Shown here in pieces: positions 1-64,000 of a stretch of DNA of 64,000 nt. Source of the stretch: Sphingomonas parva (ex Maeng et al. 2020) (lineage in GTDB: Bacteria > Pseudomonadota > Alphaproteobacteria > Sphingomonadales > Sphingomonadaceae); the NCBI RefSeq assembly GCF_004564275.1, contig NZ_SPDV01000010.1, positions 62,001 to 126,000 of the forward strand, written 5' to 3'. The stretch's first letter is position 1. Every line of letters begins with the position of its first letter. Made by a program: the position numbers and the translations under genes. A model generated the notes under the pieces. The model had not been told where the DNA came from. It did no database searches and saw only the letters and a program-made list of their open reading frames with translations.

Positions 1-1
1 G

Positions 2-1666
2 TTCGTGGAGATCGAGGCCGAAGATGCCGCCTTCGCCGGCCGCGCGATCGGGCCCGATCGGACGTTCACGAGCCTGGCCGCCGAGGCCTCGGGTCGCCGC
101 GCCGTCCTGCTCGCCGGGCCGGACGACCATGTCGAATTCACCCTGCCCGCCCCCGCGAACGCCGTCATCGTCCGCGCCGCAATCCCGGACGGGCCGGGCG
201 GCGAAGGACGCGACGCCGCCCTCGCCGTTCACGTCGGCGAGGAGCGGATCGGCACCCTCGCCGTCACGTCGCGCTACGGCTGGTTCTACGGGCGCTATCC
301 GTTCACCAACAATCCGTCCGACGGCGCTGCGCACCATTTCTATGACGAGACGCGCCTGCTGCTTGGCCGCACGTTGCCCGCCGGCACCCAAATTCGCCTG
401 AGCATCGACCAGGCAGCGCCGGTGCCGTGGACCGTCGTCGACCTTGCCGATTTCGAACTGGTCGCGCCGCCCGCAACCGCGCCTGCCGATGCCCTCTCGA
501 TCCTGGCTTTCGGGGCCGACCCTTTCGGCGCGCGCGACTCGTCGACAGCGCTTGCCCAGGCGATCGCACAGGCGCGGCGACGCGGCGTGCCCGTCTGGAT
601 ACCGCCCGGCACCTTCCGGATCGACCGGCAGATCATCGTCGATCGGGTGACGATCGCCGGCGCGGGCTTATGGCATTCGGTGCTGCGCGGAAACGGAGTA
701 GGGCTCTACGGCCGCAAGGCGCCGCGCGGCTCGCGCCGGGTGGTTCTCCGCGACTTTGCGATCCTCGGCGAGGTCAAGGAGCGCGTCGACGCCCTGCAGC
801 GCGCGGGTGTCGGCGGGTCGCTCGGCGAGGGCTCCGAGCTGCGCAACCTGTGGCTGCAGCATCACAAGGTGGGAGTCTGGCTGGACGGGCCATTGCGCAG
901 CCTCGCCATTCGCGGCCTTCGCATCCTCGACAACACGGCGGACGGGCTCAACCTGCGGCGCGGCGTCAGCGACGCGGTGGTGGAAGGGAATTTCGTCCGC
1001 AACTCCGGCGACGACGGTCTCGCCGCCTGGTCGCACCGCGAGGCCAATCACAACCTCGCCTATCGCGACAATGTCGTCGTCGCGCCGGTCCTTGCCAACG
1101 GCATCGCCATCTACGGCGGCCGCGACATCAGCGTGACCGGCAATGTCGTCGCCGACAGCGTGACGCAAGGCGGGGGCATTCATCTCGGCAATCGCTTCGA
1201 CGCGGTGCCGCTCTCCGGCACCATCACGATTGCGGACAATCTCATCGTTCGCGGCGGCAGCTTCGATCCGAACTGGCGCTTCGGGGTGGGCGCATTGTGG
1301 CTCTATGCGCTCGACGCACCGATCAGGGCGTCGATTCGGCTGCGGAATATGCGCATCGTCGACAGCACCCTCCCCGCGCTGCAATTCATTGGTCAGCGGA
1401 TCGAGGGCGTGCAGGCCGAGAACGTCCATATCACGGGCGCCGCGGGCCACGCCTTGCAGCTGCAGTCGCCCGGCGCCGCCTCGTTCCAAGACGTCGCGGC
1501 GGTCGGCGTGCGGGGCGCCGGCATCCTGGCCTGCGGCGACGGCTTCAAACCGATCGATGCCGGCGGGAATTCTGGGTGGACGGAGAAGGCCGTGTCGCCC
1601 GATCAAGCCCTGCCGCTCGCCCCAGGCTTGCCGCGCGACTGCCGTGAGCAGAGCCTGGGCCAATAA
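2..1666 (+). CDS. GH87-like alpha-1,3-glucanase / mycodextranase (5' partial)
   Basis: The frame is open at the left edge, so the N-terminus (probably an export signal) is missing; the first in-frame start-like codon is GTG at 5. Counting from there, residues 1-150 look like a beta-sandwich carbohydrate-binding domain (begins VEIEAEDA). From about 165 a right-handed beta-helix follows, with a pectate-lyase-type opening and the segment AGAGLWHSVLRG. Two Asp motifs, TADGLNL (D313) and RNSGDDGLAAWS (D336, D337), have the 23/24-residue spacing I recall for the three catalytic Asp of GH87 enzymes. Seen: the fold pattern and the Asp residues. Inferred: endo-hydrolysis of alpha-1,3-linked glucan outside the cytoplasm. 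A related beta-helix hydrolase is the alternative. It converges on the next gene. Confidence 0.7.
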   Translation, partial: FVEIEAEDAAFAGRAIGPDRTFTSLAAEASGRRAVLLAGPDDHVEFTLPAPANAVIVRAAIPDGPGGEGRDAALAVHVGEERIGTLAVTSRYGWFYGRYPFTNNPSDGAAHHFYDETRLLLGRTLPAGTQIRLSIDQAAPVPWTVVDLADFELVAPPATAPADALSILAFGADPFGARDSSTALAQAIAQARRRGVPVWIPPGTFRIDRQIIVDRVTIAGAGLWHSVLRGNGVGLYGRKAPRGSRRVVLRDFAILGEVKERVDALQRAGVGGSLGEGSELRNLWLQHHKVGVWLDGPLRSLAIRGLRILDNTADGLNLRRGVSDAVVEGNFVRNSGDDGLAAWSHREANHNLAYRDNVVVAPVLANGIAIYGGRDISVTGNVVADSVTQGGGIHLGNRFDAVPLSGTITIADNLIVRGGSFDPNWRFGVGALWLYALDAPIRASIRLRNMRIVDSTLPALQFIGQRIEGVQAENVHITGAAGHALQLQSPGAASFQDVAAVGVRGAGILACGDGFKPIDAGGNSGWTEKAVSPDQALPLAPGLPRDCREQSLGQ

Positions 1667-1684
1667 CGATGCAGACGCCGGGCT

Positions 1685-2383
1685 TCAGGGAAGAAAGACG
1701 AACCGCTGGGTCAGGCGCGGGCTGCTGAACCGCGCCTCGCCGCGGATCCAGTCCCCGTCGATTTCGGCGGAATGCGGCACGAAGCCCGGGTAGATCGCCA
1801 TCCGATTATAAGCCGGAGCGATCCGATCGAGGAGCTCGAAGCTCTCGTTGCCCGAAACCGGATAGCCCTGGCCGCTCGGCGCGATCGCCGGCCCCTTCTG
1901 GTTGAAGAACAAGGTCCCGCCGCGCGGCTCGGGGTTCAGATAGACGAGCCCGAAGATGGGCACTGGATCGACATGGGGGAGCTGCTGCACCGGATGCAGC
2001 GCGTCGGGGTGCACGTCCACCACCGCGAAATCGGTGTGAAGCTGCCGGATCGACGAGAGGCGGCCGCCTTCATGCTGGATTAGCGGCACCCGCGGCAGAT
2101 AATGGTCGTTGACGAGGCGCAGAACGTCGGCGCGAACGGCTGCCAGCGAGCGGTTCGGCTCAGGGATGGAGGCGACTCTCCCCGGATAGGGATAAGGCGG
2201 CGGCGCATAAGAGAGCCCAAGGGCGACTTCCCGGATTGCCTCCGGCTGAGCATAGAAATTGTCGACGATGACGACCGGCACGACCCCCGCCAGCAGCTCG
2301 AACCGGGCCGTCGCGTGCGGTGAGATCGCGAAAAGGTTTTCTTCCAAAACCATCGGGTGCGGATAGCCGCCGGTAGCGACCAC
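1685..2383 (-). CDS. DUF6445-family protein, 2OG-Fe(II) oxygenase-like
   Basis: A 232-residue soluble protein without a signal peptide. It resembles the DUF6445 family, often found near TonB receptors and tryptophan-halogenase-like genes in sphingomonads and caulobacters (recalled knowledge). An HxD pair (LPHVDP) is followed about 70 residues later by a His (GFVPHSAEI) and then basic residues, the facial-triad layout of Fe(II)/2-oxoglutarate dioxygenases. The C-terminus ends RLTQRFVFLP. The start is uncertain: GTG at 2383 gives the longest frame, and ATG at 2353 (MVLEENLF) is equally possible; neither has a clear ribosome-binding site. The substrate is unknown. It lies between two glycosidases but shares no operon with them. 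Confidence 0.65.
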   Translation of the reverse strand: MVATGGYPHPMVLEENLFAISPHATARFELLAGVVPVVIVDNFYAQPEAIREVALGLSYAPPPYPYPGRVASIPEPNRSLAAVRADVLRLVNDHYLPRVPLIQHEGGRLSSIRQLHTDFAVVDVHPDALHPVQQLPHVDPVPIFGLVYLNPEPRGGTLFFNQKGPAIAPSGQGYPVSGNESFELLDRIAPAYNRMAIYPGFVPHSAEIDGDWIRGEARFSSPRLTQRFVFLP

Positions 2384-2496
2384 CGCAACCGAGGCGCGGC
2401 GACCGGACCGGCATTTCCGCCGGTCGCCATCGCCGCCTAGGAATGACCTCGTGCAGCCCGGGCTTGCCCGACCGGGCGCAGGCGCGCTCCCGGTGA

Positions 2497-4947
2497 TCAG
2501 TCCTCGACGACGAGCTTCGCGCTCTTCAGCTCGGCCGAGTTCGGACCTGCCGAGATGGTGAAGCTGCCGGGCTCCACCACCTTCTTCATCTCGCGGTTCC
2601 AGAAGGCGAGATCGTCCGGCTTCAGCTCGAAGGTGACGGTGCGGCGCTCGCCGGGCTTCAGCGTCACTCGCTCGAACCGCTTCAGCTCGATCACCGGCCG
2701 CGTCACCGACGCTTCGTCGTCGCGCACGTAGAGCTGCACGACCTCGTCGCCCGCGCGCCTGCCGGTGTTGGCGACGTCGACGCTGACCCGCACGTTGCGC
2801 CCCATCTTGACCCGTGCATCGGCGAGCCGCGGCGCCGACATGGAGAAGCTGGTGTAGGAGAGGCCGTAGCCGAACGGATAGAGCGGCTTGGTCGTCTCGA
2901 ACAGATAGCCGCGGCGCGCGGTCGGCTTGTGATTGTAGTAGATCGGCAGCTGGCCGACGTTTCGGGCGATCGAGACCGGCAGCTTCCCGCCCGGGTTGAC
3001 TCGGCCGAACAGGACGTCGGCCACCGCATGTCCGGTCTCCTGGCCGAGGTACCAGCCCTCGATCAGCGCCGGCGCATTCTCGGCGAGGTAATTCACCGAG
3101 AGCGGACGGCCGTTGAGCAGCAGGACCACCGTCGGCTTGCCGAGCGCGAACACGGCGCGGGCGAGTTCCTCCTGCTGGCCGATCAGGTCGAGCGACGCGC
3201 GGTCGCCGAGATGCGCGTCCGCCCAGGCCTCGCGGCTGGTCTGCTCGTTGTCGCCGAGCACCATCACCACGACGTCCGCTTTGCGCGCGGTCTCGACCGC
3301 CTCGGCGATCAGGCGGCGATTCTCCTCGGCGGGCACGAGGTCGACAGCGTCGGCGGACCAGGAGCGGCTGCGCGTGATCCGCACCGCCTCGGCATAATCG
3401 ACGGCGAACCTGCCCTGCCCTTCCTTCTGCAGCCCCTCGAGCACGCTGACGACGTGACGCGGCACGTCCGAATAACCGCCGATCGGCGTGTCGCGGGCAT
3501 GGGTGCCGAGCACCGCGAGCCGCTTGATCTTGCCGGCGTCGAGCGGCAGCACGCCCTTGTCGTTCTTGAGCAGCACCATCGCGCGCTGCGCGGCTTCACG
3601 CGCGAGCGCGACCGCGTCCGGCGTCGCCGTCTTCGCGTCTGCGCTCGCCGCGTCGACATAGGGGTTTTCGAACAACCCGGCCTGAAACTTCATGGTCAGG
3701 ATCCGGCGAACCGCATCATCGATCAGCGCCTGCGGAACCCGGCCGCTGCGGACGAGCTCGGGCAGGTGATTGTAGGCCTCTCCGTCGGGTGTCTCCGCAT
3801 CGACGCCGGCCTTGATTGCCATCTCCGCCGCAACCCTGAGATCGTCGGTCATCCGGTGACGGCCGATCAGCTCCTTGATCGCGAAATAATCGCTGATCAC
3901 CGCGCCCTTGAAGCCCCACTCGCCGCGCAGCACGTCGGTCAGCAGCCACTTGTTGGTGTGCGACGGGATGCCGTCGATCTCGTTGTACGACGCCATCACC
4001 GACAGCACCGGAAGCTCCTTCACCGCGCGCTCGAACGGCGGGAAGAAATTGGACCGGAGATTGCGCTCCGAGACATCAGCCGGGCCGACGTTGGTGCCGT
4101 TCTCCGGCTGACCGTGGCCGGTGAGGTGCTTCAGCGTGACGAACACCTTGTCCTTGGCGAGCGGCAGCATCGTCCCCTGAAATCCGCGGATCACCGCGAG
4201 GCCCATGGTGCCGACGAGATAGGGATCCTCGCCATAGGTTTCCTCGATCCGGCCCCAGCGGGGATCACGGGCGACGTCGACCACCGGCGCGAGCGCCAGG
4301 TTCGCGCCGGCCGCGCGCATCTCACGCGAGGCCACGGAGAAGACACGCTCGAGCAGCTGAGGGTCCCATGTGCTGGCGAGGCCGATCGACTGCGGGAAGC
4401 TGGTGGCGCCGCGCGCGACGTAGCCGTGCAGCGCCTCCTCGTGCAGCAGCAGCGGAATGCCGAGGCGAGTCTTCTCGACGGCCCAGCGCTGCGCGGCATT
4501 GGCATATTCGGCGGTCTGGCGCGCCGTCCGGTTGACGGCGGCGGCGGTCGCGCCGGCAGCGCCGGCGCCGCCCGGCGCATTCTCCGCCTTCACGCCGCGA
4601 AAGTCGTACGGGCGCGAAATCTGGCCGAGCCCGTGCGGGAAATTCCGGGAGGCTTCGGCCGGCGAGAAATCGCCGCGGTCGGTCTGGATCTTGTCCTTGT
4701 GCTCCCAGATCGCGACCATCTGCGCGACCTTCTCCTCGAGCGTCATGCGCTGGAGAAGATCCTCCACGCGGCGGCCGACCGGTTGCGAGGGATCCTTGTA
4801 GAGCGGCCGCTCCGCAGAGGCTCTCGTCGGCGCGGGCTGGGCGGCAGCGCTCGACAGCGACGCCGTGGCGGCGCCGACAAGGAGGCCGATAGCCGCGATC
4901 CTCGCGGCGGTACGAAGGCTGGCGGCACGCCCCGGAATGCTGGTCAT
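2497..4947 (-). CDS. Exported GH3 beta-glycosidase (beta-xylosidase/beta-glucosidase type)
   Basis: An 816-residue glycoside hydrolase family 3 protein. It has a signal peptide (residues 1-35, ending near SSAAAQ), the (beta/alpha)8 domain, the alpha/beta sandwich domain and a C-terminal fibronectin-III-like domain (about 700-816). The nucleophile motif VISDYF places the catalytic Asp at about D353; KHLTGHGQPENGTN is the conserved substrate-binding stretch. I chose ATG 4947 because AGAGGAAG precedes it; a longer frame to 4989 would bury the signal peptide. The likely role is trimming xylo- or gluco-oligosaccharides in the periplasm. The gene is transcribed away from the LacI gene at 5116, and an operator-like palindrome lies 55 bp upstream. 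Exact sugar specificity cannot be read from the sequence. Confidence 0.9.
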   Translation of the reverse strand: MTSIPGRAASLRTAARIAAIGLLVGAATASLSSAAAQPAPTRASAERPLYKDPSQPVGRRVEDLLQRMTLEEKVAQMVAIWEHKDKIQTDRGDFSPAEASRNFPHGLGQISRPYDFRGVKAENAPGGAGAAGATAAAVNRTARQTAEYANAAQRWAVEKTRLGIPLLLHEEALHGYVARGATSFPQSIGLASTWDPQLLERVFSVASREMRAAGANLALAPVVDVARDPRWGRIEETYGEDPYLVGTMGLAVIRGFQGTMLPLAKDKVFVTLKHLTGHGQPENGTNVGPADVSERNLRSNFFPPFERAVKELPVLSVMASYNEIDGIPSHTNKWLLTDVLRGEWGFKGAVISDYFAIKELIGRHRMTDDLRVAAEMAIKAGVDAETPDGEAYNHLPELVRSGRVPQALIDDAVRRILTMKFQAGLFENPYVDAASADAKTATPDAVALAREAAQRAMVLLKNDKGVLPLDAGKIKRLAVLGTHARDTPIGGYSDVPRHVVSVLEGLQKEGQGRFAVDYAEAVRITRSRSWSADAVDLVPAEENRRLIAEAVETARKADVVVMVLGDNEQTSREAWADAHLGDRASLDLIGQQEELARAVFALGKPTVVLLLNGRPLSVNYLAENAPALIEGWYLGQETGHAVADVLFGRVNPGGKLPVSIARNVGQLPIYYNHKPTARRGYLFETTKPLYPFGYGLSYTSFSMSAPRLADARVKMGRNVRVSVDVANTGRRAGDEVVQLYVRDDEASVTRPVIELKRFERVTLKPGERRTVTFELKPDDLAFWNREMKKVVEPGSFTISAGPNSAELKSAKLVVED

Positions 4948-5001
4948 CTTCCTCTCCCGCTGGAGCCGGTCCGATGCCTCGGCCGACATTCTCCTCGCTT
5001 A

Positions 5002-5015
5002 TGGTAGCGCTATCA
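5002..5015. promoter_or_regulatory. LacI-type operator, TGGTAGCGCTATCA
   Basis: A 14-bp inverted repeat with a central CG, imperfect at one pair (GGT against ATC). It lies between the divergent GH3 gene (start 4947) and LacI gene (start 5116). It is nearly identical to the perfect palindrome at 19145-19160 before xylX, so both probably bind the same LacI-family repressor. Confidence 0.65.
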
Positions 5016-5115
5016 CTGAAGTGACACGCGCGCTTCGGCGGGTCAACGGCCATGGGTGAGTTCCAGTTTGCAATGGCCTGAGGAGGGTCATAGGCTCGCC
5101 CACAAAGGGGACGAG

Positions 5116-6225
5116 ATGAACAAGCCAACCCGCCGAAGCCGTGGCACCGTGACGATCGAGGATGTCGCCCGCGCCGCGGGCGTCTCCGCCATGACGGTGT
5201 CCCGGGTGATCAACGGCGGCAAGAACGTCCGCGAGAGCACACGCGCCTCCGTGCTCGAAGCCGTGAACAGGCTCAACTACACGCCGAACACCGCCGCGCG
5301 TAACCTCGCCGCCGGCGAGGCGACCCACATCGGCCTGCTCTACGCGAACCCTTCTGCGGCCTATCTCAGCCTGTTCCTGATCGGAGCGCTCGAAGCCGCT
5401 CGGCGGGCAGGCTGCCATCTCGTCATCGAGAGCTGCGAGTCCGAGGACGGCGGCGAGCAGGCGGAGCTCATCCGACGCTTCGTGACCAGCGACGTCGAGG
5501 GAGTGATCCTCCCGCCGCCGCTTTCGGAGTCGCAGCCGATCATGGCCGAGCTGCGCCAGATGGGCATCCCGTTCGTCACGGTGGCGATGGGCGTCCCGGA
5601 CCACGACAATCCGAACATCAAGATCGACGATTTCACCGCCGCGGCCGAGATCACCCGTCACCTGCTGAGCCTCGGCCATCGCCGCCTCGGCATGATCAAG
5701 GGCCACCCCAACCATATCGCCAGCCACGATCGCGAGCGCGGCTTCCTCGCGGCGCTCGCCGAATACGGCGTTGCCGCCGAAGAGGCGACGATCGAGCAGG
5801 GCTATTTCACCTATCGCTCGGGGCTCACCGCCGCCGAAAGGCTGCTGGCACGGGCGGAGCCGCCGACCGCGATTTTCGCCGCCAACGACGACATGGCTGC
5901 GGCGACGATCAGCGTCGCGCACCGGCGTGGGCTGACGGTCCCGGGCGACCTCAGCGTCGTCGGCTTCGACGATACGTCGCTCGCCACCTCCGTCTGGCCG
6001 GAGCTGACCACTGTGCGCCAGCCGATCTCCAGCATGGCCGCGTCGGCGCTCGAGCTGTTGCTCGTCGACATCCGGGCCCGCCGCGGCGGCGGCAGGAGCG
6101 AGGTGAACGAGAAGGTGCTGGAGCACGAGCTCGTGCTGCGGGAGTCGGCCGGACCACCGTCCGTGTCCTGGCAGAGCCGGGGGCGATTGCAGGCGCCGGC
6201 CGCGTCCGCGGGGCAGCGCGCCTGA
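5116..6225 (+). CDS. LacI-family transcriptional regulator of xylose/xylan genes (XylR-like)
   Basis: A 369-residue repressor. The N-terminal LacI helix-turn-helix (residues 10-35, recognition helix VSAMTVSRVINGG) and hinge (RNLAAG, with the Leu that enters the DNA minor groove) are followed by a periplasmic-binding-protein-like sensor domain with the typical segments GLLYANPS, FAANDDMAAATI and VVGFDDT. ATG 5116 fits the family and has AAAGGGGA upstream; the frame also opens at 5056, which would add 20 unrelated residues. It sits between a GH3 gene and xylE-xylD. Palindromes of one class precede the GH3, xylE and xylX units, which makes this the best candidate for their repressor, with xylose or a xylose derivative as inducer (inference). 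Confidence 0.85.
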   Translation: MNKPTRRSRGTVTIEDVARAAGVSAMTVSRVINGGKNVRESTRASVLEAVNRLNYTPNTAARNLAAGEATHIGLLYANPSAAYLSLFLIGALEAARRAGCHLVIESCESEDGGEQAELIRRFVTSDVEGVILPPPLSESQPIMAELRQMGIPFVTVAMGVPDHDNPNIKIDDFTAAAEITRHLLSLGHRRLGMIKGHPNHIASHDRERGFLAALAEYGVAAEEATIEQGYFTYRSGLTAAERLLARAEPPTAIFAANDDMAAATISVAHRRGLTVPGDLSVVGFDDTSLATSVWPELTTVRQPISSMAASALELLLVDIRARRGGGRSEVNEKVLEHELVLRESAGPPSVSWQSRGRLQAPAASAGQRA

Positions 6226-6255
6226 CCACGGATTTTCCGCTTGGGATTTCGTCAC

Positions 6256-6269
6256 CGTTACCGCTAACA
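6256..6269. promoter_or_regulatory. Possible LacI-type operator before xylE
   Basis: The stretch contains GTTACCGCTAAC, an inverted repeat with GTTA/TAAC arms and a central CG, 52-65 bp upstream of the xylE start. It matches the xylX operator at 10 of 14 positions. It is weaker than the other sites, so assignment to the same regulator is tentative. Confidence 0.5.
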
Positions 6270-6320
6270 TCCGCCGACAAAAATGACCCGGGGGACTCCG
6301 GGAAGAGGGAGGATCAGCGA

Positions 6321-7724
6321 ATGACCGAAGCAAGCCCGGCCCGGGCGAACATGGGTTTCATCGGCGCGATCGTGGCCGTGGCGACGATCGGCGGCCTGTT
6401 GTTCGGCTATGACAGCGGCGCCGTGAACGGCACGCAGGAAGGCCTCAAGCAGGCGTTCCAGCTGAGCGAGGGCGGTCTCGGCTTCACCGTGGGTTCGCTT
6501 CTGATCGGCTGCTTCATCGGCGCGTTCCTTGCCGGTCGCCTCGCCGACCTGATGGGCCGCCGCAACGTGATGATGCTCGCCGCCCTCCTGTTCCTGGTCG
6601 GCGCGCTCATTCAGGGCTTCGCGCACGAGCAGGCGATCTTCGTCGTCGCCCGCATCCTCGGCGGAATGGCGGTCGGCGCCGCCAGCGTCCTCTCGCCTGC
6701 CTACATTTCCGAGGTCGCACCGGCGAGCATCCGCGGCCGGATGACCACCGTGCAGCAGATCATGATCATCACCGGCCTGACCGCGGCGTTCGTGGTGAAC
6801 TATTTCCTCGCCGCCGCAGCGGGCGAATCCACGGCAAGCTTCTGGGGCGGAATCGAGGCGTGGCGCTGGATGTACCTGATGCAGGCGATCCCCGCGGCGG
6901 TGTTCCTCGTCGCGCTGCTGTTCATCCCGGAGAGCCCCCGCTACCTCGTCTCCAAGGGGCGGGACGAGAAGGCGCGCGACGTGCTCACCGCGCTGTTCGG
7001 CGCCGACGTCGCTCGCGCCAAGCTGGAGGAGATCCGTGCGAGCTTCAGCGCCGATCACCGCCCGCGGCTCAGCGATCTCAAGGCGCCCGGCGGCGGCATT
7101 CGCCCGATCGTCTGGGCGGGCCTGCTGCTCGCCGTTTTCCAGCAGCTCGTCGGCATCAACGTGATCTTCTATTACGGCGCGACGCTCTGGCAGCTCGCCG
7201 GCTTCACCGAGGATCAGTCGCTCCAGATCAACATCGTCTCGGGCGCGGTCTCGATCGCGGCCTGCTTCGTCACCGTCGCGCTGGTCGACAAGATCGGCCG
7301 CAAGCCGCTGCTGCTGATCGGATCGGCCGGCATGGCCGTGACCCTGTTCGCCTTGGTCTATGCCTTCGCCAACGGCACGCTCGACGCGGAGGGCAACCTG
7401 CAGCTTTCCAGCAGCCTCGGTACGCTCGCGCTGGTCGCGGCGAACCTCTACGTGATCTTCTTCAACGTCAGCTGGGGCCCGATCATGTGGGTCATGCTGG
7501 GCGAAATGTTCCCGAACCAGATCCGCGGGTCCGCGCTGGCGGTGTGCGGCTTCGCCCAGTGGTTCTCCAACTATCTGATCGCGCAGACCTTCCCGATCAT
7601 GGCGGGATGGAGCCTGGCGGGCAGCTACACCTTCTACGCCGTGTCCGCGGTGATCAGCTTCTTCCTCGTGCAGAAGTTCATCCACGAGACCAAGGGCAAG
7701 GAGCTGGAGCAGATGGAAGGCTGA
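6321..7724 (+). CDS. xylE: Sugar porter, MFS superfamily (xylose:H+ symporter type)
   Basis: A 467-residue inner-membrane protein with twelve predicted membrane segments and sugar-porter signatures: GGLLFGYDSGAVNG in TM1, GRLADLMGRR in the TM2-3 loop, PESPRYLVSKGR before the central loop, QQLVGINVIFYYG in TM7 and PNQIRGSALA near TM10. A purine-rich GGGAAGAGGGAGGA precedes the ATG. It is followed by xylD and preceded by the LacI gene, so xylose uptake is the likely role; sugar specificity rests on context. A weak operator-like palindrome lies upstream. Confidence 0.87.
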   Translation: MTEASPARANMGFIGAIVAVATIGGLLFGYDSGAVNGTQEGLKQAFQLSEGGLGFTVGSLLIGCFIGAFLAGRLADLMGRRNVMMLAALLFLVGALIQGFAHEQAIFVVARILGGMAVGAASVLSPAYISEVAPASIRGRMTTVQQIMIITGLTAAFVVNYFLAAAAGESTASFWGGIEAWRWMYLMQAIPAAVFLVALLFIPESPRYLVSKGRDEKARDVLTALFGADVARAKLEEIRASFSADHRPRLSDLKAPGGGIRPIVWAGLLLAVFQQLVGINVIFYYGATLWQLAGFTEDQSLQINIVSGAVSIAACFVTVALVDKIGRKPLLLIGSAGMAVTLFALVYAFANGTLDAEGNLQLSSSLGTLALVAANLYVIFFNVSWGPIMWVMLGEMFPNQIRGSALAVCGFAQWFSNYLIAQTFPIMAGWSLAGSYTFYAVSAVISFFLVQKFIHETKGKELEQMEG

Positions 7725-7747
7725 CAGCCCTCCACCCAGAGCCTAAC

Positions 7748-7780
7748 GGGGGCGCGGCCGTTCCGGCGGTTCGCGCCCCC
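7748..7780 (+). other. Intercistronic stem-loop between xylE and xylD
   Basis: GGGGGCGCG (7748-7756) pairs perfectly with CGCGCCCCC (7772-7780) around a 15-nt loop. There is no T-run, so it is unlikely to be a full terminator. A role in mRNA processing or in setting the xylE/xylD ratio is possible but not shown. Confidence 0.5.
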
Positions 7781-7796
7781 ATTCCATCCGGAGACG

Positions 7797-9578
7797 ATGA
7801 TGACCCGCACGCCCGCCCGCCCCTTCCGCTCCCGCGAATGGTTCGATGCGCCCGGCCGGAGCGACATGACGGCGCTCTACCTCGAGCGGTTCATGAACTA
7901 CGGCATCACCCCCGATGAGCTGCGCTGCGGCAAGCCGATCATCGGCATCGCCCAATCCGGTTCCGACATCGCGCCGTGCAACCGCATCCATCTCGAGCTC
8001 GCCGACCGGATCCGCGCGGGCATCCGGGACGCCGGCGGAATTCCGATGGAATTCCCGATGCACCCGATCTTCGAGAATTGCCGGCGCCCGACCGCGGCGC
8101 TCGACCGCAACCTCTCCTACATGACCCTGGTCGAGATCCTGAACGGCTATCCGATCGACGGCGTGGTGATCACCACCGGCTGCGACAAGACCACGCCGGC
8201 GGGCATCATGGCCGCGTCGACCGTCGACATCCCGGCGATTACGCTCAACGGCGGGCCGATGCTCGACGGGTGGCACGAGAACGAGCTGGTCGGCTCCGGC
8301 ACCGTGATCTGGCGCTCGCGCCGCCTGCTCGGCGCGGGCAAGATCGACGAGGAGGAGTTCCTCCGCCGTGCCGCCGACAGCGCGCCTTCCGCGGGGCATT
8401 GCAACACCATGGGGACGGCCTCCACGATGAACGCGATCTCCGAGGCGCTCGGCATGTCGCTGCCGGGCAATGCCGCCATTCCCGCGCCGTACCGCGAGCG
8501 CGGCCAGATGGCCTATGAGACCGGCCGCCGCGCCGTCGAGATCGCCTATGACGACCTGCGCCCGTCGAAGATCCTGACGCGGGAGTCGTTCCTCAACGCG
8601 ATCCGCGTCACGACCGCGATCGGCGGATCGAGCAACGCCCAGCCGCACATCGTCGCCATGGCCCGCCACGCCGGCGTCGAGATCCGTCACGAGGACTGGA
8701 TGGAGCACGGCTACGACCTGCCGCTGCTCGTCAACATGCAGCCGGCGGGCAAATATCTCTCGGAGCGCTTCCACCGGGCTGGTGGCGTCCCCGCCGTGAT
8801 GTGGGAGCTGCTCAAGGCCGGCAAGCTCGACGGCGGCCAGATGACGGTGACCGGCCGCACCCAGGCCGAGAATCTCGAAGGCCGGGAAGCGAAGGACCGG
8901 GAGGTGATCCTGCCGTTCGACAAGCCGCTGAAGGAGCGCGCGGGATTCCTGGTGCTCAAGGGCAACCTGTTCGACTTCGCGATCATGAAGACGAGCGTGA
9001 TCTCGGAGGAGTTCCGGCGGCGCTACCTGGCCGAGCCGGGCCGCGAAGGAATTTTCGAGGCGCGGGCGATCGTGTTCGACGGATCCGACGACTACCACCA
9101 CCGCATCAACGATCCAGGGCTCGACATCGACGAGCATTGCATCCTCGTCATCCGCGGCTCGGGCCCACAGGGCTGGCCGGGATCGGCGGAGGTGGTGAAC
9201 ATGCAGCCGCCGGACGCCCTTCTCCAGCGCGGCATCACCAGCCTTCCGACGCTCGGCGACGGCCGCCAGTCGGGGACGTCCGACAGCCCCTCGATCCTCA
9301 ACGCCTCCCCGGAGAGCGCGGTCGGCGGCGGCCTCGCCTGGCTGCGCACCGGCGACACCATCCGCATCGATCTCAACACCGGCCGCTGCGATGCCTTGGT
9401 CGAAGAGGCCGAGATCGCCCGACGCGAGGGCGAGGGCATCCCGGAAACGCCGGCCAGCAACACGCCCTGGGAAGCGCTCTATCGCGAGAAGACCGGGCAG
9501 CTGTCGGAGGGCGGCGTGCTCGAGTTCGCGATCGACTATCGCGGTACCTCGAAGAAGGTGCCGCGCCACAACCATTGA
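7797..9578 (+). CDS. xylD: D-xylonate dehydratase (Weimberg pathway)
   Basis: A 593-residue IlvD/Edd-family Fe-S dehydratase. It converts D-xylonate to 2-keto-3-deoxy-D-xylonate in the cytoplasm. I recognise very close similarity over its whole length to Caulobacter XylD, including MTALYLERFMNYGITP near the start and the C-terminus LPRHNH/VPRHNH. Candidate Fe-S ligands are C61 (DIAPCN), C129 (TTGCDKTTP) and C202 (AGHCNTMG), one residue later than in Caulobacter because the gene opens with ATGATG. The start at 7797 or 7800 cannot be separated. It is the second gene of xylE-xylD; the other pathway genes are on the opposite strand at 16276-19120. Confidence 0.95.
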   Translation: MMTRTPARPFRSREWFDAPGRSDMTALYLERFMNYGITPDELRCGKPIIGIAQSGSDIAPCNRIHLELADRIRAGIRDAGGIPMEFPMHPIFENCRRPTAALDRNLSYMTLVEILNGYPIDGVVITTGCDKTTPAGIMAASTVDIPAITLNGGPMLDGWHENELVGSGTVIWRSRRLLGAGKIDEEEFLRRAADSAPSAGHCNTMGTASTMNAISEALGMSLPGNAAIPAPYRERGQMAYETGRRAVEIAYDDLRPSKILTRESFLNAIRVTTAIGGSSNAQPHIVAMARHAGVEIRHEDWMEHGYDLPLLVNMQPAGKYLSERFHRAGGVPAVMWELLKAGKLDGGQMTVTGRTQAENLEGREAKDREVILPFDKPLKERAGFLVLKGNLFDFAIMKTSVISEEFRRRYLAEPGREGIFEARAIVFDGSDDYHHRINDPGLDIDEHCILVIRGSGPQGWPGSAEVVNMQPPDALLQRGITSLPTLGDGRQSGTSDSPSILNASPESAVGGGLAWLRTGDTIRIDLNTGRCDALVEEAEIARREGEGIPETPASNTPWEALYREKTGQLSEGGVLEFAIDYRGTSKKVPRHNH

Positions 9579-9820
9579 GGTCGGGGCCGCCGGGCTGCTT
9601 CGGCGGGAGGCCGATCCGCGTCACGCACGAACGGCGCCGACCTTGGATCTGCGCGTCATCGGACGCGAGCAAAGGACGGGCCACCGCCGATGCGGTCGAG
9701 TGGACGGCGCGGCTCTGGGACGGTGCGGTTCGCGCCAAGCCGAGTCCCGCTCCGCCTAGACCGCGGCGCGCTCACTTCGCCTGACCCGAGAATTTCGGAT
9801 CGGTCGCTTATTGCCGAAGG

Positions 9821-10792
9821 TCAGCGCACCGCCGGTGCGGTTGCTCCCCCGGAAACGTCTGCCGGAGCGCTTTCGCCGTCGGCGAGGCTCGCGGCCGGCG
9901 TGGCTGCGCCGATGCGGCGCTCGATGATTGCGACCAGCTGGATCGAGAACCAGGCGAGCGCGACACCGCCCAGAATATCGACCACATAATGGCCGCCGAA
10001 GAAGGTCGCGGAAACGAGCATGGCGCTGTTGATGGCGAACATCGGCGCGCGCAGCGGCCTGAGCGGCCATGCGCCCCAGATGAACAGGAAGGCGGCGCTG
10101 GCATGGAAGCTGGGAAACGTGACGATCCCCTGCAGCCGATCGATGTGGACATGCGCCATGGTGCCGGCGCGCAATTGGTGGATCGCCTCGAGGTAGCGCA
10201 AAGGTCCGTCGCCCCACGCGTGTCGGCGATCGGGCATGAAGTGCTGGAACGCCGATTCGGCAGGGAAGGCGGCGAACAGCAGGTTGGTGAGCAGCACGGC
10301 GAGCGCATAGGCGAGCAGGAAGCGATAGGCGTCGGACGATCGGCCCGTCAGGACGAGCGCGGGAAGGAGGATCAACGGGCTGAGGAAGAAGGACGCGTAG
10401 GCGGCACGGCCCAGCTCCATCATCCAGCCGTGCTGCTCGGCCGCGAGCCTGATCTTCAGCCAGTCGAAGCCGAGCATCGCGTCCAGCCGCACAAGCAGAT
10501 CGTCGGTATAGCCGCTGGTCGAGCCCATGGCGGCATAGCTGAGCAGCGCGCCAGAATAGCCGACGGCGGCGAGCAGAAAAAGCAGCTCGAGCAGGTCCAG
10601 CAGGCGCCTCACCCACAACGCCCAGGTCGGCTTGCGCAGATAGGCGAGACCGGCAAGGCTGATCATCGACAGCGCGATCGGAGCGGAAGACAGGCCGACG
10701 CCGATCCCCAGCCGCCAGCAGCCGAGCCAGGCAACCGCCGTGCATGCCAGCACGCCCGCCCACAACATCCTGCGTGTCTGCTCGACCACCAT
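9821..10792 (-). CDS. PAP2-superfamily membrane phosphatase / lipid phosphotransferase
   Basis: A 323-residue integral membrane protein with about six to eight membrane segments. The C-terminal half carries PAP2 motifs: TFPSFHASAAF (variant of PSGH) and FFGGHYVVDILGG (SRxxxxxHxxxD type). The motifs resemble the PAP2_3 group, which includes inositolphosphorylceramide-synthase-like enzymes. The substrate is probably a lipid phosphate, inferred from the family only. ATG 10792 follows AGGAAG at good spacing. About 240 bp with no recognisable feature separate its end from xylD, with which it converges. Confidence 0.75.
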   Translation of the reverse strand: MVVEQTRRMLWAGVLACTAVAWLGCWRLGIGVGLSSAPIALSMISLAGLAYLRKPTWALWVRRLLDLLELLFLLAAVGYSGALLSYAAMGSTSGYTDDLLVRLDAMLGFDWLKIRLAAEQHGWMMELGRAAYASFFLSPLILLPALVLTGRSSDAYRFLLAYALAVLLTNLLFAAFPAESAFQHFMPDRRHAWGDGPLRYLEAIHQLRAGTMAHVHIDRLQGIVTFPSFHASAAFLFIWGAWPLRPLRAPMFAINSAMLVSATFFGGHYVVDILGGVALAWFSIQLVAIIERRIGAATPAASLADGESAPADVSGGATAPAVR

Positions 10793-10926
10793 CGCGCTTC
10801 CTGCTCCGCCTCCCCGGGCTCCGTCCCAAGGGCGCACGTTAGAGGAGGCAGAGTGGCAAAGAGTGGTTAACGAGTGATTTCAGGGCAGGACTGCAAGGCG
10901 CGAACCCTCGCCGCCCGGCAGGGAGA

Positions 10927-11256
10927 TCAGGCGGCGAGCGGCATCCTCTCCGGCTCCGCAGAGCATTCCACCACCTCCGGCTTGGCCGGACGGCGCCGAA
11001 CCAGCGCCGTCGCGGCGGCGGCCGCGCTGCGCAGCGTCCAGCTACGGGGGCGGGCGGGGACGAGCAGGCGGGAGATGGCGACGAGCACGCCGAGGCCGAG
11101 GTAGGCGGCGAAGGTCCACAGCGGGCTGAACAGGACGGGCACCGCGAACGCCATGCGCAGATAGAGCGGATTGAAGCCAAAATCGTCGCCGAGGGCCTGG
11201 CAGACGCCGAGCATGGTGTCCTCACGGAAGAGCACGGCAGGATTGGAAGCGGGCAT
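10927..11256 (-). CDS. PspC-domain membrane protein
   Basis: A 109-residue protein. Residues 8-65 form a PspC domain (FREDTMLGVCQALGDDFG, then NPLYLRMAF and one hydrophobic segment). PspC proteins sit in the inner membrane and take part in envelope stress responses. The C-terminal 40 residues are basic and Ala-rich, without a recognised domain. ATG 11256 is preceded by AAGGAG at ideal spacing. No pspA, pspB or pspF is nearby, so it stands alone, as often in sphingomonads. Confidence 0.75.
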   Translation of the reverse strand: MPASNPAVLFREDTMLGVCQALGDDFGFNPLYLRMAFAVPVLFSPLWTFAAYLGLGVLVAISRLLVPARPRSWTLRSAAAAATALVRRRPAKPEVVECSAEPERMPLAA

Positions 11257-11530
11257 CGAAGAACTCCTTGGCGGCACCGGCTCGGCCGGGGGTTGATGCA
11301 GATCCCTCAGCAGGACTCGTGCCAAAATCAGGCGTCCCTTGGATTTCAGCGACTTAGCGGGACATGAACTCCCCGCCACCGGGGCACGGCGACGAGAGCA
11401 TTCCCAAATGTTGGCGGAAATCCCCAAGCGGCCGCCCCCCCAGGCCCGCGCCGTTCACCGCCGAAATGCCCCCGGGCAAGCTGCACCCTCCGAACGCCGC
11501 CGCCGAACGATCGAGGTTAATCGCTCTATA

Positions 11531-14335
11531 ATGATTGCAGCGGCCGCCAACGGGCACCCGCGTCGGCGCCGGATGGCGTCCGCTTTCGAGGATATCTACA
11601 CCGTGCCGACCCGGCATCTCCGCCAGAGCCCGACTGCAGTCCGCATCCGCCTCACGGCCGCCGCTTTCGGTGCCGTGATGGGGACGCTCGTCCTGTTCGG
11701 TTGGGCCGCGGGCTACGACTCTCTGACCCGGATCTTTCCGAAACTCAGCGCGATGAACCCAATGACGGCGATCTGCGTCATTCTGGCGGCGGCCGCCCTC
11801 GCCTTGCGGCCGCGACCGGACGCGCGCTGGATTCGCGTGCTTGCAAGCCTGATCGTCGCGACAGGCGCGGCCAAGCTCGCGCAGCTCGGGCTTGGCCTTC
11901 CGGCCGGCGTCGATCAGCTTCTGTTCCCCGATCAACTCGGGCGCGCAGTCGATCTTCCTCCCAGTCGCATGGCGCCCAACACCGCGTTTGCCCTGGTCCT
12001 GACCGGCGGAGCCCTGATCGCCAGCGGCGCCCGAAATGCGCGCGCGATCCTGCTCTCGCAGGCCGCGAGCATCCTGATCATCGCGATCACGCTCTTCGCG
12101 ATGATCGGCTACATCCTGAACCTCGTTGCGCTTTATGAGGTGCGCACCTTCAACGCGATGGCCCTGCACGCCGCCATTGCGCTCTTCAGCATCGCGGCCG
12201 GCATCATCAGCATCAACCCCGACGTCGGCGTGGTGCGGATCCTCGGAGACAAGGGCCCGGCCGGAGCGCTTGCCCGCAACCTGCTCCCTTTCGTGCTTCT
12301 GGTGCCTGTCCTCGTCGGCATGTTGCGCGTCAGCGGCGAGAGCTTCGGCTTCTACGGGACGCAGCACGGCGTCGCCATCCAGGTGTTCGCCAATGTTCTG
12401 GTCACCTTCGCGCTGCTGATGAGCAGCATCGTCGCGCTTCACCGCAGCGATCAGTCGCGCCGCGCGCGCGAGGCCGCAGTGGCCCGCAGCGAAGATCGCT
12501 ATCGCCTGGCGGAGCGTATCGGACGGGTCGGCCATTGGCGCTACGACTTCGAGACGGGAACGGTCGACTGGTCGGACGAGCTTCGCGTCATCTGCGGACT
12601 GCCGGTCGGTACCGAGCCGTCGCTCGACACCGCCTTCGATCTCTACCACCCCGATGACGCCGCCGCCGCGCGCAGCGTCGTCGAGCAGGCGCTGCGAGAG
12701 GGCTGCGGCTGGGACACGACCCGCCGGATCTATCGACCGGATGGGGAGCTCCGCTTCATCCGATCGCACGGCGCGTGCGAGCGCGGCGAGGACGGCGCGG
12801 TCAGGGCGGTGTTCGGCGTGTTCGTCGACGTCACCGAGCTCGAGCTCGCCCGCCAGGAAGCCGAGGCGGCGACCGCATCCAAAGCCTCCTTCCTCGCGAA
12901 CATGAGCCATGAGATCCGTACCCCGATGAACGGCGTACTCGGCTTCTCGGAGCTGCTGCTCGACACGGAGCTGGCCAGCGAACAGAGGCGTCATGTGACG
13001 CTGATCCGCGAATCGGCCCAGGCGCTGCTGAAGCTGCTCAACGACATCCTCGACATCTCCAAGATCGACGCCGGCCAGCTCGAGATCGCCGAGGAGCCGT
13101 TCAACGTGCGCCACGGCCTTCGGCAATGTATCCGGCTGATGACGCCGATGGCTGAGCAGAAGGGGCTGACGCTGCGCGCTGCGCTCGACTCCAGCTTCCC
13201 TTCCGACATCGTCGTGGACGGCCTGCGCCTGCGCCAGATCGTCCTCAATCTGCTCGGCAACGCGGTGAAGTTCACGCAGCGGGGATCGGTTACCGTCTCC
13301 CTCGGCGAGGGCGCCGACATGAACGGCCTGCGCACGATCGTGATCAAGGTCGCGGACACCGGCGTCGGCATCGCCGAGGAGCGGATGGCAGCCATTTTCG
13401 ACGCCTTCGTGCAGGCCGACATTTCGATCTCGCGGCGCTTCGGCGGATCGGGGCTGGGCCTGAGCATCAGCCGGCACCTGGCGGGGCTGATGGGCGGCGC
13501 CATCGCGCTCGAGAGCAAGCTCGGGCGCGGCACCACCGTAACCCTGACTCTCCCGTTGACCGAAGCCCCTGCCCGCGCCGCGACGGGCGATGGGCTTCTC
13601 CCCCTCGCCCCGGACGGGCCGGTGCGCAGCGGATCGATCCTTCTCGTCGAGGACATCGACATCAACCAGGAGCTCGTGACCGGCATGCTCGGGCGCCTGG
13701 GGCACCGCGTCGAGGTCGTCTCGAACGGCGAAGAGGCGCTGCACCGCGCCGCCCGCCTCACCGACGACCCTGACGCCTGGGACCTGATCCTGATGGACGT
13801 GCAGATGCCGGTCATGGACGGCCTCACCGCCACCCGCGCGATCCGCGCCCTGGGCGGCCGCGCCAGGACCATCCCGATCGTCGCGCTGACCGCCAGCGCC
13901 TTCGCCGCCGAGATCCAGGAATGCCGCGATGCCGGCATGGACGATCATCTGGCCAAACCGATCGCGATCCTCGATCTCGCCGCGGCGGTGGCCCGCTGGC
14001 TGGCCACCCCGACACCGGTGCCCGCGCCGGCCGAGGACGTCGCCATGTCGTCGCTCGCGCAGCGTTTTGCCGACCGCTGCCGGGAGTCTGCCCACCGCCT
14101 CGCCACGATCACGGCCGCCTTGCCGGAGGCCGCTGCGGACGAGGTCGACGCGCTTCTCGCCGAGGCCCAGGCCATCGCGCATATCCTGGCCGGCAGCGCA
14201 GGCATGTTCGGGGCCGATGCCCTCGGCAGCCTCGCCAGCGCCAGCGAGGAAGAGATCAAGGCGGTGCGGGAGAGAGCCGACGCCCGGGCGGCCGCACCAC
14301 GGCCGATCGAAGCACTTGCCGCCGCGCTCGGCTAG
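11531..14335 (+). CDS. Hybrid sensor histidine kinase with REC and Hpt domains
   Basis: About 934 residues from ATG 11531 (ATG 11573 is also possible; the frame is open to 11339). Order: an N-terminal membrane region of several helices (about 40-310), a PAS/PAC sensor domain (about 320-440), HisKA with phosphoacceptor H460 (FLANMSHEIRTP), HATPase_c (NLLGNAVKFT, DTGVGI, GSGLGLSI), a receiver domain with D756 (LILMDVQMP), and a C-terminal Hpt-like domain with H884 (AHILAGSAGMFG). All residues of an ArcB/BvgS-type phosphorelay appear present in one chain. No response regulator is adjacent, so output and signal are unknown. It ends 1 bp before the convergent esterase gene. Confidence 0.87.
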   Translation: MIAAAANGHPRRRRMASAFEDIYTVPTRHLRQSPTAVRIRLTAAAFGAVMGTLVLFGWAAGYDSLTRIFPKLSAMNPMTAICVILAAAALALRPRPDARWIRVLASLIVATGAAKLAQLGLGLPAGVDQLLFPDQLGRAVDLPPSRMAPNTAFALVLTGGALIASGARNARAILLSQAASILIIAITLFAMIGYILNLVALYEVRTFNAMALHAAIALFSIAAGIISINPDVGVVRILGDKGPAGALARNLLPFVLLVPVLVGMLRVSGESFGFYGTQHGVAIQVFANVLVTFALLMSSIVALHRSDQSRRAREAAVARSEDRYRLAERIGRVGHWRYDFETGTVDWSDELRVICGLPVGTEPSLDTAFDLYHPDDAAAARSVVEQALREGCGWDTTRRIYRPDGELRFIRSHGACERGEDGAVRAVFGVFVDVTELELARQEAEAATASKASFLANMSHEIRTPMNGVLGFSELLLDTELASEQRRHVTLIRESAQALLKLLNDILDISKIDAGQLEIAEEPFNVRHGLRQCIRLMTPMAEQKGLTLRAALDSSFPSDIVVDGLRLRQIVLNLLGNAVKFTQRGSVTVSLGEGADMNGLRTIVIKVADTGVGIAEERMAAIFDAFVQADISISRRFGGSGLGLSISRHLAGLMGGAIALESKLGRGTTVTLTLPLTEAPARAATGDGLLPLAPDGPVRSGSILLVEDIDINQELVTGMLGRLGHRVEVVSNGEEALHRAARLTDDPDAWDLILMDVQMPVMDGLTATRAIRALGGRARTIPIVALTASAFAAEIQECRDAGMDDHLAKPIAILDLAAAVARWLATPTPVPAPAEDVAMSSLAQRFADRCRESAHRLATITAALPEAAADEVDALLAEAQAIAHILAGSAGMFGADALGSLASASEEEIKAVRERADARAAAPRPIEALAAALG

Positions 14336-14336
14336 C

Positions 14337-16256
14337 TCAGCGGATCGGCAGCTCGAACGGCCCCGGCGGCAGCAGCGCCTCGTCGTAGAGATTGGTGACC
14401 GGCGCTTCGCTCCAGGCGTAGCGGACGCGGGTCGCGGGCCGTCCGTCGTCGGCGAGGCGGACGACGTTCCCGTCCGGAATCGCGTCTGCGTAGCGGCAGC
14501 TCTGCTGGTCTTCGCCGCAAAGCTCGAATGCGAGCGCCCGGGTTCCGCTCCACGGCACGAGCTTGCCGGTCACCCCGGTGAAGCGAACGAGGATGGCGCC
14601 TGCGCTGCGCTCGGCGGTCGCCGCGGCGGGCCCGACCGGTTCGTCATGACCGTAAGCGGCATGGCGGGCGGCGCGCGCCAGGCGGCGGCCGACCTCCTGC
14701 TTGTTGGCCGGGTGGATGTCGGTCCGCTCACCAAGGTCCATCGCAACCACCAGCGCCGCGTCGGGATCGCGTCGCGCGCCGATCCGCTGCTGCTCGCGCA
14801 GCTCCGCCCAGCCGCTCGGGCGCGGCCCGGTCTGCGGCGCGCCGTAATTGGCGAGGCTGACGATCAGGAACGGCAGCTTCGGCGCCTCGAACTGCTTGCG
14901 CCAGCTCGCCATCAGCGCGCCGAGCTTGGCGGCGTAGGGACGATTGTTGCCGACATCGGACTCGCCCTGGTACCAGGCCGCACCCTTGAGGCCATAGGGG
15001 CCGAGCGGCGCGATCATCGCGTTGTAGATCAACGATGCGCCGGCATTGCTGTCCCACGGCGGCCGCGGCGGATCGGTCACGCCCGCCGGTGCGACGGAAT
15101 ATTCCCAGCCGTCCCCGAGGCTCTTCGTTTCGCCGCCGGCAATCGCGAGGCTGAGCACGCTTGCGGGGCCCTGGAACCCGCCGTAGCCCCAGCTGTCGGC
15201 GATCGCGACGAGGATCTCGTTCTCCCCCGCGCGGAGCAGCCGAGCGGGCAGCTTGTACTGGCGCTTCAGATCCCAGCCGAAGCTGTTGCCGACCGGAACG
15301 CCGTTGACGAATGTCTCGTCGGCATCGTCGATGACGCCCAGCGAGAGGGTCGCGCCCCAGGCGGCTTCCGCGGCGGTGAGCGTCACCTTGCGCCGCGCCC
15401 AGACCAGGCCGTTATAGTCCTTGAACGCCGGATCGCCCCAGCCCTCCCAGTAAGCGGCCGTCGGCATCGGCTTCCAGGCCAACGCCCTGCTGTCACGCCA
15501 CGGCTCGGTGCCGGTCCGTTCCTTCCACCAGCTCTCCCAGCGCGTGCCGAACCGAAGGTTCGCCGCGAGCGGATCCCGCTGGTAGAGCGCCAGCAGGCCG
15601 GCATTCTCCTTTTCGAAAGGCTCGGCCGACGTGAGGTCGATCCAGGGCGAGATCTGGGTGCCGCCCCAACTCGAATGAATCAGGCCCAGCGGCACCTTTT
15701 CGGAGGCGCGAAGGTCGCGGGCCATGAAATAGCAGGCGGCGGAGAAGCCGGGGACGCTCTCCGGCGTCAGCAGCGACCAGGCGATCGCATCCGCGAACTT
15801 CGATTGGGGCGAGAGGCTGGTCCTTCTCTGCACCGTCAGCAGCCGCACCTCGGGATCGTTCGCGGCGGCGATGTCCGTATCGGCGTTGAGCGCGCGGCGG
15901 ACGGGATATTCCATGTTCGACTGACCGGAGCAGAGCCAGACGTCGCCGACCAGCAGATCGCTTGCGCGCGCCGCGGCGGCGTCTTTGCCGGACGCTACCA
16001 GCGTATAGGGTCCTCCGGCCTGCATCGACGGCAGGTCGACGCGCCACCGTCCATCCTTGCCGGTGGTGGCGGTGCGGCTAACAGCCGCGAGCGTCACGGT
16101 GACCTTCTCGCCCGGATCGGCCGTTCCCCAGACGGCGATCGGCTTTCCGCGCTGGAGCACGGCATGATCGGAGAAGAGCGGATCGAGCACCGGCGCCGCG
16201 CCCGCGGCGGCAGGAACGAGAGCGGCGGCGAGGAACAGGCTCAAGCGTCGAGTCAT
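14337..16256 (-). CDS. Exported sialate O-acetylesterase-family carbohydrate esterase
   Basis: A 639-residue protein with a signal peptide (residues 1-20, cut near AAGAAP). The SGNH-type esterase fold shows LCSGQSNMEYP (nucleophile Ser) and ERTDIHPANKQ (Asp and His of the triad). As is usual in this family, a jelly-roll ligand-binding segment is inserted (about residues 280-380, with DDADETFVNGVPVG). It is the last gene of xylX-xylB-xylC-esterase, 19 bp after xylC. The context suggests removal of O-acetyl groups from xylan fragments rather than from sialic acid (inference). Confidence 0.85.
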   Translation of the reverse strand: MTRRLSLFLAAALVPAAAGAAPVLDPLFSDHAVLQRGKPIAVWGTADPGEKVTVTLAAVSRTATTGKDGRWRVDLPSMQAGGPYTLVASGKDAAAARASDLLVGDVWLCSGQSNMEYPVRRALNADTDIAAANDPEVRLLTVQRRTSLSPQSKFADAIAWSLLTPESVPGFSAACYFMARDLRASEKVPLGLIHSSWGGTQISPWIDLTSAEPFEKENAGLLALYQRDPLAANLRFGTRWESWWKERTGTEPWRDSRALAWKPMPTAAYWEGWGDPAFKDYNGLVWARRKVTLTAAEAAWGATLSLGVIDDADETFVNGVPVGNSFGWDLKRQYKLPARLLRAGENEILVAIADSWGYGGFQGPASVLSLAIAGGETKSLGDGWEYSVAPAGVTDPPRPPWDSNAGASLIYNAMIAPLGPYGLKGAAWYQGESDVGNNRPYAAKLGALMASWRKQFEAPKLPFLIVSLANYGAPQTGPRPSGWAELREQQRIGARRDPDAALVVAMDLGERTDIHPANKQEVGRRLARAARHAAYGHDEPVGPAAATAERSAGAILVRFTGVTGKLVPWSGTRALAFELCGEDQQSCRYADAIPDGNVVRLADDGRPATRVRYAWSEAPVTNLYDEALLPPGPFELPIR

Positions 16257-16275
16257 GGCGGCCCCGGTCTAAGGA

Positions 16276-17148
16276 TCAGAGAGAGATGAGCGCTCCCGGC
16301 GTCCCCGGGACGTCGACGCGAACGGCGAACAGATTGCCGGCCTCCGGCTGGTCGGCGAGGTCCTGCGGCTTCAATCCCTGCTGCGCGCTCGTCGCATAGA
16401 GCGTTCGCAGGTCCTCGCCGCCGAACGCGACCTTGGTGATGTTCGAGGTCGGGAAGCGGATCCGGTCGATCAGCTCGCCCGCGGGGGAGTAGCGCCGCGC
16501 TTCCCAGCCGAAGTACAGCCCGATCCAGACGCAGCCCTCCGCATCGACCGTCGGCCCGTCGGGGAATCCGTCCTTGCCGTCGATCCGGACGAACGGCCGC
16601 GAAGCGCCAAGGCTGCCGTCTTCGGCAATGTCGCAGGCGTGGATGAGCCCGGCGAGGGTGTCGACATGATAGAGGATGCGGCCGTCCGGAGACACGGCCG
16701 GCCCGTTGGTGATCGTGACCGCGGGAAGGCCCGCGTCACCCACCCGCCCGTCGTTCAGGCGGTAGAAGCGGCCCGTCGGCGCTTCCTCCGAATTGTCCAT
16801 CGTGCCGAACCACAGGCGCCCAAACGGATCGACGACCCCATCATTGATCCGGTTGCCGGGCAGATCGCCTTCAACCGAGGCGAGGAGCGAGAAAGCGCCC
16901 GATTGCTCGGAGAAATGGTGAAGGCCGCTTTGCAGGCCGGCGACGAAGCCGCCGCGGCTGGCGGGAAGCAGGAAGCCGATCTGCTCCGGGCTGTCCCAGC
17001 TCCGCTTGGCGCCGCTCGCCGGGTCGAACCGGTGGATCTTCTGCCGCTTGATGTCGACGAACCAGAGGGCCCGATCCCGCTCGACCCAGACCGGCCCCTC
17101 GCCGAGCTCGGCGCCGACGCCCCAGACGCTCTCCGGCGCGGCCGACAT
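16276..17148 (-). CDS. xylC: D-xylono-lactonase (SMP-30/gluconolactonase family)
   Basis: A 290-residue six-bladed beta-propeller of the SMP-30/gluconolactonase family. It hydrolyses D-xylono-lactone to D-xylonate, the second Weimberg step. Family marks are LGEGPVWVERD (metal-binding Glu), LWFVDIKRQKIHRFDP, LWFGTMD, TITNGPAVSPDGRILYHVDT and FPDGPTVDAEGCVWI. It resembles Caulobacter XylC along its length. Its ATG shares one base with the stop codon of xylB (TGATG), which indicates translational coupling. Confidence 0.9.
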   Translation of the reverse strand: MSAAPESVWGVGAELGEGPVWVERDRALWFVDIKRQKIHRFDPASGAKRSWDSPEQIGFLLPASRGGFVAGLQSGLHHFSEQSGAFSLLASVEGDLPGNRINDGVVDPFGRLWFGTMDNSEEAPTGRFYRLNDGRVGDAGLPAVTITNGPAVSPDGRILYHVDTLAGLIHACDIAEDGSLGASRPFVRIDGKDGFPDGPTVDAEGCVWIGLYFGWEARRYSPAGELIDRIRFPTSNITKVAFGGEDLRTLYATSAQQGLKPQDLADQPEAGNLFAVRVDVPGTPGALISL

Positions 17149-17906
17149 CAGCGCCAGCCCGCGTCGACGAAATATTCGTGGCCGGTGATCAGCCGGGCGT
17201 CATCGGAAGCGAGGAACAGGACCAAAGCGGCCACGTCCTCCGGCACCAGCCGGCCCTTCAGGCACTGGGCGTCGACGATCTCCTGCTCGCCCTCGGGCGT
17301 ATACCATTTGAGCTGCCGCGGCGTGCGCACGTTGCCGGGGACCACGCAGGTGACACGAATGCCGTCTTCGCCGAGCTCGCGGGCGAGCGAGCGGGTGAGG
17401 CCCTCGATCGCCGCCTTGGCCGTCTGATAGAGGGTGAGCTCCGGGAGGCCGAGGTGCCAGGAAATGGACCCGAGATTGACGATCGCGCCCGCCTTTCTCT
17501 CGCGCATTCCCGGTATCACCGACTGCGCGCAGAAGAACAGGTGTTTGAGGTTCACGTTGAGACGGTTGTCCCAATATTCCTCGGTCACCTCGTCGATCGT
17601 ATGGCGATCGTCGTTGGCGGCGTTGTTGACGAGGACGTCGAACGCGCCGCCTTCCGAGATCAGCCGCGCGATCGTGGCCTGGGCGCCCTTGACGTCCATC
17701 AGATCGACGCGCTCGAAGCGCGCGCCGAGCGTTTCGGCCAGCGCGCGGCTATCCTCCTCCGCGACATCGAAAAAGGTCACGTCCGCGCCCTGGCGAGCGA
17801 AACCTTCGACGATGCCCGCGCCGATGCCGGAGCCGCCGCCGGTGATCAGGACCCTCTTGCCTTTCAGGCTCGGATAGATTGCGCGCCCGCCGCTCGCTTC
17901 CGCCAC
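17148..17906 (-). CDS. xylB: D-xylose 1-dehydrogenase (SDR family)
   Basis: A 252-residue short-chain dehydrogenase that oxidises D-xylose to xylono-lactone with NAD+. It is very close to Caulobacter XylB: it begins AIYPSLKGKRVLITGGGSGIGAG (cofactor motif TGGGSGIG) and ends ASDDARLITGHEYFVDAGWR almost identically. Catalytic residues are in GSISWHLG (Ser) and YQTAK (Tyr, Lys). NNAANDDRH replaces the more usual NNAG. It is the second gene of the xylX-xylB-xylC-esterase operon. Confidence 0.94.
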   Translation of the reverse strand: MAEASGGRAIYPSLKGKRVLITGGGSGIGAGIVEGFARQGADVTFFDVAEEDSRALAETLGARFERVDLMDVKGAQATIARLISEGGAFDVLVNNAANDDRHTIDEVTEEYWDNRLNVNLKHLFFCAQSVIPGMRERKAGAIVNLGSISWHLGLPELTLYQTAKAAIEGLTRSLARELGEDGIRVTCVVPGNVRTPRQLKWYTPEGEQEIVDAQCLKGRLVPEDVAALVLFLASDDARLITGHEYFVDAGWR

Positions 17907-17953
17907 GTTACTCCCCCATTTCTATCGATGTGCTTGAATCTGGTCCGGTCGCG

Positions 17954-19120
17954 TCATGCGCCGCCGCCGCCGCGTCCTGCAAGCAGTCCCCGCGCCGCGA
18001 GGTTCTGCATCAGCGCGCGGACTCCGAACGTCCAGGGCGGCGCCGCCTTCGACGTGGTCACGCGGTTGATCAGGGCGCCGATCCGCGGCGTCGATATGCG
18101 AACGATGTCGCCTTCCTTGTGGGTGAAGCCGCGGCCGGGCTCGTCCCGGTCCTGAACCGGGGCGAACAGCGTTCCGAGGAACAGGGTGAAGCCGTCCGGA
18201 TAATGATGCTCGCTCTGCGCCTGGCGGACCAGCTCGGTCGGATCGCGGCTGATCTCGCGCATCGAGCTTTCGCCTTCCAGCCGGAAATTGTCCCGCCCCT
18301 CGACGACCAGCTCGACCACGGCCGAGCGCACGTCGTCCATCGTGAATGCGTCATCGAACAGGCGGATGAACGGACCGATCGAGCACGAGGCGTTATTGTC
18401 CTTCGCCTTGCTGAGCAGCAATGCGCTGCGACCCTCGAAGTCGCGCAGGTTGACGTCGTTTCCAAGCGTCGCGCCGAGCACGCGCCCGCGGCTGTCCGCG
18501 ACGAGCACCACCTCGGGTTCCGGATTGTTCCAGGTCGAATCGGAACGCACGCCAATGTCCCCGCCCCAGCCGACGGTGGAGAGGACGGGGGACTTGGTGA
18601 AAATCTCCGCGTCCGGGCCGATCGCCACTTCGAGATATTGGGACCACATCCCATCCTCGATCAGCGCGGCCTTCAGCCGCATGGCGTCTTCGGAGCCGGG
18701 CACGACCGACCGGATGCCGCCGCCGATGCGCGCCTCGAGCCCGGAGCGGATCTCGGCCGCCTTGTCCGAATCGCCGCGCGCCCGCTCCTCGATCACCCGC
18801 TCCACCGCCGACACCGCGAAGGTGACACCCGCCGCCTTCACCACCTGAAGATCGACCGGCGACAGCAGGAACGAGCCCGGCGCCGATGCGAGCACCCGGT
18901 CGACCAGAGCCGAAACGGAGAACAGCCGCTGCCCCTCCGCTTCCGCGGGGTTGGGCAGCTCGAGCAGGTCCGCGACGGTCGGCGCGACGGCCGAGACGTC
19001 GAGCACCTCTCCGCCCCGGATCAGCACCGGAGTCGGCCCCTCCTCGAGCAACAGGCGGCCCGCCAGCACGGCTCGGTCGAGGTCGGAGGGCAGCATCGCT
19101 GCCGAGAATGTCTGTTGCAC
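17954..19120 (-). CDS. xylX: 2-keto-3-deoxy-D-xylonate dehydratase (FAH family)
   Basis: A 388-residue fumarylacetoacetate-hydrolase-family enzyme. It converts 2-keto-3-deoxy-xylonate to alpha-ketoglutarate semialdehyde. I recognise long near-identical blocks with Caulobacter XylX, such as QYLEVAIGPDAEIFTK, GNDVNLRDFEGRSALLLSKA and AIGPFxRLFD-like sequence. It is the first gene of the operon, with a perfect 16-bp operator palindrome starting 25 bp upstream of the ATG. The product needs XylA (semialdehyde dehydrogenase) to enter the TCA cycle, and no such gene is in this window. Confidence 0.94.
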   Translation of the reverse strand: MQQTFSAAMLPSDLDRAVLAGRLLLEEGPTPVLIRGGEVLDVSAVAPTVADLLELPNPAEAEGQRLFSVSALVDRVLASAPGSFLLSPVDLQVVKAAGVTFAVSAVERVIEERARGDSDKAAEIRSGLEARIGGGIRSVVPGSEDAMRLKAALIEDGMWSQYLEVAIGPDAEIFTKSPVLSTVGWGGDIGVRSDSTWNNPEPEVVLVADSRGRVLGATLGNDVNLRDFEGRSALLLSKAKDNNASCSIGPFIRLFDDAFTMDDVRSAVVELVVEGRDNFRLEGESSMREISRDPTELVRQAQSEHHYPDGFTLFLGTLFAPVQDRDEPGRGFTHKEGDIVRISTPRIGALINRVTTSKAAPPWTFGVRALMQNLAARGLLAGRGGGGA

Positions 19121-19144
19121 GCCTCTCGCCCGTTTTGGTTCTTG

Positions 19145-19160
19145 TTGGTAGCGCTACCAA
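19145..19160. promoter_or_regulatory. Perfect LacI-type operator TTGGTAGCGCTACCAA
   Basis: A perfect 16-bp palindrome with a central CG in the divergent xylX/GH3 intergenic region, 25 bp upstream of xylX and 111 bp upstream of the GH3 gene. Length, symmetry and the central CpG are typical of LacI-family operators. One bound repressor could control both directions. Confidence 0.8.
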
Positions 19161-19270
19161 TCGGCCCCGAGAGGCCCTAGAGTCAAGCCGCTCACGAGTC
19201 CGCATCGGTGCATTGCGACGCATCGGCGCCCGTGCGCCGTACAGAAAAGAACGAACGGGAGAGACGATCC

Positions 19271-21496
19271 ATGTCCAAGCGCTTCACCGCCCTCGCGCTC
19301 GCCGCGTCGATGCTCGCGCTCACCACGGGCGGCCCGGCCGCAACCGCCGTGCCGGCCGCCCGGCCTTGGATGAACACCGCCCTCACGCCCGACCAGCGCA
19401 CGGCCCTGGTGGTCGCGAAGATGACGCGCGAGGAGAAGCTGCGACTGGTGAAGGGATTTTTCGGCACCGACTTTGCCCCGAAGAACTTCAAGGCGCCGAA
19501 GGAAGCGCGCTACGGCTCGGCCGGCTACATTCCCGGCATTCCGCGGCTCGGCATTCCGGCGCAGTGGCAGACCGATGCCGGAATCGGCGTGGCGACGCAG
19601 GGCGGTGCTCCGACCAAGCGCGAGCGCACCGCCCTCCCCTCCGGCCTCGCCACCACCGCCACCTGGAACCCGGACCTCGCCTTCCAGGGCGGCGCGATGA
19701 TCGGCCGCGAGGCGCGCCTTTCCGGCTTCAACGTCATGCTCGCCGGCGGCGTGAACCTGATCCGCGATCCGCGGAACGGCCGCAACTTCGAATATGGCGG
19801 CGAGGACCCCCTGCTGGCCGGCACGATGGTCGGCGCCCAGATCGCCGGTATCCAGTCCAACAAGATCATCTCGACGGTGAAGCACTATGCGCTGAACGAT
19901 CTCGAGACCGGCCGCGACTATCATGACGCCCGGATCGATCCGGCTGCCGCCCGGATGTCGGACCTGCTCGCCTTCCAGTTCGCCATCGAACGCTCGGACC
20001 CGGGTTCGGTGATGTGCGCCTACAATCGCGTCAACGGCATCTATGCCTGCGAGAATCCGTGGCTGCTGACCGACGTGCTCCGCAAGGACTGGGGCTGGAA
20101 GGGCTATGTGATGTCCGATTGGGGCGCGACGCACAGCAGCGCGCAGGCCGCCAACACCGGACTCGATCAGCAATCGGGCTATCCGTTCGACAAGGAAGAC
20201 TATTTCGGAGCGATGCTGCGCGAGGCGGTCCGCAAGGGCGACGTGTCCGAACGCAGGCTCGACGAGATGGCGAGCCGCATCCTGCGTTCGATGTTCGCGC
20301 ACGGCCTGGTCGACAATCCGGTCGCGATCGCGCCGATCGACTATGCCGCGCACGCCGCCGTGACCAGAGCGGATGCGGAGCAGGGCATCGTCCTGCTCAA
20401 GAACCGCGACAAGGTCCTTCCGCTGAGCACCGGCGCAAAGCGGATCGTCATCATCGGCGGCCATGCCGACCGCGGCGTGCTTTCGGGCGGCGGCTCGTCC
20501 CAGACCTATCCGGTGGGCGGCAATGCCGTTCCGGGGCTGGAGCCGACCAGCTGGCCGGGGCCGGTCGTCTATTATCCCAATGCGCCTCTCCGGGCGATCC
20601 AGGCGCTCGCGCCCGGGGCGCAGGTGACGTTCGTGGACGGCAGCGATCCCGCCGCCGCCGCGAGGGCTGCGGCCGATGCCGACGTTGCGCTCGTCTTCGT
20701 CACCCAGTGGACCAGCGAATCGATCGACACCTCGCTGACCCTCCCCAACAATCAGGACGCGCTGGTCGAGGCGGTCGCGGGCGCCAACCCGAAGACCGTC
20801 GCGGTGCTGGAGACGGGCGGTCCAGTGCTGATGCCATGGGCGGACCGCGTCGCCGGCATCGTCGAAGCCTGGTATCCCGGGACCGCCGGCGGCGAGGCAA
20901 TCGCCAACGTCCTCTTCGGCAAGGTCAATCCCTCCGGCAAGCTGCCGGTGACGTTCCCGCGGGACGAGAGCCAGCTGCCGCGGTCGGTGCGGCCCGGCAC
21001 CGGCCTTGCCAATGGCGAGATGTTCGCGATCGACCATCCGGAAGGTGCGGCCGTCGGGTACAAATGGTTCGACGCGAAGGGCCACGAGCCGCTGTTCCCG
21101 TTCGGTCACGGCCTCTCCTACACCGATTTCGATTATGGCGGCCTGCGCGCCGACGCGTCGTCCGGCGATCTCTCGATCAGCTTCCGGGTGAAGAACGACG
21201 GCTCCGCCCGGGGCATGGACGTTCCGCAGGTCTACGTCGCTCCGGCCGCAGGCGGATGGGAAGCACCGAAGCGGTTGGCCGGCTTCAAGAAGATCGATCT
21301 GGCGCCCGGCACCGAGACCGTCGTAACCCTGACGGTCGATCCGCGGCTTCTCGCCACCTGGAACGAGGGTGCGAAGGAGTGGCGGATTGCGGAGGGCGAG
21401 TACAAGGTCATGCTCGGCCGATCGTCCCGCGACATTCGCGAGACGGAGTCGGTCCGGATCCCCGCGAAGACCCTGCCGGTGAGCTGGCGCCCCTAG
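19271..21496 (+). CDS. Exported GH3 beta-glucosidase/beta-xylosidase
   Basis: A 741-residue GH3 enzyme with a signal peptide (residues 1-28, cleavage near GGPAATA). The nucleophile motif is YVMSDWGATHS; substrate-binding motifs are STVKHYALND and FEYGGEDP. A C-terminal Fn3-like domain (about 640-735) starts after the GYKWFDAKGHEPLFPFGHGLSYT block. ATG 19271 follows GGGAGAGACG; the frame also opens at 19208. It is divergent from xylX with a shared operator, so it is probably induced by xylose or xylo-oligosaccharides and releases monosaccharide from them in the periplasm. Exact specificity is open. Confidence 0.9.
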   Translation: MSKRFTALALAASMLALTTGGPAATAVPAARPWMNTALTPDQRTALVVAKMTREEKLRLVKGFFGTDFAPKNFKAPKEARYGSAGYIPGIPRLGIPAQWQTDAGIGVATQGGAPTKRERTALPSGLATTATWNPDLAFQGGAMIGREARLSGFNVMLAGGVNLIRDPRNGRNFEYGGEDPLLAGTMVGAQIAGIQSNKIISTVKHYALNDLETGRDYHDARIDPAAARMSDLLAFQFAIERSDPGSVMCAYNRVNGIYACENPWLLTDVLRKDWGWKGYVMSDWGATHSSAQAANTGLDQQSGYPFDKEDYFGAMLREAVRKGDVSERRLDEMASRILRSMFAHGLVDNPVAIAPIDYAAHAAVTRADAEQGIVLLKNRDKVLPLSTGAKRIVIIGGHADRGVLSGGGSSQTYPVGGNAVPGLEPTSWPGPVVYYPNAPLRAIQALAPGAQVTFVDGSDPAAAARAAADADVALVFVTQWTSESIDTSLTLPNNQDALVEAVAGANPKTVAVLETGGPVLMPWADRVAGIVEAWYPGTAGGEAIANVLFGKVNPSGKLPVTFPRDESQLPRSVRPGTGLANGEMFAIDHPEGAAVGYKWFDAKGHEPLFPFGHGLSYTDFDYGGLRADASSGDLSISFRVKNDGSARGMDVPQVYVAPAAGGWEAPKRLAGFKKIDLAPGTETVVTLTVDPRLLATWNEGAKEWRIAEGEYKVMLGRSSRDIRETESVRIPAKTLPVSWRP

Positions 21497-21800
21497 GGCG
21501 CTTCGCTCGTAGGGCCGCAGTGCACCGCTCTGCGCGCCGGGTCATTCTGGTGGTACAAAGGAGGGATGCCGACTCCGGACATCCCCCGCCGCCCCCTCCG
21601 CCGCGAGCTCGGCGGCCGTCCGTTCGCGCCGGGCTTCGCCTACCTCCCGTGGATCGATGCGCTGGGGGAGCGCAGACCGGCGCGGCGCGAAGAAGCGGGA
21701 TCGGGACGACGGCGGCGTGCCGGTGGAGCCGAACCGGCCCAGCACCCTCTCGGGCGGGGCGGCAGCCCCGCTCGAGTTCGAGGACGAATGACGCCGCGCG
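21497..21800. other. Intergenic stretch without a convincing gene
   Basis: About 300 bp between the convergent GH3 and RraA-like genes. An 80-codon frame starts at 21566 after AAAGGAGGG, but that motif almost touches the ATG, and the predicted peptide is Arg/Pro-rich with no recognisable fold, so I do not call it. No clear terminator hairpin with a T-run was seen. Confidence 0.5.
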
Positions 21801-22646
21801 CTATTTGACCGAGGCGTCTTCCTTCAGCCCTGCGCGCTTGTAGAGGTCGCGGCGGGCGGCCTTGTCGCCTTCGATGATCTTGTGCGCGAACTCGGCGACG
21901 CGCAGCGCGACATCGCGCGGCACGACGATCACGCCGTCTCCATCGGCAACGATGACGTCGCCGGGATTGACCAGCACGCCGCCGACGACGACCGGCCGGT
22001 TGACCGACTCGATCTCGTTGCGACCGGGACGGATGCCGCGGCCGGGCTTGCGCAGGTAGAGCGGGATGCCCTCGGTGATGATCTCGTCGGTGTCGCGGCT
22101 GGTGGCGTCGGTGACGATCCCGACCGCGCCTGCTAGCTTCCAGCCGAGGATGTTCGCCGATCCGATCGAACCGACGTCGGCGTCAGGCGCCTCGTCGATC
22201 ACCAGCGCCGAGCCCGGCCGCAGCAGCGCCTGAAAAGGCTCGGACGAGAGCTCATTGTACCATTTGCCCTCCCAGGCGCGAAAATCCTCGTAGCTGCGCC
22301 CGCCGCCGGCGTGCGGCCGCTGGGTCGGCACGTAGCGGGCGGTGACGGCGATGCCGATGAAGCGATGGGAGAAGTCCTTGCTGTCCTTCCAGAGGGCGTG
22401 AATCTCCGGATCCATCAGGCCGACGTTGGGGAGACCGACAAAGTCCATGCCGTCGCTGACATCGGCGACGCGAAGACCCTCGAAGGCCTCGAGAACGCGG
22501 CGATCATCCTCGGCGGAGAAGGTCCGCGTCGGAATGAACGACTTGCCGGCGCGAAGCGCCTCTGCCTGAGCGGGGGTCTGCGCGACGGCGTCTCCCGTTG
22601 CCACTATCGACAGCGCGAGCAGCGCCGTGTTCATCCACAGCTTCAT
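21801..22646 (-). CDS. RraA-like / HMG-CHA aldolase-family protein with signal peptide
   Basis: A 281-residue protein. Residues 1-23 (MKLWMNTALLALSIVATGDAVAQ) look like a cleavable signal peptide; the rest is an RraA-type fold. Family marks: VADVSDGMDFVG near the start of the domain, GWKLAGAVGIVTDATSRDTDEI (Arg-Asp pair of the active-site region) and VIVADGDGVIVVPRD. Cytoplasmic relatives cleave 4-hydroxy-4-methyl-2-oxoglutarate or act on RNase E; an exported form must do something else. ATG 22646 is preceded by GGGAGGAAGG. It is the last gene of LacI-oxidoreductase-RraA, 14 bp after the oxidoreductase. The substrate is unknown. Confidence 0.75.
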   Translation of the reverse strand: MKLWMNTALLALSIVATGDAVAQTPAQAEALRAGKSFIPTRTFSAEDDRRVLEAFEGLRVADVSDGMDFVGLPNVGLMDPEIHALWKDSKDFSHRFIGIAVTARYVPTQRPHAGGGRSYEDFRAWEGKWYNELSSEPFQALLRPGSALVIDEAPDADVGSIGSANILGWKLAGAVGIVTDATSRDTDEIITEGIPLYLRKPGRGIRPGRNEIESVNRPVVVGGVLVNPGDVIVADGDGVIVVPRDVALRVAEFAHKIIEGDKAARRDLYKRAGLKEDASVK

Positions 22647-22660
22647 CCTTCCTCCCTTGG

Positions 22661-23641
22661 TCAAAGCGTCAGGCGTTTTCCTTCCCGGGCGCTTTCCCGG
22701 GCAAGCTCGAGAACCAGGAGCCCATTGCGCGCGCTGCGCGGATCGACGGGCGGAGGACCGCCGCGGAGCAGGGCTTCGGCGACCTCTTCGTAGAAGGTCC
22801 GGTAGCAGCCGGGGACGGTCGCGATCCGCTCCGCCGGGCCGTCCGCCGGCGTGAACAGCGCATAATCGGCCTCGTCCTCGATGCCGAAGCCGGGGTCGAG
22901 CACGTCCCCCCCGTCGCGCAGCCGCGCTTCCTGCGGATCGAGCCCATGCTTCACCAAGGCTCCCTCGGTTCCGTAGAGGGCGAACCGCGGCCGCGGCGCC
23001 GTGACCAGAGTTGAGGCGGAGAGGCGCGCGCGCATTCGGCCGTAGTGCAGGATGAGATCGAAATAATCGTCGACCTCCGCCTGCTGCCGCTGCCGCACGA
23101 GATCGGCGCTCAGCGCCTCGGGGCGGCCGAACAGGACCAGCGCCTGATCCACCAGGTGTGCGCCGAGATCGACGAACAGGCCGCCGCCCTCCGACGGGCG
23201 CTCCCGCCAGCCCGGCTTGATCGCCGGCCGAAAGCGGTCCCAATGAGCTTCGAACAGCAGGATCTCGCCGAGCCTGCCGCTCTCGATCATCGCGCGGACC
23301 GTGAGGAAATCTCCGTCCCAGCGGCGGTTCTGGAACACGGTCAGCATCCGTTGCCGCGCTGCGGCGAGGGCCAGCAGGACATCGGCCTCCGCGGTGGTGA
23401 CGGTGAACGGCTTGTCGACGACCACGTGCTTGCCGGCCGAAAGCGCGGCTTCCGCAAGCGCGAAATGGGCGTGGTTCGGCGCTGCTACGACGAGCAGGTC
23501 GATGTCACCGCGCGCGATCAGGTCGGCGGCGTCGGCCGATCCCGCCTCCGCAACGAGCTCCATCTCGGCGACGGCGCGGATCAGAGGCGCATGGAAGACC
23601 TTGCCGGCAGCGCCGCGGCCGATGAGACCCACCCGGATCAC
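22661..23641 (-). CDS. Gfo/Idh/MocA-family oxidoreductase (YdgJ/IolW-like)
   Basis: A 326-residue NAD(P)-dependent sugar or inositol dehydrogenase of the Gfo/Idh/MocA family. It opens MIRVGLIGRGAAGKVFHAPLI, then GKHVVVDKPFTVT (catalytic-site Lys), FQNRRWDGDFLT, and a C-terminal domain like E. coli YdgJ (LYGTEGALVKHGLDPQE). Against my memory of YdgJ, about 17 residues are missing between the second strand and the following helix of the Rossmann fold (MELVAEAG directly followed by SADAADLIARGDIDLL). Its ATG overlaps the LacI stop by 4 bp (ATGA), so the two are co-translated. The substrate is unknown. Confidence 0.8.
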   Translation of the reverse strand: MIRVGLIGRGAAGKVFHAPLIRAVAEMELVAEAGSADAADLIARGDIDLLVVAAPNHAHFALAEAALSAGKHVVVDKPFTVTTAEADVLLALAAARQRMLTVFQNRRWDGDFLTVRAMIESGRLGEILLFEAHWDRFRPAIKPGWRERPSEGGGLFVDLGAHLVDQALVLFGRPEALSADLVRQRQQAEVDDYFDLILHYGRMRARLSASTLVTAPRPRFALYGTEGALVKHGLDPQEARLRDGGDVLDPGFGIEDEADYALFTPADGPAERIATVPGCYRTFYEEVAEALLRGGPPPVDPRSARNGLLVLELARESAREGKRLTL

Positions 23642-24645
23642 GGTGCCTCCCCGGTCGAATTGCGGAGGACGAGCTGATGGTCGAGCCGCGTCACCGCGGG
23701 CACCTGGCGTCCGCGGACCAGATCGATCAGCAGGCCGGCGGCGGCGAAGGCCATGTCGTAGGTTGGCTGCCGGATCGTGGTCAGCGCCGGCCAGACGATG
23801 CTCGCGATCTGGCTGTCGTCAAAACCGGCGACCGAGAGCTGTCGCGGCACGTCGAGACCAAGCTCGCGCGCCGCCTGAATGACGCCGGCCGCCATGTCGT
23901 CGTTGGACGCGAAGATCGCCGTCGGGCGGTCGACGCGGGTGAGCAGCCGACGCCCGGCCTTGAGGCCGGAGGCAACGTCGTTGTGGCCCTGCTCGACGGG
24001 CTGATCCTCGTCGAGCCCGGCCAAGGCCAGCGCGGCTTCGAAGCCGCTGCGGCGAAGCCGGCTGGAGGGATGGTCGGGATGGCCTTCGACGAAGCCGATG
24101 CGCTTGTGGCCGAGGGCAAGGAGATGCTCGGTCATCTCGCGTGCCGCCTCCTCATCGTCCATCACCACGGCGGGACTGCGGGTTCCGACCACGTCCGGCG
24201 CGAGGCGGACGAACGGCACGCGCCTCTCCTCCAGGGCGGCGATCAGCTCCGCGTCGGAAGAGAGCGGCGGGGTGACGACCAGGCCGTCGACATGGGTCTG
24301 GTCGACCATGGCGAGCACGTCCTCCACCGTCTCGTCGCCGCGGTCGTTGCACGACTGGATGAACAGGCGAAGATGAGCATCTCGGCAGCGCGCCATTGCG
24401 CCGCTCTGGACGTCGAAGACGTAGTTCGCGCTCGGATTGGCGTAGACCAGGCCGAGAAGGTTCGAGCGGCGGCCGGCAAGGCTCCGCGCCGGCAGGCTCG
24501 GACGGTAGCTGAGGGCGGAGATCGCCTCGCGAACCCGGCCGCGCGTTTCGCTGCGCACCCCCGGCTCGTCGTTCAGGACGCGCGACACCGTCTTGATCGA
24601 TACGCCGGCCCGGGCCGCGACATCGTCGATCGTCGTCCGTGCCAT
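23638..24645 (-). CDS. LacI-family transcriptional regulator (second)
   Basis: A 335-residue LacI-type repressor. Helix-turn-helix at residues 3-25 (recognition helix VSIKTVSRVLNDEP), hinge ARSLAGR, and a ligand-binding domain with GLVYANPSANYVFDVQ, HLLALGHKRIGFVEGHPDHPSS, IFASNDDMAAGVIQ and VAGFDDS. The two specificity residues of the recognition helix are Ile-Lys, whereas the LacI protein at 5116 has Ala-Met, so the two should bind different operators. It is the first gene of LacI-oxidoreductase-RraA. The best candidate target is the palindrome at 27441-27456 before the downstream-oriented GH3 gene (inference). Confidence 0.85.
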   Translation of the reverse strand: MARTTIDDVAARAGVSIKTVSRVLNDEPGVRSETRGRVREAISALSYRPSLPARSLAGRRSNLLGLVYANPSANYVFDVQSGAMARCRDAHLRLFIQSCNDRGDETVEDVLAMVDQTHVDGLVVTPPLSSDAELIAALEERRVPFVRLAPDVVGTRSPAVVMDDEEAAREMTEHLLALGHKRIGFVEGHPDHPSSRLRRSGFEAALALAGLDEDQPVEQGHNDVASGLKAGRRLLTRVDRPTAIFASNDDMAAGVIQAARELGLDVPRQLSVAGFDDSQIASIVWPALTTIRQPTYDMAFAAAGLLIDLVRGRQVPAVTRLDHQLVLRNSTGEAP

Positions 24646-24795
24646 CAGGCGCCATTCCCCGCCGGCAGCGGAGGCACTGCCTTCGGCGGGGCGCCCTTTC
24701 GGTCGATCGATCGCGTCCGCACCGTCATGCCTCCCGGATTACCTGTATCCCAAGCACGGCGCCGGCGAAACGGCAGCTGCGCCCGCCTTTCCGGC

Positions 24796-27360
<2,565 letters not shown>

Positions 27361-27440
27361 CGCTTTCCCTCAGTCATCCCCGTGGCCGGCGCGCCGCAGC
27401 TTCTGTCGAGCCCTTGGTGCCGGTTCACGGACGTCCATAT

Positions 27441-27456
27441 CTGACAGCGCTGTCAG
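27441..27456. promoter_or_regulatory. Perfect palindrome CTGACAGCGCTGTCAG, LacI-type operator
   Basis: A perfect 16-bp inverted repeat 81 bp upstream of the GH3 gene at 24796-27360. It shares the AGCGCT centre of the xylX operator but differs in the outer half-site (TGACA instead of TGGTA). It is therefore probably read by another LacI protein, best candidate the one at 23638-24645. Confidence 0.75.
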
Positions 27457-27479
27457 GGCGCAAGCAAAGAGGGAAAGGG

Positions 27480-28217
27480 TCAGTTCGCCCGGGTCGCACC
27501 GAGCAGGAACTCGACATTGCCCTCCGGGCCGGTGATCGGACTCGTCTCGATCCCCTCCAGCCGCCAGCCGCGCGACACGATCCATGCGGCGGCCGCATCG
27601 CAGACGCGGCTGTGCACGGCCGGATCGCGGACGACGCCGCCCTTGCCAATCTCGTGCCGCTCCGCCTCGAATTGCGGCTTCACCAGCGCGACCAGCCGCG
27701 CGCCCGGCTTCGCCAGATCGATCGCGGCATCGAGCACCTTGGCGAGGGAGATGAAGCTCGCGTCGCAGACCACGATGTCGATCGGCTCAGGGACGATCTC
27801 GGCGGTCAGGTAGCGGGCGTTGGTCTGCTCATGGACGACGACGCGCGGGTCCTGGCGGAGCTTCCAGGCCAGCTGGTTGGTGCCGACGTCGATCGCGAAC
27901 ACCTTGGCTGCTCCGCGCTGGAGGAGAACGTCGGTGAAGCCGCCGGTCGACGAGCCTACGTCCAGCGCGACCGCCCCGCCGACGTCCCAGCCGAAATGAT
28001 CGAGGGCATGGGCAAGCTTGATCCCGCCACGCGACACCCATGGGTGCTCGCGCCCGCGCACCTCGAGCGCAGCGTCGGACGCGAGAGGCTGTCCCGCCTT
28101 GTCGATCTTCCTTTCACCCGAAAAGACCAGGCCGGCGAGGATCAGCGCCTGCGCCTTGGCGCGGGATTCGACGAGCCCGCGATCGACGAGCATCTGGTCT
28201 GCACGCATCTTCGCCAT
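27480..28217 (-). CDS. tlyA: TlyA-family rRNA 2'-O-methyltransferase
   Basis: A 245-residue protein. The N-terminal S4 RNA-binding domain (residues 4-60, MRADQMLVDRGLVESRAKAQ) is followed by an FtsJ-like SAM methyltransferase domain: SRGGIKLAHALDHF, the SAM loop ALDVGSSTGGFTDVLLQRGA, VCDASFISL and LVKPQFEAERHEIGKGGVV. TlyA proteins methylate cytidine 2'-OH in rRNA and are often mislabelled hemolysin. It is transcribed with dxs upstream (gap about 65 bp), a neighbourhood common in alphaproteobacteria. Confidence 0.92.
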   Translation of the reverse strand: MAKMRADQMLVDRGLVESRAKAQALILAGLVFSGERKIDKAGQPLASDAALEVRGREHPWVSRGGIKLAHALDHFGWDVGGAVALDVGSSTGGFTDVLLQRGAAKVFAIDVGTNQLAWKLRQDPRVVVHEQTNARYLTAEIVPEPIDIVVCDASFISLAKVLDAAIDLAKPGARLVALVKPQFEAERHEIGKGGVVRDPAVHSRVCDAAAAWIVSRGWRLEGIETSPITGPEGNVEFLLGATRAN

Positions 28218-28282
28218 GGACCGCCCCTAGCGCAGGCGCCGCGGCCCGGACAATGAGGCTGGTCTGCGGGCGATCGCCCGGA

Positions 28283-30208
28283 TCAGGCGCGCGCGCCTTC
28301 CGAAACGCCGGCGCTGTTGTGGCGCAGCGCCTTCAGCACGGTGTCGACGATTCCCGCCGCGTCGAGCCCCGCTTCCTCATATTGCTTCTCGGGCTTGTCG
28401 TGGTCCTGATAGATGTCCGGCAGGCGCATCGTCCTGAGCTTCAGACCGGCGTCGATGAGCCCCTGATCGCTGGCCATGGTGAGGACGTGCGCACCGAAGC
28501 CGCCGACCGCAGCTTCCTCGACCGTCACCGCGACCTCATGGCTTGCCAGCAGGCGGCGGATCAGCGCCTCGTCCAGCGGCTTGGCGAAACGCAGGTCGGC
28601 GACGGTCGCGGAGAGGCCGCGCGCGTCCAGGATGTCGGCGGCCTTGAGCGCCTCCTCCAGCCGGGTTCCGAGCGACAGGATCGCCACCTTCTTGCCTTCG
28701 CGGACGACCCGCCCCTTGCCGATCTCGAGCCGCTCGGGAGAGGCCGGCAGAGCGATGCCCGTGCCGTTGCCGCGCGGATAGCGGAGCGCGATCGGCCCGC
28801 TGTCGTGCAGCGCCATCGTATGGACCATGTGGACCAGCTCGGCTTCGTCGGCCGCCGCCATCACCACCATGTTGGGCAGGGTGCAAAGATAGGCGAGATC
28901 GAAGCTGCCCGCATGGGTGGCGCCGTCGGCGCCGACCAGCCCGGCGCGGTCCATGGCGAAGCGCACCGGCAGGTTCTGCAGGGCGACGTCGTGGACGACC
29001 TGATCATAGGCGCGCTGAAGGAAGGTCGAATAGATGGCGACGAACGGCCGGAGACCCTGCGCGGCGAGGCCGGCTGCGAAGGTGACGGCATGCTGCTCGG
29101 CAATGCCGACGTCGAAGGTGCGATCGGGAAAGCGCGCCTCGAACTTGTCGAGGCCGGTGCCTGACGGCATCGCTGCGGTGATCGCGACCACCGCCTGGTC
29201 CCGTTCCGCCTCGGCGATCAGCGCCTTGGCGAAGACGCCGGTATAGCTTGGCGGCCCGGCCGGCGCCTTGGCCTGCTCGCCGGAGACCACATCGAACTTC
29301 TGGACGCCATGATATTTGTCCGCCGCCGCTTCGGCCGGGCCGTAGCCCTTGCCCTTCTTGGTGACGACGTGGACCAGCATCGGCCCCTCGCCCGCGTCGC
29401 GGACGTTCTCGAGGATCGGGATCAAGGCATCGAGATCGTGACCGTCCACCGGGCCGACGTAATAGAAGCCGAGCTCCTCGAACAGCGTCCCGCCCGTCAC
29501 CCAGCCGCGGGTATATTCGTCAGCCTTGCGCGCCGCGCGGTGGAGCGGATCGGGCAGCCGCCGCGCGACCCGCCGCGCGAAGTCACGCAGGCCGAGGAAC
29601 GGGCTGGAGGAGACCAATCGCGCGAGATAGGCGGAAAGGCCGCCAACCGGCGGCGCGATCGACATGTCGTTGTCGTTGAGGATCACGATCAGGCGGTTGC
29701 CCGCGGCCTGGGCGTTGTTCATCGCCTCATAGGCCATGCCGGCCGACATCGCGCCGTCGCCGATCACCGCGATCGCCCGACCCGGCGTGCCGGCGAGCTT
29801 GTTCGCCACCGCGAAGCCGAGCGCGGCGGAGATCGAGGTGGAGCTGTGCGCCGCGCCGAACGGATCGTATTCGCTCTCGCTGCGCTTGGTGAAGCCGCTG
29901 AGACCGCCGCCCTGGCGCAGGGTCCGGATCCGGTCGCGCCGGCCGGTCAGGATCTTGTGCGGATAGGCCTGGTGGCCGACGTCCCAGATCAGCCGATCGT
30001 CGGGCGTGTTGAAGACATAGTGGAGCGCGACGGTGAGCTCGACCACGCCGAGCCCGGCGCCGAGATGGCCGCCGGTCACCGAGACGGCCGAAATCGTCTC
30101 CGCGCGCAACTCGTCGGCGAGCTGGCGGAGCTGGTCGCTGCGCAGCCGGCGAAGCTCTCGCGGCGTCGGCACTGTGTCGAGAAGCGGCGTGTTCGGGCGC
30201 TCGGTCAT
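28283..30208 (-). CDS. dxs: 1-deoxy-D-xylulose-5-phosphate synthase
   Basis: A 641-residue thiamine-diphosphate enzyme. It condenses pyruvate and glyceraldehyde 3-phosphate in the first step of the MEP isoprenoid pathway. Visible motifs: [15 protein letters not shown] (catalytic His), the ThDP/Mg site [19 protein letters not shown] with ILNDNDMSI, and transketolase pyrimidine-binding and C-terminal domains ([30 protein letters not shown]). ATG 30208 gives the usual [11 protein letters not shown] start; a TTG at 30217 would add three residues. It supplies precursors for carotenoids and quinones. Confidence 0.96.
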
Positions 30209-30304
30209 GTTACGCAATAATCCCTTTGCGCCCCGCTACTCCAAAGCCTGCGCAGTGTCGAATGAGCAAATAGTGCAGGGTCCGTGCAGGCCGGGGCCTC
30301 CGCC

Positions 30305-30781
30305 TCAGCCTTCCTTGCAGTCGTGGCAGGTGCCGCGCACCTCGATCACCGGCCGATCCGGCGCGAAGCCGGCGGCCTTCGCGACCGCGCGTACGCCGCC
30401 GGACAAGGTGTCGTCGTCGAGATGAGTGGTCTGGCCGCAGGTGTCGCAGATCAGGAAGATGCAATCGTGCAGGCAGTCCGGATGGTCGTTGGCGACATAG
30501 GCGTTGGCGCTCTCCACGCGGCGCGCGAGGTTCGAGCCGACGAACAGATCGAGGATCCGATAGACGCTGTTGGCCGCGACGCGACGCCCCTGCGCCTGGC
30601 TCACCTTGTCGGCGATATCGTAGGCCGAGGCGGGGCGATCGAAGCTGGCGAGCGCCTCGAAGACGGCCTGGCGCATCGCCGTCCATTGCTCGCCCGATCG
30701 CTCCATCGTCGCCTGCGCGGCGCTGGTCAGCGACTCGCCGTGATGCTCATGGTGGTCGTGATGGTGCTCATGGTCGGCCAT
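30305..30781 (-). CDS. zur: Zinc uptake regulator Zur (Fur family)
   Basis: A 158-residue Fur-family repressor. A His-rich N-terminus (ten His in the first 14 residues) precedes the winged-helix domain (about 30-100, ASAYDIADKVSQ, ANSVYRILDLFVGSNLARRVES). The dimerisation domain has two CxxC pairs, LICDTCGQ and GTCHDCKEG, the structural zinc site of Zur. With zinc it represses zinc uptake genes. It lies downstream of the MerC-domain gene in the same orientation (90 bp gap) and upstream of dxs. The His tail could buffer or sense zinc (inference). Confidence 0.88.
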   Translation of the reverse strand: MADHEHHHDHHEHHGESLTSAAQATMERSGEQWTAMRQAVFEALASFDRPASAYDIADKVSQAQGRRVAANSVYRILDLFVGSNLARRVESANAYVANDHPDCLHDCIFLICDTCGQTTHLDDDTLSGGVRAVAKAAGFAPDRPVIEVRGTCHDCKEG

Positions 30782-30871
30782 GGCCCCTAGGTAGGACTTC
30801 GCGCGCGTAGGGGCAACTGTCGGGGCCGAGCGGAGCGCGGGAGACTGGAATATCGAACCGTCCGAAACGGT

Positions 30872-31240
30872 TCAGATCACCGCGCGGCGGTTGAGATCAT
30901 GGCCCATCGCGAGGAGCAGCACGCCGATCACCGAATAGACCGTGCTGCCGCCCCCGTGCGGGATCATCAGGGAACCCGCCATCACGCCGAGACCGAGGCC
31001 TCCCACCGCCGATGGCATCATGAAACCGTGCTCCACGATACCCCGGCCGAGCGCGAGCACGCCCAGCCCGATGGCGAGCATCAGGCCGATCTCGTGGATG
31101 ATCGGATCGAGCAGCAGGCCACCCGCCGCGGAGAGCATGGCGAGGAAGATCGCGCTCGCGAGACAGTGAACGAGGCACAGGCCGGAGAGCGCGATCGCCA
31201 TCCGGTCCATCGTTCCATTACGCGCCACATTGGCGAACAT
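30872..31240 (-). CDS. MerC-domain membrane protein
   Basis: A 122-residue inner-membrane protein with four hydrophobic segments. MDRMAIALSGLCLVHCLASAIF contains the Cys...His-Cys pattern of MerC-domain proteins; a His-rich end (GHDLNRR) follows the last helix. ATG 31240 has AAAGGAGGGG upstream. MerC proteins transport mercuric ions in mer operons, but chromosomal copies beside zur, as here, may serve zinc or other metal homeostasis (inference). A frame reaching 31483 exists, but the extra residues look non-coding. Confidence 0.78.
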   Translation of the reverse strand: MFANVARNGTMDRMAIALSGLCLVHCLASAIFLAMLSAAGGLLLDPIIHEIGLMLAIGLGVLALGRGIVEHGFMMPSAVGGLGLGVMAGSLMIPHGGGSTVYSVIGVLLLAMGHDLNRRAVI

Positions 31241-31281
31241 CGGTCCTACGCCCCTCCTTTCACGCAGCCTTGTATAGGCCC

Positions 31282-31312
31282 GTAACGGAGAAGTTACAAC
31301 ATAACATGTAAC
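31282..31312. promoter_or_regulatory. Clustered GTTAC/GTAAC repeats, possible Zur box
   Basis: An A/T-rich stretch in the divergent merC/ctaA region holds GTAAC (31282-31286), GTTAC (31293-31297), TAAC (31302-31305) and GTAAC (31308-31312). GTTACAACATAAC and GTTACA-N8-TGTAAC are inverted repeats resembling alphaproteobacterial Zur boxes (GTTAT...ATAAC). It is placed 53-72 bp upstream of the MerC gene. Assignment is tentative. Confidence 0.4.
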
Positions 31313-31349
31313 AAAAAGTTGCATTGGATTTGATCCGTTCAGCGGCCAT

Positions 31350-32411
31350 ATGGGGCGCATCATGGCCACCGCAGCCGCTTCCCCGCCCCGCCAGCCGCGC
31401 CGCTCCCGTCCAGGTCCGATTTCCACCTGGCTGCTCTGCGTCGCCGCCCTCGTGTTCCTGATGGTCGTCGTCGGCGGGATCACCCGCCTGACCGAGTCCG
31501 GCCTGTCGATCGTGCGGTGGGAGCCGGTCTCGGGCGCGATCCCGCCGATCGGCGAGCAGGCCTGGCAGGACGAGTTCGATCTCTACCGCCAGAGCCCGCA
31601 ATACCAGAAGGTCAACGCCGGCATGACGCTGGCCGAGTTCAAGAACATCTATTTCTGGGAATATGTGCACCGGCTGCTCGGGCGCGTGATCGGGCTCGCC
31701 TTCGCGCTTCCCCTGCTCTGGTTCGCCGCGCGGCGGGCGATCCCGGCGGGCTACGGGCGAAAGCTCGTCGCCTTGCTGGCGCTGGGCGGCCTGCAGGGGG
31801 CGATCGGATGGTGGATGGTGGCGTCCGGACTGGTCGATCGCCCGGAGGTCAGCCACATCCGCCTAGCGGTTCACCTGCTCACCGCGCTGCTGATCTTCGC
31901 CTCCCTGCTCTGGGTTGCGCTGGATCTGCGACAGCTCGCCAATGACGCCGAAGGGCGGCCGGCGCGCATGCCGACGCTCGCGATCTGGGCCCTGTCGATC
32001 CTGGCCCTGCAATTGCTGTTCGGGGCCTATGTCGCCGGCCTCGAGGCCGGCTACGCTTACTCCAGCTGGCCCAGGATGGGCGATGAATGGTTCCCCGCCG
32101 CGACGCCGATGCTCGAGCCGTTCGTGCGCAACTTCGCGGACAATCCGATCGTCGTGCAGTTCGTCCATCGCTGGCTCGCCTGGGGCGTGGCGCTCGCGGC
32201 CGCCCTGCTCGCCGGAACGGCCTGGCGGCGCGGGTTCAAGGTCGAGGCAGTCGCTCTCGTTACCGCGGTGACCGCTCAGATCGTGCTGGGTATCCTCACC
32301 CTGCTGTCCGGCGTGCGCATCAACATCGCGGCAGGCCACCAGGCGATGGCGGTGGTCCTGCTCGGCGCAATGGTCGCCACCGCGCATCGGCTGGGCGAGC
32401 GGCGCGCGTGA
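31350..32411 (+). CDS. ctaA: Heme A synthase (COX15/CtaA)
   Basis: A 353-residue inner-membrane protein with about eight membrane segments. It oxidises heme O to heme A for cytochrome aa3 oxidase. Marks: MVVVGGITRLTESGLSIVRWEPV, FWEYVHRLLGRVIGL (heme-ligand His), LQGAIGWWMVASGL, VSHIRLAVHLL, GAYVAGLEAGYAYSSWPRM and FVHRWLAWGV, each with the conserved His pattern of the alphaproteobacterial type. The start is ATG 31350 or 31362 (MATAAA). It overlaps cutA by 4 bp. Confidence 0.95.
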   Translation: MGRIMATAAASPPRQPRRSRPGPISTWLLCVAALVFLMVVVGGITRLTESGLSIVRWEPVSGAIPPIGEQAWQDEFDLYRQSPQYQKVNAGMTLAEFKNIYFWEYVHRLLGRVIGLAFALPLLWFAARRAIPAGYGRKLVALLALGGLQGAIGWWMVASGLVDRPEVSHIRLAVHLLTALLIFASLLWVALDLRQLANDAEGRPARMPTLAIWALSILALQLLFGAYVAGLEAGYAYSSWPRMGDEWFPAATPMLEPFVRNFADNPIVVQFVHRWLAWGVALAAALLAGTAWRRGFKVEAVALVTAVTAQIVLGILTLLSGVRINIAAGHQAMAVVLLGAMVATAHRLGERRA

Positions 32412-32743
32412 CCGAGACGCATCAGACCATCGCGACGGTCTACGCCACCTTCGCCTCGCACGAAGAGGCTGAGCGAGTCGCCCGCGCGCTCGTCGAGGAG
32501 CGGCTCGCCGCCTGCGCCAACATTTTCGGCACCTGCCGCTCGATCTATCGATGGGAAGGCAGGATCGCGGACGGCGAGGAGACTGCAGCCCTGTTCAAGA
32601 CGGCGGCCGACAGGGCGGACGCGCTGATCGCCCGTCTCGCCGAGCTCCACAGCTACGATCTTCCCGCCGCCGTGGCCTGGCCGATCGCCGCCTCCACGCC
32701 AGGCTTCGCCAAATGGGTCCTCGACGAGACGGCCCAGGGCTGA
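32408..32743 (+). CDS. cutA: Divalent-cation tolerance protein CutA
   Basis: A 111-residue trimeric CutA-family protein. It shows VYATFASHEEAERVARALVEERLAACANIF near the start, YRWEGRIADGEETAALFKT in the middle and the LHSYDLPAAVAWPI segment. The GTG start overlaps the ctaA stop (GTGA), so it is translationally coupled. The biochemical role in bacteria is unsettled (copper tolerance in E. coli, not general). Confidence 0.9.
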   Translation: MTETHQTIATVYATFASHEEAERVARALVEERLAACANIFGTCRSIYRWEGRIADGEETAALFKTAADRADALIARLAELHSYDLPAAVAWPIAASTPGFAKWVLDETAQG

Positions 32744-33055
32744 TCTTCGCGCCGATGCTTTTCCGGGAGCGCCGCGCCGGCCCGAAGGTACGGTCGTCGG
32801 CGATTTCGGCATCGACATCGAACATGGCGTCCACGCCCGTGGCCGGATCGGGAGAGCACCTTCCCTGATCGAGCGTGATTTGATCGAGGTATTATTTTAC
32901 CTCCCGTCAAACCCGCGCTTTTTCTTGACTTAATCGGCCTCTCCTGCCATTTGGCCGCTCGTCAGCGCCGCCCGTGGCAGAAGCCGTGGGGCGGCGCGGT
33001 TCATTTCAGATGAGGGGCGCCTTCCCGGCGTCCGCTGGTTACGGAGTTGGGGCCC
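32744..33055 (+). promoter_or_regulatory. Leader/promoter region of rplM-rpsI
   Basis: About 310 bp without a gene. The middle (32890-32935) is unusually A/T-rich and contains TTGACT at 32925-32930, a good -35 match, but I see no convincing -10 element at 16-18 bp. A GGAG stands a few bases before the rplM ATG. This is probably the promoter and leader of the ribosomal operon. Confidence 0.4.
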
Positions 33056-33535
33056 ATGAAGGCGCTGATGAAGACCACCAAGGCCGCCAAGGCCTCCGAG
33101 GTGGAGAAGAAATGGCATCTGATTGATGCTGACGGGCTCGTCGTCGGGCGCGTCGCCACGATCATCGCCAACCTGCTGCGCGGCAAGCACAAGCCGCTGT
33201 TCACCCCGCACGCCGACATCGGCGATCATGTCGTGGTGATCAACGCCGACAAGGTTCGGTTCACCGGCAAGAAGCTGGCCGACAAGGTCTATTACCGCCA
33301 CACCGGCTATGCCGGCGGCATCAAGGGTGTCACGGCCGGCAAGGTCCTCGAAGGCCGCTTCCCGGAGCGCGTCCTCGAGAAGGCCGTCGAGCGCATGATC
33401 CCGCGCGGGCCGCTCGGTCGCGAGCAGATGCGCCACCTCCACCTCTATGCCGGCACCGAGCATCCGCACGCCGGCCAGAACCCCGAAACCCTCGACGTCG
33501 CGGGCATGAACCGCAAGAACAAGGTGGGTGCCTGA
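33056..33535 (+). CDS. rplM: 50S ribosomal protein L13
   Basis: A 159-residue large-subunit protein. Typical segments: [53 protein letters not shown] with [12 protein letters not shown], then [30 protein letters not shown]. Two ATGs (33056, MKALMK; 33068, MKTTKA) can serve as start; the first has GGAG at better spacing. The stop overlaps the rpsI start (TGATG), the usual L13-S9 operon. Confidence 0.97.
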
Positions 33536-34098
33536 TGTCCGACAATCGTCAATCGCTTTCCGACCTCGCCAACCTGACCGGTGCGGCTGCCGCGCCTGCG
33601 GCTGCCGAGGCTCCCGCCGCTGCGAACGAGGCGCCTGCCGAAGACACGCAGGGCGTGTCGACCCAGGGCCCGCAGATCCAGGCCGTGCTGCGCGAGCAGC
33701 AGATCGACAAGCAGGGCCGCGCCTACGCGACCGGCCGCCGCAAGGACGCTGTCGCCCGCGTGTGGCTGAAGCCTGGCACCGGCAAGATCACGGTCAATGG
33801 CCGCGACCAGACCGTCTATTTCGCGCGTCCGACGCTGCGCCTGATCATCAACCAGGTGTTCGACATCACCGAGCGCCGCGATCAGTATGACGTCGTCGCC
33901 ACCGTCAAGGGCGGCGGCCTCTCCGGCCAGGCCGGTGCGGTTCGCCACGGTATCTCGACCGCGCTCACCCGCTACGAGCCGGTGCTGCGCAGCGCCGTCA
34001 AGCGCGCCGGCTTCCTGACCCGCGATCCGCGCGTCGTCGAGCGCAAGAAGTACGGCCGCGCCAAGGCCCGCCGCAGCTTCCAGTTCTCGAAGCGCTAA
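33535..34098 (+). CDS. rpsI: 30S ribosomal protein S9 with N-terminal extension
   Basis: A 187-residue protein, about 55 residues longer than typical S9. Residues 1-57 are an Ala/Pro/Glu-rich, probably disordered extension; the S9 core starts at about [21 protein letters not shown]. The C-terminus RRSFQFSKR is the conserved tail that reaches the ribosomal P site. ATG 33535 overlaps the rplM stop. Such extensions are common in sphingomonads (recalled knowledge); their function is not known. Confidence 0.96.
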
Positions 34099-34143
34099 GG
34101 CGAACGTCACGAAGCTTCGCGCTTCGTGCCGGGCAAAACGAGA

Positions 34144-34169
34144 GGGCCGTCCTTCGGGGCGGCCCTTTT
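34144..34169 (+). terminator. Rho-independent terminator of rplM-rpsI
   Basis: GGGCCGTCC (34144-34152), loop TTCG, GGGCGGCCC (34157-34165) and TTTT. The stem is nine base pairs with one G-T pair, 45 bp after the rpsI stop. The UUCG-type loop is especially stable. Confidence 0.88.
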
Positions 34170-34170
34170 G

Positions 34171-34210
34171 CTTTGGGCGCAGCCCAAAGCATCCCGGCGA
34201 AGGCCGGGAT
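34171..34210. repeat. Two adjacent intergenic inverted repeats
   Basis: CTTTGGGC/GCCCAAAG (34171-34189) and ATCCCGGC/GCCGGGAT (34191-34210) form two short hairpins directly after the terminator. Such GC-rich dyads are scattered between sphingomonad genes; no function is claimed. Confidence 0.55.
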
Positions 34211-34430
34211 CCCGGGTAGAACAGGGCACGCGAGGCAGAAGCGTCTTTGCAGACCCTCCGTGAGATCCTGATCAGGGTCCGCGCGCCCCGCCGCGGCTGC
34301 GGCGTGCCGGAAGCAGGCCGCACCTGATGGACCGAACCGTATGACGTATGTCGCCTGGTCAGGGCTTCATCCCCCTAGCCTCTTCGCCGCTCCGCTGGCA
34401 CATCGTCCCGAAAGAACAGGGAGGATGGGC

Positions 34431-35435
34431 ATGAAGATCGGCCGGAGAAGTCTGCTGGGCGGGGCGCTGGGCGCGGGGGTGTTGGCGGCGACATCGGCCT
34501 CGGCACAGGGCTGGGGCGATCCGCCGACTCCGGCGGCGAGCGATCCCGACGCGCCTTTGTGGCCGGCGAAGGAGCGGATCCAGCTTTGGCCGGGCCGGCC
34601 GCCGGGGGCACCGTCCAAGCCGATCGCCGCCAACAACACGATGAACGGCCCCAAGGGCGGGCGCGAATTGTGGCTGCGCGGTGTCGCGACGCCGGAGGTC
34701 CACGTCTTCCGGCCGGCGCGGCCCGACGGCTCCGCCCTGCTCTCGCTTCCCGGCGGCGGATACCAGTTCCTCTCGGTCCAGAACGAAGGTCTCGACGTCG
34801 CCCAGCATTTCAATGCCGGCGGCACCACCGTCTTCGTTCTTGCCTATCGCCTCGCCGGCGAGGGATGGGCGCAGCGCGATCTGGTGGCGCTGCAGGACGC
34901 CCAGCGGGCGATGCGCCTGATCCGGGCCAATGCCCGCGAGCTGCGGATCGATCCGGCGCGGCTCGGAATCGTCGGTTTTTCGGCCGGCGGCCATCTCGCC
35001 GCCGATCTTTCGGTCGCGCACGGCGACCGGATCTACGAGCCGGTCGACGCGGCGGATCGCGAGAGCGCCCGACCTGCCTATGCCGGGCTCGTTTATCCGG
35101 TGACCAGCCTCCGCGATCGCGCCCCGAACAGCCGCTCCGGCGAGTTCCTGCTCGGCCCGGCCCCGTCGCGCCAAAGGGTGGACGCGCGCTCGCCGCTGCT
35201 CCGCGTCGGCAAGGACACGCCGCCGTCCTTCCTCGTTCACGCCAGCGACGATCCGGTCGTGCCGCTGGAGAATACGCTCGACTGGCTTGCCGCCTGCCGC
35301 GCGAACGGGGTGAAATGCGACGCCCATATCTTCGGCGAGGGCGGCCACGGCTTCGGTCTCCATCTTCCGCGTGACCTGCCGGGCTCGCGCTGGCCGGAGC
35401 TGTTCGGCCTCTGGCTGCGGAAGCACGGCGGCTGA
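34431..35435 (+). CDS. Exported alpha/beta-hydrolase esterase (acetylxylan-esterase-like)
   Basis: A 334-residue serine esterase. The N-terminus MKIGRRSLLGGALGAGVLAATSASAQ resembles a Tat signal, with one Arg-Arg pair. Catalytic triad candidates: nucleophile in GFSAGGHLA, Asp in HASDDPVVP and His in GEGGHGFG; the oxyanion segment is LPGGGYQF. It resembles the esterase/lipase group that includes xylan and feruloyl esterases. ATG 34431 has AGGGAGG at 6 bp; the frame also opens at 34341. It stands alone, so a xylan role is inferred only from homology and from the cluster earlier in the window. Confidence 0.8.
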   Translation: MKIGRRSLLGGALGAGVLAATSASAQGWGDPPTPAASDPDAPLWPAKERIQLWPGRPPGAPSKPIAANNTMNGPKGGRELWLRGVATPEVHVFRPARPDGSALLSLPGGGYQFLSVQNEGLDVAQHFNAGGTTVFVLAYRLAGEGWAQRDLVALQDAQRAMRLIRANARELRIDPARLGIVGFSAGGHLAADLSVAHGDRIYEPVDAADRESARPAYAGLVYPVTSLRDRAPNSRSGEFLLGPAPSRQRVDARSPLLRVGKDTPPSFLVHASDDPVVPLENTLDWLAACRANGVKCDAHIFGEGGHGFGLHLPRDLPGSRWPELFGLWLRKHGG

Positions 35436-35516
35436 TCCTGCTTTGACCGCAAGCGCCGGGGTGGCGCGCCGCCGCTTTTGCTGCTGAAGCGGCCGCTCGA
35501 CAGCGAAAGAGGAACG

Positions 35517-36338
35517 ATGGCGGACCGCGACTACGTGCTCGGCACCGAAGACGAAGAGATCGAACGGCTGGGGCTGCAGCATCGCGTCTGGCGCGCCCGG
35601 ATGCTCGACGGCTGGCGCCGCGCCGGCATCGGACCGGCAAAGACCGTGCTCGACGTCGGCGCTGGCCCTGGCTGGGCGAGCATGGACCTGGCGGAGCTGG
35701 TCGGTCCTGCCGGGCAGGTGATCGCGCTCGAGCGCTCGCGGCGCTTCCTGGACAGCCTCGCCGAGCGGGCGGCGGCCCGCCGCCTGACGAATTTGGTGAC
35801 GCTGGAGCAGGACGTCACCGAGCCGTTCGGCGAGGAAATCGCCGACGCGGCCTGGTGCCGGTGGCTGCTCTGCTTCGTGCCGGAACCGCGGCGTGCCCTC
35901 GCCAACATTGCCCGCGCGCTGAAGCCGGGCGGGACGGCGATCTTCCACGAATATGCCGATTACGGCGGTTGGCAGATGATGCCGCCGAGCGAGGAGCTCG
36001 ACCGCTTCCGTGATCTGGTGATGAAGAGTTGGCGCGATGCCGGCGGCGAGCCCGACATCGCCCTCCATCTCCCCCTCTGGGCTCAGGCGGAGGGGCTCGA
36101 GGTGGTGGAGATCCGGCCGCTGGTCGAGATCGTCGGACGTGACGATTTCACCTGGCAATGGCCGGCCTCGTTCATGCGCGTGAACTCCTCCCGGCTTCGC
36201 GACCTTGGTTATGCCACGGCGGACGAAGCCGAGCTGATGGCGACGGCGCTGGACCGTGCGCCGGAGGGCGCCCGGCTGATCACGCCGCTGGTCGCGGAGG
36301 TGGTCGTCCGCAAGCCAGGTGACCGCCCTAGCGGTTGA
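35517..36338 (+). CDS. Class I SAM-dependent methyltransferase
   Basis: A 273-residue cytoplasmic methyltransferase. SAM-binding motif I is [18 protein letters not shown], followed by an acidic residue at the end of strand 2 ([10 protein letters not shown]), motif II near [16 protein letters not shown] and [19 protein letters not shown]. It resembles ubiquinone/menaquinone-type methyltransferases of unknown substrate. ATG 35517 follows AAAGAGGAACG. Its last 11 bp overlap the convergent aldo/keto reductase gene. Confidence 0.8.
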
Positions 36339-37317
36339 TCGTCTGCATGCCCTGGGCGTGATAGCGGTCGCCGGCGGCGGCACCGGGAGGAAGGATGCGG
36401 TCGATGCGGGCGCGCTCCTCCTCCGTCAGGCGAATGTCGAGGGCGCCGATATTCTCGTCGAGCCGGGCGCGGCGGCGGGTGCCGGGGATCGGAACGATGT
36501 CCCCTCCCTGCCCCAGCACCCAGGCGAGTGCGAGCTGGGCGGCCGTGCACCCCTTCCCGCGGGCCATCGCCTCGATCTCGCCGACGAGGTCGAGGTTCTT
36601 CTGGAAGTTGTCGCCGGTGAAGCGCGGGTGGCGACGCCGGGTATCGTCGGGCTCGAAATCCTCGGGACTGCGGAACTGGCCGGTCAGGAAGCCGCGGCCC
36701 AGCGGGCTGTACGCGACATAGCCGATGCCGAGCTCCCGCACGGTCGGGAGGAGCGCCTCCTCCGGATCACGGCTCCACAGCGAATATTCGGTCTGCAGCG
36801 CCGCGATCGGGTGCACGGCGTGGGCGCGGCGTACGGTCTCCGGCGCGGCCTCGCTGAGCCCGAGGAAGCGCACCTTGCCCTCGCGAACCAGCTCGGCCAT
36901 CGCGCCGACCGTATCCTCGATCGGCACGTCCGGATCGACCCTGTGCTGGTAATAGAGATCGATCGTCTCGATGCCGAGCCGCCGCAGGCTCGCCTCGCAG
37001 GCGGAGCGGACGTAGTCAGGGCGGCCGCAGACGCCGCCGAAGCTGCCGTCCTCTCCCCGAACGTTGCCGAACTTGGTGGCGAGCACCACCCGATCGCGCC
37101 GATCGGCGATGGCGCGGCCGACCAGCTCCTCATTGCGGCCGACGCCGTACATGTCGGCCGTGTCGAGGAAATCGACGCCGCGCTCGATCGCGTGATGGAT
37201 CGTCGCGATCGATTCCCCTTCGTCGCCGCTGCCGTAGAATTCGGACATGCCCATGCAGCCGAGGCCGAGGGCAGACACCTCGAGGCCGCTCGCGCCGAGG
37301 CGCCGCCGTTCGATCAT
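36328..37317 (-). CDS. Aldo/keto reductase
   Basis: A 329-residue NADPH-dependent reductase of the aldo/keto reductase superfamily (IolS/YhdN-like). A (beta/alpha)8 barrel with the tetrad Asp and Tyr in FLDTADMYG, Lys in LATKFGN and His in [18 protein letters not shown] and [16 protein letters not shown] are the cofactor-binding signature regions. It starts [20 protein letters not shown]. The substrate is unknown; a general aldehyde or ketone detoxification role is likely. It ends inside the 3' end of the methyltransferase gene. Confidence 0.87.
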
Positions 37318-37375
37318 CTGGAATCTCCTTCCCGCACTCGCCCGCCCAACGGACGGAATGCGCCACGGTTGCGCA

Positions 37376-38980
37376 TCAGTCGGCGATCACCGGCGGACCG
37401 GCGGCGGCGCCCCCTTTCGGCCGCCGGAGCAGCAGGACGAGCGGCAGCGCGGCAAGCGTCACCAGCATCATCGCATGGAAATCGTCGAGATAGGCGATCA
37501 TCAGCGCCTGACGGTTGATCTCGGCGTCGAGCATCGCCGCCACGCTGTCGCCGAGGCCGCCGAGCATCTGCAGCAGCGCGGGATCGGCCGTCAGCGTATA
37601 GGGCGTCACATGCGCCGCAAGATCGGCATGGCTGACCTGGAGGTTGCGCGCGAGCAGGAAGGTGACCGCCGAGATGCCGATCGATCCGCCGATGTTGCGC
37701 GCCAGGTTGAACAATGCCGCGGCGGTGGTGCGGTATTGGGCCGGCAGCGAGGAGAAGGCGAGCGACTGGAGCGGAACGAAGATCAGGCCCAGTCCCAACC
37801 CCTGGACGAAACCGCTGACGATCACCGGGCGCGAGTCCATCTGAAGCGAGAAGCCTGACATCTGCCAGAGCGACAGCGCCATCAGCCCGATGCCGCCGAA
37901 GATCAGCAGCCGGGGATCGATCTTCCCGGTGAGCCGGCCGGCCGCCATCATCGAGATCAACGTCCCGATCCCGCGCGGCGCGGTGAGGAAGCCGGAATCG
38001 AGCACCGAATAGCCGAGCAGGCGCTGGAGCAGGGGCGGCAGCAGGGCAAGGCCGGCTAACAGCAGCACGCCGGTGACGGCCATGAACAGCAGCGACACGG
38101 CGAAGGTGCGGTCGGTGAACATCTTCGGCTCGAAGATCGGCTCGCGTGCCGTCACCAGATGGACGACGAACATCCATGCGCCGGCAATGGCGAGGCCGAG
38201 CTCGATGCGCACCTCCCAGCTTGCGAACCAGTCGAGCTGCTCGCCGCGGTCGAGCATCATCTGCAGGCTGCCCAATGCGAGCGCGAGCAGGGCGAAGCCG
38301 AACAGGTCGAACCGCCGCCGGTTGACCGGGAACGCCGGCATGTAGCGCAGCAGGATCAAGGTGCAGAGCACGCCGACCGGGAGGTTGACCAGGAACACCC
38401 AGCGCCAGCTGAAATTGTCGGTCAGCCATCCGCCGAGCACGGGCCCGAGGATCGGCCCGATCATCACGCCCATGCCGAACATCGCCATTGCCCGGGCGTG
38501 CTTCTCGGGCGGGTTGATGTCGAACAGCACGGCCTGGGCGATCGGCACCAGGAAGGCGCCGGAGACACCCTGCAGCGCCCGGAAGGCGACCATCTCGGGA
38601 AGGTTCTGCGCCATCGCGCAGAGCACCGAGGCGGCGGTGAAGGTCACCACCGACCAGATGAACAGGCGGCGGCGCCCGACCCGGTCCGCAAGCCAGCCGG
38701 TGATCGGAATCGCGATGGCCGAGGCGACGATGTAGGAGGTCAGCACCCAGTTGATCGTCTCCTGGGTGGCGGACATGCTCGCCATCATGTGCGGCAGCGC
38801 GACGTTGGCGATCGTCGTGTCGAGCACCTGCAGCAGCACCGCCATCATCAGCGCAACGCTGACGATGGCGTGCTCGACGCGGTCGAGGGCCAGCCGCTCC
38901 GGCGGCGGCGCGGCGGCGGCAACGCTCGCCACGTCAGCGCCTGGCGGCGGCCCGGGGCTGCGGGATCGTGGCCGACGCAT
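37376..38980 (-). CDS. emrB: Multidrug efflux MFS transporter, DHA2/EmrB type
   Basis: A 534-residue inner-membrane drug:H+ antiporter with fourteen predicted helices. Motifs: [16 protein letters not shown] (TM1), [13 protein letters not shown] (motif A) and [20 protein letters not shown] (motif C). With the EmrA-type protein upstream it forms an inner-membrane/adaptor pair that probably works with an outer-membrane channel encoded elsewhere. The frame opens at 38980, overlapping emrA; a GTG at 38932, just after the emrA stop, may be the real start. Confidence 0.88.
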
Positions 38981-40070
38981 GCGCCGAGCCGGCGGACCGG
39001 GCCGGCGGCGGCGTCTCCTGGGTGTCGACGCTCACCTCCGCCGAGAGGCCGGCGAGCAGCGGCCGCCCGGCGTCCTCATCGAGCACGATGCGGACCGGCA
39101 CGCGCTGGGTGACCTTCACCCAATTGCCCGACGCGTTCTGCGCTGGCAGCACCGAGAATTCGGAGCCCGTGCCGCGGCCGATGCTTGCAACGTGGCCGTG
39201 CAGCTTGCGGCTCGGATAGGCGTCGAGCTTCACCTCGGCGGGCTGGCCCGGCGCCATCTTGGCGAGATCGGTCTCCTTGTAGTTCGCCTCGACCCAGACG
39301 TCGCCGCTGCGCACGACGGTCACCACCGACATACCCTGGATGACGGCGTTGCCGACCTGGAGGCGATCGGTCTGGGTGACGTACCCGTCGGCGGGCGCCC
39401 GGATCTCTGTCCGCTTGAGATCGAGCAGCGCCTTGTCGCGCGCGGCGCGCGCGGCGAGCAAAGCGGGCTGGTTGGTGTCGGGCCCGCTGCGCAGCTGCGC
39501 CTGCGTCACCTCGGCCTCGGATCGGGCGTTGGCGAGCCGCTCGCGCGCTTCCTGCACCTCGTGCAGAGCCTCGTCGTAGCGCGCCCGGGTGGTGAAGCCG
39601 CGCTCCAGCAGCTCCGCCTGGCGATCGAATGCGCGCTGGGCGTAGGTGAGATTCGCCTCGGCGCCCTTGATATCGGCGCCGCTGCCGGCGACCTCTGCCT
39701 GAGTGCGATTGACCTGCACCTGCGCTGCGGCGATCTGCGCCTCCGCCTGGGCGAGCGCGATCCGATAGTTGCTCGGATCGATCCTGAAGAGCAGATCGCC
39801 CTTCTTGACCTGCTGGTTTTCGCGCACCGCGACCTCGGCGATCGTGCCCGAGATCTCGGCCGCCACGGCCACCTTGTCCTGCTGGACATAGGCATTGTCG
39901 GTCGAGACGAAGCGGCCCGACGTCAGCCACAAATAGGCTCCGACCGCGGCCAGCAGCAGCGGCACGGACAGCATCAGCAGCAGCCTGCCCTTCGTCCTGC
40001 GCGGTGCGATGGCTGCGGCTTCCGCCGGCGCGGCGGCGACGTCGTTGGCGGCGATGGCGCCCTGCTTCAT
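38934..40070 (-). CDS. emrA: EmrA-type membrane fusion protein (HlyD family)
   Basis: A 378-residue periplasmic adaptor anchored by one N-terminal membrane helix (about residues 28-48, LLLMLSVPLLLAAVGAYLW). Then come a lipoyl/barrel-sandwich half (VAVAAEISGTIAEVAVRENQQVKKGDLLFRID), a long alpha-helical hairpin (about 105-210) and a beta-barrel segment (GYVTQTDRLQVGNAVIQG). It links the EmrB-type pump to an outer-membrane channel. The ATG overlaps the MarR stop by 4 bp. Confidence 0.9.
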   Translation of the reverse strand: MKQGAIAANDVAAAPAEAAAIAPRRTKGRLLLMLSVPLLLAAVGAYLWLTSGRFVSTDNAYVQQDKVAVAAEISGTIAEVAVRENQQVKKGDLLFRIDPSNYRIALAQAEAQIAAAQVQVNRTQAEVAGSGADIKGAEANLTYAQRAFDRQAELLERGFTTRARYDEALHEVQEARERLANARSEAEVTQAQLRSGPDTNQPALLAARAARDKALLDLKRTEIRAPADGYVTQTDRLQVGNAVIQGMSVVTVVRSGDVWVEANYKETDLAKMAPGQPAEVKLDAYPSRKLHGHVASIGRGTGSEFSVLPAQNASGNWVKVTQRVPVRIVLDEDAGRPLLAGLSAEVSVDTQETPPPARSAGSAHASATIPQPRAAARR

Positions 40071-40510
40071 GACTGCTTCCCTGTTCCGGCTGCCCCGCAG
40101 CCGAGATTCGCCCGCACGCGGCGGAGAGATTCCAGGACGATCCGCTGCTCGTCCGCGCCGACACCGTTCAACGCATCGGCGAGGAAATCGTCCGCAAGAA
40201 CGTGCAACTGGTCGAGCAGAGGGCCCGCCTTGGCGGTGAGATGGATCCGCCAGGCGCGGCGATCGTCCCCGTCCGGGCGGCGCTCGACCAGCCCGGCTTC
40301 GGAGAGGCGGTCGACCATCCTGGACAGAGTGATCGGCTCGACGTCGATCGCTTCCGCCAGCGCTATCTGTCGCTGGCCGTCCTCACGCGACAGCCGGGCG
40401 AGCACCCGCCACTGGGCCCGAGTCGCGCCCAATGCGCAGGCACGCCGATCGAAGGCGCGCCGCAGCGCGTGCGCCGTGTCGGCGACCTCGATCGCGAAAT
40501 TGTCGTCCAT
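40067..40510 (-). CDS. MarR-family transcriptional regulator of the efflux operon
   Basis: A 147-residue MarR-type winged-helix repressor. Recognisable segments: RAQWRVLARLSREDGQRQIALAEAI (HTH), DVEPITLSRMVDRLSEAGLVERRPDGDDRRAWRIHLTAKA (recognition helix and wing). It is the first gene of marR-emrA-emrB (overlap 4 bp) and probably represses its own operon through the palindrome at 40530-40544, with release by toxic aromatic compounds, as in EmrR/MarR systems (inference). Confidence 0.88.
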   Translation of the reverse strand: MDDNFAIEVADTAHALRRAFDRRACALGATRAQWRVLARLSREDGQRQIALAEAIDVEPITLSRMVDRLSEAGLVERRPDGDDRRAWRIHLTAKAGPLLDQLHVLADDFLADALNGVGADEQRIVLESLRRVRANLGCGAAGTGKQS

Positions 40511-40529
40511 GGAACAGATATAGTAGCAG

Positions 40530-40544
40530 TGCTTATCATAAGCA
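40530..40544. promoter_or_regulatory. MarR-type operator TGCTTATCATAAGCA
   Basis: A perfect inverted repeat with 7-bp arms around one central base, starting 20 bp upstream of the MarR start codon. On the minus strand it overlaps TTGCTT, a possible -35, with TATATC 17 bp downstream as a possible -10. This placement suits autorepression. Confidence 0.7.
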
Positions 40545-40571
40545 AGCTGGCAGCCTCATCCGCCTGTGTCT

Positions 40572-41372
40572 TCAGGTGCCGGCAGAAAGGTCCGCCAGGA
40601 ACGCGCGGACCCGCTTCGCGTTCATCCCGACGTCGCTGCCGCCGACACGGCTGATCGAGCGCATGTCCACCAGGCTGCCGCCGCCCGGGGCTGGGCGGAC
40701 GCGAACGATCGCGTCGTCCTTGAAGCGGAAGAACAGGCTGGTCGCCGTCACCTCCAGCGTACCGCCCGCAGGATCGGACAGCGCGACGTCCCAGCCCCGC
40801 TCGCGCGCCAGGGCCTCTGCGCGCCTCACGGTGTCCTCGACGCTGGTCGAGACCTTGATCGTGCGCAGATCGCCATAAGCCTCCCGGTGGAGGGCCTTCC
40901 ACCGTTGCTCCGGCGAGAGCGCCTTCAGCGCCGTCCGGTCCATGTCGGGCACATTCTCGAGATTGTCCGCGCGGACCTTCAGCCGCGTGAATTGCGGCAG
41001 ATCGTCGAGGTCGGTGGCGACGTCATGAATCGCGGGAACGCTGCGCGCCTGGCGAACCAGGGACCCGAGGAAGAGCAGGAAGCCGAGCGCCGCGACCAGA
41101 GCCGCGAGATTGGCGAGCAGCAGCCGCCCACGACGGGCGCGCTGCGCCATGACCAGCCCGACGAGGCCGAGGACGGCGCCGGCGATCGCCACGAAAAAGG
41201 CATAGCGCAGCACGCCGAAGGCGCCGCGGAAATGCCACATGCCCTGGCCGGCGCCCAGCGCGGCGGCAAGCGCCACGATCACGCTGCCGACGCCAAGCAC
41301 CACCGCTGCCCAGGTCACCCGTCGAGCCCAGAGGCTGTTTGCCCGAGCCGCTCCGGACGTCTGTGTCGCCAT
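40572..41372 (-). CDS. DUF1499-domain membrane protein
   Basis: A 266-residue protein. Three hydrophobic segments lie in the first 120 residues (RVTWAAVVLGVGSVIVALAAALG and two more), followed by a soluble DUF1499 domain (about 150-262) with PQFTRLKVRADNLENVPDM-type start, YGDLRTIKVSTSVEDTVRRAE and FRFKDDAIVRVRP, ending SRVGGSDVGMNAKRVRAFL. ATG 41372 follows GGGGAGAG. The function of the family is unknown. It precedes the MarR gene in the same orientation, but the operator between them suggests separate transcription. Confidence 0.75.
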   Translation of the reverse strand: MATQTSGAARANSLWARRVTWAAVVLGVGSVIVALAAALGAGQGMWHFRGAFGVLRYAFFVAIAGAVLGLVGLVMAQRARRGRLLLANLAALVAALGFLLFLGSLVRQARSVPAIHDVATDLDDLPQFTRLKVRADNLENVPDMDRTALKALSPEQRWKALHREAYGDLRTIKVSTSVEDTVRRAEALARERGWDVALSDPAGGTLEVTATSLFFRFKDDAIVRVRPAPGGGSLVDMRSISRVGGSDVGMNAKRVRAFLADLSAGT

Positions 41373-41488
41373 CGTCGCTCTCCCCTTTTCCGCATGGTGC
41401 GCCCATGGCAGCAGTCGGGCAAGCCGGCCGCGCGGCGCCGGAACCCGCTCGACAAGCCTGCGGCTGCTTTCTAGATAGGAAGCGCCGG

Positions 41489-41562
41489 GCGGGTGTAGCT
41501 CAATGGTAGAGCAGAAGCTTCCCAAGCTTACGACGAGGGTTCGATTCCCTTCACCCGCTCCA
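41489..41562 (+). tRNA. tRNA-Gly (anticodon CCC)
   Basis: A 74-nt gene with encoded CCA. The acceptor stem GCGGGTG pairs with CACCCGC, the D arm is GCTC...GAGC, the anticodon loop TTCCCAA reads CCC, and the T arm AGGGTTCGATTCCCT is standard. The anticodon stem GAAGC/GCTTA has a G-A mismatch at its outer pair. It decodes GGG glycine codons. Confidence 0.93.
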
Positions 41563-41564
41563 CG

Positions 41565-41589
41565 AAAACCATGCCGGGGCATGGTTTTT
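41565..41589. terminator. Rho-independent terminator after tRNA-Gly
   Basis: AAAACCATGCC (41565-41575) pairs perfectly with GGCATGGTTTT (41578-41588) followed by another T. The A-run and T-run on both sides make it potentially bidirectional. It begins 2 bp after the tRNA CCA end. Confidence 0.7.
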
Positions 41590-41788
41590 GTGGAGCGCAC
41601 GAGCGCGCAGCGCGAGGGGCGACCTCCCATGCCGGGGGCATGGTTTTTGTGGAGCGCACGAGCGCGAGGGGCGACTGCCCCAACATGCCGGGAGCCGGAT
41701 TCTGTCGGAGCGCACTCGCGCAGCGTGGGGGCGACTGCCCGGCCACGCTAAGCCATGGCTTTGTCGGAGGGGCGCCGCAGCTCCCCCA
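41571..41788. repeat. Degenerate tandem repeat of about 56-60 bp, nearly four copies
   Basis: Units start at 41571, 41629, 41685 and 41745 (last one partial). The first two share ATGCCGGGGGCATGGTTTTT-like starts followed by GTGGAGCGCACGAGCGCG and GGGGCGAC; the third and fourth are more diverged. The copies duplicate the terminator hairpin and the DNA after it. The following 250 bp (41789-42038), up to the TonB-receptor gene, hold no gene; they presumably contain its promoter, which I could not place. Confidence 0.7.
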
Positions 41789-42038
41789 CTATTGGGATCC
41801 CATCACCGACGGTGCCAGCGCTACCGTGTAGCGCAGCCAAGCGGCGTCTTCGGCGCGACAAGCCGCGATCCACACTGCGCAAGATTGCACCAAAATGGTG
41901 TGTTGCAGAAACAGCACAGGCACTTTGCATCCCGTTGCCCGGACGGACCCGCGGCTTGCCTCCGCTCACCGCCCCTCGGTAGGGCCTGTCCCGGGATGAT
42001 TAACTCCCGCCGTGGCGGGTAAAACGTAGGGGACTTCA

Positions 42039-44957
42039 ATGTCATTTGCTTCCAAGGCACGTCTGCTGACGTCCAGCCTGTTGATCGGTGCTGCGTCCTT
42101 CGCGGCCCCGGCCTTCGCCCAGACCGGCCCGGTGGAATCCGAGAACCCCGCCGGCCAGAGCGCCACCGACACCGCCGGCGAGGATCAGGGATCGATCGTC
42201 GTCACCGGCTCGCGCATCGTCCGTCCCGAGGTTTCGGCATCGGTCCCCGTCGCAGTGCTCTCCGACGAGGGCATCCAGGCGAGCGGTGCGGCCAACCTCC
42301 AGGACGCACTCTCCGAGCTGCCGTCGGTCGGCCAGAACATCAGCCGCACCTCCACCAACTTCTCGACGACCGCCAACGGCCAGGCGAGCGTGAACCTGCG
42401 CAACCTGGGATCGGCCCGCACGCTCGTTCTCGTCGACGGCCGTCGCTTCGTCGCCGGCCTGCCGGGCACCTCGATTGTCGACATCAACACCATCCCGACC
42501 GATCTGATCGAGCGGGTCGAGGTCGTCACCGGCGGCGCTTCCGCCGTCTACGGCTCGGAAGCGATCGCCGGCGTGGTCAACTTCGTGCTCAATGACGATT
42601 TCGAGGGCGTCCGCGTCCGCGGCCAGGGCACCATCTCCGACGAGGGCGATGCAGCGCGCCAGTACGTCTCGGTGACGGCGGGCACCGGCTTCGCCGGCGG
42701 CCGCGGCAACATCATCGCCTACGGCCAGTACGATCGCGACGAGGGCCTGCGGTCGCGCAACCGCGCCTTCTCCGCCACCGACGTGCCGAACCGCAGCTCG
42801 TTCTCCGCCCAGGGTCTGTTCAGCCCGGACGGCAGCTTCGCGCCGGGCGCCTCGACCTTCACCTTCGATCAGGCGAACAATCTGATCCCGTACCAGAGCG
42901 CCAACATCAACGGCTACAACCGCAACTACGATCGCTACCTTGCGGTGCCGGTCGAGCGCTATCTCGGCACCTTGCTTGGCAAGTTCGAGGTCACCGACGG
43001 GATCGAGCTGTTCGTCGAAGGCGAATATGCGAAGACCAAGTCGCGCTCGAGCCTCGAGCCGCAGGCCGTCGCCAATACCGATCTCACCAACCCGGACGGC
43101 TCGGTCTACGCCGGCATTCCGCTTACCAACCCGTTCATTCCGCTGGGCATCCGCAATGCGGTGAATGCGTTGAACACCGACGCCGATCCCGACAATGACG
43201 TCACGGCGATCCCGTTCCGTCGGCGTTCGAACGACATCTTCGATCGCAGCAACCGCAACGATCGTGAGCTGTGGCGCGGGGTCATCGGTCTGCGCGGGGA
43301 GCTCGGCAACGGCTACAAGTGGGACGTCTACTACAACCACGGCGAGTCGAAGGATCACACCGCGTCCGAGACGATCCTCGGTCCGAACTATGTGAACAGC
43401 CTCAACGCCGTCGCCGGCCCGAATGGTCCCGTCTGCTCGATCAACGTCGATGCTGACCCGACGAACAACGATCCCAATTGCGTGCCGATCAACATCTTCG
43501 GCTTCAACACCGCGACGCCCGCCGCATCCAACTACGTCACCGCGGGCGGCCTGCTCTCGACCTACGATGCCAAGGTCAAGCAGGACGTCGTTGCCGCGAC
43601 GATCTCGGGCTCGGTCCTCGACCTGCCCGGCGGCCCGCTCGGCTTCGCGACCGGTGTGGAATACCGCCGCGAGAAGAGCACCGAGGATTTCGACGAGGCG
43701 ACGAACCTCGGCCTGACCCTCGGCAACTTCCTGTCGGACACGCGCGGCAAGTACAACGTCAAGGAAGGCTTCGTCGAAATCGTCGCGCCGATCCTCGCCG
43801 ACAGGACCGGCTTCCATTACCTCGGCCTCGAGGGCGCGGTTCGCTACGCCGATTACTCGACCGTCGGCGGCGTCTGGAGCTGGAAGGCGGGCGGCGAATA
43901 TGCCCCGACCCGCGACATCCGCTTCCGCGCCATCTACTCCGAGGCGACCCGCGCACCGAGCATCTCCGAGCTGTTCTCGGCGCAGAGCGAGACGTTCCTG
44001 TCGGTCATCGACCCGTGCGACCAGCGCGCCGGCGAGGGTGACAACGCGCCGATCGCGATTCCGGCCGGCCAGCTTCCGGCCGCCTGTCTCGCCGTTCCCG
44101 CGATCGCGGCGGCGTCGCAGACGGCCGGCGGCTTCGTCTACTCGACGGCGCAGCTGCAGAACATCAACGGCTTCCTCGGCGGCAACCCGAACCTCCAGGA
44201 AGAGACTGCGAAGACGCTGACCGCCGGCGCGGTGTTCACGCCGACGTTCCTGCGCAACTTCACCCTCTCGGTAGATTACTACCGGATCAAGGTGCAGGAC
44301 GCGATCGGCATCATCGGCCAGCAGACCTCGCTCGACGAATGCATCACCGGCAGCGGCGAGGCGATCTTCTGCGGCAACATCGTTCGCGACGCGACCGGCC
44401 GGGTGGTCACCGTCAATGCGCTGAACCTCAACACCGGATCGTTCTTCGTCGAGGGCATCGACACCCAGGCCCGCTACAACCAGAACATCGGCCCGGCGCG
44501 TTTGGATCTGTCCGTCTACTGGAACCATCTGCTCGAGCAGGAGCAGACCTCGGTCCCGGGCGGCCCGACCCAGGGCGAAGTCGGCCAGCTCGACTGCTAC
44601 AATTGCGGCCGTCTAGGCACCGGCTTCAAGGACAAGGTCTTCGCTTCGGCGACCGTTGCGATGGAGAATTGGTCGCTTAACTGGCGCACCAACTGGTACA
44701 GCTCGGTGGTCGACGACCTCACCGATCCGGACCCGATCAAGACGGGTGACTTCTGGTACCACGACGCCCAGCTGCGCTTCACCGCCGGCGACGCGCAGAA
44801 GCTCGAGTTCTACCTCGGCGTGAACAACATCTTCGACAAGAAGCCGCCGCTGTTCGGCGACACGAACCTCGTGACGTTCCCGGGCACCCAGACGTCCGCG
44901 AACACCTACGATCTTTTTGGCCGGATGCTCTACGCCGGCGTCGACTTCCGGTTCTGA
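42039..44957 (+). CDS. TonB-dependent outer-membrane receptor
   Basis: A 972-residue receptor. Signal peptide (residues 1-27, cleavage after PAFA), a short linker, plug domain (about 48-170, IVVTGSRIVRPE then NLRNLGSARTLVLVDGRR and GGASAVYGSEAIAGVVNFVL) and a 22-strand barrel ending in Phe (YAGVDFRF). It lacks the N-terminal signalling domain of FecA-type receptors. It belongs to the large Caulobacter/sphingomonad group that imports oligosaccharides, peptides and other compounds; the ligand is unknown. It is monocistronic, closed by a strong terminator; the dipeptidase-family gene converges on it. Confidence 0.93.
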   Translation: MSFASKARLLTSSLLIGAASFAAPAFAQTGPVESENPAGQSATDTAGEDQGSIVVTGSRIVRPEVSASVPVAVLSDEGIQASGAANLQDALSELPSVGQNISRTSTNFSTTANGQASVNLRNLGSARTLVLVDGRRFVAGLPGTSIVDINTIPTDLIERVEVVTGGASAVYGSEAIAGVVNFVLNDDFEGVRVRGQGTISDEGDAARQYVSVTAGTGFAGGRGNIIAYGQYDRDEGLRSRNRAFSATDVPNRSSFSAQGLFSPDGSFAPGASTFTFDQANNLIPYQSANINGYNRNYDRYLAVPVERYLGTLLGKFEVTDGIELFVEGEYAKTKSRSSLEPQAVANTDLTNPDGSVYAGIPLTNPFIPLGIRNAVNALNTDADPDNDVTAIPFRRRSNDIFDRSNRNDRELWRGVIGLRGELGNGYKWDVYYNHGESKDHTASETILGPNYVNSLNAVAGPNGPVCSINVDADPTNNDPNCVPINIFGFNTATPAASNYVTAGGLLSTYDAKVKQDVVAATISGSVLDLPGGPLGFATGVEYRREKSTEDFDEATNLGLTLGNFLSDTRGKYNVKEGFVEIVAPILADRTGFHYLGLEGAVRYADYSTVGGVWSWKAGGEYAPTRDIRFRAIYSEATRAPSISELFSAQSETFLSVIDPCDQRAGEGDNAPIAIPAGQLPAACLAVPAIAAASQTAGGFVYSTAQLQNINGFLGGNPNLQEETAKTLTAGAVFTPTFLRNFTLSVDYYRIKVQDAIGIIGQQTSLDECITGSGEAIFCGNIVRDATGRVVTVNALNLNTGSFFVEGIDTQARYNQNIGPARLDLSVYWNHLLEQEQTSVPGGPTQGEVGQLDCYNCGRLGTGFKDKVFASATVAMENWSLNWRTNWYSSVVDDLTDPDPIKTGDFWYHDAQLRFTAGDAQKLEFYLGVNNIFDKKPPLFGDTNLVTFPGTQTSANTYDLFGRMLYAGVDFRF

Positions 44958-44993
44958 CGAGACCGGGTTTCCGCTCCGGCGGAAGCGATCCTC

Positions 44994-45024
44994 AGGGGCG
45001 GAGCCGATGGCTCCGCCCCTTTTT
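44994..45024 (+). terminator. Strong terminator after the TonB receptor
   Basis: AGGGGCGGAGCC (44994-45005), loop GAT, GGCTCCGCCCCT (45009-45020), then TTTT. The 12-bp stem is perfect. It may also stop transcription of the convergent gene at 45033-46157. Confidence 0.9.
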
Positions 45025-45032
45025 CGTGCAAA

Positions 45033-46157
45033 TCAGCCGAGGACGTCGGTCAGCACACGGGCAAAATTCCCTCCCATGATGCGGTCGACGTCGCGCGGCC
45101 GGAACCCGTCCGCTTCGAGCGCCCGGCGGATTTTCACCATCCGATCGAGCGTGTTGAGTTCCGGAACGACGACATGCTCAGGCGTCCATTCGAAGCCGGG
45201 GATGCCGAGCGCGCGCATCGCCAGCCACCATTCGAGATACTCCTTCACGCCTTCGCGATTGTCGTTGCCGAGCTTCAACAGGTTCGGCTGACCGGCCATC
45301 GGAAAGTCGTTGGAGATGCCCACGGCCTCGATGCCGCCCACCTGGATGACATGGCGGATATGGGCGATCAGATGCTCGACCCGCGGTTGCGGGTCACGCG
45401 TGAGCCAGAAGCTCATCATGAAGATGCCGATCACGCCGCCTCGATCGGCGATGGCGCGGATCGCCTCGTCCGGAATGCACCGCGGATGATCGAGGATCGC
45501 CCGGCATGCGCCGTGGGAGTAGACGATCGGCGAGCGGCTGAGCCGCGCCGCCTCCAGCATCGTCGCGACCGAGCCATGCGAGACGTCCGGCAGGATCCGG
45601 AGGCGGTTCATCTCGTCCAGGCCCTCGACACCCAGCCGGGTTAGTCCGCGCTGGACCCGCTCGAGGGCGCCGCCGGCGAAGGCGGTGTCGTTGTGATGGG
45701 TGAACTGGAGGACGCGCAGCCCTTTGCCATAGAAATAGGAAATGCGGGCGAGATCGTCGGCAACGGGTTCGCACGACTGGAACTGGAGGAATGCGGCGCA
45801 GCCGGTGCGACGGCCGATGTCGCTGCCGCGCTCGGCCACGAAGGCCAGGTCGCTGCCGCTCAGTCTCGCGGCTGCCGCGTCGATCGCCTTGACGTTCGTC
45901 TCGAAGGTCCGGCGATAGCGCGGCGTGCCGTCCGGATCGCGCACCTCCCCGACCTCCGAAACATCGCAGATCATCGCCACGAGCCCTGCTCGGCGAATCT
46001 CCTCGAGATCGTCGGGAAGGAAGCTCAGGCCGTCTACAAAACCGGGCTTGGGCAAGTCGGGCGACGCGGCTGGAACGGTCGCACAAGCGGCAAGCGGGGC
46101 CACGGCGAGCGCTCCGAGCACGGATCTGCGGGAGCAGGCGGGTAGAGCGTCGGTCAT
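45033..46157 (-). CDS. M19 dipeptidase-family lipoprotein with missing metal ligands
   Basis: A 374-residue membrane-dipeptidase (renal dipeptidase, M19) homologue. The signal SRRSVLGALAVAPLAAC has Arg-Arg (possible Tat) and a lipobox with lipidated C25. The barrel keeps DVSHGS (H194) and IVYSHGACRAI (H215), two zinc ligands. The N-terminal HxD ligands of active enzymes (DGHND) are replaced by VDGLSFLP (residues 41-48), and the bridging Glu aligns with Gln127 (QFQSCEP). The binuclear site therefore looks incomplete. Activity may be lost or changed. Start ATG 46157; the frame continues upstream without coding character. Confidence 0.8.
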   Translation of the reverse strand: MTDALPACSRRSVLGALAVAPLAACATVPAASPDLPKPGFVDGLSFLPDDLEEIRRAGLVAMICDVSEVGEVRDPDGTPRYRRTFETNVKAIDAAAARLSGSDLAFVAERGSDIGRRTGCAAFLQFQSCEPVADDLARISYFYGKGLRVLQFTHHNDTAFAGGALERVQRGLTRLGVEGLDEMNRLRILPDVSHGSVATMLEAARLSRSPIVYSHGACRAILDHPRCIPDEAIRAIADRGGVIGIFMMSFWLTRDPQPRVEHLIAHIRHVIQVGGIEAVGISNDFPMAGQPNLLKLGNDNREGVKEYLEWWLAMRALGIPGFEWTPEHVVVPELNTLDRMVKIRRALEADGFRPRDVDRIMGGNFARVLTDVLG

Positions 46158-46370
46158 GGATCCTCGCAGTCGGTGAAGGGCGGGTTTGCGGCGTCGCAGG
46201 CGCGCGATCAACCCGTCCCCGGGGCAGTTTCGGGGCAACGCGCTCGGCGGTGCTCGGGCAGTTGAGTCGCCCGAGCACGTAAGGCGGCTTGGCACGGCGC
46301 GAGGCGCGGCCGGCCTCGAGTCATGGTAGGATGCCGCCACGGACGGCAGTGCCGGCAAATGAGGCGCCCA

Positions 46371-47654
46371 ATGGATCAGACGTCTCGAAACAGGAGCCTT
46401 GCGGGCGGCGTCCCGAGCAGCGCTTCGCCGGCCACGGCGTTGCTGGTGCGAGTCCTGCGGCGCTTCATCCGCAATGGAGAGCTCACGATCGTCGACCACA
46501 AGGGGCGCAGCCATGTCATCGGCGCGAAGGTACCTGGATGGCCCGAGGCCAGGTTGCGGTTCCTCGACAGGCGCGTACCGGCGGCGATGCTGCGCGACCC
46601 GGTGCTCGGCCTCGGCGAAGCCTATATGGCCGGGCGTGCCGTCATCGAGCACGGCGACGTCCTGGACGTCGCAACGATCATTCGCGGCAACTCGCCATGG
46701 GAAGAAGGCGGCGGCTTCCCGCGCAGCCGCCGGATCCGGGCCAGGCTGGACCGGATCAACTGGCCGGCGCGCGCACGGCGGAACGTCGCGCATCACTACG
46801 ATCTCGCCGACGGGCTCTTCCCGCTCTTTCTAGGGGACGAGCTGGAATATAGCTGCGCCTATTTCCGGAATCCCGACGCGACCCTCGACCAGGCGCAGGC
46901 CGACAAGAGGGCGCATATCGCCGCGAAGCTGCTGCTGCGGCCGGGGCAGCGCGTGCTGGACATCGGCTGCGGCTGGGGCGGGCTCGCCCTCTACCTCCAC
47001 CGCGTCGCAGGCGTGGACGTTCTCGGCGTCACTCTGTCCGAGCGCCAGGTGGAGATCGCACGCCGCCGTGCCGCGGCGGCGGGGGTCGCGGATCGGGTCC
47101 GCTTCGAGCTGCGCGACTATCGCGAGATCCAGGGGCGGTTCGACAGGATCGTTTCGATCGGCATGTTCGAGCATGTCGGCCCGCTTCATTACCGCACCTT
47201 CTTCGATGCGTGCCGGCGCCTGCTCGCCCCGGACGGCGTGATGCTGCTCCACACGATCGGCCGGCTCGGCACCCCGGTCCTCACCGATGCATGGCTGCGC
47301 AAGTACATCTTCCCTGGCGGTCATACGCCCGCCCTGTCGCAGATCGTCCGCGCGAGCGAGACGGCGCGGCTGATCGCGGCCGACGTCGAGACCTTGCGCC
47401 TCCATTACGCCCACACGCTCCATCATTGGTATCTCAATGCCTGGGCGCATCGGGAGGAGATCGAGGGCCTTTACGACGCGCGCTTCTTCCGCATGTGGCT
47501 CTACTATCTCGCCGGCGCGCTCATCTCGTTTCGCTTCGGCGGCCTCTGCAACTACCAGATCCAGTTCGTGCGCGAGCGCAGCGCCTTGCCGCTCGTCCGG
47601 GACTACCGCCACGAGGCGGAAGCACGGCTGCGCGGCGAAAGTACGCCCGGATGA
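46371..47654 (+). CDS. cfa: Cyclopropane-fatty-acyl-phospholipid synthase family methyltransferase
   Basis: A 427-residue SAM-dependent enzyme of the CFA synthase family. It methylenates double bonds of membrane phospholipid acyl chains. Marks: RNVAHHYDLADGLFPLFLGDELEYSCAYF, the SAM loop VLDIGCGWGGLALYL, FDRIVSIGMFEHVGPLHY, and HYAHTLHHWYLNAW with the C-terminal WLYYLAGALISFRFG. The start is set at ATG 46371 (MDQTSRN); the frame also opens at 46323. It is the gene before the NRPS operon, with a 118-bp gap, and probably not part of it. Confidence 0.9.
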   Translation: MDQTSRNRSLAGGVPSSASPATALLVRVLRRFIRNGELTIVDHKGRSHVIGAKVPGWPEARLRFLDRRVPAAMLRDPVLGLGEAYMAGRAVIEHGDVLDVATIIRGNSPWEEGGGFPRSRRIRARLDRINWPARARRNVAHHYDLADGLFPLFLGDELEYSCAYFRNPDATLDQAQADKRAHIAAKLLLRPGQRVLDIGCGWGGLALYLHRVAGVDVLGVTLSERQVEIARRRAAAAGVADRVRFELRDYREIQGRFDRIVSIGMFEHVGPLHYRTFFDACRRLLAPDGVMLLHTIGRLGTPVLTDAWLRKYIFPGGHTPALSQIVRASETARLIAADVETLRLHYAHTLHHWYLNAWAHREEIEGLYDARFFRMWLYYLAGALISFRFGGLCNYQIQFVRERSALPLVRDYRHEAEARLRGESTPG

Positions 47655-47772
47655 GCCACGTCGGGTACAAAGCCGCCCGGTTCAACGATTGTCCCGCTGC
47701 GATACGGTGGATCGATCCGGTCTGAAGGCGCGATTAAACACTTTCTCACCTCTTTGTGATCTGGGTGGCGGC

Positions 47773-49650
47773 ATGGAAAACGTCGACCCGCAATTCTCGC
47801 CCGCGTTCGACAGCGCGCCGGCCCTGGACGCCGCCTCCCTTACGGAGTCGCAACTCTCCCCACCCTTTTCGGTCGCCGCAAAGGTCGCCGAGATCGCGCG
47901 CGTGCAGCCGGACGCGACGGCGCTCGTCGCCACCTGCGGCACGCTCAGCTACCGCGAGCTCGACAGCCGCGCCGAGCGGCTTGCGTCCTGGCTGCGGGGC
48001 CGCGGCATCGGCAGCGGCGGGCTCGTCGGCCTGTGCCTGGAGCGATCGTTCGATCAGATCGTCGCGGCGCTGGCCGCGTGGAAGACAGGCGCCGCCTATC
48101 TGCCGCTCGATCCCGCCTGGCCGGACGCTCGCCTGAGCACGATCGTTGCCGATGCGCGCTGCGCCATCGTGCTCGGCCGCGACGAGACGGCCCGCCGGCT
48201 GGCCGGCAGCGCGGCGCCGGTCGAGACCCTTGATTGGGCCGCCGTGCCCGCGGACGCGGTGCGCGGGCCCGGACTCGGCGAGGACCCGCGGGCGCTCGCT
48301 TATGTGATCTACACCTCCGGGACGACCGGCACGCCGAAAGGTGTCGAGATCACCCACGCCAATCTCTCCCACCTGATCGCCTGGCATGTCGATGCCTTCG
48401 GGATCACGTGCCGCGATCGGGCGAGCCATCTTGCCGGCCTCGGCTTCGACGCGGCCGCTTGGGAGATTTGGCCGTACCTCTGCGCCGGCGCGTCGGTGAC
48501 CTTGATCGAGGACGCGGCGCGCGTCGCCTCGGAACGGCTGCGCGCGGCGCTGATCGAGCGCGGCATCACCATCGCGTTCGCCCCCACGGCAATCGCCGAG
48601 GAGCTGATCGCCGCAGATTGGCCGGCCGACGCGCCGCTGCGGATTCTCCTGACCGGCGCAGACCGCCTGGTCGCCCGTCCACGGCCGGGCCTCCCCTTCG
48701 CCTTCGTCAACAATTACGGGCCGACGGAGTGCACGGTCGTCGCCACGTCCGCGATCGTAGCGCCGGGCGGCGACGCGGAGCTGCCGCCGATCGGGCGTCC
48801 GATCGGCGCGGCCCGCATTCACATCCTCGACGGGAACGGCCATCTCGTCCCGACCGGAGAGGTCGGGGAGATCCACATCGGCGGCCCGATGGTCGGGCGC
48901 GGCTATCGCGGCCGACCCGATCTGACCGCGCAGCGCTTCGTCGCCGATCCGTTCGGCGGCGCCGGCGACAGGCTCTACAGGACGGGGGATCTCGGCATTC
49001 TGCTCGCCGACGGTCAGATCGCGTTCCGCGGCCGGATCGACGATCAGGTGAAGATCCGCGGTCATCGCGTCGAGCCCGACGAGGTGGCGAGCGTCCTGGG
49101 CCGTCATCCCGCGGTCGGCGCCTGCACCGTGGTCGCGCGGCGCGCAGCCGACGGCGGCGATGCGCTGGTGGGCTACGTCGTGCCGCAGCGAACGCTGACC
49201 GCCGAGGAGCTGCGGAGCTTTCTCGCCGAGCAGCTTCCCGACTATATGGTTCCGGCAAGCTTCGTCCGGCTGGACGCGCTTCCGCTCACCGCCAACGGCA
49301 AGCTCGACAAGGCGGCGCTCCCGGACCCTGCGGAAGAAAACGCGCTCGAGACGGCAGGCTTCAGCGCCGCGACGACGCTCGCCGAGCAGAGGCTCGCCGA
49401 GATCCTGGCCGAGGTGCTGGGCCGCGGGCCGGTCGGCATCGACGACAATTTCTTCCTCCTCGGCGGCCATTCGCTGCTCGGGACCCAGGTGGTGCTCCGC
49501 GCCGGCGAGGCGTTCGGGATCGAGCTTACCCTGCGCGACCTCTTCCTCGCCCCCACCATCCGTCAGCTCGCCGCGCATGTGGAAGCGCTGCTGATGCGGA
49601 TGATCGAGGCGATGAGCGACGACGAGGCGCAGCAGCGCGCAGCCGAATAA
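47773..49650 (+). CDS. NRPS didomain A-PCP, leucine-type pocket
   Basis: A 625-residue protein with an adenylation domain (about 35-530) and a carrier domain (about 540-615). A3 is YTSGTTGTPKG (180-190), A5 NNYGPTEC, A10 PLTANGKLD. Aligned by eye to GrsA, the ten pocket residues read DAWFLGNVVK, a recognised Leu code. The carrier Ser is S567 in LLGGHSLLG. There is no condensation domain, so it should activate Leu and present it in trans, like the NovH-type A-PCP proteins that feed a P450. Start ATG 47773; the frame opens earlier without coding character. It is followed after 10 bp by the P450 gene. Confidence 0.9.
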   Translation: MENVDPQFSPAFDSAPALDAASLTESQLSPPFSVAAKVAEIARVQPDATALVATCGTLSYRELDSRAERLASWLRGRGIGSGGLVGLCLERSFDQIVAALAAWKTGAAYLPLDPAWPDARLSTIVADARCAIVLGRDETARRLAGSAAPVETLDWAAVPADAVRGPGLGEDPRALAYVIYTSGTTGTPKGVEITHANLSHLIAWHVDAFGITCRDRASHLAGLGFDAAAWEIWPYLCAGASVTLIEDAARVASERLRAALIERGITIAFAPTAIAEELIAADWPADAPLRILLTGADRLVARPRPGLPFAFVNNYGPTECTVVATSAIVAPGGDAELPPIGRPIGAARIHILDGNGHLVPTGEVGEIHIGGPMVGRGYRGRPDLTAQRFVADPFGGAGDRLYRTGDLGILLADGQIAFRGRIDDQVKIRGHRVEPDEVASVLGRHPAVGACTVVARRAADGGDALVGYVVPQRTLTAEELRSFLAEQLPDYMVPASFVRLDALPLTANGKLDKAALPDPAEENALETAGFSAATTLAEQRLAEILAEVLGRGPVGIDDNFFLLGGHSLLGTQVVLRAGEAFGIELTLRDLFLAPTIRQLAAHVEALLMRMIEAMSDDEAQQRAAE

Positions 49651-49660
49651 GGGGGCCAAG

Positions 49661-50917
49661 ATGACCATCCAGCCGGCACCGACGCACACGCGCGCGATCG
49701 ATCCGAGCCTCAGCCTTTTCCAGCTGCTCGATCCCGCCGTCCATGCCGATCCCTACCCCTTCTATCGCAGGCTGCGGGAGGAGGCGCCGGTTCATTGGGA
49801 TCCGTTCATGCACACCTGGGTCGTCACTCGTTACGCCGACGTGATGACCGTGCTGCATCAATTCTCGGCCGATCGCACGCCCGATCCGGACCAGATGAAG
49901 GCGCTGGGTCTGCCCTCGCTCGGACCGGTCGCCGACGTCATGGCCCGGCAGATGCTGTTTCTCGATGCGCCCGCGCACACGCGCCTGCGCAAGCTTTGCT
50001 CCAGCGCCTTCACGCCGCGGCGGGTCGAAGCGATGGAAGAGCAGATCCAGGGCATTGCCGAGCGCCTGATCGACGCCCGCATCGCCTCCGGACGAATGGA
50101 CGTCATCGCCGATTTCGCCGAGCCCTTCCCCGCCATCGTGACGGCGGGGCTGCTCGGCGTTCCGCTCGACGACCATGGCTGGCTGAAGGCCAAGTCGGCG
50201 GATTTCGCGGAGATGCTCGGCAACTTCCAGCACAATCCCGATCGCGTGCACGGCGTGCTGAAGAGCGTCGCCGAGCTCACCGACTATTTCCGCGACGCGA
50301 TCCGGAATCACGGTGACCGCCCCGGGCTGGTCCGCTCGCTGGTTGAAGCGGAGGTCGACGGATCGCGGCTCACCGAGGATGAGGTGATCGCCAACACCAT
50401 CGTGACGATGGTCGGCGGCCAGGAAACCACGACCAACCTGATCGGCAACGGGCTCCTCACGCTCATTCGCAAGCCGGAGACGATGCAGGAGCTGCGCGAG
50501 CAGCCCGACATCATCGCCAGCGCCGTCGAGGAGCTGCTGCGCTACGAGACCCCGAGCCAGCACACCGCGCGCATCGCGCCCATGGATACAGAGATCGGCG
50601 GCACCCCGATCCGCAAGGGTGACGCGGTGATGGCGGTGATGGCAGCGGCCAATCGCGATCCGCTGCGCTTTCCCGATCCGGATCGCCTCGACCTGCGGCG
50701 CACTGACAATCGCCACCTCGCCTTCGGGTGGGCCGCGCATTTCTGCTTCGGTGCCGCTTTGGCGCGAATGGAGGCGCGGATCGCCTTCACCACTCTGCTT
50801 CGCCGGCTCGACGACATCACGCTTGCCGCCGACCGGCTGGAGTGGAGACCGAATTCCGGCCTTCGCGGGCTCAAGGCGCTGCCGATCACCTTCCGCACCC
50901 CGGGAGCGCCTGCATGA
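49661..50917 (+). CDS. Cytochrome P450 of the NRPS operon
   Basis: A 418-residue soluble bacterial P450. The heme ligand is C362 in FGWAAHFCFGAALAR (second Gly of the usual FGxGxHxC is Ala), the ExxR pair lies in EELLR, and the oxygen-activating I-helix reads VGGQETT (252-257) instead of AGxxT. GGGGG 5 bp upstream serves as ribosome-binding site, and the stop overlaps the next NRPS gene (ATGA). Since it lies between an A-PCP protein and a C-A-PCP-TE module, the likely task is hydroxylating the carrier-bound amino acid (probably beta-hydroxylation of Leu), as NovI does for Tyr; this is inference. Confidence 0.87.
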   Translation: MTIQPAPTHTRAIDPSLSLFQLLDPAVHADPYPFYRRLREEAPVHWDPFMHTWVVTRYADVMTVLHQFSADRTPDPDQMKALGLPSLGPVADVMARQMLFLDAPAHTRLRKLCSSAFTPRRVEAMEEQIQGIAERLIDARIASGRMDVIADFAEPFPAIVTAGLLGVPLDDHGWLKAKSADFAEMLGNFQHNPDRVHGVLKSVAELTDYFRDAIRNHGDRPGLVRSLVEAEVDGSRLTEDEVIANTIVTMVGGQETTTNLIGNGLLTLIRKPETMQELREQPDIIASAVEELLRYETPSQHTARIAPMDTEIGGTPIRKGDAVMAVMAAANRDPLRFPDPDRLDLRRTDNRHLAFGWAAHFCFGAALARMEARIAFTTLLRRLDDITLAADRLEWRPNSGLRGLKALPITFRTPGAPA

Positions 50918-53900
50918 CGGCGGCCCTTTCCGACGCCAAGCGACAGCTCCTCGAAAAGATGCTGCGCGGCGGCGGCGAGGCAGCCGCGCCTGTCGCCGGC
51001 GTGCGGCCGCGTCCGCCCGGCACGATCGTGCCGCTGACCGCCGACCAGCGGCAGGTGTGGCTGCACGCGATGATGGCGCCGGACGTGCCCCTCTACAACG
51101 AATCGATCACCATCCACCGGCTGGGCGCGTTCGATCTCGCGGCGCTGGAGAGGAGCCTCGAAGAGATCGTGAGGCGACACGAGGCCTGGCGGACCTGCTT
51201 CGCCGAGGTCGACGGAGAGCTGGTCCAGCGGATCCGGTCCGACGTAAGTATCCGGCTGCTGCTCGACGACGTGAGCCATCTGCCGGCCGAGGAGCGGGAC
51301 GCGGCAGCGATCGCGATCGGAAGCGACGACGCCCGCCGGCCGATCGACCTCGCCGAGGCGCCGCTGTTCCGCGCCCGCGTGGTCAGGCTGGCCGAGGACA
51401 ATCACCGACTCTACCTGACGCTGCACCACATCATCTTCGATGGGGTCTCGATCTACCGGGTGATCGTTCCGGAGCTCGCCGCCCTCTACCAGGCGTTCTC
51501 GACGGGCGCGCCCTCGCCCCTTCCCGAGCCGGTGCTGCAATATGGCGATTATGCTGTCTGGCAGCAGGCGCATCTCGCGTCTCCGGCGATCGCCCGTCAG
51601 CTCGACCATTGGCGCGCGACCCTCGCCGACGCGCCCTCGAAGCTCGAGCTGACCGGCGACCGCGCGAAGCCGACGCATCCGACCCACGCCGGATCGATGG
51701 AGACCTTCCCGATCTCCCATGGCCTCACCGAGGCCTTGAAGGCGGTCAGCCGCCGCGAAGGCGTGACACTCTACATGACGCTGCTCGCCGCCTACAAGGC
51801 GATGCTCCACCTCTACACCGGGGAGGAGGACATCGTCGTCGGAGGCGTGACCGACCTCAGACGGCGCCCGGAGCTGGAGCGGGTCGTCGGCTATTTCCTG
51901 AACACGATCGCGATGCGCTCGCGGCCGACCGCGTCGCTGCCGGTTCGCGAGTATCTACACCAGGTTCGGGACAGCGTCCTCGGCGCACTTGCCGCCAGCG
52001 AAGTGCCGTTCGACGAAGTGGTGCGCGATCTCGGCATCCGCCGGCAGCCCGGCGCCCATCCCCTGTTCAACACGCTCTTCTCGATCGAGCCACCGGTCGA
52101 TCCATTTCCCGAGGGCTGGGACCTCACCCAGATGGACGTGGTCGTCGGCGGCGCCAAGTTCGATCTCTACCTCGAGCTCGACGAGCGGCCTGACGGGATG
52201 ATTGGCCGCTTTCTCTACAGCACCGAACTGTTCGATCCGGCGACGATCCGGCGGATGATCGGTCATTGGCTCAATATGCTGGAAGGGATTGCCGAGGATG
52301 CCGGGCGCCCGATCGGCGATCTCCCGTTGCTCACACGCGAAGAGACGGCGCTGATTGTCGCGATCAACGACACCTCGACGCCAGTGGGGCCGCCGCTGCC
52401 GGACGCGATCGCGGCGTCGGTGCGGGCACGGCCGGAGGCGATCGCGGTCCGCTGCGGCGAGGATCGCTGCACCTATGCCGAGCTGGACCTCCGCGCCGGC
52501 CGGATCGCGGCGGCGCTGCAGGCCCGGGGCGTTGGAAGAGGCGCTCTGGTGGCGCTCTGCCTCGATCGCTCGCCGGACATGGTCGCCGCCCTGCTCGCCG
52601 TCATGAAATGCGGCGCCGCCTATCTTCCGCTCGACCTGGATTTTCCGGCGCAAAGGCTCGATTACATCGTCCGCGACGCCGGCATCGCGGCGCTGCTTAC
52701 CGAGCGCCGCCTCCTCGGAACGCTGCCCGCATGGGAAGGGCCGGTGTTGTTGGTCGAGGAGGCTGCCGAGCTGACCCCTGCTGACGCCGTGACAGTGGCT
52801 CCGGAGGATCTCGCCTACGTCCTCTACACGTCGGGTTCGACCGGCCGACCGAAAGGGGTCGAGATCGGCCACGGCGCGCTGGCGAACCTGCTGGAGTCGA
52901 TGCGCGTCCGGCCGGGCTTCGCGGCGGAAGACAGCCTGCTCGCCGTCACCACGCTGTCCTTCGACATCGCCGCTCTCGAGATCTTCCTGCCGCTGATCTG
53001 CGGCGGAACCCTGGTCCTCGCCCCCCGCGCGGTCGCTACCGATCCAGTGCGTCTGGCCGCGCTGCTGCGCGAGACGCGTCCGACGATGATGCAGGCGACA
53101 CCCGCGACCTGGCGGGCGCTGATCGAAACCGGGTGGCGCGGCGATCCGAACCTCACCCTGCTTTGCGGTGGCGAGGCGCTGCCGCGCGAGCTTGCGCTCG
53201 AGCTGCTCGCGCGCGCCGGCACGGTCTGGAACATGTACGGCCCGACCGAGACGACGATCTGGTCGACGATGCATCGTGTCACGCCCGAGGACGGACCCGT
53301 ACCCATCGGGCGGCCGATCGCGAACACCCTCACCCATGTGCTCGACAAGCGTGGCGGGCCCGTGCCCGCCGGCGTGACCGGCGAGCTTTACATCGGCGGC
53401 GCCGGGCTGGCCCGCGGCTATCGCAACCGCCCCGATCTCACGGCCGAACGCTTCGCGGAGCAACCCGGCGTTCCTGGCGTGCGGCTCTATCGCACCGGCG
53501 ATCTCGCCCGCTACGCGGCGGACGGTACGCTCTTCTGCCTCGGCCGCACCGACAACGATCAGAAGATCCGCGGCTTCCGCGTCGCAGTGGAGGAAATCGA
53601 GGGTGCACTCGCCGAGCACCCGGAAATCGCCGCGGCGGCGGTGCGAAGCTGGCCGGACGCCTCCGGCGAGCGCGCGCTCGCCGCCTATCTGGTGCCGCGC
53701 GGTCAAATGCCCTCGCCCGGCGAGTTGCGAGCGCATCTCGGCCGGACGCTTCCCGAGTACATGATCCCCTCGCGCTTCCAGGCTCTGGCGGCCTTGCCGA
53801 TGACTCCGAACGGCAAGATCGATCGCAACGCCCTGCCTTCCCCTGACAAGGCGGACAGCGCGGGTCGATCGGCGCCGCCGGTCGGCGAGACGGAAACCCG

Positions 53901-54954
53901 GCTCGCCGCGATCTGGGCCGATCTGCTCGGCGTCGGCGGCGTCGGCAGGGAGGACAGCTTCTTCGAGCTCGGCGGTCATTCGCTGCTCGTCGCGCGCCTG
54001 CTCCACCGCATTGAGATGCAATGGGATCGCCGGATCGGGATGGCCGAATTCTTCCGAGCCCATCGGCTTGCCGAACTTGCCGGCAGGATCGACAGGCTCG
54101 ACTCGGCCGATTGCGGCGGGCTCGTGCCCCTGCAGCCGCTCGGCGCCGGTACGCCCATGATATGGCTGGACGGCGGTCCCGCAATGATGGCGCTGGCCCG
54201 GGAGGTTGGCATCGACATCCCCTTTCTCGGCCTGCCGCTGGACCCGATCCTCGAGCGGCTGTTCGAGACGCAGCCGCCGTTCGAAGCGGTGGCCCGCGAG
54301 GTGGTCGGCACATTGCGCCAGGCGCAGCCCGCCGGACCCTATCTGATCGGCGGCTGGTGCACGGCCGGAATCCTCGCCTACGAGGTTGCCCGGCAGCTCC
54401 GCGAAGCCGGCGAGGAGGTGCCGTTGCTGGCACTCGGCCATGCCTTCAATCCGGTGGCGTTCCAGCGCATCGGTCCGCTGCGGATGGCAGCCAGCAAGGC
54501 GCGATTCCACGCGGGCGTGTGGCTTCGCCTGCCGCTCCGGGAACGGCTCGACTATGCGAAGGCGCGCGCGTTCGGCATGCTCGAGGAAGCGGGCGTCGCC
54601 GAGCCGGATCGTCCGGAGACCCGTTATCGGCAGCTGCGCGGAGCGCTCGAACGTGCCGCTTACGGCTACCGGCCCGGCGCCTATGGCGGCGACGTGGCGC
54701 TCTTCCAGCCGATCGACCGCCCCGCGGTGCACGACACGCGGCCTGGCTGGGCGGACCTGGTGACCGGCGCGCTCACCGCCTACGACATCCCCGGGGAACA
54801 CGGCACCATGTGGGACCAGCCGAACCTCGCCAGTTTCGGAGCGCGGCTGCGGGAGGCGATCATCGAGGCCCGCAACGGCGGCCGGGCGGGCTCTTCTCCG
54901 TTCGGACGGGAGCGGGCGCGGCCCGAACGCATCCTCTGCCGGGCGGGATCGTGA
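50914..54954 (+). CDS. NRPS module C-A-PCP-TE, glycine-type pocket, Cys thioesterase
   Basis: A 1346-residue protein. Order: short N-terminal helix (SDAKRQLLEKMLRG), condensation domain (about 40-470, active site HHIIFDG, H172), adenylation domain (about 490-970, A3 YTSGSTGRPKG), carrier domain (S1023 in LGGHSLLV) and thioesterase (about 1080-1320). The pocket residues read DILQLGMIWK by eye, close to known Gly codes. The TE nucleophile elbow is GGWCTAG, so C1149 replaces Ser; the likely His is H1296 (GEHGTMW). It should condense a donor, most simply the Leu-type unit of the first gene, with Gly and release the product. The 4-bp overlap with the P450 gene shows co-translation. Confidence 0.9.
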   Translation: MTAALSDAKRQLLEKMLRGGGEAAAPVAGVRPRPPGTIVPLTADQRQVWLHAMMAPDVPLYNESITIHRLGAFDLAALERSLEEIVRRHEAWRTCFAEVDGELVQRIRSDVSIRLLLDDVSHLPAEERDAAAIAIGSDDARRPIDLAEAPLFRARVVRLAEDNHRLYLTLHHIIFDGVSIYRVIVPELAALYQAFSTGAPSPLPEPVLQYGDYAVWQQAHLASPAIARQLDHWRATLADAPSKLELTGDRAKPTHPTHAGSMETFPISHGLTEALKAVSRREGVTLYMTLLAAYKAMLHLYTGEEDIVVGGVTDLRRRPELERVVGYFLNTIAMRSRPTASLPVREYLHQVRDSVLGALAASEVPFDEVVRDLGIRRQPGAHPLFNTLFSIEPPVDPFPEGWDLTQMDVVVGGAKFDLYLELDERPDGMIGRFLYSTELFDPATIRRMIGHWLNMLEGIAEDAGRPIGDLPLLTREETALIVAINDTSTPVGPPLPDAIAASVRARPEAIAVRCGEDRCTYAELDLRAGRIAAALQARGVGRGALVALCLDRSPDMVAALLAVMKCGAAYLPLDLDFPAQRLDYIVRDAGIAALLTERRLLGTLPAWEGPVLLVEEAAELTPADAVTVAPEDLAYVLYTSGSTGRPKGVEIGHGALANLLESMRVRPGFAAEDSLLAVTTLSFDIAALEIFLPLICGGTLVLAPRAVATDPVRLAALLRETRPTMMQATPATWRALIETGWRGDPNLTLLCGGEALPRELALELLARAGTVWNMYGPTETTIWSTMHRVTPEDGPVPIGRPIANTLTHVLDKRGGPVPAGVTGELYIGGAGLARGYRNRPDLTAERFAEQPGVPGVRLYRTGDLARYAADGTLFCLGRTDNDQKIRGFRVAVEEIEGALAEHPEIAAAAVRSWPDASGERALAAYLVPRGQMPSPGELRAHLGRTLPEYMIPSRFQALAALPMTPNGKIDRNALPSPDKADSAGRSAPPVGETETRLAAIWADLLGVGGVGREDSFFELGGHSLLVARLLHRIEMQWDRRIGMAEFFRAHRLAELAGRIDRLDSADCGGLVPLQPLGAGTPMIWLDGGPAMMALAREVGIDIPFLGLPLDPILERLFETQPPFEAVAREVVGTLRQAQPAGPYLIGGWCTAGILAYEVARQLREAGEEVPLLALGHAFNPVAFQRIGPLRMAASKARFHAGVWLRLPLRERLDYAKARAFGMLEEAGVAEPDRPETRYRQLRGALERAAYGYRPGAYGGDVALFQPIDRPAVHDTRPGWADLVTGALTAYDIPGEHGTMWDQPNLASFGARLREAIIEARNGGRAGSSPFGRERARPERILCRAGS

Positions 54955-55003
54955 TCATGGAAAGCTCGGGGCGGCAGCGCCGGCCGGGGGCCGGGACGCT
55001 GCC

Positions 55004-55693
55004 GTGAGCCTCGACCTCGTGCTGTTCGAGCTCGATCTTCCCGCTCGCGAGATCGAGAGCCTCGCCGCCTCGCTCGACGAGGGCGAGCAGGTCCGGGCAG
55101 CCGCCTATCGCTCGCCGCGCGACCGGCGACGCTTCATCGCGCGTCGCGGCCAGCTGCGCCGGCTGCTGGCGGAACGGCTCGGCGGCATGCCGCACCGGCT
55201 GCAGTTCCGGTCCAATCCGTGGGGAAAGCCGTTCCTCGCCGAGCAGCCGTCGCTGCATTTCAGCCTTTCCTCTTCAGGCGAGCTCGCGCTTTTCGCATCC
55301 GCCTGGGGACGCGAGGTCGGCTGCGATATCGAGCGCAAGGATCCGGCGCTCGCCCTTCCCGGCGTGGCGCAGCGCTTCTTTTCCCCGGCGGAACAGGAAG
55401 CCTTGGCGTCCCTGGCGGATGAGCAATGGGTGGACGGCTTCTTCAACTGCTGGACGCGCAAGGAAGCCTATGTGAAGGCGCTCGGCCTCGGTCTTTCCTG
55501 TCCGCTCGACGGGTTCACCGTCTCGGTCGCTCCGGGCGAGAGCGGTCGTCTGATCGACGCCGAGCCTGGCTGGAGCTTGTGCTCCTTCGCGCCGGCACCG
55601 CGCTATCAGGCGGCGGTCGTCCTGCGCGGCGAAGCCGCCGATGTCGGGGCGCTGGCCTGCCGCGGGCTCCAGCCGACGGCGCGCGCGGCCTAG
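55004..55693 (+). CDS. Sfp-type 4'-phosphopantetheinyl transferase
   Basis: A 229-residue enzyme that attaches phosphopantetheine from CoA to carrier-domain serines. Family motifs: NPWGKPFL, LHFSLSSSGELALFA, VGCDIERKD (Mg-binding Asp/Glu) and FFNCWTRKEAYVKALG. The GTG start lies 49 bp after the second NRPS gene, same strand, so it is the last gene of the operon. It most likely activates S567 and S1023 of the two NRPS proteins; no other carrier-protein system is in the window. Confidence 0.92.
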   Translation: MSLDLVLFELDLPAREIESLAASLDEGEQVRAAAYRSPRDRRRFIARRGQLRRLLAERLGGMPHRLQFRSNPWGKPFLAEQPSLHFSLSSSGELALFASAWGREVGCDIERKDPALALPGVAQRFFSPAEQEALASLADEQWVDGFFNCWTRKEAYVKALGLGLSCPLDGFTVSVAPGESGRLIDAEPGWSLCSFAPAPRYQAAVVLRGEAADVGALACRGLQPTARAA

Positions 55694-55824
55694 ATTCGTG
55701 GAGCGGGCGGCGCAGGGCTGCCTGCTCGATCACGATGCTGCAATGCGGCAACAGTTTGAATTTGTTTCGCGGGTGGCCGCGATACGGGATGACCAAGCCG
55801 CCCAAAACCGTTAACGTCGGGTTT

Positions 55825-56010
55825 ATGAGTCTCCGCTGCCTTCTCGGAATGCACCGTCCTCTGCTGGCTTCGATTGCCAAGCGGGAGCACGGCTATGCCG
55901 CATTGTGCGAGGATTGCGCGGCGCCGCTCGAAAGACTGCCCGAGACGCGCTGGGCGCCGGCGGCACCGATTTACGAGACACGGGCGCTGAGCCGCACCGG
56001 CTCTCGCTGA
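55825..56010 (+). CDS. Small zinc-ribbon-like protein
   Basis: A 61-residue protein, MSLRCLLGMHRPLLAS..., with C5, H9 and a later CEDC (C28, C31), a C/H/C/C pattern suited to one zinc ion. It resembles small conserved proteins of unknown function in sphingomonads. It lies just upstream of tyrA on the same strand. The ATG has no strong ribosome-binding site. Supported by the motif and position rather than by a known family. Confidence 0.5.
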   Translation: MSLRCLLGMHRPLLASIAKREHGYAALCEDCAAPLERLPETRWAPAAPIYETRALSRTGSR

Positions 56011-56036
56011 CACTCCCGGCAGGCCGGGAATTCGAT

Positions 56037-56987
56037 TTGGCGGACTCGCGGTTCAATACGGTCGCTCTGATCGGGCTCGGCCTGATCGGCTCGTCGATCG
56101 CTCGCGCCGTTAGGGAGACCTTGCCCGAAACCGCGTTGCGTGGCCATGACGCCGATCCTGCGGTTCGTGCCCGGGCTGCGGAGATCGGGCTGGTCGACGC
56201 AGTCGCCGAGACCGCCGGCGCCGCCGTCGAAGGCGCGGACCTCGTCATCTTCTGCGTGCCGGTCGGCGCGATGGCGGCTGCCGCAGAAGCGACGGCCGGC
56301 CATCTCGCACCCGGCGCCGTGATCAGCGACGTCGGCTCTTCGAAGAGCGGCGTCGCGGCGGCGCTGCGGCATGCGCTTTCCGACGCCACCATCGTTCCGG
56401 CCCACCCGGTCGCAGGGACGGAGAACAGCGGTCCCGACGCCGGCTTCGCCAGCCTCTTTCGCGGCCGCTGGTGCATTCTCACCCCGGAGGAAGGAACGGA
56501 CCCGGGCGCCGTCGCGCGGCTCTCCGCATTCTGGTCGGCGCTCGGCGCCCGCGTCGAGGTGATGGATGCCGCGCACCACGATCTCGTTCTCGCGGTGACG
56601 AGCCACCTCCCGCATCTGATCGCCTACACGATCGTCGGCACCGCCTCGGACATCGAGCGGGTCACCGAGGGAGAGGTGATCAAATATTCGGCCGGCGGAT
56701 TTCGCGACTTCACCCGCATCGCGGCGTCCAATCCGACGATGTGGCGGGACATCTTCCTGTCGAACAAGCAGGCGGTGCTCGAGACTCTGCAGCGCTTCTC
56801 CGAAGACCTGTTCCTGCTGCAGCGGGCGATCCGCGACGACGACGGGGAAACCCTGTTCAACCTGTTCACCCGGACCCGCGCCATCCGCCGCGGCATCGTC
56901 GAGCAGGGCCAGGACGTTGCCAGGCCTGACTTCGGGCGGCAAATGGAAGCGGGCGCCCCTGCCCGAGACGAACAGAAAGAGCCATGA
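56037..56987 (+). CDS. tyrA: Prephenate/arogenate dehydrogenase
   Basis: About 316 residues. It oxidatively decarboxylates prephenate (or arogenate, as in cyclohexadienyl dehydrogenases) toward tyrosine. Rossmann motif VALIGLGLIGSSIARAV, then VIFCVPVGAM, ISDVGSSKSGV, VPAHPVAGTENSGPDAG (catalytic His) and VTSHLPHLIAYTIVG. I place the start at TTG 56037 (LADSRFNTVALIG), with GGGA upstream; the open frame reaches 55905 but would overlap the small gene. It overlaps aroG by 4 bp, so the aromatic pair is coupled. Confidence 0.88.
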   Translation: MADSRFNTVALIGLGLIGSSIARAVRETLPETALRGHDADPAVRARAAEIGLVDAVAETAGAAVEGADLVIFCVPVGAMAAAAEATAGHLAPGAVISDVGSSKSGVAAALRHALSDATIVPAHPVAGTENSGPDAGFASLFRGRWCILTPEEGTDPGAVARLSAFWSALGARVEVMDAAHHDLVLAVTSHLPHLIAYTIVGTASDIERVTEGEVIKYSAGGFRDFTRIAASNPTMWRDIFLSNKQAVLETLQRFSEDLFLLQRAIRDDDGETLFNLFTRTRAIRRGIVEQGQDVARPDFGRQMEAGAPARDEQKEP

Positions 56988-58069
56988 CCCACCAGGTCGA
57001 CGATACCAGGATCCGCGAGATCAAGGAGCTCTCGCCGCCCGCGCATCTCTTGCGGGAGCTGGGAATCAGCAGCGCGATCAGCGATTCGGTGTTCGCCGCC
57101 CGAGCCGCGATCCATCGCATTCTGGCCGGCGAGGACGACCGTCTGCTCGTCGTGGTCGGCCCCTGCTCGATCCACGACCCGGCCGCCGCACGCGACTATG
57201 CCGCGCGCCTTGCCGCCGAGCGGCGACGCCTTGGCGATCGCCTTGAGATCGTGATGCGCGTCTATTTCGAAAAGCCGCGTACCACCGTGGGCTGGAAGGG
57301 GTTGATCAACGATCCCGATCTCGATGGCAGCTTCCAGATCAACAAGGGCCTGAAGATCGCGCGCGAGCTGCTGCTCGACATCAACGGCCTCGGCCTGCCT
57401 GCAGGGACCGAGTTCCTCGACATGATCACGCCCCAGTATATCGCGGATCTCGTATCGTGGGGCGCGATCGGCGCGCGGACAACCGAATCGCAGGTCCATC
57501 GGGAGCTCGCCTCCGGCCTCTCCTGCCCGGTCGGCTTCAAGAACGGAACCGACGGCAGCCTTCGCATCGCGTTCGACGCGATCAAGGCGGCCTCGCAGCC
57601 GCACCATTTCCTGTCGGTCACCAAGGGCGGCCACTCGGCGATCGTCTCCACCGTGGGCAACGAGGATTGCCACGTGATCCTGCGCGGCGGCAGCCGGCCG
57701 AACTACGATCGCGAGAGCGTCGCGGCCGCCTGCAGCGCGTCGGAGGCGGCCGGCCTTCCCTGCCGGCTGATGATCGACGCCAGCCACGGCAACAGCCTCA
57801 AGGATCCGGGGAACCAGCGGCTCGTCGTCGCCGATGTCGCCGAGCAGATTGCCGGCGGCGACCGCGCGATCTTCGGGATGATGATCGAGAGCCATCTGGT
57901 GGCCGGGCGGCAGGAGCTCGTGCCGGACGCTCCTCTCATCTACGGCCAGAGCATCACCGACGGTTGCGCGGGATGGGACGAGACGATCGAGATGCTCGAC
58001 CGGCTCGCCGACGCCGTCTCGTTCCGCCGCGCGGCGAAGCCTCCGCGACCCCAGGCCGCCATCGTCTGA
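56984..58069 (+). CDS. aroG: 3-deoxy-7-phosphoheptulonate synthase, class I
   Basis: A 361-residue AroF/G/H-type DAHP synthase, first enzyme of the shikimate pathway (phosphoenolpyruvate plus erythrose 4-phosphate). Motifs: VVVGPCSIHDPAAA, MRVYFEKPRTTVGWKGLINDPDLDGS, AGTEFLDMITPQYIADLVSWGAIGARTTESQ, FKNGTDG, ILRGG and DASHGNSLKD. The N-terminal extension with RELGI... is where effectors bind in relatives. It overlaps tyrA (ATGA). Confidence 0.95.
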   Translation: MTHQVDDTRIREIKELSPPAHLLRELGISSAISDSVFAARAAIHRILAGEDDRLLVVVGPCSIHDPAAARDYAARLAAERRRLGDRLEIVMRVYFEKPRTTVGWKGLINDPDLDGSFQINKGLKIARELLLDINGLGLPAGTEFLDMITPQYIADLVSWGAIGARTTESQVHRELASGLSCPVGFKNGTDGSLRIAFDAIKAASQPHHFLSVTKGGHSAIVSTVGNEDCHVILRGGSRPNYDRESVAAACSASEAAGLPCRLMIDASHGNSLKDPGNQRLVVADVAEQIAGGDRAIFGMMIESHLVAGRQELVPDAPLIYGQSITDGCAGWDETIEMLDRLADAVSFRRAAKPPRPQAAIV

Positions 58070-58173
58070 TCGCGACCCGGCGGCGCCCGGCGCCGCTGGC
58101 CGATTTGCGGCCCTTTTGCGCGCGCGTCCGGGCTGGTCTATGGTCCGCCCCTGTTCGCGTAATCGGAGGTGCG

Positions 58174-58830
58174 ATGTCCAGGCTCCTTCCTGTGCTGCCA
58201 TTCCTCCTGCTGCCCGCGCTCGCCGCGTGCCAGACGGCAGCGCCGCAAAGCCCCGCAGGCCGACCTTCGGTGCAGATCGAGGAGACCGAGGAATGGCGGA
58301 GCGCCGCCACCGTAGCCGACGCAGCCCTCCTCGACGGTCTTCCGGCGGCATGGACGCAGGCGCTCACCGAGACCCGCAGGCGCTACCGTCGCGCGGTGGC
58401 CGTCGAGGGCGCGCTTCTCGAGCCCGACAGCGGCCTTTCCCGGGCGGCGCCGACGCCGGGGCCCTATCGCTGCCGCGCCGTCCGCATCGGCGCCCGGGTC
58501 GCCACTGCACGCCCCTGGTCCACCACCCGATCAGGCTTTTGCTACGTCGGCATCGAAGGTGATCAGCTGAGCCTCACCAGCGAGATTCCGGGCCTTCGCT
58601 TCGGCGGCTATCTCTGGGATGACAGAGAGACCAGACGGCTCGTCTTCCTCGGCGCGGCAACCGCCGCTCGGGCACGGACGGCGGGCGCCTACGGAGAAGA
58701 TACGGCTGCAGACCGGATCGGCATCTTCGAGCGGATCGGCGACTACCGGTTCCGCCTGGTTCTGCCGGCGCGGGAGGGTGAGGCGCGGCTGGCAGTGGTC
58801 GAGCTGCTCGCAGCGCCGAACCCGGAGTGA
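58174..58830 (+). CDS. DUF4893-family lipoprotein
   Basis: A 218-residue protein. The N-terminus MSRLLPVLPFLLLPALAAC is a lipoprotein signal with lipobox LAAC, Cys at 19. The mature part resembles DUF4893 proteins of sphingomonads, with EEWRSAATVADAALLDGLPAAW near the start, GPYRCRAVRIG, SGFCYVGIEGD and GGYLWDDRETRRLVFLGA. GGAGGTGCG precedes the ATG. The function is unknown. Confidence 0.78.
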   Translation: MSRLLPVLPFLLLPALAACQTAAPQSPAGRPSVQIEETEEWRSAATVADAALLDGLPAAWTQALTETRRRYRRAVAVEGALLEPDSGLSRAAPTPGPYRCRAVRIGARVATARPWSTTRSGFCYVGIEGDQLSLTSEIPGLRFGGYLWDDRETRRLVFLGAATAARARTAGAYGEDTAADRIGIFERIGDYRFRLVLPAREGEARLAVVELLAAPNPE

Positions 58831-58891
58831 CGGTCGATTGCCCAGTGCGGAGCGGCCCTCTATGGGCATCGCTTCCAACCACGGATGGCCC

Positions 58892-59416
58892 ATGGCGGAC
58901 GAACCCCAGCTCTTCTACATACCCCATGACCACTTCCTGACGGGGGTCGAGGTTCTGGCGTGCCGTCTCGAGGCCGACGACTGGCAGCCCGATTTCATCG
59001 TCGGAGTGGGGCGCGGCGGGCTCGTCCCGGCCGCCTATCTCTCGCACCGCACCGGCATCGCCATGCTGTCCGTCGACCACAGCTCCGGCGAGGCCGCGTT
59101 TGCCGACGAGTTGCTGGTCAAGCTCGCCGCCAAGAGCAAGAACGGCATCCGCATCCTGATCGTCGACGACATCAACGACAGCGGCTCGACCATCGCCCAT
59201 CTGCGCGCCTCGATCGCGGCGCACGGCGGCGCGTCCGACGAGGTTCGGGTGGCGGTTCTGATCAACAACCTGCGCTCGCGCGCCGTCGCGGAATATGCCG
59301 CGGAGGAGATCGACCGGCAGACGGACAAGCGCTGGTTCGTATTCCCCTGGGAAGCGGTGGCGCCGCGCGAGACCCTGAAGGAAGAAGCCGAGGAAGTGCC
59401 GGAGAGGCTCGCCTAG
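58892..59416 (+). CDS. Phosphoribosyltransferase-family protein
   Basis: A 174-residue type I phosphoribosyltransferase. The PRPP-binding loop is ILIVDDINDSGSTIAHL, preceded by FIVGVGRGGLVPAAYLSHRTG; PFPW-like end FVFPWEAVAPRETL. It resembles xanthine/guanine-type PRTases of unknown substrate (often listed with Gpt). ATG 58892 fits the family (MADEPQLFYIPHDHF); an upstream ATG at 58862 adds ten residues. A role in purine salvage is likely but not proven. Confidence 0.82.
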   Translation: MADEPQLFYIPHDHFLTGVEVLACRLEADDWQPDFIVGVGRGGLVPAAYLSHRTGIAMLSVDHSSGEAAFADELLVKLAAKSKNGIRILIVDDINDSGSTIAHLRASIAAHGGASDEVRVAVLINNLRSRAVAEYAAEEIDRQTDKRWFVFPWEAVAPRETLKEEAEEVPERLA

Positions 59417-59437
59417 CCTGAGCGGCCGGGCGCACGC

Positions 59438-59821
59438 TCAATCGGGAAGGAAGCGTTTGACGACGTCCCTGGCAAGCCGCGCGGGGCGCTTGGTGGCCGA
59501 ATCGAGGCAGCACCAGCAGCTCTTCACCTCCGCGACGACGTCTTCGCCGCGCTTGATGACGGTGCTGAAGAAGGCGCGGGCGCCCTGGACGCCCTCGGCG
59601 AAGACATCCGCGACCACCACGTCGTCGAGGAACGCAGGTCGACGATAGGTGATCTCGTGCTTCAGCGCGACCCAGAGGTGGGCTGCGACGGCCTCGGCCG
59701 GAGCGACCTTCTCCCAATAGCCGATCACCGCCTCCTGCACCCAGCGCAGATAGACCGAATTGTTGACGTGGCCCATGTGATCGATGTCGGCGGGCACGAT
59801 GCCGATGGCGTGGCGGAACAT
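59438..59821 (-). CDS. Acyl-CoA thioesterase, YbgC/FadM hotdog family
   Basis: A 127-residue hotdog-fold protein. Active-site region IVPADIDHMGHVNNSVYLRWVQEA (Asp, His-x-Asn) and HEITYRRPAFLDDVVVADVF match 4-hydroxybenzoyl-CoA-thioesterase-like enzymes. It probably hydrolyses acyl-CoA; substrate unknown. ATG 59821 has GGAGGCAAGG at ideal spacing. It converges on the phosphoribosyltransferase gene. Confidence 0.85.
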   Translation of the reverse strand: MFRHAIGIVPADIDHMGHVNNSVYLRWVQEAVIGYWEKVAPAEAVAAHLWVALKHEITYRRPAFLDDVVVADVFAEGVQGARAFFSTVIKRGEDVVAEVKSCWCCLDSATKRPARLARDVVKRFLPD

Positions 59822-59918
59822 CCTTGCCTCCTGCACAGGAAGCTGCCCCTTGCTGACATGAATGTCAACAACTCGGGCGGCTGTGAGGCGTCCTGCGCAG
59901 CGTCAGCTCGTCCACGCT

Positions 59919-60074
59919 TCAATCGGCCTGGTGCCAGTTCTGGTTCATGATCCAGTGCGCGGTATGGATGGCCGTCTCGACGGTCACCGTACGATACCGC
60001 CCGCCCCAGACGGCGGCGTCGAACACGGTGAACACCGCCACCGCAATCAGCACCGATTTCAGCTGCACGCTCAT
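59919..60074 (-). CDS. Small single-pass membrane protein
   Basis: A 51-residue frame, MSVQLKSVLIAVAVFTVFDAAVWGGRYRT..., with one hydrophobic segment (about residues 6-24) and a polar tail ending NQNWHQAD. AGGCGGG stands before the ATG. The composition is unlike that of a shadow frame, and small proteins of this shape are common in sphingomonads, but I do not recognise the family. Function unknown. Confidence 0.5.
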   Translation of the reverse strand: MSVQLKSVLIAVAVFTVFDAAVWGGRYRTVTVETAIHTAHWIMNQNWHQAD

Positions 60075-60169
60075 CCCGCCTGCTTGCCCGATCCTGGTTG
60101 AAGAAGCGTTTACCAGGACCATCGTGCTTTCAGGATCGAACGCTCGCGCGGAGAAGGCGTTGTGGCACG

Positions 60170-60856
60170 ATGCCCATCCTCCCTTACCCTCTCGATGCCG
60201 TCATATGCGACATGGACGGCCTGCTCCTCGACACCGAGTCCGCCCATTGGGACACGATGCGCGAGGCCGCTGCCGAGCTCGGCTACGAGCTTCCGGACTG
60301 GCTCTTTCTCGAGACCGTCGGAGTCCACCGGCCGCAGAACCGGGTCACGCTCCGCGAGCATTACGGACCGGAATTCCCACTGGACCTTTTCTACGAGCGG
60401 TCGGATGCGCGCTTCGAGGAGATCCTCTCGCGTGGCGCACCGCTCCGGCCCGGCCTCGATCGGCTGCTCGCGACCCTCGATGCGCTGCGTGTGAAGCGCG
60501 CGGTGGTGACCTCCACCGCGTCGCCCTGGGCGGAGGAGAGGCTGCGCGCCGCCGGCATATTCGACAGGTTCGACATCGTCGTGACGTTGAGCGACGTCGC
60601 CAGACCGAAGCCGGCGCCGGACCCATATCTCACCGCAGCGGAGCGGCTCGGCGTCCGGCCCGACCGCTGCGTGGCATTCGAGGATTCACATAATGGCGTC
60701 CGCGCGGCGGCCTCGGCCGGAATGGTGACGATCATGATCCCGGATCTTCTTCCGCCGACCGAGGAGACTCGCCGGCTGGCCGCCGCGACCCTGCGTTCGC
60801 TCGACGATGCTGCCGAGCTGATCGACCGGGAGCTCGGCCAGCGCCGGAGACCCTGA
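60170..60856 (+). CDS. HAD-family hydrolase, beta-phosphoglucomutase/phosphatase-like
   Basis: A 228-residue HAD-superfamily subfamily IA protein. Motif I VICDMDGLLLDTE (nucleophile Asp and acid/base Asp), motif II VVTSTAS, motif III Lys in RPKPAPDPYLTAAERLG, motif IV CVAFEDSHNGVRAA. The four-helix cap lies between residues 20 and 85. It acts on a small phosphorylated metabolite, probably a sugar phosphate. ATG 60170 gives MPILPYPLDAVICD; the frame opens at 60098. Confidence 0.85.
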   Translation: MPILPYPLDAVICDMDGLLLDTESAHWDTMREAAAELGYELPDWLFLETVGVHRPQNRVTLREHYGPEFPLDLFYERSDARFEEILSRGAPLRPGLDRLLATLDALRVKRAVVTSTASPWAEERLRAAGIFDRFDIVVTLSDVARPKPAPDPYLTAAERLGVRPDRCVAFEDSHNGVRAAASAGMVTIMIPDLLPPTEETRRLAAATLRSLDDAAELIDRELGQRRRP

Positions 60857-60888
60857 GACCACCTGTCGGGTGGCTACGCCGCTCGGAC

Positions 60889-61326
60889 TTAATGCATCAG
60901 CACCGCACGCTCGCGATCCTTCGGACGATCGAAGAGCCGGCACATGGCGATCAGCCCGTCGCGCCCTGGGGTGAACAGCAGATGGTCGCCGAGCGGCACC
61001 GCCTCACGATCCTGCGGGCGAACCGGGTACCAGGCGCCTTTTCGCCGCACTTCCAATCCGGCCATCACCTCCAGCCGGAGCCCCGCCGCATCCCGGCAGC
61101 CGAACAGCGCGGAACGAAACAGCGCCGAGGGTCGTCCGGGCGCAACACTGTCGCCGAACAACTTCCGCGCGTCTCCAGGAGCGATCAGCAGATCCACGTC
61201 CTCCACCGTTACCCGCGCGCCGTGCAGCGCCATGGCCGCACTGCCGATCAGCCACCAAGGCTCAGCCGCCGGGCGCATCATCTCCGCCACCTCGCCCAGG
61301 GCACGATGAAGCTGCTCAGGGAGCAT
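60889..61326 (-). CDS. Nucleotidyltransferase-like protein of unknown function
   Basis: A 145-residue protein. PWWLIGSAAMALHGARVTVEDVDLLI matches the G-S...D-x-D pattern of the minimal nucleotidyltransferase fold (seen in MNT/AbiEii-type and related proteins). It lies 3 bp downstream of the molybdopterin-binding-domain gene, same strand, so the two are probably co-transcribed. There is no partner HEPN or kinase gene, so I do not call a toxin-antitoxin system. Confidence 0.6.
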   Translation of the reverse strand: MLPEQLHRALGEVAEMMRPAAEPWWLIGSAAMALHGARVTVEDVDLLIAPGDARKLFGDSVAPGRPSALFRSALFGCRDAAGLRLEVMAGLEVRRKGAWYPVRPQDREAVPLGDHLLFTPGRDGLIAMCRLFDRPKDRERAVLMH

Positions 61327-61329
61327 GCG

Positions 61330-62088
61330 TCAAACTCCGCCGCGGACGACCTCCCGCCCCTCTTCCTCCAGGCGCCGGACAAGCTCAGCCTCGCACGCCT
61401 CGAGCACGGTCTCGTCGGTCGATCGGATCACGAAGTTCGCGCCGACCCTGCCGTCCCTGAAAAAGGGGTAGGAGCCGATCTGGCAGCCTTCATAGTCCGC
61501 TTCCACCTGCCGCAGGAGATCGGCCACCTCGCTCTCGGGCACCAGGCCGCCGACCGTGCGCGAGAGCAACGGCCTGCCTCCTTCGAGCGTGCCGGACAGC
61601 GCCTCCAGCATCAGGCCGGCGATGTGCGGCACTCCGGCGAGGATGAAGACATTCCCGACCCGGATGCCAGGTGCGCCCGACATCCTGTTCTCGATCAGCT
61701 CCGCGCCCTCGGGAACCCGGGCCATCCGGAGCCGCGCCTCGGTCAGCCCTCCGCGTTCCGCGTAATAGGCTTCCAGCGCAGCACGGGCGGCGGGATGAAC
61801 GACCGCCGGCACGCCCAGCGCATGCGAAATCGCATCTACCGTGACGTCGTCATGGGTCGGGCCGATGCCGCCGGTGGTGAACAGATAATCGAAGTGGTCG
61901 CGCAGCGCGTTCACCGCCTGCGCGATCGTCTCGATCACGTCCGGAACGACGCGCACTTCCTGGAGGCGGATGCCCTGCAGGTTCAGCCAACCGGCGACCT
62001 GGGCGATGTTCCGATCCTGGACCCTGCCGGACAGGATCTCGTCGCCGATCACCAGCAGCGCCGCCGTGTAGATGCGTTCGGTCGTCAT
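61330..62088 (-). CDS. Molybdopterin-binding-domain protein (CinA N-terminal-like)
   Basis: A 252-residue protein of the MoaB/Mog/CinA N-terminal type. AALLVIGDEILSGRVQDRN starts the fold; FTTGGIGPTHDDVTVDAI is the molybdopterin-binding/nucleotide loop; GAPGIRVGNVFILAGVP follows. It lacks the C-terminal amidohydrolase domain of full CinA. Family members bind pterins or act on nucleotides; substrate here unknown. It is divergent from map (gap about 110 bp). Confidence 0.85.
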   Translation of the reverse strand: MTTERIYTAALLVIGDEILSGRVQDRNIAQVAGWLNLQGIRLQEVRVVPDVIETIAQAVNALRDHFDYLFTTGGIGPTHDDVTVDAISHALGVPAVVHPAARAALEAYYAERGGLTEARLRMARVPEGAELIENRMSGAPGIRVGNVFILAGVPHIAGLMLEALSGTLEGGRPLLSRTVGGLVPESEVADLLRQVEADYEGCQIGSYPFFRDGRVGANFVIRSTDETVLEACEAELVRRLEEEGREVVRGGV

Positions 62089-62198
62089 TCGCGCTCGCCT
62101 GCTCCGCAGCCGCCCCCTGCCCGTCCCTGCAGGAAGACAGGGCGCGGGACAAGCCGGGGAGGTTTGTGGTTCGAGCCGCCGCCGCCTATATGAAGGCG

Positions 62199-63026
62199 AT
62201 GACCCAGTACGAAGCCGTTTCCGCCGACGAGGTCCACTCCCGCTCGGGCGCTATCCGCCTGCACGGCCCCGAGGGGTTCGAAGGGATGCGCCGCGCCGGC
62301 CGCGCTGCCGCCGAGGTGCTGGACACGCTCGTGCCCCACGTCGTGCCGGGCGTCACCACCCAGGAAATCGACGACATCGTCTATCGCGAGATGCGCGCCC
62401 GCGGCGGCGTGCCGGCGACGCTGGGCTATCGCGGCTTCACCGGCTCCTCCTGCCTTTCGATCAACCACGTGGTGTGCCACGGCATTCCCGGCGATCGGGT
62501 GCTGAAGGACGGCGACATCGTCAACATCGACGTCACCATCCTGCTCGACGGCTGGCATGGCGACACCAGCCGCATGTTCCTGGTCGGCGACGTGGGGGTG
62601 AAGGCGAGGCGGCTGGTCGACGTCACCTATGATTGCCTGATGCTCGGGATCGAGCAGGCGCGGCCCGGCAACCGGCTCGGCGACATCGCCCATGCGATCC
62701 AGACCTATGCGGAAAAGCATCGCTACGGCGTGGTCCGCGACTTCTGCGGACACGGCGTCGGCCGTGTCTTCCACGACGCGCCCGAGGTGATCCACGCCGG
62801 CCGCCCCGGCACCGGGCCGGAGCTGAAGCCCGGGATGTTCTTCACGATCGAGCCGATGATCAACATCGGCAAGCCGGCGGTGAAGGTGCTCGACGACGGC
62901 TGGACGGCCGTGACCCGGGACCGCACCCTGAGCGCCCAGTTCGAGCATTCGGTCGGCATCACCGAGGACGGCTGCGAGATTTTTACCAAGAGCCCCGGCG
63001 GCTTCGACAAGCCGCCTTACGCGTAG
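62199..63026 (+). CDS. map: Methionine aminopeptidase, type I
   Basis: A 275-residue metalloenzyme that removes the initiator Met. Metal ligands are recognisable: Asp in VNIDVTILLDGWHGDTSRMF (two Asp), His in FCGHGVGRVFHDAPEVIH, Glu in MFFTIEPMIN and Glu in QFEHSVGITEDG; INHVVCHGIP carries the substrate-binding His. ATG 62199 (MTQYEAV) follows AAGG; ATG 62190 or GTG 62166 are alternatives. The stop codon lies in the loop of a 12-bp hairpin. Confidence 0.95.
   Translation: MTQYEAVSADEVHSRSGAIRLHGPEGFEGMRRAGRAAAEVLDTLVPHVVPGVTTQEIDDIVYREMRARGGVPATLGYRGFTGSSCLSINHVVCHGIPGDRVLKDGDIVNIDVTILLDGWHGDTSRMFLVGDVGVKARRLVDVTYDCLMLGIEQARPGNRLGDIAHAIQTYAEKHRYGVVRDFCGHGVGRVFHDAPEVIHAGRPGTGPELKPGMFFTIEPMINIGKPAVKVLDDGWTAVTRDRTLSAQFEHSVGITEDGCEIFTKSPGGFDKPPYA

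Positions 63027-63037
<11 letters not shown>
63011..63037 (+). other. Perfect hairpin enclosing the map stop codon
   Basis: GCCGCCTTACGC (63011-63022) and GCGTAAGGCGGC (63026-63037) pair perfectly around GTA; the TAG stop (63024-63026) starts in the loop. There is no T-run after it. It may stabilise the 3' end of the map mRNA or act as a weak terminator. Confidence 0.55.
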
Positions 63038-63670
<633 letters not shown>

Positions 63671-63813
63671 CTCCCGCATCGGATGTCCGGTGCCGAGCGA
63701 GAGGCTGCTTACCAGCAGGACGTTCCGGCTTTCAGCCGGCTTCGGCATGTCGGTGGGCGCGAACATCATGAGCGCCGGCGGTCGTCGGCGCGCGAAGCAA
63801 AGGACTGATCGAG

Positions 63814-64000
63814 ATGGCGAGCGACGCGGGCAAGATTCTGAGCCGGATCAAGGACGAGGAGATCGAATGGGTCGACCTCCGCTTCACCGATCCCAAGGGC
63901 AAGTGGCAGCACCTCTCGATGGTCGCCTCCGCGATCGACGAGGACCAGCTGACCGACGGCTTCATGTTCGACGGCTCGTCGATCGAAGGCTGGAAGGCGA
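63814..64000 (+). CDS. glnA: Glutamine synthetase type I (3' partial)
   Basis: The first 62 codons are present; the gene runs off the right edge. MASDAGKILSRIKDEEIEWVDLRFTDPKGKWQHLS and FMFDGSSIEGWK are typical of the beta-grasp N-terminal domain of GlnA. AAAGGACTGATCGAG precedes the ATG, 143 bp after glnB. It forms glutamine from glutamate and ammonia. Confidence 0.95.
   Translation, partial: MASDAGKILSRIKDEEIEWVDLRFTDPKGKWQHLSMVASAIDEDQLTDGFMFDGSSIEGWKA

What the first reader, a model, noticed from the sequence alone, without database searches (positions are those of the whole stretch)
47773..55693. Compact four-gene NRPS operon predicted to make a modified Leu-Gly dipeptide
Seen: A-PCP, P450, C-A-PCP-TE and an Sfp-type transferase on one strand with gaps of 10 bp, -4 bp and 49 bp. 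The two pocket codes read by eye are DAWFLGNVVK (Leu) and DILQLGMIWK (Gly-like). Known: stand-alone A-PCP proteins with an adjacent P450 (NovH/NovI type) give beta-hydroxyamino acids. Inference: the operon makes (beta-hydroxy)Leu-Gly, released as acid, diketopiperazine, or a seven-membered lactone if the hydroxyl attacks the Gly thioester. No transporter, tailoring or MbtH gene is adjacent, so the product would be among the smallest NRPS products, perhaps a signal, protease inhibitor or metal ligand. I recognise no described cluster with this make-up.
Basis: partly seen in the sequence, partly recalled or inferred. Interest (0 to 1): 0.88.

Follow-up and report, generated by a model that had tools for sequence, protein, structure and literature searches.

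The report
Conserved four-gene dipeptide-making NRPS operon
A compact set of four bacterial genes probably joins an oxidised leucine to a glycine and releases the product, and the same set, with the same predicted building blocks, recurs in scattered sphingomonads and a few distant bacteria, which suggests a small, undescribed natural product.

Summary
In detail: A-PCP (47773-49650), P450 (49661-50917), C-A-PCP-TE (50914-54954) and an Sfp-type PPTase (55004-55693), with the stated gaps and pocket codes. It holds the only condensation domain found in the genome. It is one of a family: I compared 33 loci (window included) from sphingomonads, Caulobacter, another alphaproteobacterium, Acidobacteria and a Solirubrobacterales MAG. 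P450 lies beside A-PCP in 32 of 32 testable loci. The Leu code is identical in 28 of 32; the second code is DILQLG-type in 32 of 33, and its window form, DILQLGMIWK, is a published Gly code. Distribution is patchy: 21 of 295 Sphingomonas genomes, 8 of 397 searched in the family, 0 of 10 others of the window's genus. Best reading: Leu is loaded, oxidised (probably beta-hydroxylated) on the carrier, joined to Gly and released by a Cys-TE, perhaps as a ring. Oxidation site, ring and role are untested. The kind is known (NovH/NovI-like pair plus termination module); I did not find this variant in print.

The parts
47773..49650 (+). A-PCP protein, 625 aa, predicted to load Leu (code DAWFLGNVVK)
   Evidence: Pfam; code
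49661..50917 (+). Cytochrome P450, 418 aa; closest solved structures by sequence are BioI (CYP107H1) and PksS; predicted to oxidise carrier-bound Leu
50914..54954 (+). C-A-PCP-TE termination module, 1346 aa; code DILQLGMIWK (Gly); TE motif GGWCTAG with Cys nucleophile and His at the usual Asp position
55004..55693 (+). Sfp/HetI-like 4'-phosphopantetheinyl transferase, 229 aa
   Evidence: the only one of the genome's three ACPS-superfamily matches in an open frame over 150 aa

Best explanation
The operon is a self-contained two-residue NRPS pathway. The PPTase arms both carrier domains. The A-PCP protein loads L-Leu on its own carrier. The P450 oxidises that carrier-bound Leu, most likely hydroxylating the beta carbon. 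The C domain of the second protein takes the modified leucyl group from the A-PCP protein in trans and joins it to Gly loaded on its own carrier. The Cys-TE takes the dipeptidyl chain as a thioester and releases it. I think intramolecular release more likely than plain hydrolysis, by attack of the amine (diketopiperazine) or of the beta-hydroxyl (seven-membered 1,4-oxazepane-2,5-dione); both rings would weigh about 186.10 Da and the open acid 204.11 Da. Shown by sequence: domains, order, codes, conservation. Inferred: in-trans transfer, site of oxidation, release mode, export and function.
For: Domain content. One condensation domain found in the genome. Codes conserved: code 1 exact in 28 of 32 loci, code 2 DILQLG[MVL][IV]WK in 32 of 33. 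Codes match published ones (PMC12283262 passages), and a laxaphycin Leu site with pocket DAWFLGNVVK becomes 3-OH-Leu (PMC7524897 passages; there by proposed cupin-family hydroxylases, and a second such site has a gap in its code). The P450 is next to A-PCP in 32 of 32 testable loci, even where the PPTase has moved (L035) or the rest of the assembly line differs (L037, L038). Pairwise distances agree between genes: A1-P450 r 0.88, A1-N2 0.96, P450-N2 0.91 (32 loci), PPTase-N2 0.90 (30 loci), each 0 of 1000 permutations. The closest P450 structures include BioI solved with acyl carrier protein. TE Cys in 31 of 31. The tested cysteine TEs ObiF and SulM close rings on small substrates (PMC6668435, PMC11298585 passages).
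Against: No product, substrate assay or expression data were available. Agreement of gene distances is also expected from co-inheritance alone. The P450's closest solved relatives are CYP107/109-type enzymes; no row named NovI, OxyD or P450sky appears among the 60 or 50 rows shown, which does not exclude them. Gly has no beta carbon, so the ObiF-type beta-lactone route is not available. Five of 31 TEs keep Asp at the usual place; one locus (L126) has no TE; the TE of L037 lacks the usual His motif. Two members have another first code (DASTLGNIAK) and Caulobacter has another second code (DAAAFGMVYK).
Confidence: 0.6

Rival explanations
1. Same dipeptide line, but the P450 does something other than beta-hydroxylation on carrier-bound Leu: desaturation to dehydro-Leu, gamma/delta-hydroxylation, or multi-step oxidation as BioI does.
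For: Best sequence matches are BioI and PksS and the tied best structural matches include CalO2 and BioI-ACP complexes, which to my recollection are not amino-acid beta-hydroxylases. The heme motif has Ala where Gly is usual (FGWAAHFCFG; usual motif recalled).
Against: The discrete A-PCP/P450 pairs named in the passages seen of PMC3578932 give beta-hydroxyamino acids.
Confidence: 0.3
2. The operon makes a modified dipeptidyl group that is attached to another molecule (a glycan or lipid carrier) and exported by the linked flippase, rather than released free.
For: A PF13440-type flippase gene lies downstream in 15 of 33 loci and its distances track the NRPS (r 0.96, 15 loci; 4 of the 15 checked against Pfam). 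Two other loci (L036, L040) sit among glycosyltransferase/Wzy/sugar-transferase genes, and L113 has a GT2 gene next door.
Against: Relatives of this flippase occur in 202 of 295 Sphingomonas genomes, most without the cassette. The window and 17 other loci show none in the stretch held, and the window genome's two best PF13440 genes are only 24-31% identical to it. No transferase gene recurs beside the cassette.
Confidence: 0.12
3. Plain hydrolytic release of an open (hydroxy)Leu-Gly dipeptide; the Cys and His changes in the TE have no role in ring closure.
For: AB3403, a C-A-PCP-TE with a Cys motif (Gly activation recalled), is called uncharacterised in PMC11298585 (passage), so Cys alone does not show cyclisation. 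Five members keep Asp at the usual place.
Against: In ObiF the Cys-to-Ser change gives mainly hydrolysis, and in SulM it leads to rapid hydrolysis of the ring formed (passages), so a conserved Cys argues for keeping water out.
Confidence: 0.3
4. The window copy is a decaying remnant without function.
For: No match in 10 of 10 other genomes of its genus searched; no flippase nearby; no sigma-70-like promoter found (0 found, mean 0.5 in shuffles).
Against: All four frames are open, catalytic motifs and codes are intact, and GC3 (0.84-0.87) resembles the neighbours (0.81-0.89).
Confidence: 0.05

Closest known systems
Discrete A-PCP + P450 pairs (Qui18/Qui15; NovH/NovI; the nikkomycin pair)
   Same: Two-domain A-PCP protein with a P450; carrier-bound amino acid as P450 substrate (tested for Qui15; PMC3578932, passages)
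   Different: Those load Trp, Tyr or His and belong to larger actinobacterial clusters (the latter partly recalled); here the code is Leu, the hosts found are mostly alphaproteobacteria, and the partner is usually a single C-A-PCP-TE module. No MbtH gene was found in 13 of the 14 other cassette genomes searched, whereas Qui18 needs one
AB3403 (ABBFA_003403, PDB 4zxh/4zxi), C-A-PCP-TE of Acinetobacter baumannii
   Same: Same domain order; best profile match of the TE among solved chains; Cys in a GGWC motif
   Different: AB3403 keeps Asp at the usual position (PMC11298585 passage; alignment); the window TE has His there
Obafluorin ObiF and sulfazecin SulM thioesterases
   Same: Cys nucleophile; the usual Asp position changed; small substrates (PMC6668435, PMC11298585 passages)
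   Different: There a beta nucleophile on the last residue closes a four-membered ring; Gly cannot do so. An Asp at position II was not established here
P450 BioI (CYP107H1)
   Same: Closest solved P450 by sequence (258 bits), solved with its acyl carrier protein
   Different: BioI cleaves fatty acyl chains (recalled); here the neighbouring carrier belongs to a protein predicted to activate Leu

Membership tests
NovH/NovI-type A-PCP + P450 pair | Stand-alone A-PCP protein beside a P450 | tested here: met
   adjacent in 32 of 32 testable loci
NovH/NovI-type A-PCP + P450 pair | P450 acts on carrier-bound, not free, amino acid | not testable with these tools
   Needs reconstitution; nearest structures include a carrier-protein complex
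NovH/NovI-type A-PCP + P450 pair | Hydroxylation at the beta carbon | not testable with these tools
   Inferred by precedent only
NovH/NovI-type A-PCP + P450 pair | P450 belongs to the same P450 family as NovI/NikQ/P450sky | tested here: inconclusive
   Best listed matches are BioI, PksS, CalO2 and CYP109 enzymes; lists are cut at 60 or 50 rows
Obafluorin/sulfazecin-type ring-closing TE | Cys nucleophile | tested here: met
   GGWCTAG; Cys in 31 of 31 TEs
Obafluorin/sulfazecin-type ring-closing TE | Catalytic Asp moved to position II | tested here: inconclusive
   Position I is His in the window and in 26 of 31; two acids lie in the loop after the next strand, 28 and 22 residues before the His (30 in ObiF1 and SulM by their published numbers); no coordinates to measure
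Obafluorin/sulfazecin-type ring-closing TE | Last residue carries a beta nucleophile | tested here: not met
   Second code is a Gly code; substrate not assayed
Gly-activating termination module (AB3403-like) | C-A-PCP-TE with Gly pocket | tested here: met
   DILQLGMIWK documented for Gly; substrate itself not assayed
Sfp-type PPTase | Over 200 aa, ACPS superfamily domain in the C-terminal half (criterion recalled) | tested here: met
   229 aa, PF01648 at 105-189

The most novel reading that the evidence does not exclude
A widely scattered but undescribed minimal NRPS family makes a beta-hydroxy-leucyl-glycine ring (oxazepanedione or diketopiperazine). It would use a P450-modified starter and a thioesterase in which the catalytic triad has become Cys/His/His or Cys/His/relocated acid, i.e. 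a third kind of ring-closing Cys-TE beside ObiF and SulM, making one of the smallest cyclic NRPS products.
Probability: 0.3. Interest if true: 0.7.

Novelty: new variant of a known kind. Interest (0 to 1): 0.5.

Why it matters
Products of two-residue NRPS lines are easy to miss in screens. This set is small (about 8 kb, four genes with its own PPTase), so it could be expressed whole in a laboratory host. The conserved codes give exact mass predictions. It would also test whether discrete A-PCP/P450 pairs work outside actinobacteria on an aliphatic residue, and what a Cys-TE with a changed triad does when no beta-lactone is possible.

Tried and rejected
A second NRPS in the genome supplying the donor: rejected, one condensation domain match only; 12 AMP-binding matches include the two of the operon. 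MbtH partner: an unlinked MbtH gene lies on contig 21, a contig with no Condensation or AMP-binding match; of 14 other cassette genomes searched, some of them incomplete, 13 gave no MbtH match, so it is probably not part of this. Plasmid home: 456 plasmid records matched P0003 at E 1e-100, every best place below 60% identity. Foreign base composition: not seen. Flippase as evidence of a dedicated exporter: weakened by its 202 of 295 background, though the closest subgroup (68% or more to the query, 13 genomes) includes 11 cassette genomes and 2 without a cassette match; in one of the 11 (G894) it lies on another contig. Weaker P450 relatives in the class (six genomes at 41-44%): only one was looked at (L127), and no other cassette gene was found in its 14 kb. 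NovI/OxyD/P450sky-named structures: none in the rows shown for the P450. ObiF and SulM were not among the 50 VIA rows for the TE. Code look-up by exact word: DILQLGLIWK gave 0 papers, DAWFLGNVVK 2, DILQLG inside words 2 (PMC5466765 not opened). PMC9716278, a Sphingomonas cluster survey, has no 'cytochrome' in its main text; three passages seen. Rfam on the whole window at gathering scores: one tRNA, no riboswitch. C-domain subtype (LCL/DCL) was not tested for lack of references.

Second copies in G810 and G984 (42-43%) and partial hits were not analysed. L006 has no A-PCP on its contig, so counts for A-PCP use 32; a probable A-PCP of that genome is on L114. L038 and L126 have no alignable TE, so TE counts use 31. 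The TE alignment for structure prediction and the PDB profile used 13 of the TEs then in hand; L037 was left out on purpose, and the later loci were not yet fetched. Of the 79 loci, 8 carry the set (L032-L038, L040).
Full report
What is there. Four + strand genes at 47773-55693 encode A-PCP (625 aa), P450 (418 aa), C-A-PCP-TE (1346 aa) and a 229-aa PPTase, with gaps of 10, -4 and 49 bp. The C domain has HHIIFDG and both carriers LGGHSL. In print, DAWFLGNVVK is among the most commonly encountered codes of the Leu/Ile/Val group, and DILQLGMIWK is shared by four Gly-activating domains (PMC12283262, passages seen). DAWFLGNVVK is also a pocket at a laxaphycin position that ends up as 3-hydroxy-Leu, where Leu itself is thought to be loaded first; a second such position has a gap in its code (PMC7524897, passages seen).

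Self-contained. The genome (4.49 Mb, 111 contigs, completeness given as 100) has one condensation domain match, the one in this operon. Of three ACPS-superfamily matches, the other two lie in open frames of 144 and 149 aa, the size of AcpS (recalled), so the operon brings what is probably the only Sfp-type PPTase. An MbtH gene exists on contig 21 but is unlinked.

It is a family. In 397 genomes of the taxonomic family, 8 (own included) hold the full-length module at 53% identity or more; none of 10 other genus members has a match at E 1e-60. In 295 genomes of the genus of G335, 21 hold it at 52-69%, and two more hold two copies each at 42-47%; I take this genus to be Sphingomonas because the contig length of G335 equals that of the Sphingomonas sp. 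NFR15 record. By P450 at E 1e-120, 9 of 396 genomes of the order (own included). In 385 of the class at E 1e-90, 8 match: own, G541 at 67%, and six at 41-44%, of which one was looked at and showed no cassette. Named records with the set, 8 of 79 loci fetched, include Sphingomonas populi 3-7, Sphingomonas sp. NFR15, S. desiccabilis, Caulobacter sp. 17J65-9, Acidicapsa dinghuensis, an Acidobacteria MAG and a Solirubrobacterales MAG.

What the 33 compared loci share. P450 lies beside A-PCP in 32 of 32 testable. Code 1 is DAWFLGNVVK in 28 of 32 (plus DGWFLGNVVK and DAWFLGDVVK once each, DASTLGNIAK twice). Code 2 is DILQLGMIWK in 20, DILQLGVIWK in 9, DILQLGLIWK in 1, DILQLGMVWK in 2 and DAAAFGMVYK in 1 (Caulobacter). 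The PPTase is detected in the stretch held in 30 of 33; in Caulobacter it lies between P450 and the module. Distances between loci agree across genes (r 0.88-0.96, 0 of 1000 permutations each); co-inheritance alone could give this. Trees of the module and the P450 place the window near Sphingomonas clade I (module: with 12 others, 100/99; P450: with 12 others, 94/70, weaker), although the other genus members searched lack the set. That suits transfer between lineages, but base composition shows nothing foreign (cassette GC 0.697, window 0.683).

Variants. L037 has an extra stand-alone C protein between P450 and the module, whose own C motif is changed (HLLVFDA). In L038 the module runs on into another C domain at the end of the contig. 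L036 carries a second, short A domain. L126 has no TE: its open frame ends soon after the PCP. L040, L157 and L038 show no PPTase in the stretch held. So the A-PCP/P450 pair behaves as a portable starter unit (inference).

Neighbours. The only neighbour gene found in more than 5 of the 33 loci is a flippase (Wzx/MOP type; PF13440 in the 4 checked), convergent downstream in 15 of 33 and directly after the cassette in 12 of these. Its distances track the module (r 0.96). Against a special link: relatives occur in 202 of 295 genomes of the genus. For it: of the 13 genomes with the closest subgroup (68% or more), 11 carry the cassette. The window genome's two best PF13440 matches are 24-31% identical to it; four weaker matches were not compared. 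Some flanks were cut short by contig ends, so 15 is a lower count.

Verdict. The substrates are well supported by sequence; the assembly order is likely; the oxidation site, release mode and role are not known. I place it as a new variant of a known kind: an A-PCP/P450 starter pair coupled to a single Gly-type termination module with an unusual Cys-TE. The searches on which 'not in print' rests were made, in an open-access library only and seen mostly as listings, plus word look-ups of the codes.

Noticed in passing
window 42039-44957 and 45033-46796: A TonB-dependent receptor (+) and a gene holding a membrane dipeptidase domain (Peptidase_M19, -) lie just upstream, followed by a CMAS-type (cyclopropane fatty acid synthase-like) methyltransferase at 46323-47654; a dipeptidase near a dipeptide pathway may be coincidence, since no such neighbour cluster recurs with the window.
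   Followed up: partly
G000 contig 21, 80254-80391 (L128 6179-6448): An MbtH-like gene on a contig without any Condensation or AMP-binding match, in a genome whose only condensation domain is on another contig.
   Followed up: partly
G893, G1035, G872, G1067, G936, G990: Open frames of 828-939 aa matching only the A, PCP and TE part of the module at 45-47% identity: apparently single-residue A-PCP-TE proteins without a C domain. Reach of the match only; not annotated.
   Followed up: no
Many drafts of the genus of G335: The flippase relatives often start within about 1 kb of a contig end, as if next to a repeated stretch that breaks assemblies.
   Followed up: no
L037 9854-11302: A stand-alone C domain (482 aa) beside a module whose own C motif is changed (HLLVFDA), suggesting that the separate C domain took over condensation.
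   Followed up: no
L166 7564-8805 and L167 9195-10394 (oriented): Directly after the PPTase gene, an FAD-monooxygenase-like and a major-facilitator-like protein judged from the first residues only.
   Followed up: no
window 41489-41559: A tRNA gene.
   Followed up: no
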